41,034 nucleotides of DNA from a virus. Location of the stretch: IMG/VR virus record IMGVR_UViG_3300030451_005792, positions 1 to 41,034 of that record; one strand, 5' to 3'. Below the pieces are notes generated by a model, which was given only the letters and a program-made list of their open reading frames with translations, was not told where the DNA came from and searched no databases. The position numbers were made by a program, and so were the translations under genes. Shown here in pieces: positions 1 to 41,034 of the stretch. The stretch's first letter is position 1. Each line of letters begins with the position of its first letter.

Positions 1-602
1 AAACAGGCACTCAACAACGAGTACAGGTTACAGGTGCGTTTCTAAGTAGTGTTGCTTATAATATTCCTGTAGATGGCTTTGCTACTGAAGAAGTTAGTTT
101 TGTTGGAGATAACAAATCAGCACTTGCTAGTGGTGTTGCAGCTCCTACTGGTAATAGCACTAGAGCTACCTATAGACAGATGATTAGTACTAATGGTTTC
201 CCAGCGGAAGTATCTGGTCAGAATGTTACTAATATTAGTATTAGTACAGACTTTGGTCGTGAGGCTATGTACAAACTGGGTAGTTTTGATCCTTATTTCC
301 GTTTTGCTAATTTCCCGTTTGAGGTTAGTGTAGAATTCACTGTAGCTAATACTGGTATTGATGAAACAGCTGTGGTTCTTACTGGTGTTACTGCAACTAG
401 TGATGGTAGTCTTCCAGCTAAACAAACCATTACTGTTACATGTACTAATTCCAGTGGTTTTACTGGTTCTCATGGTTATGTCTTTACAGCTACTGGTTGT
501 AGACTTAGCAGTATTAGTCAAGATGGTGGTGATACTGGTGGTGGAAACGCTAGTACTACTTATGGCTATACTACCTATAATGATCTCGTAATCAGCGGAT
601 AA
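1..602 (+). CDS. Tail tube-like protein, 5' end cut by window edge
   Basis: The frame is open from the first bases of the window to the TAA at 600-602, so this is the C-terminal ~200 residues of a gene that starts to the left. No start codon is visible; the internal ATG at 180 is not the start. The product is beta-rich, Thr/Ser/Gly-rich and has no cysteine cluster. A segment reading FGREAMYKLGSF followed by RFANFPFEVSVEF matches the pattern of phage tail tube proteins (a 'GRe.ly.lG....yR..nfP.evs' stretch). The next gene has an equivalent stretch, so the two look like paralogues. Its place two genes before the chaperones and tape measure fits a tube role. A capsid or neck decoration protein is the main alternative. 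Confidence 0.6.
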   Translation, partial: TGTQQRVQVTGAFLSSVAYNIPVDGFATEEVSFVGDNKSALASGVAAPTGNSTRATYRQMISTNGFPAEVSGQNVTNISISTDFGREAMYKLGSFDPYFRFANFPFEVSVEFTVANTGIDETAVVLTGVTATSDGSLPAKQTITVTCTNSSGFTGSHGYVFTATGCRLSSISQDGGDTGGGNASTTYGYTTYNDLVISG

Positions 603-609
603 TTATAAT

Positions 610-1491
610 GTGAGTGTACTACAGTATAAAGATTTAGTATTAGAGGTAAATGGAAATGAACAGGGTTTAGTCCAGAACGCAACTATTTCATGCGATGCTG
701 GACTAGACCTTATCAATATTAGTACAGGAAATATTCCATATATCAGAGATAGAGCAGGACAAGTTAGTTTTGAACAATTGCTAACATCTGTTCCTGCTTT
801 TAAAAATATTGCAGGATTTAGCTCTCCCATATCTATTAAATTAATTGATAATGTTGGAGATAAATCTATAGAAGCTGAAGAATGTCTTGTGACTAATGCA
901 GAGTACAGTTTGACAGCACAAGGATTTTTTCTTGGTAAATACACATATAGTACTATAGGATTAAAAACTGGTAGTGATAGTGCTAGTGTTAGCTATACTG
1001 GAACAGGTAGGGCACCATATAGAGTTTTTGGAGGAAGTGGTGCTCCTGGTAGAAATCATCAAAGTGTAGTTTTGGCAGTTCAAGTAAATAGAGAAAACTT
1101 TTATAACAAAGGGGACGCAAGGCCCAAACATAGTATTATCAATTTTCCTATACAAACTACAGCCTCTATAGAGATGGCTTCTGAAACCGGAATGTATAAT
1201 ACATTGTCTGGCACAATTGATAGATTGAACAAGATTGGTGCATGCTCTGCTGCTCAAACCACTGCAGAAAATATTTCAATTAATGTTGGATCTAGTGCTT
1301 TGACTATTACAGGATTTCATTTGCAAAGTCTTGAAATAGGAGAAGGAGGAGTAGGAGGATCGCCACAAATGATGGTAGCCAATTATATATCTTATGATGA
1401 TTATGGCTTTTTACAGGCTGGGAGAATAACTGACTATAGCACTGCGGATAGCTCTCCAGGAGGCGGTGGACCACCAGAAGAACCAGAATAA
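610..1491 (+). CDS. Second tail tube-like protein (paralogue of upstream gene)
   Basis: This 293-aa protein starts at GTG 610, 7 nt after the previous stop. There is no strong SD (GCGGA at 595-599 is the best candidate), so coupling to the upstream gene is likely. The N-terminus (MSVLQYKDLVLEVNG) and the mid-region are beta-rich. Around residues 157-185 the sequence VNRENFYNKGDARPKHSIIN followed by FPIQTTASIEM aligns with the tube-like stretch of the preceding gene. The C-terminus is a short Gly/Pro/Glu tail (residues ~282-293). Two adjacent tube-like proteins could be a major tube plus a minor tube, tail-completion or decoration protein. The tail-module assignment is fairly secure; the exact role is inferred. 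Confidence 0.55.
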   Translation: MSVLQYKDLVLEVNGNEQGLVQNATISCDAGLDLINISTGNIPYIRDRAGQVSFEQLLTSVPAFKNIAGFSSPISIKLIDNVGDKSIEAEECLVTNAEYSLTAQGFFLGKYTYSTIGLKTGSDSASVSYTGTGRAPYRVFGGSGAPGRNHQSVVLAVQVNRENFYNKGDARPKHSIINFPIQTTASIEMASETGMYNTLSGTIDRLNKIGACSAAQTTAENISINVGSSALTITGFHLQSLEIGEGGVGGSPQMMVANYISYDDYGFLQAGRITDYSTADSSPGGGGPPEEPE

Positions 1492-1501
1492 AGATTTAAG
1501 A

Positions 1502-2530
1502 ATGGATTATAAATTAGGATATAAATTTTATAGTATTTTAAGTGGATATTTTTATATAAAAGTAAATAATTGTAAATATAAAGTAATCTACCCATCTGTT
1601 GAAATAAAATACAAAGCGGAGGAATTGTATGTAGACATAATGGAAGATGCCAAGTTTGAGACATCTTACATGACTGATCAACAGGTTAATAATATTTTAC
1701 AGACTTATAAATTTTGGTCACCAGATATGCAAGAGAGGTTGGATTTTTGTAAAGATCAAATAGAAGAACTTAAAATAGACCTATATACAGATTATTCAAA
1801 TAAAGAAAAAAGAAAAGAAAACAAAGAAGGATTAGAACAACTCAAAAAAAATGTAGCTACATTAAACACAGCCAAACATAGCTTAGACTATCTAAAACTT
1901 GAACATTATGCTACTTCTGTCAAAAACCAATATATCATATCTCAAAGGATTTTGGACTCAAATAATAAGAATATATTCAATGATAACTATGAAGATATGG
2001 ATTTAGCTGCCCTTGCTAAATTCTTAAAGCCCATAGAAGAGAATATGGTTACAGCCACAGACTTAAGAAATATCGCAAAAAGTGAATTATGGGGTAGTTA
2101 TAATGTACAGGACAATGTTTTTGGACCATCTATAGAACTTAATGATGATCAAAGGAACTTGTTAACATTAAATAAAATGTATAACAATGTTAAACAACAT
2201 CAAGATTGTCCTAGCGATGACATTATAAATGATGATGATGCATTGGATGGTTGGTTTTTATTCCAAAATAGGAAAGTAAAGAAAAAGAATTTACAGAACA
2301 AATTAAAAAGTAGAGTGAATGGTAAAGTTGCTAAACATGATAATATTTTCATATTTGCAAACACACCAGAAGAGACAAAAGCTATTCATGACTTAAATAA
2401 TTTGGAAGGAAAGAGGACTCTTCAAATGATTCATAATACTGTAGAAAAGGAAGGACAAGTTAAATGGGAGGAAATACCGATAGTGCGACAACAGTTAATA
2501 GACGAAAAAACAAAGGACTCATTAAAATGA
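1502..2530 (+). CDS. Putative tail assembly chaperone region protein (hypothetical)
   Basis: The ATG at 1502 gives a 342-aa charged, mostly helical protein. An in-frame GTG at 1466 would add 12 residues but lies only 2 nt from an AGGAGG at 1458-1463 and overlaps the previous gene, so 1502 is preferred although its own SD is weak. I see no catalytic motif. The N-terminus (LGYKFYSILSGYFYIKVN) is hydrophobic-aromatic. Residues ~75-135 are Lys/Glu-rich and probably coiled coil. It ends in an ATGA overlap with the next gene. Tail assembly chaperones usually sit in this slot, between tube and tape measure, so a chaperone role is inferred from position. I do not recognise the family with certainty. 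Confidence 0.45.
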   Translation: MDYKLGYKFYSILSGYFYIKVNNCKYKVIYPSVEIKYKAEELYVDIMEDAKFETSYMTDQQVNNILQTYKFWSPDMQERLDFCKDQIEELKIDLYTDYSNKEKRKENKEGLEQLKKNVATLNTAKHSLDYLKLEHYATSVKNQYIISQRILDSNNKNIFNDNYEDMDLAALAKFLKPIEENMVTATDLRNIAKSELWGSYNVQDNVFGPSIELNDDQRNLLTLNKMYNNVKQHQDCPSDDIINDDDALDGWFLFQNRKVKKKNLQNKLKSRVNGKVAKHDNIFIFANTPEETKAIHDLNNLEGKRTLQMIHNTVEKEGQVKWEEIPIVRQQLIDEKTKDSLK

Positions 2531-2850
2531 GAAGAAAAAAATATAACTCAAATATAGCAGAATCTATTGAAAAGAGATTTCAAACAGCCATGATAGGGAC
2601 TTTAGCAAGAGTTGAGGATTATCTGGGTTTTGTTTGGGGACATAATAAAGACACTATTTCTGTACAACAAGCAGAGAATAGGCAGCTTTGGGAAGAATTA
2701 AGAGAAGAAATATTAGATCATAGTAATTATCAAATGAGATGTGCTTTGAATGATTTACGTAAAAATTTACAAACAATGGTATCACAAGATTCATACAAGG
2801 AAACCATAGTGATTAAACAACCAAATGAAGAGTTAGGAGATAGACAATGA
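2527..2850 (+). CDS. Small hypothetical protein in chaperone cluster
   Basis: A 107-aa protein starting at ATG 2527 within the ATGA shared with the previous stop. The frame is open back to 2464, but the overlap start is more economical. It is basic at the N-terminus (MRRKKYNSNIAESIEKRF), mostly helical, and contains GTLARVEDYLGFVWGHN near residues 24-40. It ends in a second ATGA overlap with the following gene, so three genes form one translationally coupled unit just before the tape measure. I see no cysteine motif, membrane segment or known domain. A minor tail-assembly role is inferred from context only. Confidence 0.45.
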   Translation: MRRKKYNSNIAESIEKRFQTAMIGTLARVEDYLGFVWGHNKDTISVQQAENRQLWEELREEILDHSNYQMRCALNDLRKNLQTMVSQDSYKETIVIKQPNEELGDRQ

Positions 2851-3710
2851 TTACAGATTCTTTTAATATTGAAGTAGATGGAAAGACTTTAGATTTGGGT
2901 TTAAAATCTCCATCTTTTAAAGACCAACGAGAAGCCCAAAAGGTTTACAATCAAGCTTTTTCAGATGCTGTTAAATCTGGCTGTATTGTTCGGGGTAGGT
3001 TGGATGACCTGCTAAAAGAACAGGGATTATGGGATGATGCAAAAGAAAGGAAGCTACAGACTCTACAGCAAGAATTGCTAGATAATGAGCAAATCTTAGC
3101 AAAAGGCGGGATTAATCTGTCTTCAGCTAAACAAGTAGCTTTAGAGATGAGAGAACTTAGAGCTAAAATGAGGGATTTGATTAGTTCTAGGACTAGTCTA
3201 GATAGTAATACTGCTGAAGGCCAAGCTGATAATGCTAGGTTTAATTACTTAGTATCTTGTTGTTTGGTGTACACAGAGAGTAACAAATGTTATTATAACG
3301 GATATGAGGACTACTTAAATAAGTCAGCAGAACCCGTTGCAATACAGGCTGCTTCATTGTTGGCATCTAGATTATACGGTCTAGACGACAATTATGAGAA
3401 CAATTTGGTAGAAAATAAATTTCTTAAAGAATATAATTTTGTAGATAAAGACTTAAGACTAATCAATGATAAAGGTCAATATATTGATGAAGAAGGTCAT
3501 TTGTTGGATGAAAATGGAAGGTATATTAACGATAAGGGTGAATACATAGATAAAGATGGAAATCCAGTAAATGATGCAGGAGATTATGCATTTGAATTTA
3601 AACCGTTTTTGGATCAGGATGGGAAGCCTGTAGAAAAAGAGAAAACTAATGCTACAAAAAAAGTCGCTAAAAATAAAAGAAAGAAACCTGCAGAGACAGT
3701 CTCAGAGTAA
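2847..3710 (+). CDS. Putative tail assembly chaperone with heptapeptide repeats
   Basis: A 287-aa protein starting in the ATGA overlap at 2847. Residues ~1-200 are helical and mix acidic and basic residues, in the position expected of the chaperone that coats the tape measure during tail assembly. The stretch NKFLKEYNF near residues 192-200 precedes six tandem 7-residue units at about 206-247, of the form [I/L/V][D/N]-x-x-G-x-[Y/L/P]: INDKGQY, IDEEGHL, LDENGRY, INDKGEY, IDKDGNP, VNDAGDY. The C-terminal ~25 residues are Lys-rich. An intrinsic terminator follows 30 nt after the stop. The A AAA AAA run at 3656-3662 is not a useful -1 frameshift site, because the shifted frame stops within two or three codons. 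Confidence 0.5.
   Translation: MITDSFNIEVDGKTLDLGLKSPSFKDQREAQKVYNQAFSDAVKSGCIVRGRLDDLLKEQGLWDDAKERKLQTLQQELLDNEQILAKGGINLSSAKQVALEMRELRAKMRDLISSRTSLDSNTAEGQADNARFNYLVSCCLVYTESNKCYYNGYEDYLNKSAEPVAIQAASLLASRLYGLDDNYENNLVENKFLKEYNFVDKDLRLINDKGQYIDEEGHLLDENGRYINDKGEYIDKDGNPVNDAGDYAFEFKPFLDQDGKPVEKEKTNATKKVAKNKRKKPAETVSE
3462..3587 (+). repeat. Six 21-bp in-frame repeats coding for acidic heptapeptides
   Basis: Six consecutive 21-nt units encode [I/L/V]-[D/N]-x-x-G-x-[Y/L/P]. The glycine is invariant and residue 2 is always Asp or Asn. A degenerate seventh unit (FLDQDGKPV) follows after a short spacer. Nucleotide identity between units is much lower than the amino-acid pattern similarity, so the array is under protein-level constraint and is not a recent DNA duplication. 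Confidence 0.8.
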
Positions 3711-3740
3711 GACATTTGGTGGTTTAGTATTTTCCAAAAG

Positions 3741-3775
3741 GGCACTACGTTTTTTAGCGTAGTGTCTTTTATTTT
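3741..3775 (+). terminator. Intrinsic terminator between chaperone and tape measure genes
   Basis: GGCACTACG (3741-3749) pairs over nine positions, one of them G-T, with CGTAGTGTC (3758-3766). The loop is 8 nt and TTTTATTTT follows at 3767-3775. It lies in the only sizeable gap of the plus-strand module, 16 nt before the tape measure ATG. I see no promoter between it and that ATG, so it probably works as a partial terminator that lowers tape-measure transcription relative to the tube genes. Confidence 0.8.
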
Positions 3776-3790
3776 AAAGGATACGAATAA

Positions 3791-6700
3791 ATGGCTAAAG
3801 GTTACAATCTTACAGTTCAACTTAATTTACAAGGCCCTAATAATCTTAATGGGGTTGTTAATAATATTAATAAAAGACTGAATAATATTCAGGCTAATGT
3901 TAATGTTAAATTACCTACTAGTACTTTAAGACAGATTGCTCAAGTAAATCGTAATTTAAAGCAAACAGGCAAAAGTGCAGCCGATGCCGCCAGCGGTATG
4001 GAAAAATTTGGTAAAGCTGCTGGTTTGGCTGTTAAGCGTTTTGGTGCATTTACTGCTGCTACTGCTGGTTTTTACGCAATTACTAGGGCTACACAACAGT
4101 CTTTAGAGAAATTTGTAGAATTTGATAGACAGCTTACCAGAATTGCTCAAGTTACCAATAGCTCTAAACAGTCTCTTAATGGTCTTACGAACGAAATTAC
4201 AAAACTGTCTGTTTCTTTAGGAGCTAGCAGCACAGAACTAGCTAGTGTTGCTGTTACATTGAGTCAGGCTGGTCTTAGTGCTAGAGAAACACAAAGAGCA
4301 TTAAAGGCATTGGCGTTAACTACATTAGCTCCTACATTTAATAATTTAAATCAAACTGTAGAAGGCAGTATTGCTTTAATGAAACAGTTTAGTATTAGTA
4401 CTAGACAATTAGAGCAAGCATTAGGTAGTATTAACGCTGTTGCTGGAAGTTTTGCTGTTGAAGCAGGCGATCTGATTACAGCTGTTCAAAGAGCTGGTGG
4501 TGTGTTTGCTTCTGCTAGTAAAGGGGTAGCTACAGGCACAGATGCTCTGAATCAGTTCTTGGCTGTGTTTACCAGCGTTAGAGCAACTACCCGTGAAAGT
4601 GCGGAAACAATTGCTACTGGTTTAAGAACTATTTTCACTCGTATTCAACGATCAGATACTATTGAAAGTCTCAAAGCCTTTGGAGTTACTCTTACAGATT
4701 TAGAAGGTAAGTTTGTTGGACCATACAGAGCTATAGAACAGTTAAGTAAAGGATTAAGAAGTCTTGATCCTAGATCTTTAGAATTTAGTGGTATTGTTGA
4801 AGAACTTGGTGGATTCCGGCAGGTTGGTAAAGTTATTCCTTTAATTCAAAGATTTTCTACAGCACAACAAGCTCTTAATGTTGCCCAACAAGGCTCTGGT
4901 TCTTTAGCTAGAGATGCTGCTACAGGTCAACAGACTTTAGGTGTTCAGATTGCTAAAGTACAACAGCAGTTTGATGCTTTGATTAGAAGTATAGGACAAA
5001 CATCAGAATTTAGACAATTTATAACTTTAAGTCTTGATCTAGCTAGTGCTTTAATTAAAATTGCAGATGCTATCAAACCAGTACTGCCTGCATTGGCTGC
5101 TTTGGGAGCTGCTAAAGTAATAGGAGGTTTAGGAGGTTTAGCTAAAGGCTTTAAAGGAGGAATAGGTTTCAATCAGGGAGGCATGGTTCCGGGCAGTGGT
5201 AATTTTGATAGTGTTAAAGCTAACCTAACTCCTGGAGAATTTGTAATTAGGAAAAAAGCTGTACAAGCTATTGGTGTCGACAATCTTCACAGAATGAATA
5301 AGTATGCTTATGGAGGCCCTGTTTCTTTCAAAGGAATTACAGGAGCAAGACAAGGAGGTAGATCATTAGCAACTAGACTAGCAGCATCAAAAAGTGACGC
5401 ATTTAAACAAGGCGCTCTTATAAATTCTAGAGATAGTTTTTCTCAAGCTGTAAATATAAAATCATTTAGTTCTGCAACTATTGGAGGCATGCTTAAAGGC
5501 AAAAAGGGAGCAGCGTTTACAATACGTAAACTAGCTGATAAAAATCAAAATGTTCGTGGAGCTGAGTTTGAAAACTTTATACAGACATATGTTGCTGGAG
5601 CTGGCACCAGAACTACTGGAAATGCTCCTCTTGATTTTGTTGGCCCTCCTGGAGAAGCAAAGTTTCAATCAAGCAATGTTCCTTATAGAGACTTATTAGC
5701 TAAATCACTAAGACAAAGACTAGACTCTGGTAGGTTTGCAGCATTAAGAGATAGTCGGGGAGGAGCCCCTTCAGAATCTATACAGTCTTTTGATAATATA
5801 TATGCAGGTGGTGTTAACCTATTTAAATTACAAGGAAGATTTAATTCTAAAACTGCAAGAGATGCAGCAGGATTAAATAAAAAGAAAAAGACTACAACCT
5901 CAAGAAAACCAAAAGCAGCAGGAGGTCCTATTAGTGGACAAGACACTGTTCCTGCTTTACTTACTCCCGGTGAGTTTGTAATTAGTAAAGGTGCTGCTAG
6001 TAGAATAGGATCTTCCAATCTTAAAGCTCTTAATAATGCTGATAGAATCACGGGATATAATCGTGGAGGTTTTGTTCAAAGATTTAATAAAGGAGGAGGT
6101 CCTAAAGGTGGTGTCGGCAGTGGTGGTGTATTAGATTTGTTTCTAATACAAGGCTCTGTGTCTGCTTTGACTGCAGCTATGGGAGATGCTACTCGAGCCA
6201 CTAAATTGACTGGCGACGTAGCGCAATCATTTGCTACTGCTCTTAATACAGGTATTGTAGCTTTTTCAGCTCTACAAATGGCACCAGGCGGTAGCACAGA
6301 AAGGGGACGTAAATCTGCAGGTAGAGGGGCTGTAGCATTAGGAGCTATATTTGCACTAGATGGTGTTTTAAAATCAGTCAATAATAGTGCTGCTGAATTT
6401 GATAAGAAATTAGGTCAAACTAATTTTGACAAAGCTTTAGATGAAGCTAGTAAATCTCTAGAAACATTAGCTAAAAATGGAAACGATGCAGCGGCGGCTG
6501 CTCAGTTACAATCACAAATATCTCAGGCAGTAAGTTCTGCTAGAGCTGTAAATGAGGCATCAACTGGTGGTAGATATAGTTTACGTCAAGGTGTGATGGA
6601 TTTGGCTGCTTATTTCACTGGAACCGGAGGGGTTACTGGTATTGCTAGCGGTATGGGTGATCAGTATGATCTTGCAGCTAGTAGGGTTCGCTCTCGTCAA

Positions 6701-9700
6701 GGAATAACTGGTGGATTCTCAGAATTCATGGACCCAGAAGGTTTTGCTAAACAAGTCAGAGCTGAGATAGCAGCTACTGAAGATGCATCAGCTAAAAGAT
6801 TTGGTGCTACCAGAGATATAGTAATGCAAAGAGGCTTGCAGCAAATTGATAGAGGAGCTAGTATAAGAGATGTATTTACAGATTTAAGTGACGATGCAAA
6901 AGAAGCTATTGCAAGATCAGACACAGGGGTTGCAAAACGTTTAGATGCTGCAGGAGGTGCAGGAACAGCAGCCGGTCAAGATATCATAAATCAAGAAGTT
7001 ATAAAACAATTAAAAATTACTCTTGGTCCTGCTCTTGCTGACAGAATCGCCCGTACATCAGAAACAGCAGCTGCACAACTACAGGTTGCTTTAAAAAGAG
7101 TATTTGATGATATTTCTTCAGGATTTAAATCAGTTACTGCTAGAGTTGATGCTAATTTTGCTAGAGCAGCAGATTCACTATCAGCTTCTTTAGGTAAAGT
7201 CGGTATAAGAATTAGTGGTGCTAGAGGTAAAAACATATTAGAGAATAATTCTGCATTTAGTCCAGAGCTTATCAAAAGAACAATAGGTGCAGTTACCACA
7301 GGAGCAGGTCGATCAGGAGATAGAGTATCACAATTGGCTTTAGCTAGTACTCAAATAGGAGATAGTATAGCTACTATAATTGATAATAACTTAAGAAAAG
7401 GAGGAGAAGCCACGGCACAATTAGGAGGCATTAGGGGTGGCTTAACTAAAATGCTTTCTGGAATGAATCTTGGTAAAGATGTTGAGCAGGTTATTAGCAA
7501 ACAATTAAATGATGCTTTTGCACAAGCTACAAAAGAATTAGGAGATGCAGCAGACCCAACAGAACTTAGACAAAAAGTTAATGAGATAGTTGAAAAACTA
7601 CCTGCATTTACCGGTGCTTTAGATCTTGTTAAACAACAATTTGAAGGAGTACTAAACGCACAAACCCGTTATGCTGCTGCTGTAGATCAAATTTCACAAG
7701 CTATCTTACAACAAAGAGAATACTTTAACAGAGCTAGTTCTATAAGAAGACAAGGAGATTTAGCACTAAGAAGAGGTTTAGGAGAAAATATTCCTATAGG
7801 AGATATTATTGGAAATGTTGCTGCTACTGTTGCCGATCAAACTGGAGGCATTACAAACATAGATGCCCTTTCTCAGAGGCTTGGTCAATTACAATCTAGA
7901 AGAGATCAAGTACAAGGTAGACTAGATGCAATATCAGGATTGACCAAATTTGCAGATGAACAACAAAAACTTACTTTAGAAATGGGTAATCTAAATGTAG
8001 AAATTTCCAGCACAAGACAAGGATTGGAGACTCTTGCTAATAGTACAGAAGTAGCTACCGCTGCCTTATCAAGAATACAAGAGTTAAGACAAAGAGCAGA
8101 TCAGCAACTAGGTTTTGCAGAAAAGCTTGTTGGTTCTACTCCACAAGAACTTGGTGATATTTCAGGTCTTATAGCTACTTTAGAAGGCGTGGCATCTGGT
8201 CAAGAGTTGACTATGCAAAATAGCTTTATGGCTCAAAGAGCTTATATGCAAAGTGCTATGGGTGGAGGTAATGCATTAGAAAACTTCCAAGCTGCTCAAG
8301 GAGGATTGGCACGGCAAAGATCTGGTGCTATTAATTTATTGAAAGAGTTGCGGCCTTTCTTTGGAGATAATAATCAACAGTTTAATAAGATGTATGAAAC
8401 TGTAATGAAATCTTTCTTACAGTCTCAAGGTTTGATGCAAGGTGAGTTAGGAAAAGCTCTAGAAAAGGCATTTGCTGCAAGAGCTAACAGAGGAAATGAA
8501 CAACAACAACTTATTAGGGTTTATGAACACGCTATTGAAAAACAAGCTCAAGCTAATGATGCTTTAGGAAAAACTATTCCTATACAACAAAGTTTAGTTG
8601 CGGCTAATAACAACTTAAGATCGGCAATTCTCGGCTTAACAAAACAATTAGCTAACGCTTCTATTCAGATGCCAATAACAAGATCATCAGGAGGACCTGT
8701 ATATGCTTCTAAAGGTCAATTAGTAAACATGCAGCCTAGAGGGACTGATACTGTACCCGCTATGTTAACTCCTGGAGAGTTTGTTGTTAATGCAAAAGCA
8801 ACTAAGAAAAACAGAGGATTGCTTGAAGCTATTAATGGAAAAGGTTCTGCTTCTACAATAGGTGGTATTACCTATGCGAATCAAGGAGGAGCAGCTGCTC
8901 AGAGACACGCGAAAGCTTTACAAAGATCATCCATATCTTCTGAGGACAGATTGGCAATGCTGTACTATGACTATAAGCAAAGGTACGGTATGGGAGTCCA
9001 AAAGGTTATTCCTTTAGCTGTTATGAGTCAACTCAGAAGGCTTATCGCTCAAGAGGATGCTAATTTAGCTGCATATTTCCAGTATCTTGCTGATCATCCA
9101 GAGTTTATTAATAAAGAAACCAATCTTGCTAACAAAGACATATTTAGTGGCGATCCTGAAGCGAGAAAGCGAAGACAAGATCAAGCACAGAAAGACTATC
9201 GTCAAAAGACTGGACGAGAACATCCGGCAGTATTACAGCAAGAGTTAATAAAGAGATTTGGACCAAATGGTATTGCTCCTGATCCCGAAAAATATTCAGT
9301 AATTCAAAATGCTCGAAATCCAGGAGATCTTTATAAAATTGCAAAAAACTATGGTGTTCCTACTGGTCCAAACCAAGCAACAGCCAATTCTGCTAGTTAT
9401 GAAGCAAGAAAGAAAAGAGCTCAAGAGAAGAGAGAAGAACAGAAACGCAGAGAAGCACAAACTAAGCGTGAAAAAACTCCTACACAAAAAGTTTTGGAAG
9501 ATTTAGACAAGCCTATACAAATACGACCACAAACAGGTGCTCCAGTGCCATCTTTTATAACAGAAGGTATGGAGCAGAAGAAGCCAAAACCTGTTAGGCC
9601 TAAAAGCCCAGGAGAAAAAGTTCAAGAAGAGGCAGATCAAAATGCTGCTTCAGAAAAAGAAGTCGTAGAACCAGCAGGACCAGCAACACCAGTAAAACCA

Positions 9701-11344
9701 AAACCAGCACCATCATCACTGAATAGGCAATTGAAGGTTGGGATATATGGCCCAGATCTACAACCAGATGATGTAGGAGGTTTACAGGGTAGAGCTACTA
9801 TGTTTGCAAATAGAGCAATGAGAGCGAGAACTGAAGCAGTTGAGGCTATAGGAAATCGTAATTGGTTTTCAGCGACTACAGATTACTGGTTAGGAGAAAA
9901 TTTTTATAGTGATCAAATAAAAACAGCAGATAAACAACTGGATGCTGTTCGTATGGCTAGAGGTAATTTTTCTATAGCTTTAAATACAAAAAATAGCAAT
10001 CAAGCAAGAATTAAAGCCTACCAAACTGCCAAGCGTATTTTAAGTGGTAAAGTGTTGACGGGCACCACGGCTGGTCCAAGTACAGAGCAATACCAAGCAC
10101 AAGAGAAACAAATTGATGCTGGACAGCAGATTGGTACTGATTTACTTCTAAGTGCAGCACCTCTGCCTGGAGGAACACTAATAAGCAAAGCAGGAAAACC
10201 TGTAGTTCAAGCGGTTCAAGCAGGAGGTAGAATGGCTATAGGAGCAGGATATGTTGGCAAAGAAGTCGCAACAGAAATAGGTAAACAGCTATATACTAAA
10301 GGAGGAGGTAAGCTTGCTGCTGAAGTAGTAAAAGAAGGAACAGAAAAAGCAGTAAAAGAAGGTACAGAAGCAGTAGTCAAACAAGGAGTAGAGACAGGAA
10401 CAGAAAGAGCAGCAGCAGAAGCGAGTCGTCAAGAAGTGTTTAAAAACACATTAATAAGACAAGTAGATTTTAGCAAAAACAAAGCTGGCAGCACAATTCG
10501 GAAACCAGCAAGCATAACAACTAAAATAACAGAAGGCACTACTGATGCTTTGGCAAAAGGATATATAGAAGGTCTGGAACAAAGCATGGGAAGATCATAT
10601 GTAGAACTAGCAAACGATATGATATTTAAAAGAAGAGGAGGAATAGTACCAGCTTATATGAGTACTGGTGGATTAGCTAGAGGAACAGATACAGTTCCTG
10701 CTATGCTTACTCCGGGAGAATTTGTAGTTAACAGAGACTCTGCTAAACAAAATAGAGGTTTACTAGAAAGTATTAATGGATCAGGTAAACCAATGTCTAG
10801 GGGTGGTGTTGTTTATGCTCAAAATGGTGGTTTATTTGATATTGGAGAAGTAGGAAATCTTGGAGGCGGTGGAGGAGGTGGAGGTGGAGGTGTAGACTTT
10901 GCAGGCTTTATAGCTGCTGCTAATACACTAACCCCCAATCTTTCTCTTTTTGCTACGGCTGCCACAGCACTTTCTGAAAAAGATTTTGGTGTATTAAATG
11001 ATGCGGGCACTCAATTTCAAGGAGCTTCTAATAGGTTTGATTTAGCTGCTAGGAATTTTGGTGCTCCAGTAACTAAATTTGACAATTCTATTGGTATGTT
11101 TGTAAATCAAACAAATAATCTTATAGCAGCTATTAGCAATATGGGACAAATAGAAGGAACAGTCAATGTGGTAGGAACTATATCTTTTGCTCCTATAGAA
11201 GTTAATGTTCTTGGTTTAGACCAGATAGCTGGTTTGATAGCAGGTATTGAAAATAGCGTATTGGCACAAGTTGGTGCGGCACTATCACAAGACAATCCAG
11301 GTATTTCTGTAAACACTTTAAGCTCGGGTGGATCAATACAATAA
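3791..11344 (+). CDS. Tail tape measure protein, 2,517 aa
   Basis: It sets tail length and is expected to fill the tail tube until ejection. ATG 3791 has AAAGGA upstream. The N-terminal ~400 residues are the helical, Ala/Gln/Ser-rich tape-measure core, with a segment containing SIALMKQF around residues 190-210. A hydrophobic stretch at ~410-455 (ALAALGAAKVIGGLGG) may span membrane. Four copies of a 'DTVPAxLTPGEFVV'-type motif lie near residues 463-508, 711-760, 1634-1701 and 2293-2347. Residues ~575-640 carry PD-(D/E)XK-like signatures (GAEFE at 591-595, D615, E622-A-K624). Residues ~1870-1980 form a Lys/Pro/Glu-rich linker, and a nine- to ten-glycine run lies near residue 2357. It is far longer than common tape measures. 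No lysozyme or peptidase domain was recognised. Confidence 0.9.
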   Translation: MAKGYNLTVQLNLQGPNNLNGVVNNINKRLNNIQANVNVKLPTSTLRQIAQVNRNLKQTGKSAADAASGMEKFGKAAGLAVKRFGAFTAATAGFYAITRATQQSLEKFVEFDRQLTRIAQVTNSSKQSLNGLTNEITKLSVSLGASSTELASVAVTLSQAGLSARETQRALKALALTTLAPTFNNLNQTVEGSIALMKQFSISTRQLEQALGSINAVAGSFAVEAGDLITAVQRAGGVFASASKGVATGTDALNQFLAVFTSVRATTRESAETIATGLRTIFTRIQRSDTIESLKAFGVTLTDLEGKFVGPYRAIEQLSKGLRSLDPRSLEFSGIVEELGGFRQVGKVIPLIQRFSTAQQALNVAQQGSGSLARDAATGQQTLGVQIAKVQQQFDALIRSIGQTSEFRQFITLSLDLASALIKIADAIKPVLPALAALGAAKVIGGLGGLAKGFKGGIGFNQGGMVPGSGNFDSVKANLTPGEFVIRKKAVQAIGVDNLHRMNKYAYGGPVSFKGITGARQGGRSLATRLAASKSDAFKQGALINSRDSFSQAVNIKSFSSATIGGMLKGKKGAAFTIRKLADKNQNVRGAEFENFIQTYVAGAGTRTTGNAPLDFVGPPGEAKFQSSNVPYRDLLAKSLRQRLDSGRFAALRDSRGGAPSESIQSFDNIYAGGVNLFKLQGRFNSKTARDAAGLNKKKKTTTSRKPKAAGGPISGQDTVPALLTPGEFVISKGAASRIGSSNLKALNNADRITGYNRGGFVQRFNKGGGPKGGVGSGGVLDLFLIQGSVSALTAAMGDATRATKLTGDVAQSFATALNTGIVAFSALQMAPGGSTERGRKSAGRGAVALGAIFALDGVLKSVNNSAAEFDKKLGQTNFDKALDEASKSLETLAKNGNDAAAAAQLQSQISQAVSSARAVNEASTGGRYSLRQGVMDLAAYFTGTGGVTGIASGMGDQYDLAASRVRSRQGITGGFSEFMDPEGFAKQVRAEIAATEDASAKRFGATRDIVMQRGLQQIDRGASIRDVFTDLSDDAKEAIARSDTGVAKRLDAAGGAGTAAGQDIINQEVIKQLKITLGPALADRIARTSETAAAQLQVALKRVFDDISSGFKSVTARVDANFARAADSLSASLGKVGIRISGARGKNILENNSAFSPELIKRTIGAVTTGAGRSGDRVSQLALASTQIGDSIATIIDNNLRKGGEATAQLGGIRGGLTKMLSGMNLGKDVEQVISKQLNDAFAQATKELGDAADPTELRQKVNEIVEKLPAFTGALDLVKQQFEGVLNAQTRYAAAVDQISQAILQQREYFNRASSIRRQGDLALRRGLGENIPIGDIIGNVAATVADQTGGITNIDALSQRLGQLQSRRDQVQGRLDAISGLTKFADEQQKLTLEMGNLNVEISSTRQGLETLANSTEVATAALSRIQELRQRADQQLGFAEKLVGSTPQELGDISGLIATLEGVASGQELTMQNSFMAQRAYMQSAMGGGNALENFQAAQGGLARQRSGAINLLKELRPFFGDNNQQFNKMYETVMKSFLQSQGLMQGELGKALEKAFAARANRGNEQQQLIRVYEHAIEKQAQANDALGKTIPIQQSLVAANNNLRSAILGLTKQLANASIQMPITRSSGGPVYASKGQLVNMQPRGTDTVPAMLTPGEFVVNAKATKKNRGLLEAINGKGSASTIGGITYANQGGAAAQRHAKALQRSSISSEDRLAMLYYDYKQRYGMGVQKVIPLAVMSQLRRLIAQEDANLAAYFQYLADHPEFINKETNLANKDIFSGDPEARKRRQDQAQKDYRQKTGREHPAVLQQELIKRFGPNGIAPDPEKYSVIQNARNPGDLYKIAKNYGVPTGPNQATANSASYEARKKRAQEKREEQKRREAQTKREKTPTQKVLEDLDKPIQIRPQTGAPVPSFITEGMEQKKPKPVRPKSPGEKVQEEADQNAASEKEVVEPAGPATPVKPKPAPSSLNRQLKVGIYGPDLQPDDVGGLQGRATMFANRAMRARTEAVEAIGNRNWFSATTDYWLGENFYSDQIKTADKQLDAVRMARGNFSIALNTKNSNQARIKAYQTAKRILSGKVLTGTTAGPSTEQYQAQEKQIDAGQQIGTDLLLSAAPLPGGTLISKAGKPVVQAVQAGGRMAIGAGYVGKEVATEIGKQLYTKGGGKLAAEVVKEGTEKAVKEGTEAVVKQGVETGTERAAAEASRQEVFKNTLIRQVDFSKNKAGSTIRKPASITTKITEGTTDALAKGYIEGLEQSMGRSYVELANDMIFKRRGGIVPAYMSTGGLARGTDTVPAMLTPGEFVVNRDSAKQNRGLLESINGSGKPMSRGGVVYAQNGGLFDIGEVGNLGGGGGGGGGGVDFAGFIAAANTLTPNLSLFATAATALSEKDFGVLNDAGTQFQGASNRFDLAARNFGAPVTKFDNSIGMFVNQTNNLIAAISNMGQIEGTVNVVGTISFAPIEVNVLGLDQIAGLIAGIENSVLAQVGAALSQDNPGISVNTLSSGGSIQ
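5177..5330 (+). repeat. Tape-measure PGEF motif, copy 1
   Basis: Encodes residues ~463-513: a GG-bounded unit with the core FDSVKANLTPGEFVIRKKA, then an asparagine/leucine-rich helix and a closing GG. This is the most divergent of four related units in the tape measure; the usual DTVPA is DSVKA here. Confidence 0.75.
5564..5644 (+). other. Possible PD-(D/E)XK nuclease-like motif block within tape measure
   Basis: The segment encodes, in order, GAEFE (E592, E594), a ~20-residue spacer, PLDF with D615, then GEAKF with E622 and K624. A Glu-bearing helix followed by D-x6-E-x-K is the layout of restriction-endonuclease-fold active sites. This is a motif match seen by eye, not a demonstrated domain. 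Flanking residues ~540-650 are Lys/Arg-rich and could form the remainder of a small fold. Confidence 0.4.
5921..6070 (+). repeat. Tape-measure PGEF motif, copy 2
   Basis: Encodes residues ~711-760 with the core QDTVPALLTPGEFVISKGAA, a short helix (SSNLKALNNADR) and a closing RGG. It has the same architecture as copies 1, 3 and 4. Confidence 0.8.
8690..8890 (+). repeat. Tape-measure PGEF motif, copy 3
   Basis: Encodes residues ~1634-1700 with the core GTDTVPAMLTPGEFVVNAKA, then NRGLLEAING and a closing NQGG. Copies 3 and 4 are nearly identical in the core despite lying ~660 residues apart. Confidence 0.8.
10667..10833 (+). repeat. Tape-measure PGEF motif, copy 4
   Basis: Encodes residues ~2293-2347 with the core GTDTVPAMLTPGEFVVNRDS, then NRGLLESING and a closing AQNGG. 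A glycine run (10862-10892) follows shortly after. Confidence 0.8.
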
Positions 11345-11365
11345 TTTAAAAAGGGTATATTAATC

Positions 11366-14300
11366 ATGGCTAATAAATTTTATAATTACAGAGTTAGAGC
11401 AGCACAAACAGCAGCTGCTAACCCTATGCCGCAAGGAGGTACTGGATATTTAGACTTTTCTAATACCGGGGGATATAACCAATTTGACTCTGTTGTTAGT
11501 ATTACCGCTGGTTCCGAGCAAAGATTTGTATATAGAATTACAGCTGCCAGTGAAGCTAGTAAGTATGAATATGGTATAGGATATATTACAAGTGTTTCTA
11601 GCGACTTAAGGCTTACAAGAGAAAAAACATATAGCTCTAGCCAATCTGATAACTCTAGAGTAGCATGGGCAACAGTAGATGGTGCCCTAACTTTAGACAT
11701 GATGCTTCCTAACCCTAATTATGTTAGTCATAAAAGACTTAGTTTCGGAACATCTGCAACACATACAATACCTAATCTTACCACAACATATTTGCTAACT
11801 GCTTCAGGCAATATGACTTTAAACTTACCACTAATTGATACTAACACAGATTGTGTAGCAATTGACCTGATGATTACTGCTTTAAGTGGTAGTGAAAACT
11901 CTAGAGCTAATGCAGTTACTCTAGATGCCAGTGGAACAAATACAATTAATAGTACAGGCACTTATGTACTTACAAAGAAAAATGATCTTGTTAAAATTAT
12001 TTCAGATACTGCTAATACAAACTGGATAGTGCTAGACCCTGAAGATGATACGGCCGGATCGTCTGGATCAGATGGAGCTATTCAACTTGCTAGTGGTGGG
12101 TCTTTAAGTAGTGATACAGGTTTATTTTTCAAAAACAATGCTGTGTTTATAGGTGGTTCTGGCACATCTGATGCTTCTATACAACTAACGGAATCAAATG
12201 GTGCTACTTTCAATTTACAAAGTGGCTCGATAGATTTTGCTGTGCATTCTAGTGGTGCTGCTAATACTCTTTTTGTTGATGGTTCTACTAATAGAGTAGG
12301 TTTAAGAACAAATTCTCCATTAGACATTTTACATGTACATACTACAGGTGTTGGTGGAATTATGGTTAGTAATACTGGAAGTGGTGGTGTTCCAGTTGCT
12401 ACATTCAAAAACAGCGATACTAATTCTACTGATGGTACTGATGTTGGTAGAATAGACTTTATCGGAATAGATAGTGCTTCCAACGATACAACATATGTAA
12501 GAATTTTAGCAGAAGTAGCTGATGAAACTAATACTTCAGAAGAAGGACAATTAGATTTCTTAGTTAATCATAATGGAACTTTGCAGCCAGTAGCTAAATT
12601 GACATATGATGATTTAAATATAGGTACTAATAATAGTGTTTCAGGAGGTTTGGTAGTTGGAGGTAGCAATACTAATAAGGGCGATAATGTAATAATCGGT
12701 TTTTCTAATACCAATTGTGGAAACACTAGTATTGCTGTAGGTCATTCCAATAACATTACAAGTGGTAGTTATGGTGGTGCTTTTGGTAAAAATCACACTG
12801 TAACAGGATCTCATATGTGGTTATTTGGAGGTTCTGGTTTTGATGTAACTGGTAACAACACAACATATTTAGTAGGCAATAGTAATAATTATATTAAAGT
12901 AAAACATGATGATCAAGAAAGAGTATGTATTTATGTAGATACCACAGGTACAGATTTTAATGTTATTAATACTAGAGTTTCAACTACAGGAGTTAAACAT
13001 AAACAAAATTTTGTGTTTAATAATACTTCAGGGGTTGCTAAAACGGGTGTCTCTTATGGTATCGAAGTTACTGATCCTGCTAGTGGTTCTGAAGATGCAA
13101 AGTTTTTCATTCAAACTTTAAAAGCAGGTACATTAACAGATGTTTTAAGTGTTAGTCCTGATAATGTTAATATTTCAAATGCTTCTGGTTTTACTAATTC
13201 TGTATTAGTTGGTAATAGTTTAACTATTACTGGAACAGGTAATAATACTGTAGTTGTTGGTATGTCTAATACATTGACTGCTAATAGTGGTAATAATGTA
13301 GTAGTAGGATATAATAATGAACTTAGTACTTCGGGTAATAATAATACAGCCTTACTGGGTAATTCCAATACTGTAGATGAAAATTATACTAGTACTGTTG
13401 GAACTTCTAATAGAAATAGTGGTCTTTATTCTGCTGTAATAGGTTATAATAATGGTATTTATGGACAAAATATTGGAGCAGTTGGAGTTAACAATGCTGT
13501 ATCTGGTAATAATTCTAGTGTTCTTGGATACAACAATAATATAGACCATAATAGTGTTTATGTTGTTGGTCAAGGTAATACGGCAGCTTATTCTGGCGTT
13601 ACTCTTATAGGTAACAATATCACTGCAACAGGTAGTAATCATACTATAATTAAAAATGATGTCGTTATTATTACGGGAACTACTGTAAGGTTTGACGCTA
13701 ATGTGGAAATTGGAAATAATACAGCAATAAGTAGTGGTGATAATATTAGTGTTCTCACAAATAACGCTGGATATATCACTGGAGAAGCACATGTTACCGG
13801 GATTAGTTATACGACAGGATTAGCTTCTGGTGTTATTGTGCTATCTCATCATAGTGGTACAACTACAGGAGTTCTTACAAATGTAATGCATTCTGGAACT
13901 AATATTAGTTTTCTTAGTAATGATAGTAATTATCTAGCTAGTGGATCTAATATTAGTCAATTGACAAATAATTCAAACTATATCACTTCGAGTGGTTTTG
14001 CTATACCTAAACTAACTTTTACTGTTACATATGATAATTCAAATAATAGATATACTGTAAGTGGTGCTGGAACTACGGGTCAAATTAATCCTGACTTGTA
14101 TTTGCATAGAGGTGTTTCCTATGACTTTAAGCATGTCGGAGTAGCTGGAGGTATTACTATTATGACAGGGGCTGGAGGTTTAGGAAATTATGCTCCTTAT
14201 AATTTGGGAGTGACGAATAATACTGGAGAACTAGGAGGTACTACTTCCTGGACCGTAAGACATGACACCCCTATTGTTCACGATAGTGGAGCTGGAGCAT

Positions 14301-14395
14301 GGAACATTCCTTCTGCTGCAAACGGAGCCTATATTACTGGTAGATACCTAAATTCAGGTACTCCATCCGAGGGTGGTAACATATTCATCGTGTAA
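11366..14395 (+). CDS. Tail fibre with YadA-like beta-roll repeats, 1,009 aa
   Basis: Probably a trimeric receptor-binding fibre. The first ~230 residues are a virion-attachment-type beta-rich region. A fibre shaft follows, with the common 'dGS.grVGi.t.sP...LHV' element near residues 305-325. Two blocks of Asn/Gly/Ser-rich repeats (about residues 425-508 and 610-762), of the form 'GNNxxVxGxxNxxSG', resemble the left-handed beta-roll heads of YadA/Hia-type trimeric adhesins. Near the C-terminus two 'ISxLTNNxxYIT'-type units, common in phage fibres, precede a final ~110-residue domain with NPDLYLHRGVSYDF, a pattern like cupredoxin-type domains of other phage fibres. No endosialidase-type chaperone or depolymerase motif is visible. 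It lies 21 nt after the tape measure. Confidence 0.75.
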   Translation: MANKFYNYRVRAAQTAAANPMPQGGTGYLDFSNTGGYNQFDSVVSITAGSEQRFVYRITAASEASKYEYGIGYITSVSSDLRLTREKTYSSSQSDNSRVAWATVDGALTLDMMLPNPNYVSHKRLSFGTSATHTIPNLTTTYLLTASGNMTLNLPLIDTNTDCVAIDLMITALSGSENSRANAVTLDASGTNTINSTGTYVLTKKNDLVKIISDTANTNWIVLDPEDDTAGSSGSDGAIQLASGGSLSSDTGLFFKNNAVFIGGSGTSDASIQLTESNGATFNLQSGSIDFAVHSSGAANTLFVDGSTNRVGLRTNSPLDILHVHTTGVGGIMVSNTGSGGVPVATFKNSDTNSTDGTDVGRIDFIGIDSASNDTTYVRILAEVADETNTSEEGQLDFLVNHNGTLQPVAKLTYDDLNIGTNNSVSGGLVVGGSNTNKGDNVIIGFSNTNCGNTSIAVGHSNNITSGSYGGAFGKNHTVTGSHMWLFGGSGFDVTGNNTTYLVGNSNNYIKVKHDDQERVCIYVDTTGTDFNVINTRVSTTGVKHKQNFVFNNTSGVAKTGVSYGIEVTDPASGSEDAKFFIQTLKAGTLTDVLSVSPDNVNISNASGFTNSVLVGNSLTITGTGNNTVVVGMSNTLTANSGNNVVVGYNNELSTSGNNNTALLGNSNTVDENYTSTVGTSNRNSGLYSAVIGYNNGIYGQNIGAVGVNNAVSGNNSSVLGYNNNIDHNSVYVVGQGNTAAYSGVTLIGNNITATGSNHTIIKNDVVIITGTTVRFDANVEIGNNTAISSGDNISVLTNNAGYITGEAHVTGISYTTGLASGVIVLSHHSGTTTGVLTNVMHSGTNISFLSNDSNYLASGSNISQLTNNSNYITSSGFAIPKLTFTVTYDNSNNRYTVSGAGTTGQINPDLYLHRGVSYDFKHVGVAGGITIMTGAGGLGNYAPYNLGVTNNTGELGGTTSWTVRHDTPIVHDSGAGAWNIPSAANGAYITGRYLNSGTPSEGGNIFIV
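12640..12890 (+). repeat. YadA-head-like repeat block 1
   Basis: Coding repeats of ~14 residues rich in Asn/Gly/Ser (for example VVGGSNTNKGDNVIIGFSNT) within the fibre. They are degenerate at the DNA level. Confidence 0.6.
13195..13660 (+). repeat. YadA-head-like repeat block 2
   Basis: A longer run of ~14-residue units (for example GNNVVVGYNNELSTSGNN) giving a regular Val/Ile-Gly-x-x-Asn ladder, as in a trimeric beta-roll. It resembles a repeat array at the DNA level only because of the biased Asn/Gly codons (AAT, GGT). Confidence 0.65.
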
Positions 14396-14407
14396 AAGGA
14401 ATTTTAA

Positions 14408-15796
14408 ATGGCTGTTACAGCGCAGGGCTTAACACTATACAGACCTACTGCTTCAGTACAAAGAGAATATAGTTATGATTCTGATGGAGAAACTATCGGG
14501 GTTACAGACAGTGTAACTATTAATGATACTGTGCTGTCTCAAGATGCAGCTTTAATAGAGAAAGCAGATGGGATTATCGGATATGCCAAAGAAGGTAGTA
14601 CTAGCTTTAGATCTTTAACATATGGTGGAAATACAGGACAGGGTAGAGTTACGAGTCTTGCTTTTGATTCTAGTTCAGATTATACTAACGTATTAAAATA
14701 TTCAATTACTTTTAGAGTTGTTCCTACTAACGCTAGTTTAATATCTAGTTGGGGTTTTACTCCTGCTGATGGTGTTACAGATTTAAGCTATAGGGAGAGT
14801 TTTGACCGAGTGGAGGATATAAATTTAATTAGCTTACAGTCAGGAGGAGATTATTGGAATAATCATCACACCTACACCTTCGAAGCATCTGTATCATGTC
14901 AACAAGTAGATGCTAACACTAAGACGCAAGACCTAGCAAAAGCAGCTTTAAACCAAATCAAAGCTATTGTTCCTACCAGGATAACAAAAGTTGTAAATAC
15001 ACAAGGAACAAACAATTATCTTAGTATTTCAGAAACCTCATCTAAAGAAGGTACTGCTAGTATAAATATTACTGTTGCTATTGTACCAGATGGATCAAGT
15101 AGTGGTACTACTATTATTAGTAGTGAAGAACAGGGGGTAGAAAAGATTAATACTCCACAAGAATATGAAAAACTTACTTACAAAGTAACATTTAAAACAT
15201 TAGAAAATATGACTATTGATGCTGGTGGTGGTATTAGTTCTGAAAGTACAAGAGGTGCGGCTGAAAGTCTAGCTCAAGAAGTAGTGAGTTATTATAATGG
15301 AAATGTTACGCCCTCTAGTACTCCTCCTGGAAAAACTATTGTTTGTCAAACAGAGCTGCCTAAGCTACCTGCAGGTAGTTGTTTTAATGTTACATCAGCA
15401 GGTATAGATGTTGATCATGCTGGAAAAACTGCTACAGCCGTTATAGAATCTAGTACAGAACCTCAAAATTGTGATGGAGATGGATATAAAGTAGAACATA
15501 GAACTAATCATATAAAAAATAAAAAATTACATGCTGAATTATTTGGATGGGGTGTTTCAAAATCTATTGTTCAAGACCTTCAAAGTAAATCAGCAGATGT
15601 TAAAGAGTATAATGTTCAAGTAAGTAGTGTGTCCAAATGTTTAACAAGTCAGCTTAAAGCAAAAGCAGAAAGTAAATTTAATGAAATTAAAGATGGTAGT
15701 GGTACTATTACTAAACATAATATAGTAATTAGTAATGGTAGATGTACTATTACTGCTACAGAATTTTTAGGACAGCCGGATGACTTAAGTGCTTAG
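14408..15796 (+). CDS. Tail-associated structural protein A (462 aa)
   Basis: ATG 14408 has AAGGA seven bases upstream. It is beta-rich. The N-terminal region contains ETIGVTDSVTINDTVLSQ and, later, a TNVLKYSITFRVV strand. Residues ~150-250 and the C-terminal ~120 residues carry spaced single cysteines (SVSCQQ, PQNCDGDGYKV, VSKCLTSQ, GRCTITATEF). The C-terminal part has a pattern that recurs in the next gene (C..xGY..., then KSIV, an SxC, a helix and a final TE-containing strand), so the two are probably diverged paralogues. Position between the fibre and the giant adhesin suggests a tail-tip or baseplate component. I do not recognise a named family. Confidence 0.5.
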   Translation: MAVTAQGLTLYRPTASVQREYSYDSDGETIGVTDSVTINDTVLSQDAALIEKADGIIGYAKEGSTSFRSLTYGGNTGQGRVTSLAFDSSSDYTNVLKYSITFRVVPTNASLISSWGFTPADGVTDLSYRESFDRVEDINLISLQSGGDYWNNHHTYTFEASVSCQQVDANTKTQDLAKAALNQIKAIVPTRITKVVNTQGTNNYLSISETSSKEGTASINITVAIVPDGSSSGTTIISSEEQGVEKINTPQEYEKLTYKVTFKTLENMTIDAGGGISSESTRGAAESLAQEVVSYYNGNVTPSSTPPGKTIVCQTELPKLPAGSCFNVTSAGIDVDHAGKTATAVIESSTEPQNCDGDGYKVEHRTNHIKNKKLHAELFGWGVSKSIVQDLQSKSADVKEYNVQVSSVSKCLTSQLKAKAESKFNEIKDGSGTITKHNIVISNGRCTITATEFLGQPDDLSA

Positions 15797-15808
15797 GGAG
15801 AAAATATT

Positions 15809-17167
15809 ATGCTATCTATTGGTATCGGATTAAAACCTGCACCTGACTTTAATATTGAACCAGAATTTTTCTATGCTGGTCAAGACGTTATTGGTGGTGT
15901 GATAAAGCTAACATTAAGTGGTACTCATTACGCAGCTAGTACGAGTGACTATGAAGCTATGAGCGATACTATTCTTTCTCTTAATGGTGTTTGTCGTACC
16001 CTACAAAGCTTAGGCACTTGTGGAGGAACTTTGTCTAATTTGGTAGGAAGTGTAGGTTTCGTTGAGTCTGCTTCAACATCTGAAACGGACGCTCCCTTAA
16101 ATCTTGGTTATAATATTGTTATGGTTTTTACTCACAGCAGCAGTGGTAGACTTCCTTTTATAGAGCCAAGTAGTGATTATTCAGGTATGAAAGGGAATTT
16201 AATTTTAACTAATTATTCTAAAGCAGAGTCTATAGACGCAAGTTCTTTGTCTACTTTTGTATTTTTAAGTAGTGGCAAATTATTAGCTTCTCAGGGAGAA
16301 TATAATGTAGAATGTTCTGTTGGCGTTTATGCTAGTGATAGGTGTGATAGTGGTGGTGGAACAAATAAAAAGAAACACATATATGAATTTTTAGATGCTG
16401 AAACAGGTTTCGATAGAAACTTTGATCTTCCAAGTGGTTTTGGCAAGTTTTTAATAAGCGAGAAAACAGCTATTGGTGAGAATGGTGGTTCTATAAGTAA
16501 AAAATATATTGTAGCTCCTACTAATAGTATGGCTGTAGTAACCCTTGTAAACTCTAATAGAACAGATCAAATAACCGGTGCTACTAAAGCAAATATACAA
16601 GGAAATATTACAGGATTAACATCTTTTGATGATGCTAAAACGGTGTATAGTAAGATAGCTAATCTTGATCCTGGATCTTCACAAGATCTATTATCTAGTA
16701 CTTGCGGAGATACAAGCCCTTTACCTTTGGATTTATGCAGGATATTGTCATCTTCTAAACGAATTGACAACCCAGCTCAAAGAAGTATTTCTTTTGATTT
16801 TACTTATTCAGATGTAGAAAAATGCGTGGCTCAAGGATATCAAATTGTTACAGAATATTCAGAAAATAAAGATGTTAATAAAATTGCAGAATATCTTATT
16901 CCAGGAAGAACTAAGTCTATTGTTTTCAAAAGTGCTGGTAAAACAGCTAGGAAAATGAAATTAAAAGTTACTGGAAAAATTACAAGTTGTAACGAAGCTT
17001 TTGTAAGTACGGTTGAGGCTGCAGTAAAAAGAGAGTTTACTACACAAAAAGATGATTTAGGGTTAACTACTGGAAATGTAATTAAAATATTAGAAGGTGA
17101 AGAAACGGGCAGATATAGTTTCAGTAAAACAGAGGAATATATAGAGTGTGCATCAAATGAAGGATAA
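15809..17167 (+). CDS. Tail-associated structural protein B (452 aa), paralogue of A
   Basis: ATG 15809 with GGGAGA upstream, 12 nt after the preceding gene. It is beta-rich. The N-terminus has FFYAGQDVIGGVIKLTLSG, which parallels the 'dGe.IG.t.svTinG' region of the preceding protein. The middle contains SVGVYASDRCDSGGG. The C-terminal third repeats the layout of protein A: EKCVAQGYQIV, KSIVFKSAGK, TSCNEAF and a closing TEEYIEC. Its end overlaps the next gene by 11 nt, implying coupling. A heteromeric tail-tip ring made of the two paralogues is plausible but unproven. Confidence 0.5.
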   Translation: MLSIGIGLKPAPDFNIEPEFFYAGQDVIGGVIKLTLSGTHYAASTSDYEAMSDTILSLNGVCRTLQSLGTCGGTLSNLVGSVGFVESASTSETDAPLNLGYNIVMVFTHSSSGRLPFIEPSSDYSGMKGNLILTNYSKAESIDASSLSTFVFLSSGKLLASQGEYNVECSVGVYASDRCDSGGGTNKKKHIYEFLDAETGFDRNFDLPSGFGKFLISEKTAIGENGGSISKKYIVAPTNSMAVVTLVNSNRTDQITGATKANIQGNITGLTSFDDAKTVYSKIANLDPGSSQDLLSSTCGDTSPLPLDLCRILSSSKRIDNPAQRSISFDFTYSDVEKCVAQGYQIVTEYSENKDVNKIAEYLIPGRTKSIVFKSAGKTARKMKLKVTGKITSCNEAFVSTVEAAVKREFTTQKDDLGLTTGNVIKILEGEETGRYSFSKTEEYIECASNEG

Positions 17168-20100
17168 TAATAAAAATAGAGAATTATACGAGAAAATTTT
17201 AAATTCTGAATCTAGTGAAGAATTAGATAAGATTAAAGTTGAAGTTGCTAATTCGTATAGGACTCCCGATTGCTTCCAAGGTGGAGTAAGTATTGATTTG
17301 GGAGGGATTGATGCTCCTACGCATTTTGAGGGAACCACAAACAACGCTGATGGTAGTCCTTATGTTCAGTTTACTGTAAGTAGTGACGATAATGGTACCC
17401 CAATACCTGCAGCACTTACTATCAGTTTACCTAGCTGGCTTCAAATGAGTTCGTTTACAGACTTCAACAACCCTGCAGGAGATGGATATAGAGTTTATGA
17501 TGTTTATTTAAACACTGAGATTCCAGATTTTGAAAGTGCTCCTTCTTTGAAGGGAAGCACTTCATACAGAAAAGTAGTACATAGTGGTAATTGGTCAATA
17601 GCAGGCACTGATTGTAATGGCTTTGTATTATTTTCTATTGATGATAGAAATGAGCCTCCTTCATTTAGTGACGTATTCAGTAATTATCCTGTTTGTATAG
17701 ATCAAGACACAGAGGAAACAATTGTAGGTTGTATTGATATTGGAAATGACCCTGATACTAGTAATAAAGAATTAAGGTTTATAAGCGATGTAAGGCTTGC
17801 AGGAGAACACGCAGAATATCTTGAGATTACCAATTTTACCCCTGGTTATACTGATGATGATGTAGCTTTTTGCATTAAAATTAAAAATGTTAAAGATGTA
17901 ACAGCAGCTGGTATAGGTACTTTAAATTTTCAAACAATTGCTACTAATGGAATAAATGGGGGAGATGGCTGGAATGATCCGGGAGATTTTGCAACATGGG
18001 GTGATGATGGTCAAGACATAGATGATGTATACGTTACTGGTACTCATAGTCTTAACTTAGTATATGGTAATAGTATTCAAATTCCTGGGTTTTATCAGCA
18101 ACAAAATGGTGTTGGGTCAGTCACTGAAATACCATCTTTTACTATACCTAGTGGCTTAACCTTAAGTGGCACAGATATATTTGTAGGATATCGTGGTGGT
18201 TTTTGTACCCCTGTTGCTTGTGGTGCCGGGATAGATGACGGTATAGGTATCAAGCATTTTTTATCAAATAATACTTCATCGGGTCTTGACGTAGATTTAC
18301 GATACAATGGAGGAGTAGGACCAGGAGAAGTTCCTATTGGTACATTTTTAGATGTTACCTCATCATATTTCGTTTCAGGTTTGTCTTCATACAGTGGAAC
18401 TGCTTTCGCTAATGGCTATTATACTAACTCAAATCAAGCCAGTACTACTCAGTGCTGTCCTTTGGTAGATGGAAACGTTATAACCAGGATTAATATATCA
18501 GATACTGGACTGGATCCTTATCACACAGGTATTGGGCCTGACATTCCTTTTACTGGTGGTGTTAATAATGTAGAAGGATCATACTTTATATCTTTTGGTC
18601 AAGAAGATGTTTTTTCTCATGATTCAGCAGGAACAAGATATATTGCTGCTATACCGAATGATACTGGTGTTGATTTTAACTCTAATGATAATTCGTTTTT
18701 TGTATATACTGTAGGACAAACAGGATTAATTAAAGCAACACACCCTACACAAACAGGCATAGTAGAAGCAGCAGGATTTTCAAGATATTTAGCAATTAGA
18801 TATAAAAATACTAGTGCTAATAAATTTTATAGATATGATATTGCTACAACAGGGTTTACAGAAGTTACAACATCTCTTAGTAGTATAAAGAGAATTATAA
18901 CAGTAAGAGATCAGTATACCTCAGCTAATAACAGAGGTAGATTTTGGGTAGTAGGCAATGATGAATCTGTGCTTTATGATCCTTATACCAATACTCAAAC
19001 TGGTGTTAATCATAGTGCTTTTACTGGAGTTTCTGGAATTCCTCATAATATTGATGTGTTTAATATTCCTAATATACTTGACACACAACCTGATTCTTTT
19101 ATTAGCGAGTGTCGTCCTTATGATCCTAGTAATACTCCACAATATGGTAATTTAATTTTTCCTGTAAATACAGGTTATGGTCCAGCTTTAGATCATTTTC
19201 CTCTTCAGTTAGATGTTAGAAATAGACAAATAGTAGCAAAAACCGACCATGTAGAAAGTAATGGCTCAATTACTACAGGGGTAAGTTATTTTTCTGGCAT
19301 ATCCTTAAATGGCTATCGTCTTGATTCTCATCTAAACTACAGAGCAGATTTAGCTCAGGTTCAAAAGGCGTTGGTAGCTTCTGTATTCAATACTGGTACT
19401 AATCATAGTGAGCTGTTGGCTTTTAATTTAGATTTTCCTATAGGAGTATCTGGCAGTATCCGAAATGATTACGCAACTCCACATCTTATTAGTAAATATG
19501 CTCCAACAAGTGGCACGTATAACAGAGTTTGTAAAACAAGTAATGAACTTATATTGTGGGCTCCAACAACCACTGACAGACCAGTAATTTTACTAGATGT
19601 TTATGGTGAATCAAATGATAATGACAACCCTACTGTGCAACACGTTGTTACTGGCATCAAAGAACCTATTAGTGTGGTTAAAAGCGCACATAGACATGGA
19701 GAGCAGTACAGAACATGTTTATTAAATAATGGTGGAAATACTGCATATACAATAAATGATTATGATCATACTATTCAAAAACATACTTTTGTTAGTGGAT
19801 TAACTATGGGTCATTACTCAGATATTGCTTTGGCTACTGGCAGCATGAACAATAGATTAGAAAATTTTGTATTGATGCCTAGAACTACGCATGAAAGCAA
19901 TACTATTAGTGGTAGTCTAGCTGTTTTATCTACAACCACTACTCCTTTAAGTAGTATAAGTTTTGCAGATACCGGTATAAATGAAACTGTCATTAGCTTG
20001 GCCCCAAGCCAAACTACCACAGGAGAAATTTTTATTGGTTCTATCACATTCACAGATGACGAATTTGTTGGCACTAACACTTTCTCTGCTAATGAAGTTT

Positions 20101-23100
20101 TAGGAAGTGATATATTTAAAGTTAGTGGAACTAATGTATATGTTAAATCTGGAATAGCTCTTAATCACGAAACTACAGATGTAATAACCGGTGTAATTAC
20201 TGGAGTAGATCCATATGTTGGGGGAGTGCCTTTTGTTGATACTTTCTTATTGACTATCAATGATGTTAATGAACCTCCTACAGATATAACTTTAGCCCCA
20301 CCTAGCGGTAAAATTCCATCCAATTTTGATTTAACAACACAAGATTACACTGCCGCAGATATAACTTTGAGTGATGTTGATGCCTCTCCGTTCAATAACA
20401 ACGATATAGACATAGCAGCAGGAATTAATAAACAATATTTCAAGATTAGTAATGATAAATCATCTTTACTTGTGAAAGCCGGAAGTGTATTACAGTCTAA
20501 TACAAATTATACAGTAACAGTTATTGCAAAAAGCACAGGAACTACAGAATATACAGCAGCACAAAGCTTTACGTTAAGTGTTGTTGGACATAGTCCTATT
20601 AGTTTAAATTTATTTAATACCACTGCTACAGTAAAAGAAAATATTCCTTCCCATCTCTTGCCGACCTTGACTACTTTTGATTTAACAGATCCAGATGGAG
20701 GAACAGATAATGAGGTAGTTGTTACAGGTGTTGACTCTGCATTTTTTAACGTTTCTTATAATGCTGCGACTAACGCTGGCACTTTAAGTGTAGCTACTGG
20801 TTATGTTTTTGACTATGAAACTAGGAATAGTTATACTGGATTTTTAGTAGGTAGAATAATTGGCACTACTGCTCCTATTGTTAGAGGTGTTTTTACTCTT
20901 AATATTGAAGATGTGTTAGAGCCTAGCGGTATTATTTTTACACCTTCTGCTAGAACAATAAATGAAACTTCCTCTACAACTGAAACACTTCTTAGTACTC
21001 TTACTATTCAAGATCAAGATAATTTTGCTGGAGATAATTTAGTTGTTACTAATTTAGCTTTTGTAACAGGTGGAGTTGTAGGAGATTTTCGTGGTGCATT
21101 AGATCCTTTTTGGGTTTTTGATAATCAGACAACCAATCCAGACCTAAAAGTGTTAGCAGATAAAGTATTAGATTTTGAAACTCAAAGTACATATTATATA
21201 GTAGCTTCTGGTCATCCTAGTAGTAGCCCAGAGACTAAATTAGGAGGTCAATTTACTTTAACCATTAATGATATAGATGAAGCCCCTACTGTTACTTTAG
21301 ATCCTACTGGCACAGCTATCAATGAAACTACAGACACTAATTTGGGTAGATTTAAAGTTGCTGATATTTATGTACAAGACGAGACACAATCTACAATACA
21401 ATTAAGCCTTACAGGTACTGATAAAAATAATTTTACAATAGTTCCTTCTTCTGTTATTCCAGATATTCCTACTTCAAGTATTCTTGTAGGATCATTATTT
21501 TTTAATAGTGGTGTTACATTAAATTATAATACTAAACCTTTTTATGATGTTGTTGTAATAGGAAAAGACCTTGATGCATTTAATCCTGTAAATGGAGCAT
21601 ATTTAAGTGGAACGGCTGATTTTAGACTTACTATTAATGATGTTCCAACTTGTGCCGCAAGCATAACCGGTACTGCTACAGATGTTTTGTGTCCATCAGA
21701 CACAGACGGTAGTATTATATTAAATGTGTCTTATACTGGTGACGGAGCCGATACATGTAGTTTAGATCGTCCTTTAACTGCATCGTGGCAAAATCTTCCT
21801 ACTGATGCAAGTACCTCTGTTAATGGTTTTTTTGTTAATGGTCTAGGTACTGGTACATATACTGCTAATATTTTAGGTGGGACAATTCCTATTACATCAG
21901 TACAGTATCAAATTAATAGTCCTGATCCTATGAGTATTACTCAAGTAGTTGTTAATAACGAACCTTGTGCTTCAACAGGCTCGATACATATAGCTTTTAC
22001 TGGTGGCAAACCACCTTACACAGTGTCTTATGGAACCAAAAGTGTAATAGTACCTTCTGGCTCAGGCTTTGTAGGCAAAATTCCTGTTACTATAGCTAGT
22101 TCAGGAAATGTTTTAGTTAGAGATAGTAATAATTGTGTGGTTTCTGGATCTAATTTTGATTTTAATTTCCCTAATGCCAACCCTCAATACAATAAAATTA
22201 GCCACACCGCACCGGCTATACATGATAGCTTTTTACAAGACTATAAATTTACACTATTGTTTGGCGAAGGTCCTCATAGGATTAATATTCATAATAGTAC
22301 AGCAGGCGAAAAGGGTGATTTGGTTACTAGTATAGATGAGTATGACACCACTGTATTAGAATCATTAAAACAACCCGGTAGTGAAATTTTTGATAGTTCT
22401 GGTAATCAAATAGGTATTCAATTATCTCAAGACTTAAACCTGAATCCAATAGAATATAGTTATGATATAGGTAGTAAAATATACCCTGGTTCTTATGTTT
22501 TTGAATTTGTTAATCAATCTAATTGTACTTTCTTAACCGAATTACAAACAGCACCAAATATCACCCCACTTTCTGCTGAATTAGTAACAGTTAATGATTA
22601 TCCTTTAGATATAGGCGTTGAAGTTTTATCGCAACCTATATTAGATACGTTGTTTATTCCGTACCGAATGCTAGTTAATGATAGTGAAGTATTAAGCTAT
22701 ATCTCTAATATTACAGAAAATAGTGATATTAGATTACAAATTGGCAGTCAGATATTTGACAGAAAAGCTATTTATGGAAGTATTAATTGTGATACTCATA
22801 GTTTAGTTAATATTAAGTTTTTTGGATTAAGAAATAATGAATGGTTTTTCACTATACCATTTTATAAAGGTTTTGATATTTCTGATACAAGTGAGGTGGA
22901 CATACTCAATGAAAATATATCATTAGTTATTTCAGATAGTAAGAAAATTACAGTTGATAAAGAATACAACAATAATATTGGAACTATTAAATTATTAAGG
23001 GGTTCTGTTCTGACAACAGATTTAAATCTATCACAATTTAAAAATGATAAAGATATCACCCTAAGTCGTCTTTTGGCAGATGGTACTTTTGAGCAATTAG

Positions 23101-24104
23101 CAACAGCTACAGTAGGGGATAAAGTTTACTTGCAAAATAAACATATAGCAGGTAGCATATTTATGTTAGACTTTTTAAAGAACACAGAAACTTCTGAAAA
23201 CTTGAGAACTAACGCTATTTCGTCTGTTAGCTTTGATTGCAGAACCAACCAAAAAGCTATTGCGAACAATTATCAGTTCTTAACAAATTTAAACAATTTG
23301 GATTTACTAGATAGTTTGTATGTAAAAAGATCTGGTGGCTTAATTCATGGAGGCTTTTTAACCCTTTTACTATCTGGTGCATATCCTGATTATATTATTT
23401 CTTATAAGTACTATGACAAAGACAAAAAGCAACTTTTAGATTTATCTATAAACAATGAGGGCATAACTAATAGAAATTTTCTGGATAGTATAAAACCTGG
23501 AACATATCTTATTAAGATTACTGATCAAAAAGGCAATAAATTAAAAACTGTAAATAGTATATCTTACGATAGCTTTTATGCAAAAATGGTTGATTTTATT
23601 ATTAATGATTTACACACTGATATTCAAACCTTAAATTTTGAGCATGGAGATCTTGTAGTGAATATATATGACGAATCTAAAACTCCTAATCCTCCTGCGG
23701 CAATTCCTTCGTTTGATCCTCCAACTACTCCAACTCCTCCTACTATTGATATTCCTACAGTAACTACTACTACGCATGAAGTATCACCTAATAAGATCTA
23801 TACTAACGAGCTTGTTATTCAAACAGAACCTGTTAAGGTTAAATTTACAGTACGTGGTCCGTTGGGTTATAACAAGACCTTTAGCGATAGGGTAAAATTG
23901 ATCCAAATGCCAGCTGGTGTATATACTATAGAAGGAGAGGCTAAGGATTTGTATGATAAATATCTATATCAAGATAAGCGTAGAGTATTTATTAATCCTT
24001 CTACTAAACTTTTAAGTTCATTAAATTTTGAATCTTATAAAGATAGTATTATTATAGACGGTTCATCCGATTCTAGTTCTTCTAGTTCGTCTAGTTCATA
24101 TTAA
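17157..24104 (+). CDS. Giant tail adhesin with cadherin- and SprB-like repeats (2,315 aa)
   Basis: ATG 17157 is preferred to the in-frame GTG at 17148; both overlap the previous gene. The product is almost entirely beta-rich and has no signal peptide. Cadherin-like units are marked by terminal 'DxNEPP/DxDEAP' elements: DDRNEPP near residue 163, then NDVNEPP, EDVLEPS and NDIDEAP across residues ~930-1500. Residues ~1500-1660 look like two SprB-type repeats (DVLCPSDTDGSI and EPCASTGSIHI, each followed by a Gly-rich strand and a 'tY/v..v.D..nC'-like end). The last ~140 residues are Pro/Thr-rich, with a Ser-rich end at the extreme C-terminus. Cadherin units normally bind calcium. The likely role is a long host-contacting tail-tip fibre. 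Confidence 0.65.
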   Translation: MKDNNKNRELYEKILNSESSEELDKIKVEVANSYRTPDCFQGGVSIDLGGIDAPTHFEGTTNNADGSPYVQFTVSSDDNGTPIPAALTISLPSWLQMSSFTDFNNPAGDGYRVYDVYLNTEIPDFESAPSLKGSTSYRKVVHSGNWSIAGTDCNGFVLFSIDDRNEPPSFSDVFSNYPVCIDQDTEETIVGCIDIGNDPDTSNKELRFISDVRLAGEHAEYLEITNFTPGYTDDDVAFCIKIKNVKDVTAAGIGTLNFQTIATNGINGGDGWNDPGDFATWGDDGQDIDDVYVTGTHSLNLVYGNSIQIPGFYQQQNGVGSVTEIPSFTIPSGLTLSGTDIFVGYRGGFCTPVACGAGIDDGIGIKHFLSNNTSSGLDVDLRYNGGVGPGEVPIGTFLDVTSSYFVSGLSSYSGTAFANGYYTNSNQASTTQCCPLVDGNVITRINISDTGLDPYHTGIGPDIPFTGGVNNVEGSYFISFGQEDVFSHDSAGTRYIAAIPNDTGVDFNSNDNSFFVYTVGQTGLIKATHPTQTGIVEAAGFSRYLAIRYKNTSANKFYRYDIATTGFTEVTTSLSSIKRIITVRDQYTSANNRGRFWVVGNDESVLYDPYTNTQTGVNHSAFTGVSGIPHNIDVFNIPNILDTQPDSFISECRPYDPSNTPQYGNLIFPVNTGYGPALDHFPLQLDVRNRQIVAKTDHVESNGSITTGVSYFSGISLNGYRLDSHLNYRADLAQVQKALVASVFNTGTNHSELLAFNLDFPIGVSGSIRNDYATPHLISKYAPTSGTYNRVCKTSNELILWAPTTTDRPVILLDVYGESNDNDNPTVQHVVTGIKEPISVVKSAHRHGEQYRTCLLNNGGNTAYTINDYDHTIQKHTFVSGLTMGHYSDIALATGSMNNRLENFVLMPRTTHESNTISGSLAVLSTTTTPLSSISFADTGINETVISLAPSQTTTGEIFIGSITFTDDEFVGTNTFSANEVLGSDIFKVSGTNVYVKSGIALNHETTDVITGVITGVDPYVGGVPFVDTFLLTINDVNEPPTDITLAPPSGKIPSNFDLTTQDYTAADITLSDVDASPFNNNDIDIAAGINKQYFKISNDKSSLLVKAGSVLQSNTNYTVTVIAKSTGTTEYTAAQSFTLSVVGHSPISLNLFNTTATVKENIPSHLLPTLTTFDLTDPDGGTDNEVVVTGVDSAFFNVSYNAATNAGTLSVATGYVFDYETRNSYTGFLVGRIIGTTAPIVRGVFTLNIEDVLEPSGIIFTPSARTINETSSTTETLLSTLTIQDQDNFAGDNLVVTNLAFVTGGVVGDFRGALDPFWVFDNQTTNPDLKVLADKVLDFETQSTYYIVASGHPSSSPETKLGGQFTLTINDIDEAPTVTLDPTGTAINETTDTNLGRFKVADIYVQDETQSTIQLSLTGTDKNNFTIVPSSVIPDIPTSSILVGSLFFNSGVTLNYNTKPFYDVVVIGKDLDAFNPVNGAYLSGTADFRLTINDVPTCAASITGTATDVLCPSDTDGSIILNVSYTGDGADTCSLDRPLTASWQNLPTDASTSVNGFFVNGLGTGTYTANILGGTIPITSVQYQINSPDPMSITQVVVNNEPCASTGSIHIAFTGGKPPYTVSYGTKSVIVPSGSGFVGKIPVTIASSGNVLVRDSNNCVVSGSNFDFNFPNANPQYNKISHTAPAIHDSFLQDYKFTLLFGEGPHRINIHNSTAGEKGDLVTSIDEYDTTVLESLKQPGSEIFDSSGNQIGIQLSQDLNLNPIEYSYDIGSKIYPGSYVFEFVNQSNCTFLTELQTAPNITPLSAELVTVNDYPLDIGVEVLSQPILDTLFIPYRMLVNDSEVLSYISNITENSDIRLQIGSQIFDRKAIYGSINCDTHSLVNIKFFGLRNNEWFFTIPFYKGFDISDTSEVDILNENISLVISDSKKITVDKEYNNNIGTIKLLRGSVLTTDLNLSQFKNDKDITLSRLLADGTFEQLATATVGDKVYLQNKHIAGSIFMLDFLKNTETSENLRTNAISSVSFDCRTNQKAIANNYQFLTNLNNLDLLDSLYVKRSGGLIHGGFLTLLLSGAYPDYIISYKYYDKDKKQLLDLSINNEGITNRNFLDSIKPGTYLIKITDQKGNKLKTVNSISYDSFYAKMVDFIINDLHTDIQTLNFEHGDLVVNIYDESKTPNPPAAIPSFDPPTTPTPPTIDIPTVTTTTHEVSPNKIYTNELVIQTEPVKVKFTVRGPLGYNKTFSDRVKLIQMPAGVYTIEGEAKDLYDKYLYQDKRRVFINPSTKLLSSLNFESYKDSIIIDGSSDSSSSSSSSSY
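19950..21650 (+). repeat. Cadherin-like repeat region
   Basis: Roughly five units of ~100-115 residues. Each starts with an 'INET'-like strand (INETVISL, INETSSTT, INETTDTN), carries a buried 'LDFET/LNHET/FDYET' element, and closes with 'FxLTINDVxExP'. These are the landmarks of cadherin-type beta-sandwiches. The FxL-[TS]-[IV] strand repeats at even spacing. Confidence 0.65.
21650..22140 (+). repeat. SprB-like repeat pair
   Basis: Two units with 'C...GSI.l...tGg.pPYt' layout: VLCPSDTDGSIILNVSYTG and EPCASTGSIHIAFTGGKPPY. Each leads into a strand ending near an Asn/Asp-x-Cys or a Pro turn. This resembles SprB repeats known from large Bacteroidota surface adhesins and also seen in some phage tail proteins. 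Confidence 0.5.
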
Positions 24105-24115
24105 GGAAACGTATT

Positions 24116-27100
24116 ATGACATGCCAATCAGTAACAGCAAATTATTCACTAGTATATCCAGGAACAAATAATAATATTTTTGGACAGGATGCAACAAACA
24201 GAATCTTAGGATTTACTGCTAATATAGGATTAGGTAGCGAATCTTCTACTTTATCATTGACAATAGCTGGAGAAGCTGGCACGAATGCATTTGGTGTTAC
24301 GCCTCAAGAAAATGTTGGGCGAGGCGCTATATTTACTTGTAATAGTTTTAAATTTGGTGGTATTATAAAATCTCTTACTAATAGTGAAGATGGTGGTGGA
24401 AATACTACAAAGGTTACTTTGACCTGTGCTAAAGAAATGCTTGCCAATGCTGACATTATGTTGAATAAAAATGTAATGCCTTTTGATGATGTTACTGCTA
24501 GGAAAAGTAAGTTTACTGGTGGAGGCAGTGCTACATTTATTAGAACAACGGTAGCTGATGTAAATGGACGGAATGTGCATGCTGATATTGAGAAAGAGTC
24601 TGTTCCTATAAATCTTAGAAACGAAATAATTTCATCAACCAATGCAAGCCTACGTCCAGAAGCTGGTGATTGTAGTAAATATGGATTGTCAAATCGGAAC
24701 ATAGTAGCTCATGGTAATTCAACCTATTTGTCAATATTAGACTCACTGTATAATACTGGCATCAATCTCAAAACTGTAAATGGAAACGATAAACTATTTG
24801 TAGATTTCACGAGAATTAGGGGTCTTGCTGCTGGTATTCCTTATGCTAGTACTAGTGCATATAAAATGAGTATATTAGATTTAATTAATTCAGTGTGTGA
24901 TGAGTCTGGACACGATTTTCATTGTAGCATAGAAGGCAGATGGATTAAGTTTCATTTAATAGATAAAGGAACAGAAACTACTTTTGGTAGTGTTCAAAAT
25001 ATAATTGACACAGCTAAAAATGACGATAAATGTATTAGTAGTAGTATAGGAGCAGAATTTAAAGGTGTGAAAACTGCTAGATTTATTACTGGTCATCATA
25101 TTAATTATGTTAAAGAAGCTTACATAGGAGGTAATGCTAAGGGTGCTATGGTAGGTCAAATTGTAAATCAATCGCCAACTCTTGCTTATGAGAGTGATTT
25201 TAGTATGAGTTTTGATGTTTCGCAACTTAATAATACATTATCAAAAATGGGTGGGAATGATATTGGACAATTTCATAATATTTCTGAAAGAGAGTTTATT
25301 GCTTGTGGAAATGTAGACACTTGGAAACTTTGGGGCATAGAAAATCCTGATAGTTTCTCTAGGACTTGTTTAAATGCTTGTAGTCTTCCTGTAGGTAGAG
25401 CACTAGGTTTCCTAAGAAATCAAGGAAGTGCTCACTATGTAGCTAGGTCTGCTGTAGAAGCAGTAAAAAGTTTAGGAGTTAAAAGCTCAGGAGCTATGGT
25501 ATATGAAGACATATGTTATATGTTTTTTAAAAATTTATATGAAACATATTATGGCCAATATTATATGGTAATTCTTAATGGTGGTACTACTTGTTTTCAA
25601 GACCCTACAGGATATGTTGGAAACACAGGCATATTTTTAGGAGAGGGCGGAGCTGCTACTCTTATGGATACTCCTATAGATTCTGGTTGGCCAGATGATG
25701 AAGGTTCGGTTATAAACAATACTACATTAGCTCCTTTTTTTGATAATGCAGGAAAGCTTAGTTGTTTTGTAGGCATTCCTATGGGAGATACATTAAGTAA
25801 GGGTTTATATAAAACTGGTTTTGACCCAAGCTTAATGAATTCAGAATTTATTATTGAAAATGGTACTTTGTATACAAAAGCACAGGTAGATGGACGAGCT
25901 TACAATATCGGTGGAGAGTTGGGAATTTTAATTAAAATGCCTAGTATTATTAGTCATAGACCAATTTTAAATACTGGGATTAATAGTTTTGGTTTAAGGG
26001 CTATTAGTCTGTGTTTAGGTCGAGGTTTATTTGGATTTAGTAATAGTGGAGGTACATTAGATACTAGTTATGCTAATATATTTAAAGAGAATGTAGCGGC
26101 TGGTCGTTTTACTAAAATTGCTATTCCTATGAAAAATAATCAGTTGGTTTATGGGCCGTGGAAAGGTGGCGCTTTTCAAGCTAGAAATGGAGGTGGAGTA
26201 GATATACAAGTAAGAGAAGATCTGAATCCTTGGCAATATGGAAGCTATGAGAATATGAATGAGGCTGGTAAAAATTATGCAGCTGCTGGTATCCCTTGGA
26301 GAACTAAATATGAATCTGGACATGTAACTATTGCAGAATCTCCAGCAGAAAGTTTAGGAGAAAAAAATACAGGAGAAGCATTATTAGCTAGTATTGTAGT
26401 CAAGTTTGATAAGTCTGGTAGTACTACTACATATAACTATGAAACCTATAAACCTAAGTTTGGTAATGAGGCTGAAAACTTTAATACTTTTATTAAAAAG
26501 AATCTAGCAGATAGACGAGATAATTATAATATATTAAAAGAACATTATCATGAAATCATTAGAAATCATAATAACGCTATAAGGGTTGCTGGGCAAATTA
26601 GAGAAAGATTATTTAGACAACAAGTAGAAAACGCAGCAGGAGCTAATTCTCATAGTCCATCTCAGATACTTACCTTATCATATCCTGATCCTTTTCAGGG
26701 CCAATTTTATGGAGCCAAGACAGAAGTTGGTCTTACAAAACCTTATGATTCTTCTATGTTTCAGGATCAAGACAATTACGGCAAGTATGCAGCCGTAGGT
26801 CTAGATATGATTTTGACTCCTGTAGCTACAGCTGCTAATGCTTTGATGGCTTATATGTCTCCTAAATTTTTGCCTGATGCTCCCGGAAACAATTCAAGTC
26901 CTCAAAGTATGCCTCCGTATGAGGGAGGTATGGGTACTAATCCTAATAACAATCTATCTATTACTAATGCTAATTTAAACCCCTATAGTACTAGAACAAA
27001 TATTAATAATTATTTTACTGGAAGAGGAGCTAGTTTTGGATTCCAAACAGATTATTGTACGTATGGAAGTATAAGTCAGGTGTTGGATCTAGATAATAAA

Positions 27101-27937
27101 AAACAAGATTTTAATAATGTAAGGGCTGCTGCTTTAAGAGGTCCTTTAATGTTAAGTTCTTGGGGGTATGATATTAATGGTAAACCTGTTCCTGGTAATG
27201 GTAATAATTTTACTACTGGATGGATGAATAATCCTAAAAGTTGGCCTACTGGTCCTATAGATTTAAGATGGGATGAGAGAAGAGGTGTATGGACAATACC
27301 TGGTGGAGAAAAAATCGTAGCAGCTCAATTAATTCAGCCGCTAAGGATAGGAGGATCTGCTAAAGCTATTCTTATTGGTGGTTATGGATTAGGTATTCCT
27401 TCTGCTTCAAGTCCATTAGGTTGTGGACAATTAGCTGGTGGTGGTGGGGGTTTTGGTAAAATTACTGTATATGATACAGTTAATAGACCTTGTAATATAG
27501 GCACTAGAGTTACTGCTGTACATGCTGGCGAAGGCAAATATCTACCTTTAGGTTATATAGATAGTTATAAGAGAAGATCTTTTGATGGTTGTGGTGATAC
27601 TATACCTGTCACAGATGCTTGTACTCAATTAGGTTTATGGGGTCTGCCATATCCGAGATATAATGTACAAGGATTTGATGAATTTGGTAATCCTGTACTA
27701 CATGATCTTGAAGAAATATTTGCTCAACCAAATCTGCCTCGTAGTAGCAGTGGACAGGATATGGTATTAGGCTTTAGTCAAACAAACCAGCTAGGACAAC
27801 CTTGTATGAAGGCATTTCCTATTGTGAATTGTGAAGCAGAATATCCTGGTGAGGGTGGTCCGGGTACGCCGTTGCCTTGTCCTCCTGGTTACAAGAGAAA
27901 TCCAGATGGTAGCTGTGGTAAACTTATACCCATATAG
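24116..27937 (+). CDS. Putative tail-tip/baseplate hub protein (1,273 aa)
   Basis: ATG 24116 with AAGGA eight bases upstream. The N-terminal ~60 residues (MTCQSVTANYSLVYPGTNN) and strands such as SSTLSLTIAGEAG and KFGGIIKSLTN suggest a hub-like beta domain. Residues ~255-290 (MSILDLINSVCDESGHDFHC) lead into a second beta domain. The middle (residues ~790-880) is helical and charged, with LKEHYHEIIRNHNNAIRVAG. The C-terminal ~250 residues are Gly/Pro/Cys-rich and close with a CPPGYKRNPDGSC motif. It is the last plus-strand gene, and its size and place after tape measure and fibres fit the central hub or tip. There is no obvious lysozyme or peptidase motif. The function is inferred mainly from order. 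Confidence 0.5.
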   Translation: MTCQSVTANYSLVYPGTNNNIFGQDATNRILGFTANIGLGSESSTLSLTIAGEAGTNAFGVTPQENVGRGAIFTCNSFKFGGIIKSLTNSEDGGGNTTKVTLTCAKEMLANADIMLNKNVMPFDDVTARKSKFTGGGSATFIRTTVADVNGRNVHADIEKESVPINLRNEIISSTNASLRPEAGDCSKYGLSNRNIVAHGNSTYLSILDSLYNTGINLKTVNGNDKLFVDFTRIRGLAAGIPYASTSAYKMSILDLINSVCDESGHDFHCSIEGRWIKFHLIDKGTETTFGSVQNIIDTAKNDDKCISSSIGAEFKGVKTARFITGHHINYVKEAYIGGNAKGAMVGQIVNQSPTLAYESDFSMSFDVSQLNNTLSKMGGNDIGQFHNISEREFIACGNVDTWKLWGIENPDSFSRTCLNACSLPVGRALGFLRNQGSAHYVARSAVEAVKSLGVKSSGAMVYEDICYMFFKNLYETYYGQYYMVILNGGTTCFQDPTGYVGNTGIFLGEGGAATLMDTPIDSGWPDDEGSVINNTTLAPFFDNAGKLSCFVGIPMGDTLSKGLYKTGFDPSLMNSEFIIENGTLYTKAQVDGRAYNIGGELGILIKMPSIISHRPILNTGINSFGLRAISLCLGRGLFGFSNSGGTLDTSYANIFKENVAAGRFTKIAIPMKNNQLVYGPWKGGAFQARNGGGVDIQVREDLNPWQYGSYENMNEAGKNYAAAGIPWRTKYESGHVTIAESPAESLGEKNTGEALLASIVVKFDKSGSTTTYNYETYKPKFGNEAENFNTFIKKNLADRRDNYNILKEHYHEIIRNHNNAIRVAGQIRERLFRQQVENAAGANSHSPSQILTLSYPDPFQGQFYGAKTEVGLTKPYDSSMFQDQDNYGKYAAVGLDMILTPVATAANALMAYMSPKFLPDAPGNNSSPQSMPPYEGGMGTNPNNNLSITNANLNPYSTRTNINNYFTGRGASFGFQTDYCTYGSISQVLDLDNKKQDFNNVRAAALRGPLMLSSWGYDINGKPVPGNGNNFTTGWMNNPKSWPTGPIDLRWDERRGVWTIPGGEKIVAAQLIQPLRIGGSAKAILIGGYGLGIPSASSPLGCGQLAGGGGGFGKITVYDTVNRPCNIGTRVTAVHAGEGKYLPLGYIDSYKRRSFDGCGDTIPVTDACTQLGLWGLPYPRYNVQGFDEFGNPVLHDLEEIFAQPNLPRSSSGQDMVLGFSQTNQLGQPCMKAFPIVNCEAEYPGEGGPGTPLPCPPGYKRNPDGSCGKLIPI

Positions 27938-27951
27938 GGTTATGCTGTACG

Positions 27952-28794
27952 TTATTGCCCAGTAACAGCTCCCCCAGTTCCGCCACCCGGAGGAACTTCA
28001 GCTACACATTCCTCATCAGGTCGTTCTACAGCATGAGGACCGATCCAATCCTCACCACCACTAATTCGTTCAATGAGTCTCGCATCTGGGGCAGGATCAG
28101 CAAGGATACCTAGCTCATCTTGTAGTCTCTGTCGAAATAAGTGATAGCTATTTTCTACTGTCCGAAGTACCATACTTCCTGAAGTATCAAGAAAAAAAGC
28201 AATTTTGCCAAATGCTGGAGTTATTACTATTTCGTTCGGACCTCCTGCATTGGGATCAGTAGATATAACGCCTAGATTTTGCAACATGGCAAACCAATCG
28301 TCTGGTGACTCTACCCCGTCATCTCTGACAACTTTTTCAATATGGTCAATTCCAGCACTCTGCCCCCATTTTTCAGGCAAATAAATACCAGCACCCCTGT
28401 CAATTTCTCCGGTTCCGTTCCACTGGGCGATAACATAACGACTAACGGGGTCTCGATCCCAGATATCAGGTTGAAAAACTACAAAATTACGACTAGGATA
28501 AATTGCCCTCATACTATTATAAAGGTCGTTCATCCTGCTGGGGCTTATACTACATTCATCTATAATACTTATAACCAATATACAATCACCCGATTTCCTA
28601 CAACAACACCCAAAAGCATCTTTAAGATCTTCTGAGGTTGTTGCTTCAGTTCCTAGAATACCAATGCCTGGATATTGTGGAGATGTACTTATTCCTGTCT
28701 GCAATCCTTTTTGACTAAATATTCTAAAAAGGTTTGAAATACTAAATGGATTAAATAATTTTTTCTTTTCAGGTTCAATTATTTGCCCTGCCAT
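27952..28794 (-). CDS. vWA-like protein with MIDAS motif (280 aa)
   Basis: The ATG at 28794 overlaps the upstream gene's stop by 16 nt. A cysteine cluster (FGCCC, residues ~61-65, then C71) precedes a hydrophobic strand ILVISIIDECSIS (72-84). A second strand IAFFLDTSGSM (198-208) carries a perfect DxSxS metal-ion-dependent adhesion site (D203, S205, S207), as in von Willebrand factor A domains. Only ~72 residues follow the MIDAS, too few for a standard vWA fold in the usual order. The first strand, with D-x-C-x-S, may therefore belong to the same fold in a rearranged order, or the domain may be reduced. The C-terminus is Gly/Pro-rich. It is convergent with the hub gene, and its role is unknown. 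Confidence 0.5.
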   Translation of the reverse strand: MAGQIIEPEKKKLFNPFSISNLFRIFSQKGLQTGISTSPQYPGIGILGTEATTSEDLKDAFGCCCRKSGDCILVISIIDECSISPSRMNDLYNSMRAIYPSRNFVVFQPDIWDRDPVSRYVIAQWNGTGEIDRGAGIYLPEKWGQSAGIDHIEKVVRDDGVESPDDWFAMLQNLGVISTDPNAGGPNEIVITPAFGKIAFFLDTSGSMVLRTVENSYHLFRQRLQDELGILADPAPDARLIERISGGEDWIGPHAVERPDEECVAEVPPGGGTGGAVTGQ

Positions 28795-29096
28795 TTATAC
28801 CATCCCCTATTTGGCATATATTCTCCCTTATCATCTTTACGCTTAGGGAACAGCGTACCACCCTTCTTGTGTTGACCAAAAGCAAGTGTGGCTCCACAGT
28901 CCATACATCGCAATTCATAATATTCATTGTCTTCTACAACTCTTACTACAAATTTAATATTTTCAGATCCACACATTCCACATTTCGTTTCTCCAAAAAT
29001 TTCTTGTATAGAGGCAAGCTCTTTAAATATTTCTTTTTGGCCTTCGCCTTCAACTTCAAATTGTAATTTATCACTAACTTTATATGACGCTCTCAT
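28779..29096 (-). CDS. Zinc-ribbon protein next to putative annealing protein (105 aa)
   Basis: Residues C39-x2-C42 and C64-x2-C67 form a classic four-cysteine zinc ribbon. A short alpha/beta N-terminus precedes it and a basic segment (GGTLFPKRKDDKGEYMPNRGW) follows. The start at 29096 has GAGGA upstream and overlaps the preceding gene by 4 nt. I recall small proteins of this layout beside phage recombination genes, so a DNA-binding accessory to the adjacent putative annealing protein is a reasonable guess. No enzymatic motif is seen. Confidence 0.55.
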   Translation of the reverse strand: MRASYKVSDKLQFEVEGEGQKEIFKELASIQEIFGETKCGMCGSENIKFVVRVVEDNEYYELRCMDCGATLAFGQHKKGGTLFPKRKDDKGEYMPNRGWYKWQGK

Positions 29097-29758
29097 TTCC
29101 AGTCCTCTTCGTATCCTAGAATAGTTTCGGGTATAGCACTAGTATCCTGTTGATAACTAGATAACTTTCTAATAATAGATACACCACTAGTATGATCTAG
29201 CTCGTCAATATCTATAGATAAATCCATATTTTCTAAACATTTTACAGGATTAATATTCAGCCTTTTACAAAGAACATCCATAAAATTTAACTGATTATTA
29301 GTAACTTTGCCTACTGTTGTTCCATCAATATCTTCTACTTCTTCAGCTAGTTCTTCAGCGGCTACCACTTTCCTTAACCTTAATCCTCTTCTTAAAGCCC
29401 TACCTTCAGCTCTTGTTTCTGCAACAGCCACAGGATGATTACGGAAAATTTTGTCACAATTTCCCCAATACACATCAGCAGCCCCATTTACTGTTCTGGT
29501 TTTAATAGCATCGTCTAGTTTAGAATCATTTAAAACATACGTCAGAGAATGGACCACAGTGGCCCTATTGCCATTATTTGGGTCTGGAGATTGAGTGACT
29601 TCCGAAGAAGATCCTGTTAAAGTACAGTTCATAGCTATCTCAAAAATCCTACGCAATCCATCTGTGGTAGGATTACCCATAATTTTCTCGTCATCTGACA
29701 GAAGTCCTAGTACATAATCTGTCCACTCAATATCATGAATTTTTGGCTTTTTAGTCAT
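29093..29758 (-). CDS. Putative single-strand annealing (Rad52/Sak-like) protein (221 aa)
   Basis: ATG 29758 with GAGGA upstream. Residues ~65-130 contain ATVVHSLTYVL, then NGAADVYWGNCDKIF, then PVAVAETRAEGRALRRGLRL. The last element resembles the conserved helix of Rad52/Sak-type annealing proteins ('A.tdA..RALr..'), and the order strand, Ala/Asp turn, basic helix fits. Such proteins bind ssDNA and anneal complementary strands during phage recombination. The acidic residues ~134-150 and the remaining ~70 C-terminal residues have no recognised motif. The call depends mainly on one motif plus its neighbours (zinc ribbon, endonuclease, ssb), so the family is tentative. Confidence 0.4.
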   Translation of the reverse strand: MTKKPKIHDIEWTDYVLGLLSDDEKIMGNPTTDGLRRIFEIAMNCTLTGSSSEVTQSPDPNNGNRATVVHSLTYVLNDSKLDDAIKTRTVNGAADVYWGNCDKIFRNHPVAVAETRAEGRALRRGLRLRKVVAAEELAEEVEDIDGTTVGKVTNNQLNFMDVLCKRLNINPVKCLENMDLSIDIDELDHTSGVSIIRKLSSYQQDTSAIPETILGYEEDWK

Positions 29759-30536
29759 TGTTGTCCTCTATGTAAAATAATTGTTCTTTACTATCCGAAA
29801 TATTGTCTAGTAATTTCATAAGTTTGTTACTCAAAATAATTGCTTTAGCTTTAGAATAATCTCCTGTTTGTTTAATTCTAATAAGCTTCATGCCTTTACC
29901 AAGTATAAGTCCTGTTTTTTTCTGATCATATTTTTGATTTCTGTTTAGAGCATTAGTTCCCCAGACAGGTTCAAAATGAGAAGGTCCGTCTACTTCTATT
30001 GCTATATTATGCTGTGGTAAGAATATGTCAATCTGTAATTTTGTATTCGCTAGAATTTGTTCTTTATGGAATTGTGTTTTATAATTATTTTCTAAGAGTT
30101 TAGCAAGAAGAAATTTTTCTAGTTTAGATCCTTCAACACTAGATCTTCTAATAGCTACATGTGCCGCATGTTGCATATTTTCTTTTGTTTTATCGTCCAT
30201 GTCGTTCCATCTTTTTTTACTATCTTGTTTTCTCTTTTTTCTTTCTTTGTCTGATAGATTATTCCAAGATGAATGCATACTTAAAGAAATTTTATCTTTT
30301 TCAGAATCTGACCTTTTCTTTCCTTTGGTTGGGTGTTTAGATTTGCCAGATTGCAAAACATTTTTTTGTGCTTCACTTTTATTTCGTATGGGTAGTTTAA
30401 ACTTAATAGCATCTCTTCTTACCTTATTTGCATAAGTTCCATGTGCTTTGGCTATTTCTCCAAAAGATTGTTTTTCTTGTACGTATAGCTTTTTTATAAG
30501 TTTAATTTTGTCAGTATCATTCATCTGTTGATACAT
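29751..30536 (-). CDS. Vsr-like/homing-type endonuclease with HTH and NUMOD-like region (261 aa)
   Basis: ATG 30536 has AAAGGAG seven bases upstream, which decides the start over the ATG four codons later. Residues ~10-45 look like a helix-turn-helix (KQSFGEIAKAHGTYANKVRR). Residues ~68-90 (HPTKGKKRSDSEKDKIS) match the NUMOD3-type DNA-binding motif seen in homing endonucleases. The C-terminal half has the PD-(D/E)XK order of Vsr-like/EDxHD nucleases: E140 in a helix, D170, E181-x-D183, H187, then a basic helix near D204-K207. It probably nicks or cuts DNA. It is free-standing and interrupts no visible gene. It overlaps both neighbours by 8-20 nt. Confidence 0.65.
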   Translation of the reverse strand: MYQQMNDTDKIKLIKKLYVQEKQSFGEIAKAHGTYANKVRRDAIKFKLPIRNKSEAQKNVLQSGKSKHPTKGKKRSDSEKDKISLSMHSSWNNLSDKERKKRKQDSKKRWNDMDDKTKENMQHAAHVAIRRSSVEGSKLEKFLLAKLLENNYKTQFHKEQILANTKLQIDIFLPQHNIAIEVDGPSHFEPVWGTNALNRNQKYDQKKTGLILGKGMKLIRIKQTGDYSKAKAIILSNKLMKLLDNISDSKEQLFYIEDNND

Positions 30537-30921
30537 TTTCGATCTCCTTTAGAGATTTAATATTGGTAAAAGTTAGTTTATGGTATCTTTCTTCTAGCTT
30601 TTCTAAAAGTTCCTCATTGTTATATGTATAATAGTTGTGATGATCATATACTGCTGGTATTTCTAAAAGCTTTTCGTCTAGTAGTATAACGTCTTTTTTC
30701 TCTGTATTAAGATAGTATAAATGAAAATTAGGAATAAATAAATTCACAGGCACTTGAAAATCGTCTGTGTATATAGCATAGTTGTATTTAGTTTTAAATT
30801 GATCGTCTACAGATAATTGAATCAATTCTTTAACACAGGGAGATTCGTATGCTTTGCTATCAAAAACTGAACAGGCTACTCCCAAATGATTGTCGATATA
30901 TTTAATTTTTATTACAGCCAT
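30517..30921 (-). CDS. Hypothetical protein (134 aa)
   Basis: ATG 30921, ending in a 20-nt overlap with the endonuclease gene. It is an acidic alpha/beta protein with an aromatic-rich middle (VNLFIPNFHLYYLNTEKKDV) and a helical C-terminus. No membrane segment, cysteine motif or catalytic signature is visible. Its place between the sugar-modification genes and the recombination genes gives no clear role. Confidence 0.5.
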   Translation of the reverse strand: MAVIKIKYIDNHLGVACSVFDSKAYESPCVKELIQLSVDDQFKTKYNYAIYTDDFQVPVNLFIPNFHLYYLNTEKKDVILLDEKLLEIPAVYDHHNYYTYNNEELLEKLEERYHKLTFTNIKSLKEIENVSTDE

Positions 30922-30925
30922 ATTG

Positions 30926-31618
30926 TTATCCTATATATTGTTGTAGTGACTTTTTGTTAAATACTAAATGAGTATCTTTGTTTTTTAAGATGCTGGCTTT
31001 GCAAATGCTTCCTTTAGAAATACAATAGTTCAAAATTTCAAATAAAAACTTATTCTTGTTATCTTCAAATTTAAAGTTATTTATAATAAAGTGCTTAGTA
31101 TGTTCATTAATATAAACTACTCCTATATATTTATGTTCTAATCCAAAAAATAAATTTAAAACATTACCATTGTCTATAACGCAACCTAAATCAATATCTT
31201 CGTTTTGTTTGTGTTTGTGGGTGATGCAACCTATCCCTATATCTGTATTGGACATATCTAAGTCTTTTAAACATTGTGGAGACAGCACTAGCCCACACTC
31301 TATATTAACTATATCTGGGTATTTGGCAAGTGCTAAACCTTCAAGAAATGATCCTCCATAATTGATATTATTGCAGTCTAAATATAGGTATTTTATGTGA
31401 GATAGTTTTTTCTGTATAAATTTTTGTGTTTTATAGTTTTCAATACTGTTAACTAAAATGATTTCATATGGTGTGTTTGCACAAAATTTTGCTATAGAAT
31501 AACATTGTTTTTCTATTATATTTTTACGTTTACTTGTAAAAAGACATTTGGACCCTAGTGATTTTATTCCACTATCGTAATATGGGCATGTTATAATAAA
31601 GCTAATCGGTTTCTTCAT
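30926..31618 (-). CDS. GT-A fold nucleotidyltransferase/glycosyltransferase-like protein (230 aa)
   Basis: The N-terminus ISFIITCPYYDSGIKSLGSK followed by a KxxIIEKQ helix resembles the nucleotide-binding loop of sugar nucleotidyltransferases ('G..SLG.K....gk.iie.Q'). Further elements fit the same fold: EIILVNSIENY (second strand), a strand with IKYLYLDCNNINYGGSFLEG, and IVNIECGLVL in place of the usual 'i...GD' metal-binding strand. The canonical Pro-Lys and Asp-x-Asp residues are not clear, so it may be reduced or use different ligands. It overlaps the methyltransferase-like gene by 17 nt. A role in preparing or transferring an activated sugar is inferred. Confidence 0.4.
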   Translation of the reverse strand: MKKPISFIITCPYYDSGIKSLGSKCLFTSKRKNIIEKQCYSIAKFCANTPYEIILVNSIENYKTQKFIQKKLSHIKYLYLDCNNINYGGSFLEGLALAKYPDIVNIECGLVLSPQCLKDLDMSNTDIGIGCITHKHKQNEDIDLGCVIDNGNVLNLFFGLEHKYIGVVYINEHTKHFIINNFKFEDNKNKFLFEILNYCISKGSICKASILKNKDTHLVFNKKSLQQYIG

Positions 31619-32039
31619 GTTTTTTTATAGATATACTATATTCATATCCGTTTGTGTATGATGCTGTATCTATTTTAATATTTGCTGTTGTATTTAGTAA
31701 ATCAATCATTTCGTCGAAAGTGTGACACGTTCCTCTTTGATTGTCGTATAAGATGTATCTAAGTTTATCAATATTTAAATTCATTCTACTAGCAAGCCAA
31801 CATAGTTGAAATATATCTGGTGCTTGTATATGAATTAATCCATTTGTTTTAGTTTTACTGACAATATTATCTAGTGTATTATTAAAATCTTTAGGAGGAA
31901 TATAATCTAATATATCTCCTATAAAAATATTATCACAAGAATTATCTGCTAATGTTTCAATTTCAGAGAGGTCATGTTCTGTGTAGTTACTAGGACATTG
32001 ACTCTCTTCATTAATTAGTAATGCAATATCTTTAGTCAT
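31602..32039 (-). CDS. Methyltransferase-like fragment lacking the SAM-binding start (145 aa)
   Basis: Residues ~20-75 follow the second half of small class I SAM-dependent methyltransferases: DLSEIETLADNSCDNIFIGD leading into ILDYIPPKD, a helix, then TKTNGLIHIQAPD ('l..GG.l.i..P'). The upstream Gly-rich SAM-binding loop (motif I) is absent; only ~20 residues precede the acidic strand. It is either a decayed or truncated enzyme, or a folded protein that has lost SAM binding. The start at 32039 overlaps the upstream gene by 8 nt, so it is still placed for translation. Confidence 0.45.
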   Translation of the reverse strand: MTKDIALLINEESQCPSNYTEHDLSEIETLADNSCDNIFIGDILDYIPPKDFNNTLDNIVSKTKTNGLIHIQAPDIFQLCWLASRMNLNIDKLRYILYDNQRGTCHTFDEMIDLLNTTANIKIDTASYTNGYEYSISIKKHEETD

Positions 32040-32523
32040 AATTATCGTTGTCCTGCTCTGTATCTAGTTTAAAGGTTTCTTTAGATAGTTCTTGTAATAG
32101 TGCTGTCCATTTGTCAATGTCTCTTTTGTCTGTAAAATCTAGACCCATAGCATCATGATAATTATCTATTCCCCATGATTGAGCTATAGACGAATTTAAT
32201 GCTATTTGTCTATATGTAATTTTAGGTGGTGATATTTTATCTAAAGATACAAATTTAGGTTTTTCTACACAGTCTAGTATGATGAGTGGAACATGTAAAT
32301 GATGTGCTAAATATAGACATTTCTCTAGCATATCAGTTTTATTTAAACATATTACACTGTGAATACCCATATGATCAAAAACAGCATCTCCTAAATGATG
32401 CACATTTTTTTTACCTACAATCTTAGCAAAAAATTTACACACATGCTTATTGTCTTTGCTGGACAGCACAATATTTATGTTGTCTTGATTTAATGTTTTT
32501 AAAATACAATTCTTAATAGTCAT
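32032..32523 (-). CDS. GT-B N-terminal half-domain-like protein (163 aa)
   Basis: The protein looks like only the N-terminal Rossmann half of a GT-B glycosyltransferase. Strand INIVLSSKDNKHVC, strand SVICLNKTDMLEKC, helix LAHHLHVPLIILDCVEKP ('...ls..l.iPli..eh'), then ALNSSIAQSWGI resembling the 'vSnS.a..w' element before the linker. The nucleotide-sugar-binding C-terminal half with its E-x7-E motif is missing. The start shares one base with the stop of the next GT-B gene upstream in the operon. It could act with that partner as a split enzyme, or be a relic. Both readings are inference. Confidence 0.4.
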   Translation of the reverse strand: MTIKNCILKTLNQDNINIVLSSKDNKHVCKFFAKIVGKKNVHHLGDAVFDHMGIHSVICLNKTDMLEKCLYLAHHLHVPLIILDCVEKPKFVSLDKISPPKITYRQIALNSSIAQSWGIDNYHDAMGLDFTDKRDIDKWTALLQELSKETFKLDTEQDNDNYD

Positions 32524-33611
32524 TATAATACGTTTTTAATTTGAGAAATATCATATTCTGAAATGTTACTATGTAAATTATCTTTAATATCATATCTTGA
32601 ATAATAGGCTTTTAGCATATTTTCTCGTAAGTCATTAGTGTCCATAGTATAATAATAATTATATATGTTATTATCAGTTATATCGTTATAGTAAGCTGCT
32701 TGAGAATTGCAAATCATGGAATTAACCGTAAGGGTATTTTGCAAATAAGAAGCAGTTGTGAGTTTATGATTGCATATTATAGGTTTGTTCATTGCTGCTA
32801 AATTTAAAGCTGTATAAGAAGATTCATTTGTTTTATTAGTATCTATAAAACAATGTACGCCACTATACATTTTTGCCAAATCTTGCTTATCTAAAACAGA
32901 ATTAATAAGCACTGGCATATTATTATCGTTAGCTGGCAATCTGCTGTCTGTAAGGATACTACGAATATCTTCAAGTACTAATTGGGACTTTTCTTCAGAA
33001 AGATTATTGGTTCTTACTATAAGACCAGTATTATGGTTTGTAAAAGTGGTAACATAGGTATAGATTAATTTTTCCCAATCATATTGTTCTGTAAAATTTA
33101 AATCTGCATAAAAATAAAATCTGTCTTTTTCCATCCAATCAAAAGTTTCTGAAGTCTGATACTGTTGTATGTTTTTGTATTCTAATAATTGGGGTGCGTA
33201 TACAAATTTATTAAATAGTTTAGAAGATATAATATTTTTTAATACCTTCAGTTTAACTTTACAGTTAACGAATATTTTATCTAACAAAAAAAGATTATTG
33301 TTAACAATAGGATCAGGGTCAAATCCAGAAATATCGCATATACCTATATTTTGTTCAAAAGAGGCATTGTAAACAAATTCACTACTTCCACAATGCTGTA
33401 TACAAGTGTCATATTTATCTAGGTTTGTTTTTTCTAAATCTTCAATATCATCATGTATTTTATTATTTAAATACTTTTCGCAATGTCTTGGAATAATTTT
33501 AATATTATGTCCTGCTTCTTGCAAAGCTTTGATGTTCATATAAGCATAAAAGCCTCTATTGGATTCTTCTCTATAAGGCCCAATATATAATATATTTTTA
33601 GCAGAAGACAT
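32523..33611 (-). CDS. GT-B glycosyltransferase-like protein (362 aa)
   Basis: ATG 33611 with AAAAGGA upstream, 2 nt after the GT4 gene. The N-terminus NILYIGPYREESNRGFYAY has the Gly-containing loop of GT-B enzymes, with the acceptor-side helix following. The C-terminal half has FYFYADLN, a strand VLINSVLDKQDLAKMYSGVH and ESSYTALNLAAMNKPII, which is the place of the donor-binding E-x7-E motif (here E-x-S-Y-x-A-L-N-L, degenerate in its second Glu). It probably transfers a sugar to DNA, a virion protein or a glycan. The acceptor cannot be told from sequence. Confidence 0.55.
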   Translation of the reverse strand: MSSAKNILYIGPYREESNRGFYAYMNIKALQEAGHNIKIIPRHCEKYLNNKIHDDIEDLEKTNLDKYDTCIQHCGSSEFVYNASFEQNIGICDISGFDPDPIVNNNLFLLDKIFVNCKVKLKVLKNIISSKLFNKFVYAPQLLEYKNIQQYQTSETFDWMEKDRFYFYADLNFTEQYDWEKLIYTYVTTFTNHNTGLIVRTNNLSEEKSQLVLEDIRSILTDSRLPANDNNMPVLINSVLDKQDLAKMYSGVHCFIDTNKTNESSYTALNLAAMNKPIICNHKLTTASYLQNTLTVNSMICNSQAAYYNDITDNNIYNYYYTMDTNDLRENMLKAYYSRYDIKDNLHSNISEYDISQIKNVL

Positions 33612-33613
33612 GA

Positions 33614-35218
33614 TTATCCTTTTAAAAAGGGTGAGTCGTCCCTAGCTTTCCCAGACCTTAAATTTTCCAATAATGCTTTATGATTTAGTATTGATTCTAA
33701 AGTTTGTTTAGCCATTTCTCTGTTATAGTTTACTATATTTCCTCCAGCAGCTACAAACCCTTCATCTAGGTGTTGAACCATCATTTGTATCATAGAAGTT
33801 TTAATTAAATGTGGACTCATAATAATATTTTTAATTGCATATGTTAACCATTCTCTATTACCTGTTATGTCTTTAGGTATTGTAGGGTTGTTTGCATCAA
33901 AGACCATAGGAGTATCCCAATTGTTTTTAGGTTCTATGCTGTCAAATAGCTTTTCGTATCTTTCTGCTGTTTTATCCCAACTGTAATTATCTATAATTTG
34001 TTGTCTAATATTTACTTGCTTTTCTTGCTGTTCTTCTTTAGACAGCTCTAGATACTGAAACAATTGTTTAACTAAATCTTTATCGTTAGGAACTGCTCGA
34101 AATGCTCCAGTTTCTAACTCTTTAAATAAAGCATAAGGTATTTTATTTGCTTTCAATTTGGTAGTGACTTCACTCATAGCGCTATAGTCTACCGAGAAAA
34201 CAGGAATGCCACAAGAAGCAGCTTCAAGTTGAGGTATACCCAAACCTTCACATATAGCATATTGAACATAAACATCAAATAGATTATAAATATTTTTTAA
34301 TTCATTATCAGTCAATCCTTGCACAACGTTAGGAAAACCTGCTCCGTGCTTGTGACAGAAAGGACATTTTGTTTTAGCCCCTTTCCATAAAGAACCCCAT
34401 GCCTTTTTACAGTGTGGGCAGTAATATGAAAACAGAGTAAAATTGTAAGCTTCATACTCTTGCAGTAAAGCTGGAATATCCCAACCAGCTTTTTCAGGAT
34501 AGCTTGTATGTAGATATAAATATATATTGCTGTTTTTAGAGATTAATCTTAAGTCTCTGATAGCCCCCATTAAATTAGGTATTAATTTACGTTTTTGATT
34601 CCTCATGACTGCTCCTACTACAAAGGAGTCAGTAGGTAGCATGTGTAGAGCCTTATTTGTTTTTTTAGAAAAGTTAATTGGCCTAAATACATCAGTGTCT
34701 ACAGAGTCAGATAGACTTGGACAAGTGTTAATATTATATCCAGATGCGTCCATGTAATTTACAGCCCAATCTGTATGACCAGAAACAAAGTCTGCATTAG
34801 CAAAAGTTTGCATCCAAGGATATTGCTGAGGTAATGAGTCTACAGTAGGAGCAATAACCCAATGAAAATATGGTCTAAGTAAAGAAGCATCTTCCCAAGC
34901 AAGCATCCAATAGTCTCTAATATCAAATACAATATCTGGTCTAAAATCTAAAACAACTTGATCAAATCTCCATTTACCAAAAACATTTTCTGGATCAGCA
35001 TTATATTGTTTAGCATGTTCATGATCATTACCTACTGCATTAGGATAAACTTTCCATGGCACTTGATTGTTGTGTAAATTGGTATTAAAACAACTTAATT
35101 CTGCTATTTTATACTTACCGGTATTATGTAATCTAGTTAGGATTTCTCTAGTATACAAGCCGAACCCTGATTTGGCGACATGGTGTTCACCAACCATTAA
35201 AATTCTTTTTTTTCTCAT
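33614..35218 (-). CDS. GT4 family glycosyltransferase with inserted zinc knuckle (534 aa)
   Basis: The ATG at 35218 has AAGGAG upstream. GT-B layout: N-terminal ILMVGEHHVAKSGFGLYTRE with the Gly loop, strand PDIVFDIRDYW (~94-104), linker DSVDTDVFRPI (~171-181), strand FVVGAVMRNQKRK, and the donor-site E324-x7-E332 (CEGLGIPQLEA). Between residues ~267 and 288 sits C267-x2-C270-x14-C285-x2-C288, a zinc-ribbon-like knuckle in the donor-binding half, just before the LTDNELKNIY helix. Known GT4 enzymes do not usually carry this. The last ~110 residues are a separate helical extension. It likely glycosylates a phage component, with the acceptor unknown. It follows ssb by 36 nt, in the same operon. 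Confidence 0.75.
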   Translation of the reverse strand: MRKKRILMVGEHHVAKSGFGLYTREILTRLHNTGKYKIAELSCFNTNLHNNQVPWKVYPNAVGNDHEHAKQYNADPENVFGKWRFDQVVLDFRPDIVFDIRDYWMLAWEDASLLRPYFHWVIAPTVDSLPQQYPWMQTFANADFVSGHTDWAVNYMDASGYNINTCPSLSDSVDTDVFRPINFSKKTNKALHMLPTDSFVVGAVMRNQKRKLIPNLMGAIRDLRLISKNSNIYLYLHTSYPEKAGWDIPALLQEYEAYNFTLFSYYCPHCKKAWGSLWKGAKTKCPFCHKHGAGFPNVVQGLTDNELKNIYNLFDVYVQYAICEGLGIPQLEAASCGIPVFSVDYSAMSEVTTKLKANKIPYALFKELETGAFRAVPNDKDLVKQLFQYLELSKEEQQEKQVNIRQQIIDNYSWDKTAERYEKLFDSIEPKNNWDTPMVFDANNPTIPKDITGNREWLTYAIKNIIMSPHLIKTSMIQMMVQHLDEGFVAAGGNIVNYNREMAKQTLESILNHKALLENLRSGKARDDSPFLKG

Positions 35219-35254
35219 ATACTAGAGACTCCTTTTGTTATTGATAAAAAATAA

Positions 35255-35632
35255 TTAGAATGCTACAGGCTGTTCTTCCTTAGATTCTGTAGCGGCGCTT
35301 TTCTTTAGCTTAGTAATCTTAGAGAAATTATTTACTCTAACCTTCATAGTACTATGCTTAACACCGTCTTTTTCCCACTTATCGTTTCTCATTGAACCTT
35401 CTACAAAGACTAAGTCGCCTTTTCTAAAAGACTCTGCGATAAGCTCTGCACCGCTATCCCATGCTTCACAAGGAATGTATGAAACAATCTTATCTCTCAC
35501 ACCATTGGCCTTGGTATATTCTCTAGAGACAGCCACCGTAAAATTAATAACAGAGATTTTTCTATCTCCACTATCAATCTTTCTCAGTTCTGGATCTCTC
35601 GTAAGATTGCCTCGTAAAATAACTGTATTCAT
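35255..35632 (-). CDS. ssb: Single-stranded DNA-binding protein, bacterial OB-fold type
   Basis: A 125-aa protein with MNTVILRGNLTRDPELR at the start, then a VINFTVAVSREY strand, SYIPCEAWDSGAELIAESF and RKGDLVFVEGSMRNDKWE, the full landmark set of the bacterial SSB OB-fold. The C-terminal ~20 residues are Lys/Ser- then Glu-rich and end in PVAF, a variant of the acidic tip that docks partner proteins (usual ending D-D-I-P-F). It coats ssDNA at the phage replication fork. It has its own promoter and 5' stem-loop just upstream, and GGAG eight bases before the ATG. Length is shorter than host SSBs (~160-180) because the linker is short. Confidence 0.92.
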   Translation of the reverse strand: MNTVILRGNLTRDPELRKIDSGDRKISVINFTVAVSREYTKANGVRDKIVSYIPCEAWDSGAELIAESFRKGDLVFVEGSMRNDKWEKDGVKHSTMKVRVNNFSKITKLKKSAATESKEEQPVAF

Positions 35633-35659
35633 ATCAATTACTCCATATCAAAAGGGTTA

Positions 35660-35680
35660 AAAAAACACAGACGAATCTGT
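35660..35680 (-). promoter_or_regulatory. 5' stem-loop with UUCG-type loop upstream of ssb
   Basis: On the minus strand ACAGA-TTCG-TCTGT (35680-35667) forms a 5-bp stem with a TTCG tetraloop. GTG follows and then seven T residues (to ~35659). Its first base is about where transcripts from the promoter at 35686-35713 should start, so the mRNA would begin with this hairpin. That could shield the ssb mRNA 5' end. The T run also allows a weak terminator for read-through from the polymerase gene. The stem is short, so its effect is uncertain. Confidence 0.55.
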
Positions 35681-35685
35681 TACAT

Positions 35686-35713
35686 ATTATAGCCTAGTAT
35701 GATTCATTGTCAA
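35686..35713 (-). promoter_or_regulatory. Consensus sigma70-type promoter for ssb and downstream genes
   Basis: On the minus strand TTGACA (35713-35708) and TATAAT (35691-35686) are both perfect consensus hexamers, separated by 16 bases. The -35 overlaps the TGA stop of the Pol III alpha C-terminal gene. It is the only full-consensus promoter I noticed in the window. It would drive ssb and probably the glycosyltransferase and recombination genes by read-through, using host RNA polymerase. Confidence 0.85.
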
Positions 35714-37311
35714 GACTGAGGAATGAAAATTTTGTCTACTATTAAGCTTTCTTTATCTTTAGATCTATTGCCTTTTATGATAATAATATTGCCATTAAAT
35801 AAAACATTTTGATAAATTCTGTATGCTTCTGGAAATATAACAATAGAATCCAAGACTCCTGTACTGTCTGACAGGCTCAAAAATGCCATTTCAGCACCTT
35901 TATTTTTGCCTGATTTAGTTTTGACTACATTTACTTGTTCTATTTCTCCAGCTAATACGACTTCTTTTTGAGCATTTTTTGAGAAATCTCCACAAGTAGA
36001 ATTTGTGTTGGAAACATCATACATATCAATTCTAGAACAAGATATAGAGTAGCCTAATAGTTCATATTCTTTATCAGAAATCCACTCTATTGAGTCGTTT
36101 AAGTCAAATGGTGGTTTGTCTATACTTTTAATATGATTGTTGACAATTGCTTGTCTTCTAATATTAATTTTATCTAACATTAGTTTTTGCAGTATGTCTT
36201 TTATGGTCGAGCCTTCAGAGATGTATTTTTTACATTTTTCTATTTCTTTTTTTGTTAGATCTGAAATTATACTATATTCAAATAACATGCAGTTTCTAGT
36301 TTTACCATAATGATCCATTGCCCCAGAAGATATCAAGCCTTTAACTGCTGTGCTATTCAAGTTTAGCAATATATTAAAAAGTAATTCTACCCAACTTAAT
36401 TTATCTATATTATAATCTTTTACTAAAGTCTCTAGCTTCTTAAAAACAGATTGACCAACACCCTTAATATCTGTCAAACCAAAATATATAATTTTATTTT
36501 TTAAAACAAAATATTGATTTAGCTTTCTAATATCTGGCGTGGAAACCAAGATGTTCATTTGAGAAGCATTTTGTATGAGTTCTTTGATTTCTTGTTGTGT
36601 ATCTATTTTATCCTTAGCGAATTTAAGATATGACGCAAAAAATGTTCTGGTGAAGTGTGCTTTGCTATATGCAGATAAGTAGGCATTCATGGCATAGCTA
36701 ACAGCATGACTTTTATTAAAGCTGTATCTTTGGCTTTTTTCAATCCAAGAAAATATTTGTTCTGCTTGTTCAGCGGAAATAATATCTAGTTTTTTGCAAC
36801 CTTTAATAAATTTGTCTTTTAACTTGGACATCTCTCCTGCTTTTTTCTTACCAATAGCTTTACGAAGCATGTCTGCTTCCTGTAAATCAAAACCAGCTAA
36901 TTCTTTAGCAATTTGCATAGCTTGTTCTTGATAAACCATTTCTCCAAAAGTATTTTTAAGAATAGGTTCTAGAGCAGGATGAAAGTAATCTATAGACTCT
37001 AATCCATTTTTCTTGTCTATATAATGATTACTGACCGTTTTGCCATCTCTGACAGCTTCTAAACATCCCGGCCTCATAATACTAATCAAGGCTGAAAGTT
37101 GTTCTATAGAATCTGGCTTTAGTTTTTTAGCCATACTTCTTCCAAGTCTAGACTCTAGTTGAAAACAACCTTTAGTATTGCCACTAGATATTAAATCCCA
37201 AGTAGCACTACAGTCTAAATTTATGGAGGAAATTTGTGGATCAAAAATGATATTTTCATTTTCGTCTAGAGCAAATTTACATCCGCAGTTTTTATATTCA
37301 AAGTATTTCAT
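35710..37311 (-). CDS. DNA polymerase III alpha, C-terminal half (fingers, HhH, OB)
   Basis: A 533-aa product. After a ~45-residue N-terminal segment with a CGC cysteine pair, it continues where the N-terminal polymerase half ends: KGCFQLESRLG (48-58), ISIMRPGCLEA (77-86), GEMVYQEQAMQIA (123-135), EADMLRKAIGKKK (145-157), RYSFNKSHAVSYA (195-207). These are the nucleotide- and template-contacting fingers of DnaE. FGLTDIKGVG (277-286) is the helix-hairpin-helix region. The last ~85 residues form the OB domain, and no tau-binding C-terminal domain follows. It starts in an ATGA overlap with the exonuclease gene. It has no catalytic aspartates, which are all on the other half, and no intein residues. 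The SFN site where cyanobacterial DnaE is split is uninterrupted here. Confidence 0.85.
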   Translation of the reverse strand: MKYFEYKNCGCKFALDENENIIFDPQISSINLDCSATWDLISSGNTKGCFQLESRLGRSMAKKLKPDSIEQLSALISIMRPGCLEAVRDGKTVSNHYIDKKNGLESIDYFHPALEPILKNTFGEMVYQEQAMQIAKELAGFDLQEADMLRKAIGKKKAGEMSKLKDKFIKGCKKLDIISAEQAEQIFSWIEKSQRYSFNKSHAVSYAMNAYLSAYSKAHFTRTFFASYLKFAKDKIDTQQEIKELIQNASQMNILVSTPDIRKLNQYFVLKNKIIYFGLTDIKGVGQSVFKKLETLVKDYNIDKLSWVELLFNILLNLNSTAVKGLISSGAMDHYGKTRNCMLFEYSIISDLTKKEIEKCKKYISEGSTIKDILQKLMLDKINIRRQAIVNNHIKSIDKPPFDLNDSIEWISDKEYELLGYSISCSRIDMYDVSNTNSTCGDFSKNAQKEVVLAGEIEQVNVVKTKSGKNKGAEMAFLSLSDSTGVLDSIVIFPEAYRIYQNVLFNGNIIIIKGNRSKDKESLIVDKIFIPQS

Positions 37312-37994
37312 TGTGCAAAAGAATTTCTAAACTTAATCTTTTTGGCCTCATTTCTATGAAGTCTTAAAAACCTAATTAACATTGCCGCACAATCATTAAC
37401 GTCTTTCATGGCATCATGCGCCCCTTCTTTGCTTATGCCTAAGTAATCACGCATAGTATCTAATGAAAGGCTTCTTAAATCTTCGTTATTTTCAAACCAA
37501 AGAAACATCAAATGCATCAAATCTATTTTGTCTCTAGGATGAAAAATATTGTTGGTTTTATCTTTGCCTACGTTTTTATATTTTAAAGCCATTCTGTCTA
37601 CTATAGGCATATCAAATCTTAGTATATTATAGCCTGCTGCTATAGGAGCAGAAAACATACTTTTACGAGAGCTTCTAGTATGATATTTATCTAGGTAATT
37701 AACAAATTGGCTCCAAGATTGTTTTTGTGACGGAAAATTTTGCCAATTATTTAATACTTCTGATGCTGTACTATTTTGTGCTTTTGCATGAAACTCTAAT
37801 AGTTCAGTATCGTACTGATGGTTTGGGTCTTTATCTAGTAATTCAGGTTTAAGATTTATATTAAACTCAGAGTTAGGTATAACCTCTAGTCTGTCTGCAT
37901 CTACCATAACGGCAGCAAGTTGTACAGGACTACACTGAAAGGGATCTTTGCCATCTGTCTCAAAGTCGAAAATACATATTTTATTTTTTTTCAA
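37308..37994 (-). CDS. DnaQ-like 3'-5' proofreading exonuclease (DEDDh)
   Basis: A 228-aa protein with all DEDDh exonuclease signatures in order: Exo I DFETDG (D10, E12), Exo II YNILRFD (D128) and Exo III HDAMKDVND (H193, D198). Such enzymes remove mismatched 3' ends with two metal ions and act as the epsilon subunit with Pol III alpha. The gene lies between the two polymerase halves. It overlaps the downstream half by 4 nt and the upstream 61-aa gene by 14 nt, strongly suggesting a joint replicase. Length is near that of bacterial epsilon (~243), with no obvious clamp-binding tail. Confidence 0.85.
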   Translation of the reverse strand: MKKNKICIFDFETDGKDPFQCSPVQLAAVMVDADRLEVIPNSEFNINLKPELLDKDPNHQYDTELLEFHAKAQNSTASEVLNNWQNFPSQKQSWSQFVNYLDKYHTRSSRKSMFSAPIAAGYNILRFDMPIVDRMALKYKNVGKDKTNNIFHPRDKIDLMHLMFLWFENNEDLRSLSLDTMRDYLGISKEGAHDAMKDVNDCAAMLIRFLRLHRNEAKKIKFRNSFAQ

Positions 37995-38166
37995 TTCTTG
38001 TTACCTCATCTAAGGGTCGGAATACTGCTTCAGCACCATCTAGTTTTCTTTTTGCATTACATTTAATTTTGCAACAACTAACTCTTACTTCAGGAACTTT
38101 TTCATATTGAGCATTTTGTCCTTGTTTAACAAAAATATCATTGATACTTAAATCTTTAAATTGCAT
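37981..38166 (-). CDS. Small conserved-looking protein in replicase operon (61 aa)
   Basis: The start ATG at 38166 lies directly beside the upstream polymerase stop, and the end overlaps the exonuclease start. The layout MQFKDLSINDIFVKQGQNAQ, then YEKV, then SCCKIKCNA (an adjacent cysteine pair plus a third) and a final VFRPLDEVTRIE looks like a small beta-barrel protein type I have seen in other phages as an unnamed protein. I do not know its function. The cysteines could bind a metal. Its coupling to both polymerase and exonuclease genes argues that it is a real gene. Confidence 0.65.
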   Translation of the reverse strand: MQFKDLSINDIFVKQGQNAQYEKVPEVRVSCCKIKCNAKRKLDGAEAVFRPLDEVTRIEKK

Positions 38167-38167
38167 T

Positions 38168-40045
38168 TTAAACTCCTTGTTTTAACATTGAAGATATGTT
38201 CATAATTTTATCTAGTACTGCTACTCCAAGAATATCAAACTTAATGACTCCAATATTTTCTAAGTCTTGCATTTCCATACCAGCGATCAGATTTTTGTTT
38301 TTGGTATCGTAAACCATAGGGCAAATATTTGTTAGTTTTTCTGGAGCGATAACTACTCCAGCAGCATGTTTTGACTGATTGGTTTTAGTTCCTTCTAATC
38401 TAATAGACTGCTCAAAGCGCTTTGACAAGGGGCCTTGTAAATTTCCTTCTTTATCTATCGAACACCACTCTTTTAAATCTTTAGATTTATTTTCTAAAGT
38501 CCATTTAATAATAGATGCCTCGCCTTGTTCTTTTTTCATTTCCTCTAATTCATCAGAGATTTTTGCTTCATCAGGTATATTTTTAGTAATTTTATTCATA
38601 TCTTCAAAAGAGAGATTTCCGTATGCTCGTAAAACATCTTTTAAAGCACCACGACCTTTCATAGTATTAAAAGTAAGCATCTGAGAAACCTTATCTTCTC
38701 CGTAGGTTTGTTTAATATATTCAATAATGCCCTCTCTTTTATCAATAGGAACATCTAAATCAATATCTGGCATAGACACCCTGTCCTTAGTATTTCTTCC
38801 AGCATTATAAAATCTATCAAACAATAAGTCATATTTCATTGGATCAATTGAGGTAATACCCAAAAGATAAGAAACTAAACACCCTGCTGCACTACCCCTA
38901 CCCGGCCCCGGCAACCAAGAAGAACTTCTAATGTACTTAACAATATCTTGAACAATTAAAAAGTAACTAGACAGACCAGCGCCATGTAATACATCAAATT
39001 CATATTTTAGTCTGTTTACATATTTATCTTGTATTTCCTTATCTAAGCCATTAAGTTTGTTATTTCTCCAACCTTCTCTACAAAGTTGTCTTAAATAGTC
39101 CGAATCAGAATCGTATTCATTAGGATATTCAAAAGGAGGTAGAATAGGCTGGCTAAGAATATTGTATTCTTCGCATAATTGATCTACAAAAGCTGTGTTT
39201 TCTATTTCTTCTTCTGTGTGTAAATCGTGCATTTCTTCACTAGATGGTATATAATACTTATCGCTATTGAAAAAACAAGATAGTCCAACCTCTATATTAT
39301 TTTGTAATTTATGGTTAACAGCAGATAGAGTAGTTCTCATGTTATTACATAGTAAAATTCTTTGATCTACTGCATCTTCTTGTTTAGCATAGTGGGCATC
39401 GGGTGTACAAATTACTTTGGTTTTAGTAGATTGTCCAAGCGACCTAATATTATTAGTAAGTTCAACTTGCACAGGGTTTGCTATTTGATCAATTAATTGA
39501 GCTTCTAGAAAGACGTTGTCTTTTCCAAACATATTTTGCAGTTGTGATATATGGTTGGTTGCGTCTTTTTTCCAACTGTCACTAATCTCGTCCTTTACTA
39601 CAATACGATTGGCTAGTGTAGAACCTAAATGTCCTGTAATTGCTATTATATTACCATCCAGCAAATCTCCTAAAGTTTCTAAATCTATTCTAGGTTTATG
39701 GTAAAATCTATCTGGATGATTAGATTCTGAGACTATCTTAATCAAGGTTTTCCATCCCTTTAGATTTTTACACAATACAACCAGATGTTCTAATTTTGCA
39801 TTCTCTTTCTTTTTTTCTTTAGAACATTGTTTAGATATATAAAGTTCACAACCTAAAATCGGTTTAATATTATTGCTTTTTAATTGTTGATAAAATTGCA
39901 CAGCACCTGAAATTGATCCATGATCTGTAATCGCACAAGATGTTGCGCCTATGCTTTTGCATCTATTGACAATGTCTTTAGGTTTACTTAAACCATCTAG
40001 CAAAGAATAGTGAGTATGAACATGTAAAGGAGTATATAATTTCAT
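38168..40045 (-). CDS. DNA polymerase III alpha, N-terminal half (PHP, palm, thumb)
   Basis: A 625-aa product. The PHP domain starts with HVHTHYSLLDG (8-18), then ITDHGS (39-44), GCELYIS (65-71), H87, TGHLGS (137-142) and TPDAHY (214-219). Most metal-ligand positions are filled, so the PHP site may be active. The palm has PGPGRGSAAG (379-388) and MPDIDLD (425-431) with catalytic D427 and D429. The thumb leads to NQSKHAAGVVIAP (556-568). KFDILG (602-607) holds the third catalytic D604. The protein stops 21 residues after D604, at the palm/fingers junction, where normal DnaE runs on for ~500 more residues. The stop is followed at once by the next ATG. No intein signature is present at the C-terminus. 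Confidence 0.88.
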   Translation of the reverse strand: MKLYTPLHVHTHYSLLDGLSKPKDIVNRCKSIGATSCAITDHGSISGAVQFYQQLKSNNIKPILGCELYISKQCSKEKKKENAKLEHLVVLCKNLKGWKTLIKIVSESNHPDRFYHKPRIDLETLGDLLDGNIIAITGHLGSTLANRIVVKDEISDSWKKDATNHISQLQNMFGKDNVFLEAQLIDQIANPVQVELTNNIRSLGQSTKTKVICTPDAHYAKQEDAVDQRILLCNNMRTTLSAVNHKLQNNIEVGLSCFFNSDKYYIPSSEEMHDLHTEEEIENTAFVDQLCEEYNILSQPILPPFEYPNEYDSDSDYLRQLCREGWRNNKLNGLDKEIQDKYVNRLKYEFDVLHGAGLSSYFLIVQDIVKYIRSSSWLPGPGRGSAAGCLVSYLLGITSIDPMKYDLLFDRFYNAGRNTKDRVSMPDIDLDVPIDKREGIIEYIKQTYGEDKVSQMLTFNTMKGRGALKDVLRAYGNLSFEDMNKITKNIPDEAKISDELEEMKKEQGEASIIKWTLENKSKDLKEWCSIDKEGNLQGPLSKRFEQSIRLEGTKTNQSKHAAGVVIAPEKLTNICPMVYDTKNKNLIAGMEMQDLENIGVIKFDILGVAVLDKIMNISSMLKQGV

Positions 40046-41034
40046 TCTGTACTTCCTGGAGCCTTGTAGTGTCCTATATTATAACCCGGAACAGTGTACT
40101 CGTCAACAGTATTTTTATATCCTTTTACAGAAATATCGTGAGCCACCTGTTCACATTTAGTCATAGGACTATTTACAGAGCAAACCTGACCATCTCTGTA
40201 TTCTATCAATGGTTGTATGTCACTATTTTCAAATGTTGTTTTACCATAATGACACAGCTTAGTGCATTTCCAAGTCTTTTTCAATTCTGGTTTTACGGTG
40301 TTTTTAATATGTTTAAATTTTTTCTTTAACAACTCTTCTGTTTTGTATAAATCTTTTTTACTAAACGTCATACTAAAAGGACCACCATCATTAATAAAAT
40401 ATATGGTAACAATACAATGATCTATTTCAGGATAAAGTTTATTTACTGCATAATAATAAATCATTAGCTGTGGGTCAATCTCTAATTTTTCTTGCGTCTT
40501 TTCTTCTCCTGTTGCCCAATTAAGTCTACGTCCTGTTTTCCAATCAATAATTTCAGCAGTATTTTCGTTTGGTTTTGTTATTAAGTCAATTGTTCCTTTG
40601 ATAGATAATTGACCTTCTAGTGGCCCATCTTTCGTGTCATACTTAAATTTGGCCCAAGGCTTATCAATAGTTATATCAAATTGTTGTTCTGGATATAATA
40701 TATTTTTATTACGAGGATCAAACATTCCATCAGCATAATTAATTGCTTTATATGTCCACTTAGAACAATCTTTAAAGTCAACATTTGTCCACTTATGATG
40801 AGTAAAAGCACTAGTATAATAAGTATATACAGACTCTATAATACCGTCCAAATTGTAATCTTCAACATATACCTCTCCTACAATATCGTCTGTAAAAGAC
40901 CGATTACCTTGTTGTTGGTGATACTTAATAAATGCCAAAATTTCTAATACTTTATGTACAATAGTACCCTTATCTGCTTTTTTATTAGAAGGAGATCTAT
41001 AGCCTAATACATAATCAAAGAAGTATTGTTGTTC
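40042..41034 (-). CDS. RecB/Cas4-like PD-(D/E)XK nuclease, 5' end cut by window edge
   Basis: The frame is open to the right edge. Reading back from the edge gives EQQYFFDYVLGYRSP, then GTIVHKVLEIL, the N-terminal landmark of RecB/Cas4/AddB-type nucleases (a G-x-x-x-H-x-x-L-E helix), so the TTG at 40938 is not the start. KGTIDLI and AEIIDWKTGR supply the D...DxK active site, and the 'DPQLMIYYYAV' helix follows. The C-terminal quarter has spaced cysteines (WKCTKLC, QVCSVN, MTKCEQ) that could bind an Fe-S cluster or zinc. Family members cut ssDNA or dsDNA ends in recombination or replication. It ends in a 4-nt overlap with the polymerase N-terminal gene. Confidence 0.75.
   Translation of the reverse strand, partial: EQQYFFDYVLGYRSPSNKKADKGTIVHKVLEILAFIKYHQQQGNRSFTDDIVGEVYVEDYNLDGIIESVYTYYTSAFTHHKWTNVDFKDCSKWTYKAINYADGMFDPRNKNILYPEQQFDITIDKPWAKFKYDTKDGPLEGQLSIKGTIDLITKPNENTAEIIDWKTGRRLNWATGEEKTQEKLEIDPQLMIYYYAVNKLYPEIDHCIVTIYFINDGGPFSMTFSKKDLYKTEELLKKKFKHIKNTVKPELKKTWKCTKLCHYGKTTFENSDIQPLIEYRDGQVCSVNSPMTKCEQVAHDISVKGYKNTVDEYTVPGYNIGHYKAPGSTE

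Follow-up and report, generated by a model that had tools for sequence, protein, structure and literature searches.

The window analysed here, a 41,034-nt stretch of a viral record (IMG/VR IMGVR_UViG_3300030451_005792, positions 1 to 41,034), encodes a DnaE-type DNA polymerase III (Pol III) alpha in two separate genes. This arrangement very likely results from an ancient gene fission whose products assemble non-covalently into the phage replicase. A fuller account is also considered likely: the replicase is divided at the palm-fingers boundary, joined without a covalent bond and the only polymerase of the phage, its exonuclease is made between the two halves, and the arrangement has been kept over deep time, with some relatives using three genes, where a split intein seals one junction but not the other.

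Organization of the locus

The genes of the locus, all encoded on the minus strand, are given from upstream to downstream:

40042..41034 (-): PD-(D/E)XK (RecB-like) nuclease gene, PDDEXK_1 match at 2e-15; leaves the window
38168..40045 (-): N-terminal half (N-half) of DNA polymerase III alpha, 625 aa; PHP, palm and thumb
37981..38166 (-): small gene, 61 aa, between the N-half and the exonuclease gene
37308..37994 (-): gene for a 3'-5' exonuclease of the DEDDh type (DnaQ superfamily), 228 aa, starting with TTG
35710..37311 (-): C-terminal half (C-half) of DNA polymerase III alpha, 533 aa; fingers, HhH and OB
37228..37311 (-): CGC-containing extension at the N-terminus of the C-half (about 28 aa), recognized from alignment and linker comparison
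35255..35632 (-): SSB gene, SSB match at 1e-25; downstream of the C-half

From the N-half to the C-half, each gene adjoins or overlaps the next. The ORF coordinates agree with the preliminary description, which had put two genes, one of 61 aa and one for a DEDDh exonuclease, between the halves, overlapping or adjacent. The two halves are about 850 nt apart, with conserved coding sequence in between, and the exonuclease and C-half coding regions overlap by 4 or 8 nt in 66 of 90 loci. The PD-(D/E)XK nuclease gene lies directly upstream of the N-half with a 4-nt overlap and is, like the SSB gene on the other side, a conserved neighbor in the relatives. Both polymerase products would be the phage's own replicase, expressed from this tight, overlapping cluster (pdk, N, small, exo, C, ssb), in which translation may be coupled across the overlapping genes.

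Domains and active site of the two halves

In Pfam searches, the N-half matched PHP (1e-38) and DNA_pol3_alpha (1e-73), and the C-half matched DNA_pol3_finger (6e-48) and HHH_6 (4e-8). The OB domain of the C-half scored slightly under the Pfam cut-off and is supported by the predicted model and Foldseek. The N-half corresponds to positions 1-572 and the C-half to positions 581-1021 of the 1022 positions of TIGR00594, with 8 positions missing between them. The domain order PHP, palm/thumb, finger, HhH, OB is that of DnaE-type C-family polymerases, here spread over two ORFs; a single polypeptide, as is typical of DnaE-type enzymes, is found neither in the window nor in any relative with both halves. 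DnaE models outscore PolC by far and the exonuclease is encoded in a separate gene, so the enzyme is not of the PolC type.

The catalytic residues D427 (codon 38765-38767), D429 (codon 38759-38761) and D604 (codon 38234-38236, all on the minus strand) are invariant among 21 aligned relatives, and D604 is aligned to the active-site residue D555 of E. coli. The Pfam domains and the invariance of these residues bear out the earlier assignment of PHP, palm, thumb and three catalytic Asp to the N-terminal protein, as do Pfam and the predicted model for fingers, HhH and OB in the C-terminal protein. Conservation within the halves is strongest at the active-site Asp residues of the polymerase and at the finger motifs. 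By inspection, most metal ligands of the PHP domain are retained (H8, H10, D17, H42, E67, H87, D216, H218), with His in place of Cys at position 139.

The AF2 model of the N-half (pTM 0.83) matched bacterial Pol III alpha in Foldseek at 1e-40, and that of the C-half, of modest confidence (pTM 0.50), did so at 8e-19. When modelled alone, the N-half has low confidence at residues 378-432 and 606-619 and the C-half at residues 48-108, in both cases where the partner would pack, which is a weak hint in the models that the halves depend on each other. In the proposed assembly, the fingers of the C-terminal protein would dock on the palm of the N-terminal protein, and this docking would complete the nucleotide-binding site.

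Position of the break

The N-half aligns to E. coli alpha until about residue 565 and the C-half from about residue 586, i.e., the break lies in the palm-to-fingers loop. This loop is variable in length; in unsplit enzymes, the corresponding linker measures 42-59 aa. The N-half ends about 10-20 residues from the DKIM motif, and the C-half starts about 50 residues or less from FQLES. The CGC extension of the C-half is missing from unsplit polymerases and from Rossellomorea phage phiT1 (see below).

The position at which cyanobacterial DnaE is interrupted (EY/CFN) is intact here and reads QRY/SFN at residues 196/197 of the C-half. None of the intein families represented by Pfam and NCBIfam models matched the halves of the window, and no HN/C or HN/S junction is present. 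An intein at the break was rejected since there are too few residues at this site and no family match. The alignment with the E. coli enzyme and the model searches are in line with the preliminary description, in which the break follows the third Asp, away from EY/CFN, and lacks intein residues.

Genes between the halves

The exonuclease was recognized by RNase_T in Pfam (1e-8) and by PHROG 192, 'DNA polymerase exonuclease subunit' (3e-20), and it retains the DEDDh residues D10/E12, D128, H193 and D198. In NCBIfam, its best matches are weak and point to exodeoxyribonuclease I and to generic 3'-5' exonucleases, not to epsilon. A tblastn search against GenBank phages gave no match, nor did a comparison with PDB sequences. 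The gene is located between the halves in both main clades, and the deepest member of the lineage has RNase HII instead. The exonuclease, translated between the halves, is probably the proofreading partner of the split polymerase.

By an ORF rule, the small gene was found in 93 of 95 loci of the window's clade, with the motif Y.K....(K/R)(V/I)SCC..NA. The 61-aa protein has no Pfam match and no PHROG match below 0.001. In clade B, this position is empty or taken by either a SET-domain gene or a zinc-ribbon-like gene, and an obligatory bridging role of the 61-aa protein was therefore rejected in general. Clade members without the CGC extension still have the 61-aa gene, which weakens the idea of a paired metal site. 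Of the unit proposed earlier, the co-location of exonuclease and split replicase stands, and the 61-aa gene, being clade-restricted, drops out as a general component. In the relatives L011/L012 and L111, HNH-like ORFs of about 227 aa were seen by eye right after the stop codon of the N-half; they had no Pfam HNH match.

Conservation and origin of the split

The split is present in 95 complete loci, among which 67 different C-halves occur. The break is kept in a deeper clade (42-50% identity) and in one still deeper contig, and the order N-(small)-exo-C, as separate ORFs, recurs in every relative with both halves, which was the outcome of a check proposed in the preliminary description. All members of the lineage are metagenomic, and most of their contigs are fragments. 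Median dN/dS was 0.038 for the N-half, 0.047 for the C-half, 0.027 for the exonuclease and 0.17 for the small gene. The tree unites the split clades A and B and the contig L160 with support of 100/99, and on this phylogeny the split has one origin within the lineage. An ancestral phage gene for a DnaE-type Pol III alpha would accordingly have been divided once, long ago, in the surface loop between palm and fingers.

Other polymerases and replication genes

Each of twelve related contigs of 122-233 kb encodes a single Pol III alpha, in all cases in split form, and neither PolA nor PolB was detected in them. PolA was also not found in the window's own 92.6-kb record. No second, full-length dnaE was found in this record or in the 12 larger contigs, which leaves the earlier notion of an intact dnaE elsewhere, with the halves as decayed copies, unsupported. 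The polymerase search covered three families within contigs that are mostly fragments. Because no other polymerase was detected, assembly of the halves into an active enzyme is strongly favored. The phage encodes a helicase, a primase-like Toprim protein and an SSB of its own. A sliding clamp (DNA_pol3_beta_2) was not found in the own record or in 13 related contigs. An AAA protein (L117, 4975-5934) considered as clamp loader after a PHROG match was rejected, as Pfam identifies it as RuvB.

Comparison with known systems

The unsplit enzymes of E. coli (DnaE) and of phages MTATph1, Leo2 and 276BB001 share the domain order and the catalytic Asp residues at about 27-35% identity. They consist of one polypeptide without an exonuclease inside, whereas two gene ends occupy the linker position in the window. 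Cyanobacterial DnaE likewise consists of two polypeptides, but these are broken at EY/CFN and ligated by a trans-splicing split intein, while the break in the window is located elsewhere and has no intein.

Closest in position is phage phiT1 (gp20/gp19/gp18, PV767480), which is broken in the same loop into two CDS, both annotated as Pol III alpha, with a small ORF between them. Unlike the window, phiT1 has no exonuclease between the halves, no RNase_T match genome-wide and no CGC extension. It groups with unsplit Bacillus phages (85/93), and its break probably arose independently in this phylogeny, in which an origin shared with the lineage was not rejected (p-AU 0.315). Lactobacillus phages 8014-B2 and Maenad and Bacillus phages Jayan and KLEB27-3 also have Pol III alpha in two CDS, in some cases separated by an HNH or hypothetical gene, but their breaks are elsewhere, at roughly residues 420-428 of the N-half or within the fingers.

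In group 2.2 jumbo phages, a minimal Pol III alpha is divided between two standalone proteins that are thought to reconstitute the enzyme; the genes are far apart and occur alongside a family B polymerase (Iyer et al. 2021, PMC7824862). In contrast, the polymerase of the window is near full length with PHP, HhH and OB, its genes are adjacent, and no PolB was detected in the 12 related contigs. Other phage replication genes are fractured, with split inteins and endonucleases and a gene between the pieces (Dassa et al. 2009, as cited in PMC6892783); MIJ3 PolB is an example. Some relatives of the window (L107-L111) resemble these, but the palm-fingers break does not, as it has no intein and has an exonuclease inside. 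The locus had initially been called unlike normal dnaE or polC. It is a genuine two-gene form without an intein but, given the split Pol III alpha of other phages, not wholly without precedent. A search of literature that was mostly neither from subscription journals nor in preprint form found no account of this particular split.

Alternative explanations

Covalent rejoining of the halves, by an undetected intron comprising the small and exonuclease genes or by an unrecognized trans-splicing element, would yield an ordinary enzyme in the end and is regarded as quite unlikely. Trans-splicing and insertions do occur in this lineage, as is evident from L107-L111, whose polymerase has a split intein at another site (TIGR01445, 37.8 bits, cut-off 24.5), and from L131, whose polymerase is interrupted by a LAGLIDADG element. 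However, where present, the inteins of these phages are recognized by the models, and the break offers neither room for an intein nor the expected junction residues. The lengths of the tail and head at the break vary, and the genes inserted there consist of conserved coding sequence and differ between clades. Rfam detected no intron in L113, L114, L012, L160 and L122, a weak argument because L131, despite its interruption, likewise gave none. An assembly error, a frameshift or a decaying pseudogene is hardly credible: a lone metagenomic contig may err, and the exonuclease frame of one relative (L016) is broken, but some 95 loci, as well as more distant clades, share this break and gene order, which excludes the stop error at 38168 that had been raised as a possibility, and the conserved coding sequence between the halves and a dN/dS of about 0.04 argue against decay.

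Separate action of the halves, for example of the N-half as a PHP nuclease with replication left to the host polymerase, would fit the largely retained PHP metal ligands. It is nevertheless very improbable, as a role as nuclease only leaves the conserved active-site Asp residues and finger motifs unexplained and the phage brings its own helicase, primase-like protein and SSB. A different matter is how the gene came to be divided. A homing endonuclease may have invaded the palm-fingers loop and later been lost or replaced by the exonuclease or other cargo, an origin that is compatible with ancient fission and non-covalent assembly and is possible, if somewhat doubtful. The location of the HNH-like ORFs exactly after the N-half stop, the variation of the cargo by clade and endonuclease-associated splits elsewhere in Pol III alpha (KLEB27-3 with an annotated HNH gene, L107, L131) speak for it. 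Most members, however, have no endonuclease, and late invasion of an existing gene boundary explains the HNH-like ORFs equally well.

Implications

The lineage comprises large, uncultured bacterial viruses in which the split Pol III is the sole detected DNA-copying enzyme. C-family replicative polymerases are normally single large chains, but here the catalytic Asp residues and the fingers are on separate chains, and the palm-fingers junction evidently tolerates permanent fission. With phiT1 as a second case, the palm-fingers loop is a recurrent fission point. The break is also an insertion spot for varied phage cargo (exonuclease, RNase HII, SET-domain gene, zinc ribbon and HNH-like genes), in a polymerase that inteins and endonucleases have struck repeatedly. 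Where an annotation pipeline looks for a single dnaE ORF, the halves would be reported as two partial genes. As a natural two-part polymerase, the enzyme opens assembly, fidelity and proofreading to study.

Gene cluster encoding a split DNA polymerase III alpha

On the minus strand of the window, a PD-(D/E)XK nuclease gene is followed by genes for a 625-aa protein, a 61-aa protein, a 228-aa DEDDh exonuclease, a 533-aa protein and SSB.

Junctions between neighbouring genes of the cluster
Minus strand: nuclease and 625-aa genes, 4 nt overlap
Minus strand: 625-aa and 61-aa genes, 1 nt apart
Minus strand: 61-aa and exonuclease genes, 14 nt overlap
Minus strand: exonuclease and 533-aa genes, 4 nt overlap

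In the 625-aa protein (N-half), a PHP domain is combined with the Pol III alpha NTPase domain; the 533-aa protein (C-half) has finger, HhH and OB domains. The two large proteins together make up a single Pol III alpha of the DnaE type: the N-half covers positions 1-572 and the C-half positions 581-1021 of the TIGR00594 model (1022 positions), and PDB entries for bacterial Pol III alpha match both in sequence and in fold. The catalytic aspartates D427, D429 and D604 are invariant across the alignment and all located on the N-half. By inspection, the PHP metal-ligand set is mostly retained (window 38168-40045, residues 8-218), with His replacing Cys near residue 139; the PHP domain may therefore be an active nuclease besides the DEDDh exonuclease.

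In an alignment to E. coli DnaE, the N-half extends to approximately residue 565 and the C-half starts at approximately 586. In the crystal structure of E. coli alpha, the palm ends, and the fingers start, at about residue 560. The split sits within the linker between KxDFLG (third Asp) and FQLES (fingers), which is variable in length and spans 42-59 residues in phage and bacterial enzymes encoded as a single polypeptide (unsplit). Cyanobacterial DnaE is split and sealed by an intein; that site lies at another position, which is uninterrupted here. Alignment and linker position thus agree with the preliminary description, which had placed the break between palm and fingers after the third Asp, away from the cyanobacterial intein site.

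Conservation of the split

The same break and gene order, for which a search of phages had been suggested, both recur in a scan of 2.9 million viral contigs (184 relatives for the C-half, 80 of them kept, and 32 for the N-half). All loci carrying both halves encode nuclease, N-half, in part the 61-aa protein, exonuclease, C-half and SSB as separate ORFs. Complete loci number 95 including the window, with 67 distinct C-halves. Clade B (L105, L162-L173; identity 42-50%), which comprises deeper relatives of the window's clade A, has the order N-half, exonuclease, C-half and an identical mode of split. In L160, the deepest contig with the split, the N-half is followed by a 110-aa ORF, RNase HII, a zinc-ribbon protein and the C-half, with the nuclease and a nucleotide-kinase-like gene upstream. 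The split is also found in three MAG contigs (L129-L131). Median dN/dS values among close relatives are 0.038 (N-half), 0.047 (C-half), 0.027 (exonuclease) and 0.17 (61-aa gene). A sequencing error at the stop is excluded by this conservation across the 95 loci, clade B, L160 and the MAG contigs, and decay by the low values for both halves and the exonuclease; the stop is therefore genuine and the genes are not decaying. At L016 5320-5989, the exonuclease frame is broken into two tblastn pieces in different frames, reflecting a frameshift or an assembly error.

A full-length dnaE elsewhere in the genome, which would have made the halves candidates for decayed copies, was not found: in the window's own 92.6-kb record each half occurs once, and PolA was not found. 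Each of 12 related contigs (122-233 kb) encodes one Pol III alpha, always in split form (12/12; with an additional internal break in L027), and neither PolA nor PolB was detected in them. A search for a beta-clamp in the own record and 13 related contigs found none. The own record encodes a DnaB-like helicase, a Toprim protein, RecA, a class II RNR-like protein, PhoH and RuvB, the last being a phage-encoded RuvB-like Holliday junction helicase (L117 4975-5934, own genome 84975-85934).

Inteins and inserted genes

As the preliminary description held, there is no intein at the palm-fingers break, and the space is too small for one. Intein-sealed breaks in these phages are readily recognised, and relatives provide an internal control: in L107-L111, L021 and L027, a split intein introduces a further break into the N-half, at GPGRG/S (e.g. 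L107 5977-9066). The N-intein after GPGRG scores 37.8 bits with TIGR01445 (cut-off 24.5). The C-intein ends in VHN/S, followed by SAAGC, and a free-standing PD-(D/E)XK-like endonuclease ORF (weak Pfam support) lies between the intein fragments. Counting the palm-fingers break as well, the polymerase of these loci is spread over three genes.

At L131 3230-4935, a LAGLIDADG ORF interrupts the N-half immediately before the catalytic MPDIDID motif, near the position at which the polymerase of Lactobacillus phages 8014-B2 and Maenad is split; no intron was detected with Rfam. In the upstream PD-(D/E)XK nuclease genes of L067 (1284-3224), L104 and L131, an intein-like insert in one piece, containing a LAGLIDADG domain, separates DWK from TGRR; unusually, it would begin with Gly.

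The exonuclease is present throughout clades A and B; the L160 break lacks it, and Rossellomorea phage phiT1 has no RNase_T match in its genome. After the N-half, all of clade A has the small gene with its SCC motif; clade B has nothing, a SET-domain gene, a zinc-ribbon-like gene or another small ORF. The SET-domain gene lies between N-half and exonuclease (L163 1756-2103, L178 7868-8215). An HNH-like ORF of ~227 aa, assigned by eye and without a Pfam HNH match, occupies precisely the site between the stop of the N-half and the small gene in L011, L012 (4452-5135) and L111 (8998-9681). The inserted genes differ among clades and include HNH-like ORFs, a pattern compatible with a boundary open to the insertion of new genes; a homing endonuclease may have caused the fission.

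Origin of the split

In a tree of the concatenated halves and unsplit enzymes, clades A and B and L160 group together (support 100/99). They share a short N-terminal C-half extension with a CGC motif (CTC in L160) that is missing in unsplit enzymes and phiT1 and has also been lost by some clade A members. In the window, C-half residues 1-34 (37210-37311) hold this extension and a Cys34 that is invariant within clade A; the extension is possibly involved in metal binding or docking. In phiT1, the break likewise falls in the palm-fingers loop and encloses a 49-aa ORF, but this phage clusters with unsplit Bacillus phages (85/93); a constrained tree placing it in one clade with the other split forms was not rejected (p-AU 0.315). 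Tree groupings and the shared extension indicate a single old fission within the window's lineage and probably a second one in phiT1.

Known splits and proposed function

Splitting of Pol III alpha is itself an already known phenomenon. Besides the intein-sealed cyanobacterial DnaE, there are phage enzymes divided at other sites; no published description of the split reported here was found in the literature searched. For jumbo phages, PMC7824862 describes a minimal Pol III alpha in distantly encoded pieces, alongside PolB. None of the cases tested matches the combination found here: a near full-length enzyme, broken in the palm-fingers loop and unsealed, with an exonuclease inside, as the only detected polymerase of a conserved lineage.

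The exonuclease, proposed earlier as the proofreader, retains its DEDDh residues, whereas the NCBIfam families that it matches best are of exonuclease I-like and generic type; it is probably the proofreader. The overlapping genes suggest coordinated translation. Given that no other polymerase was detected and that active-site residues are fixed on both halves, the most economical interpretation is that the halves assemble non-covalently. Structure predictions of the separate halves have their lowest confidence where the partner would pack, which lends this weak support. In such an assembly, the fingers of the C-half would meet the palm of the N-half and thereby form the nucleotide site.
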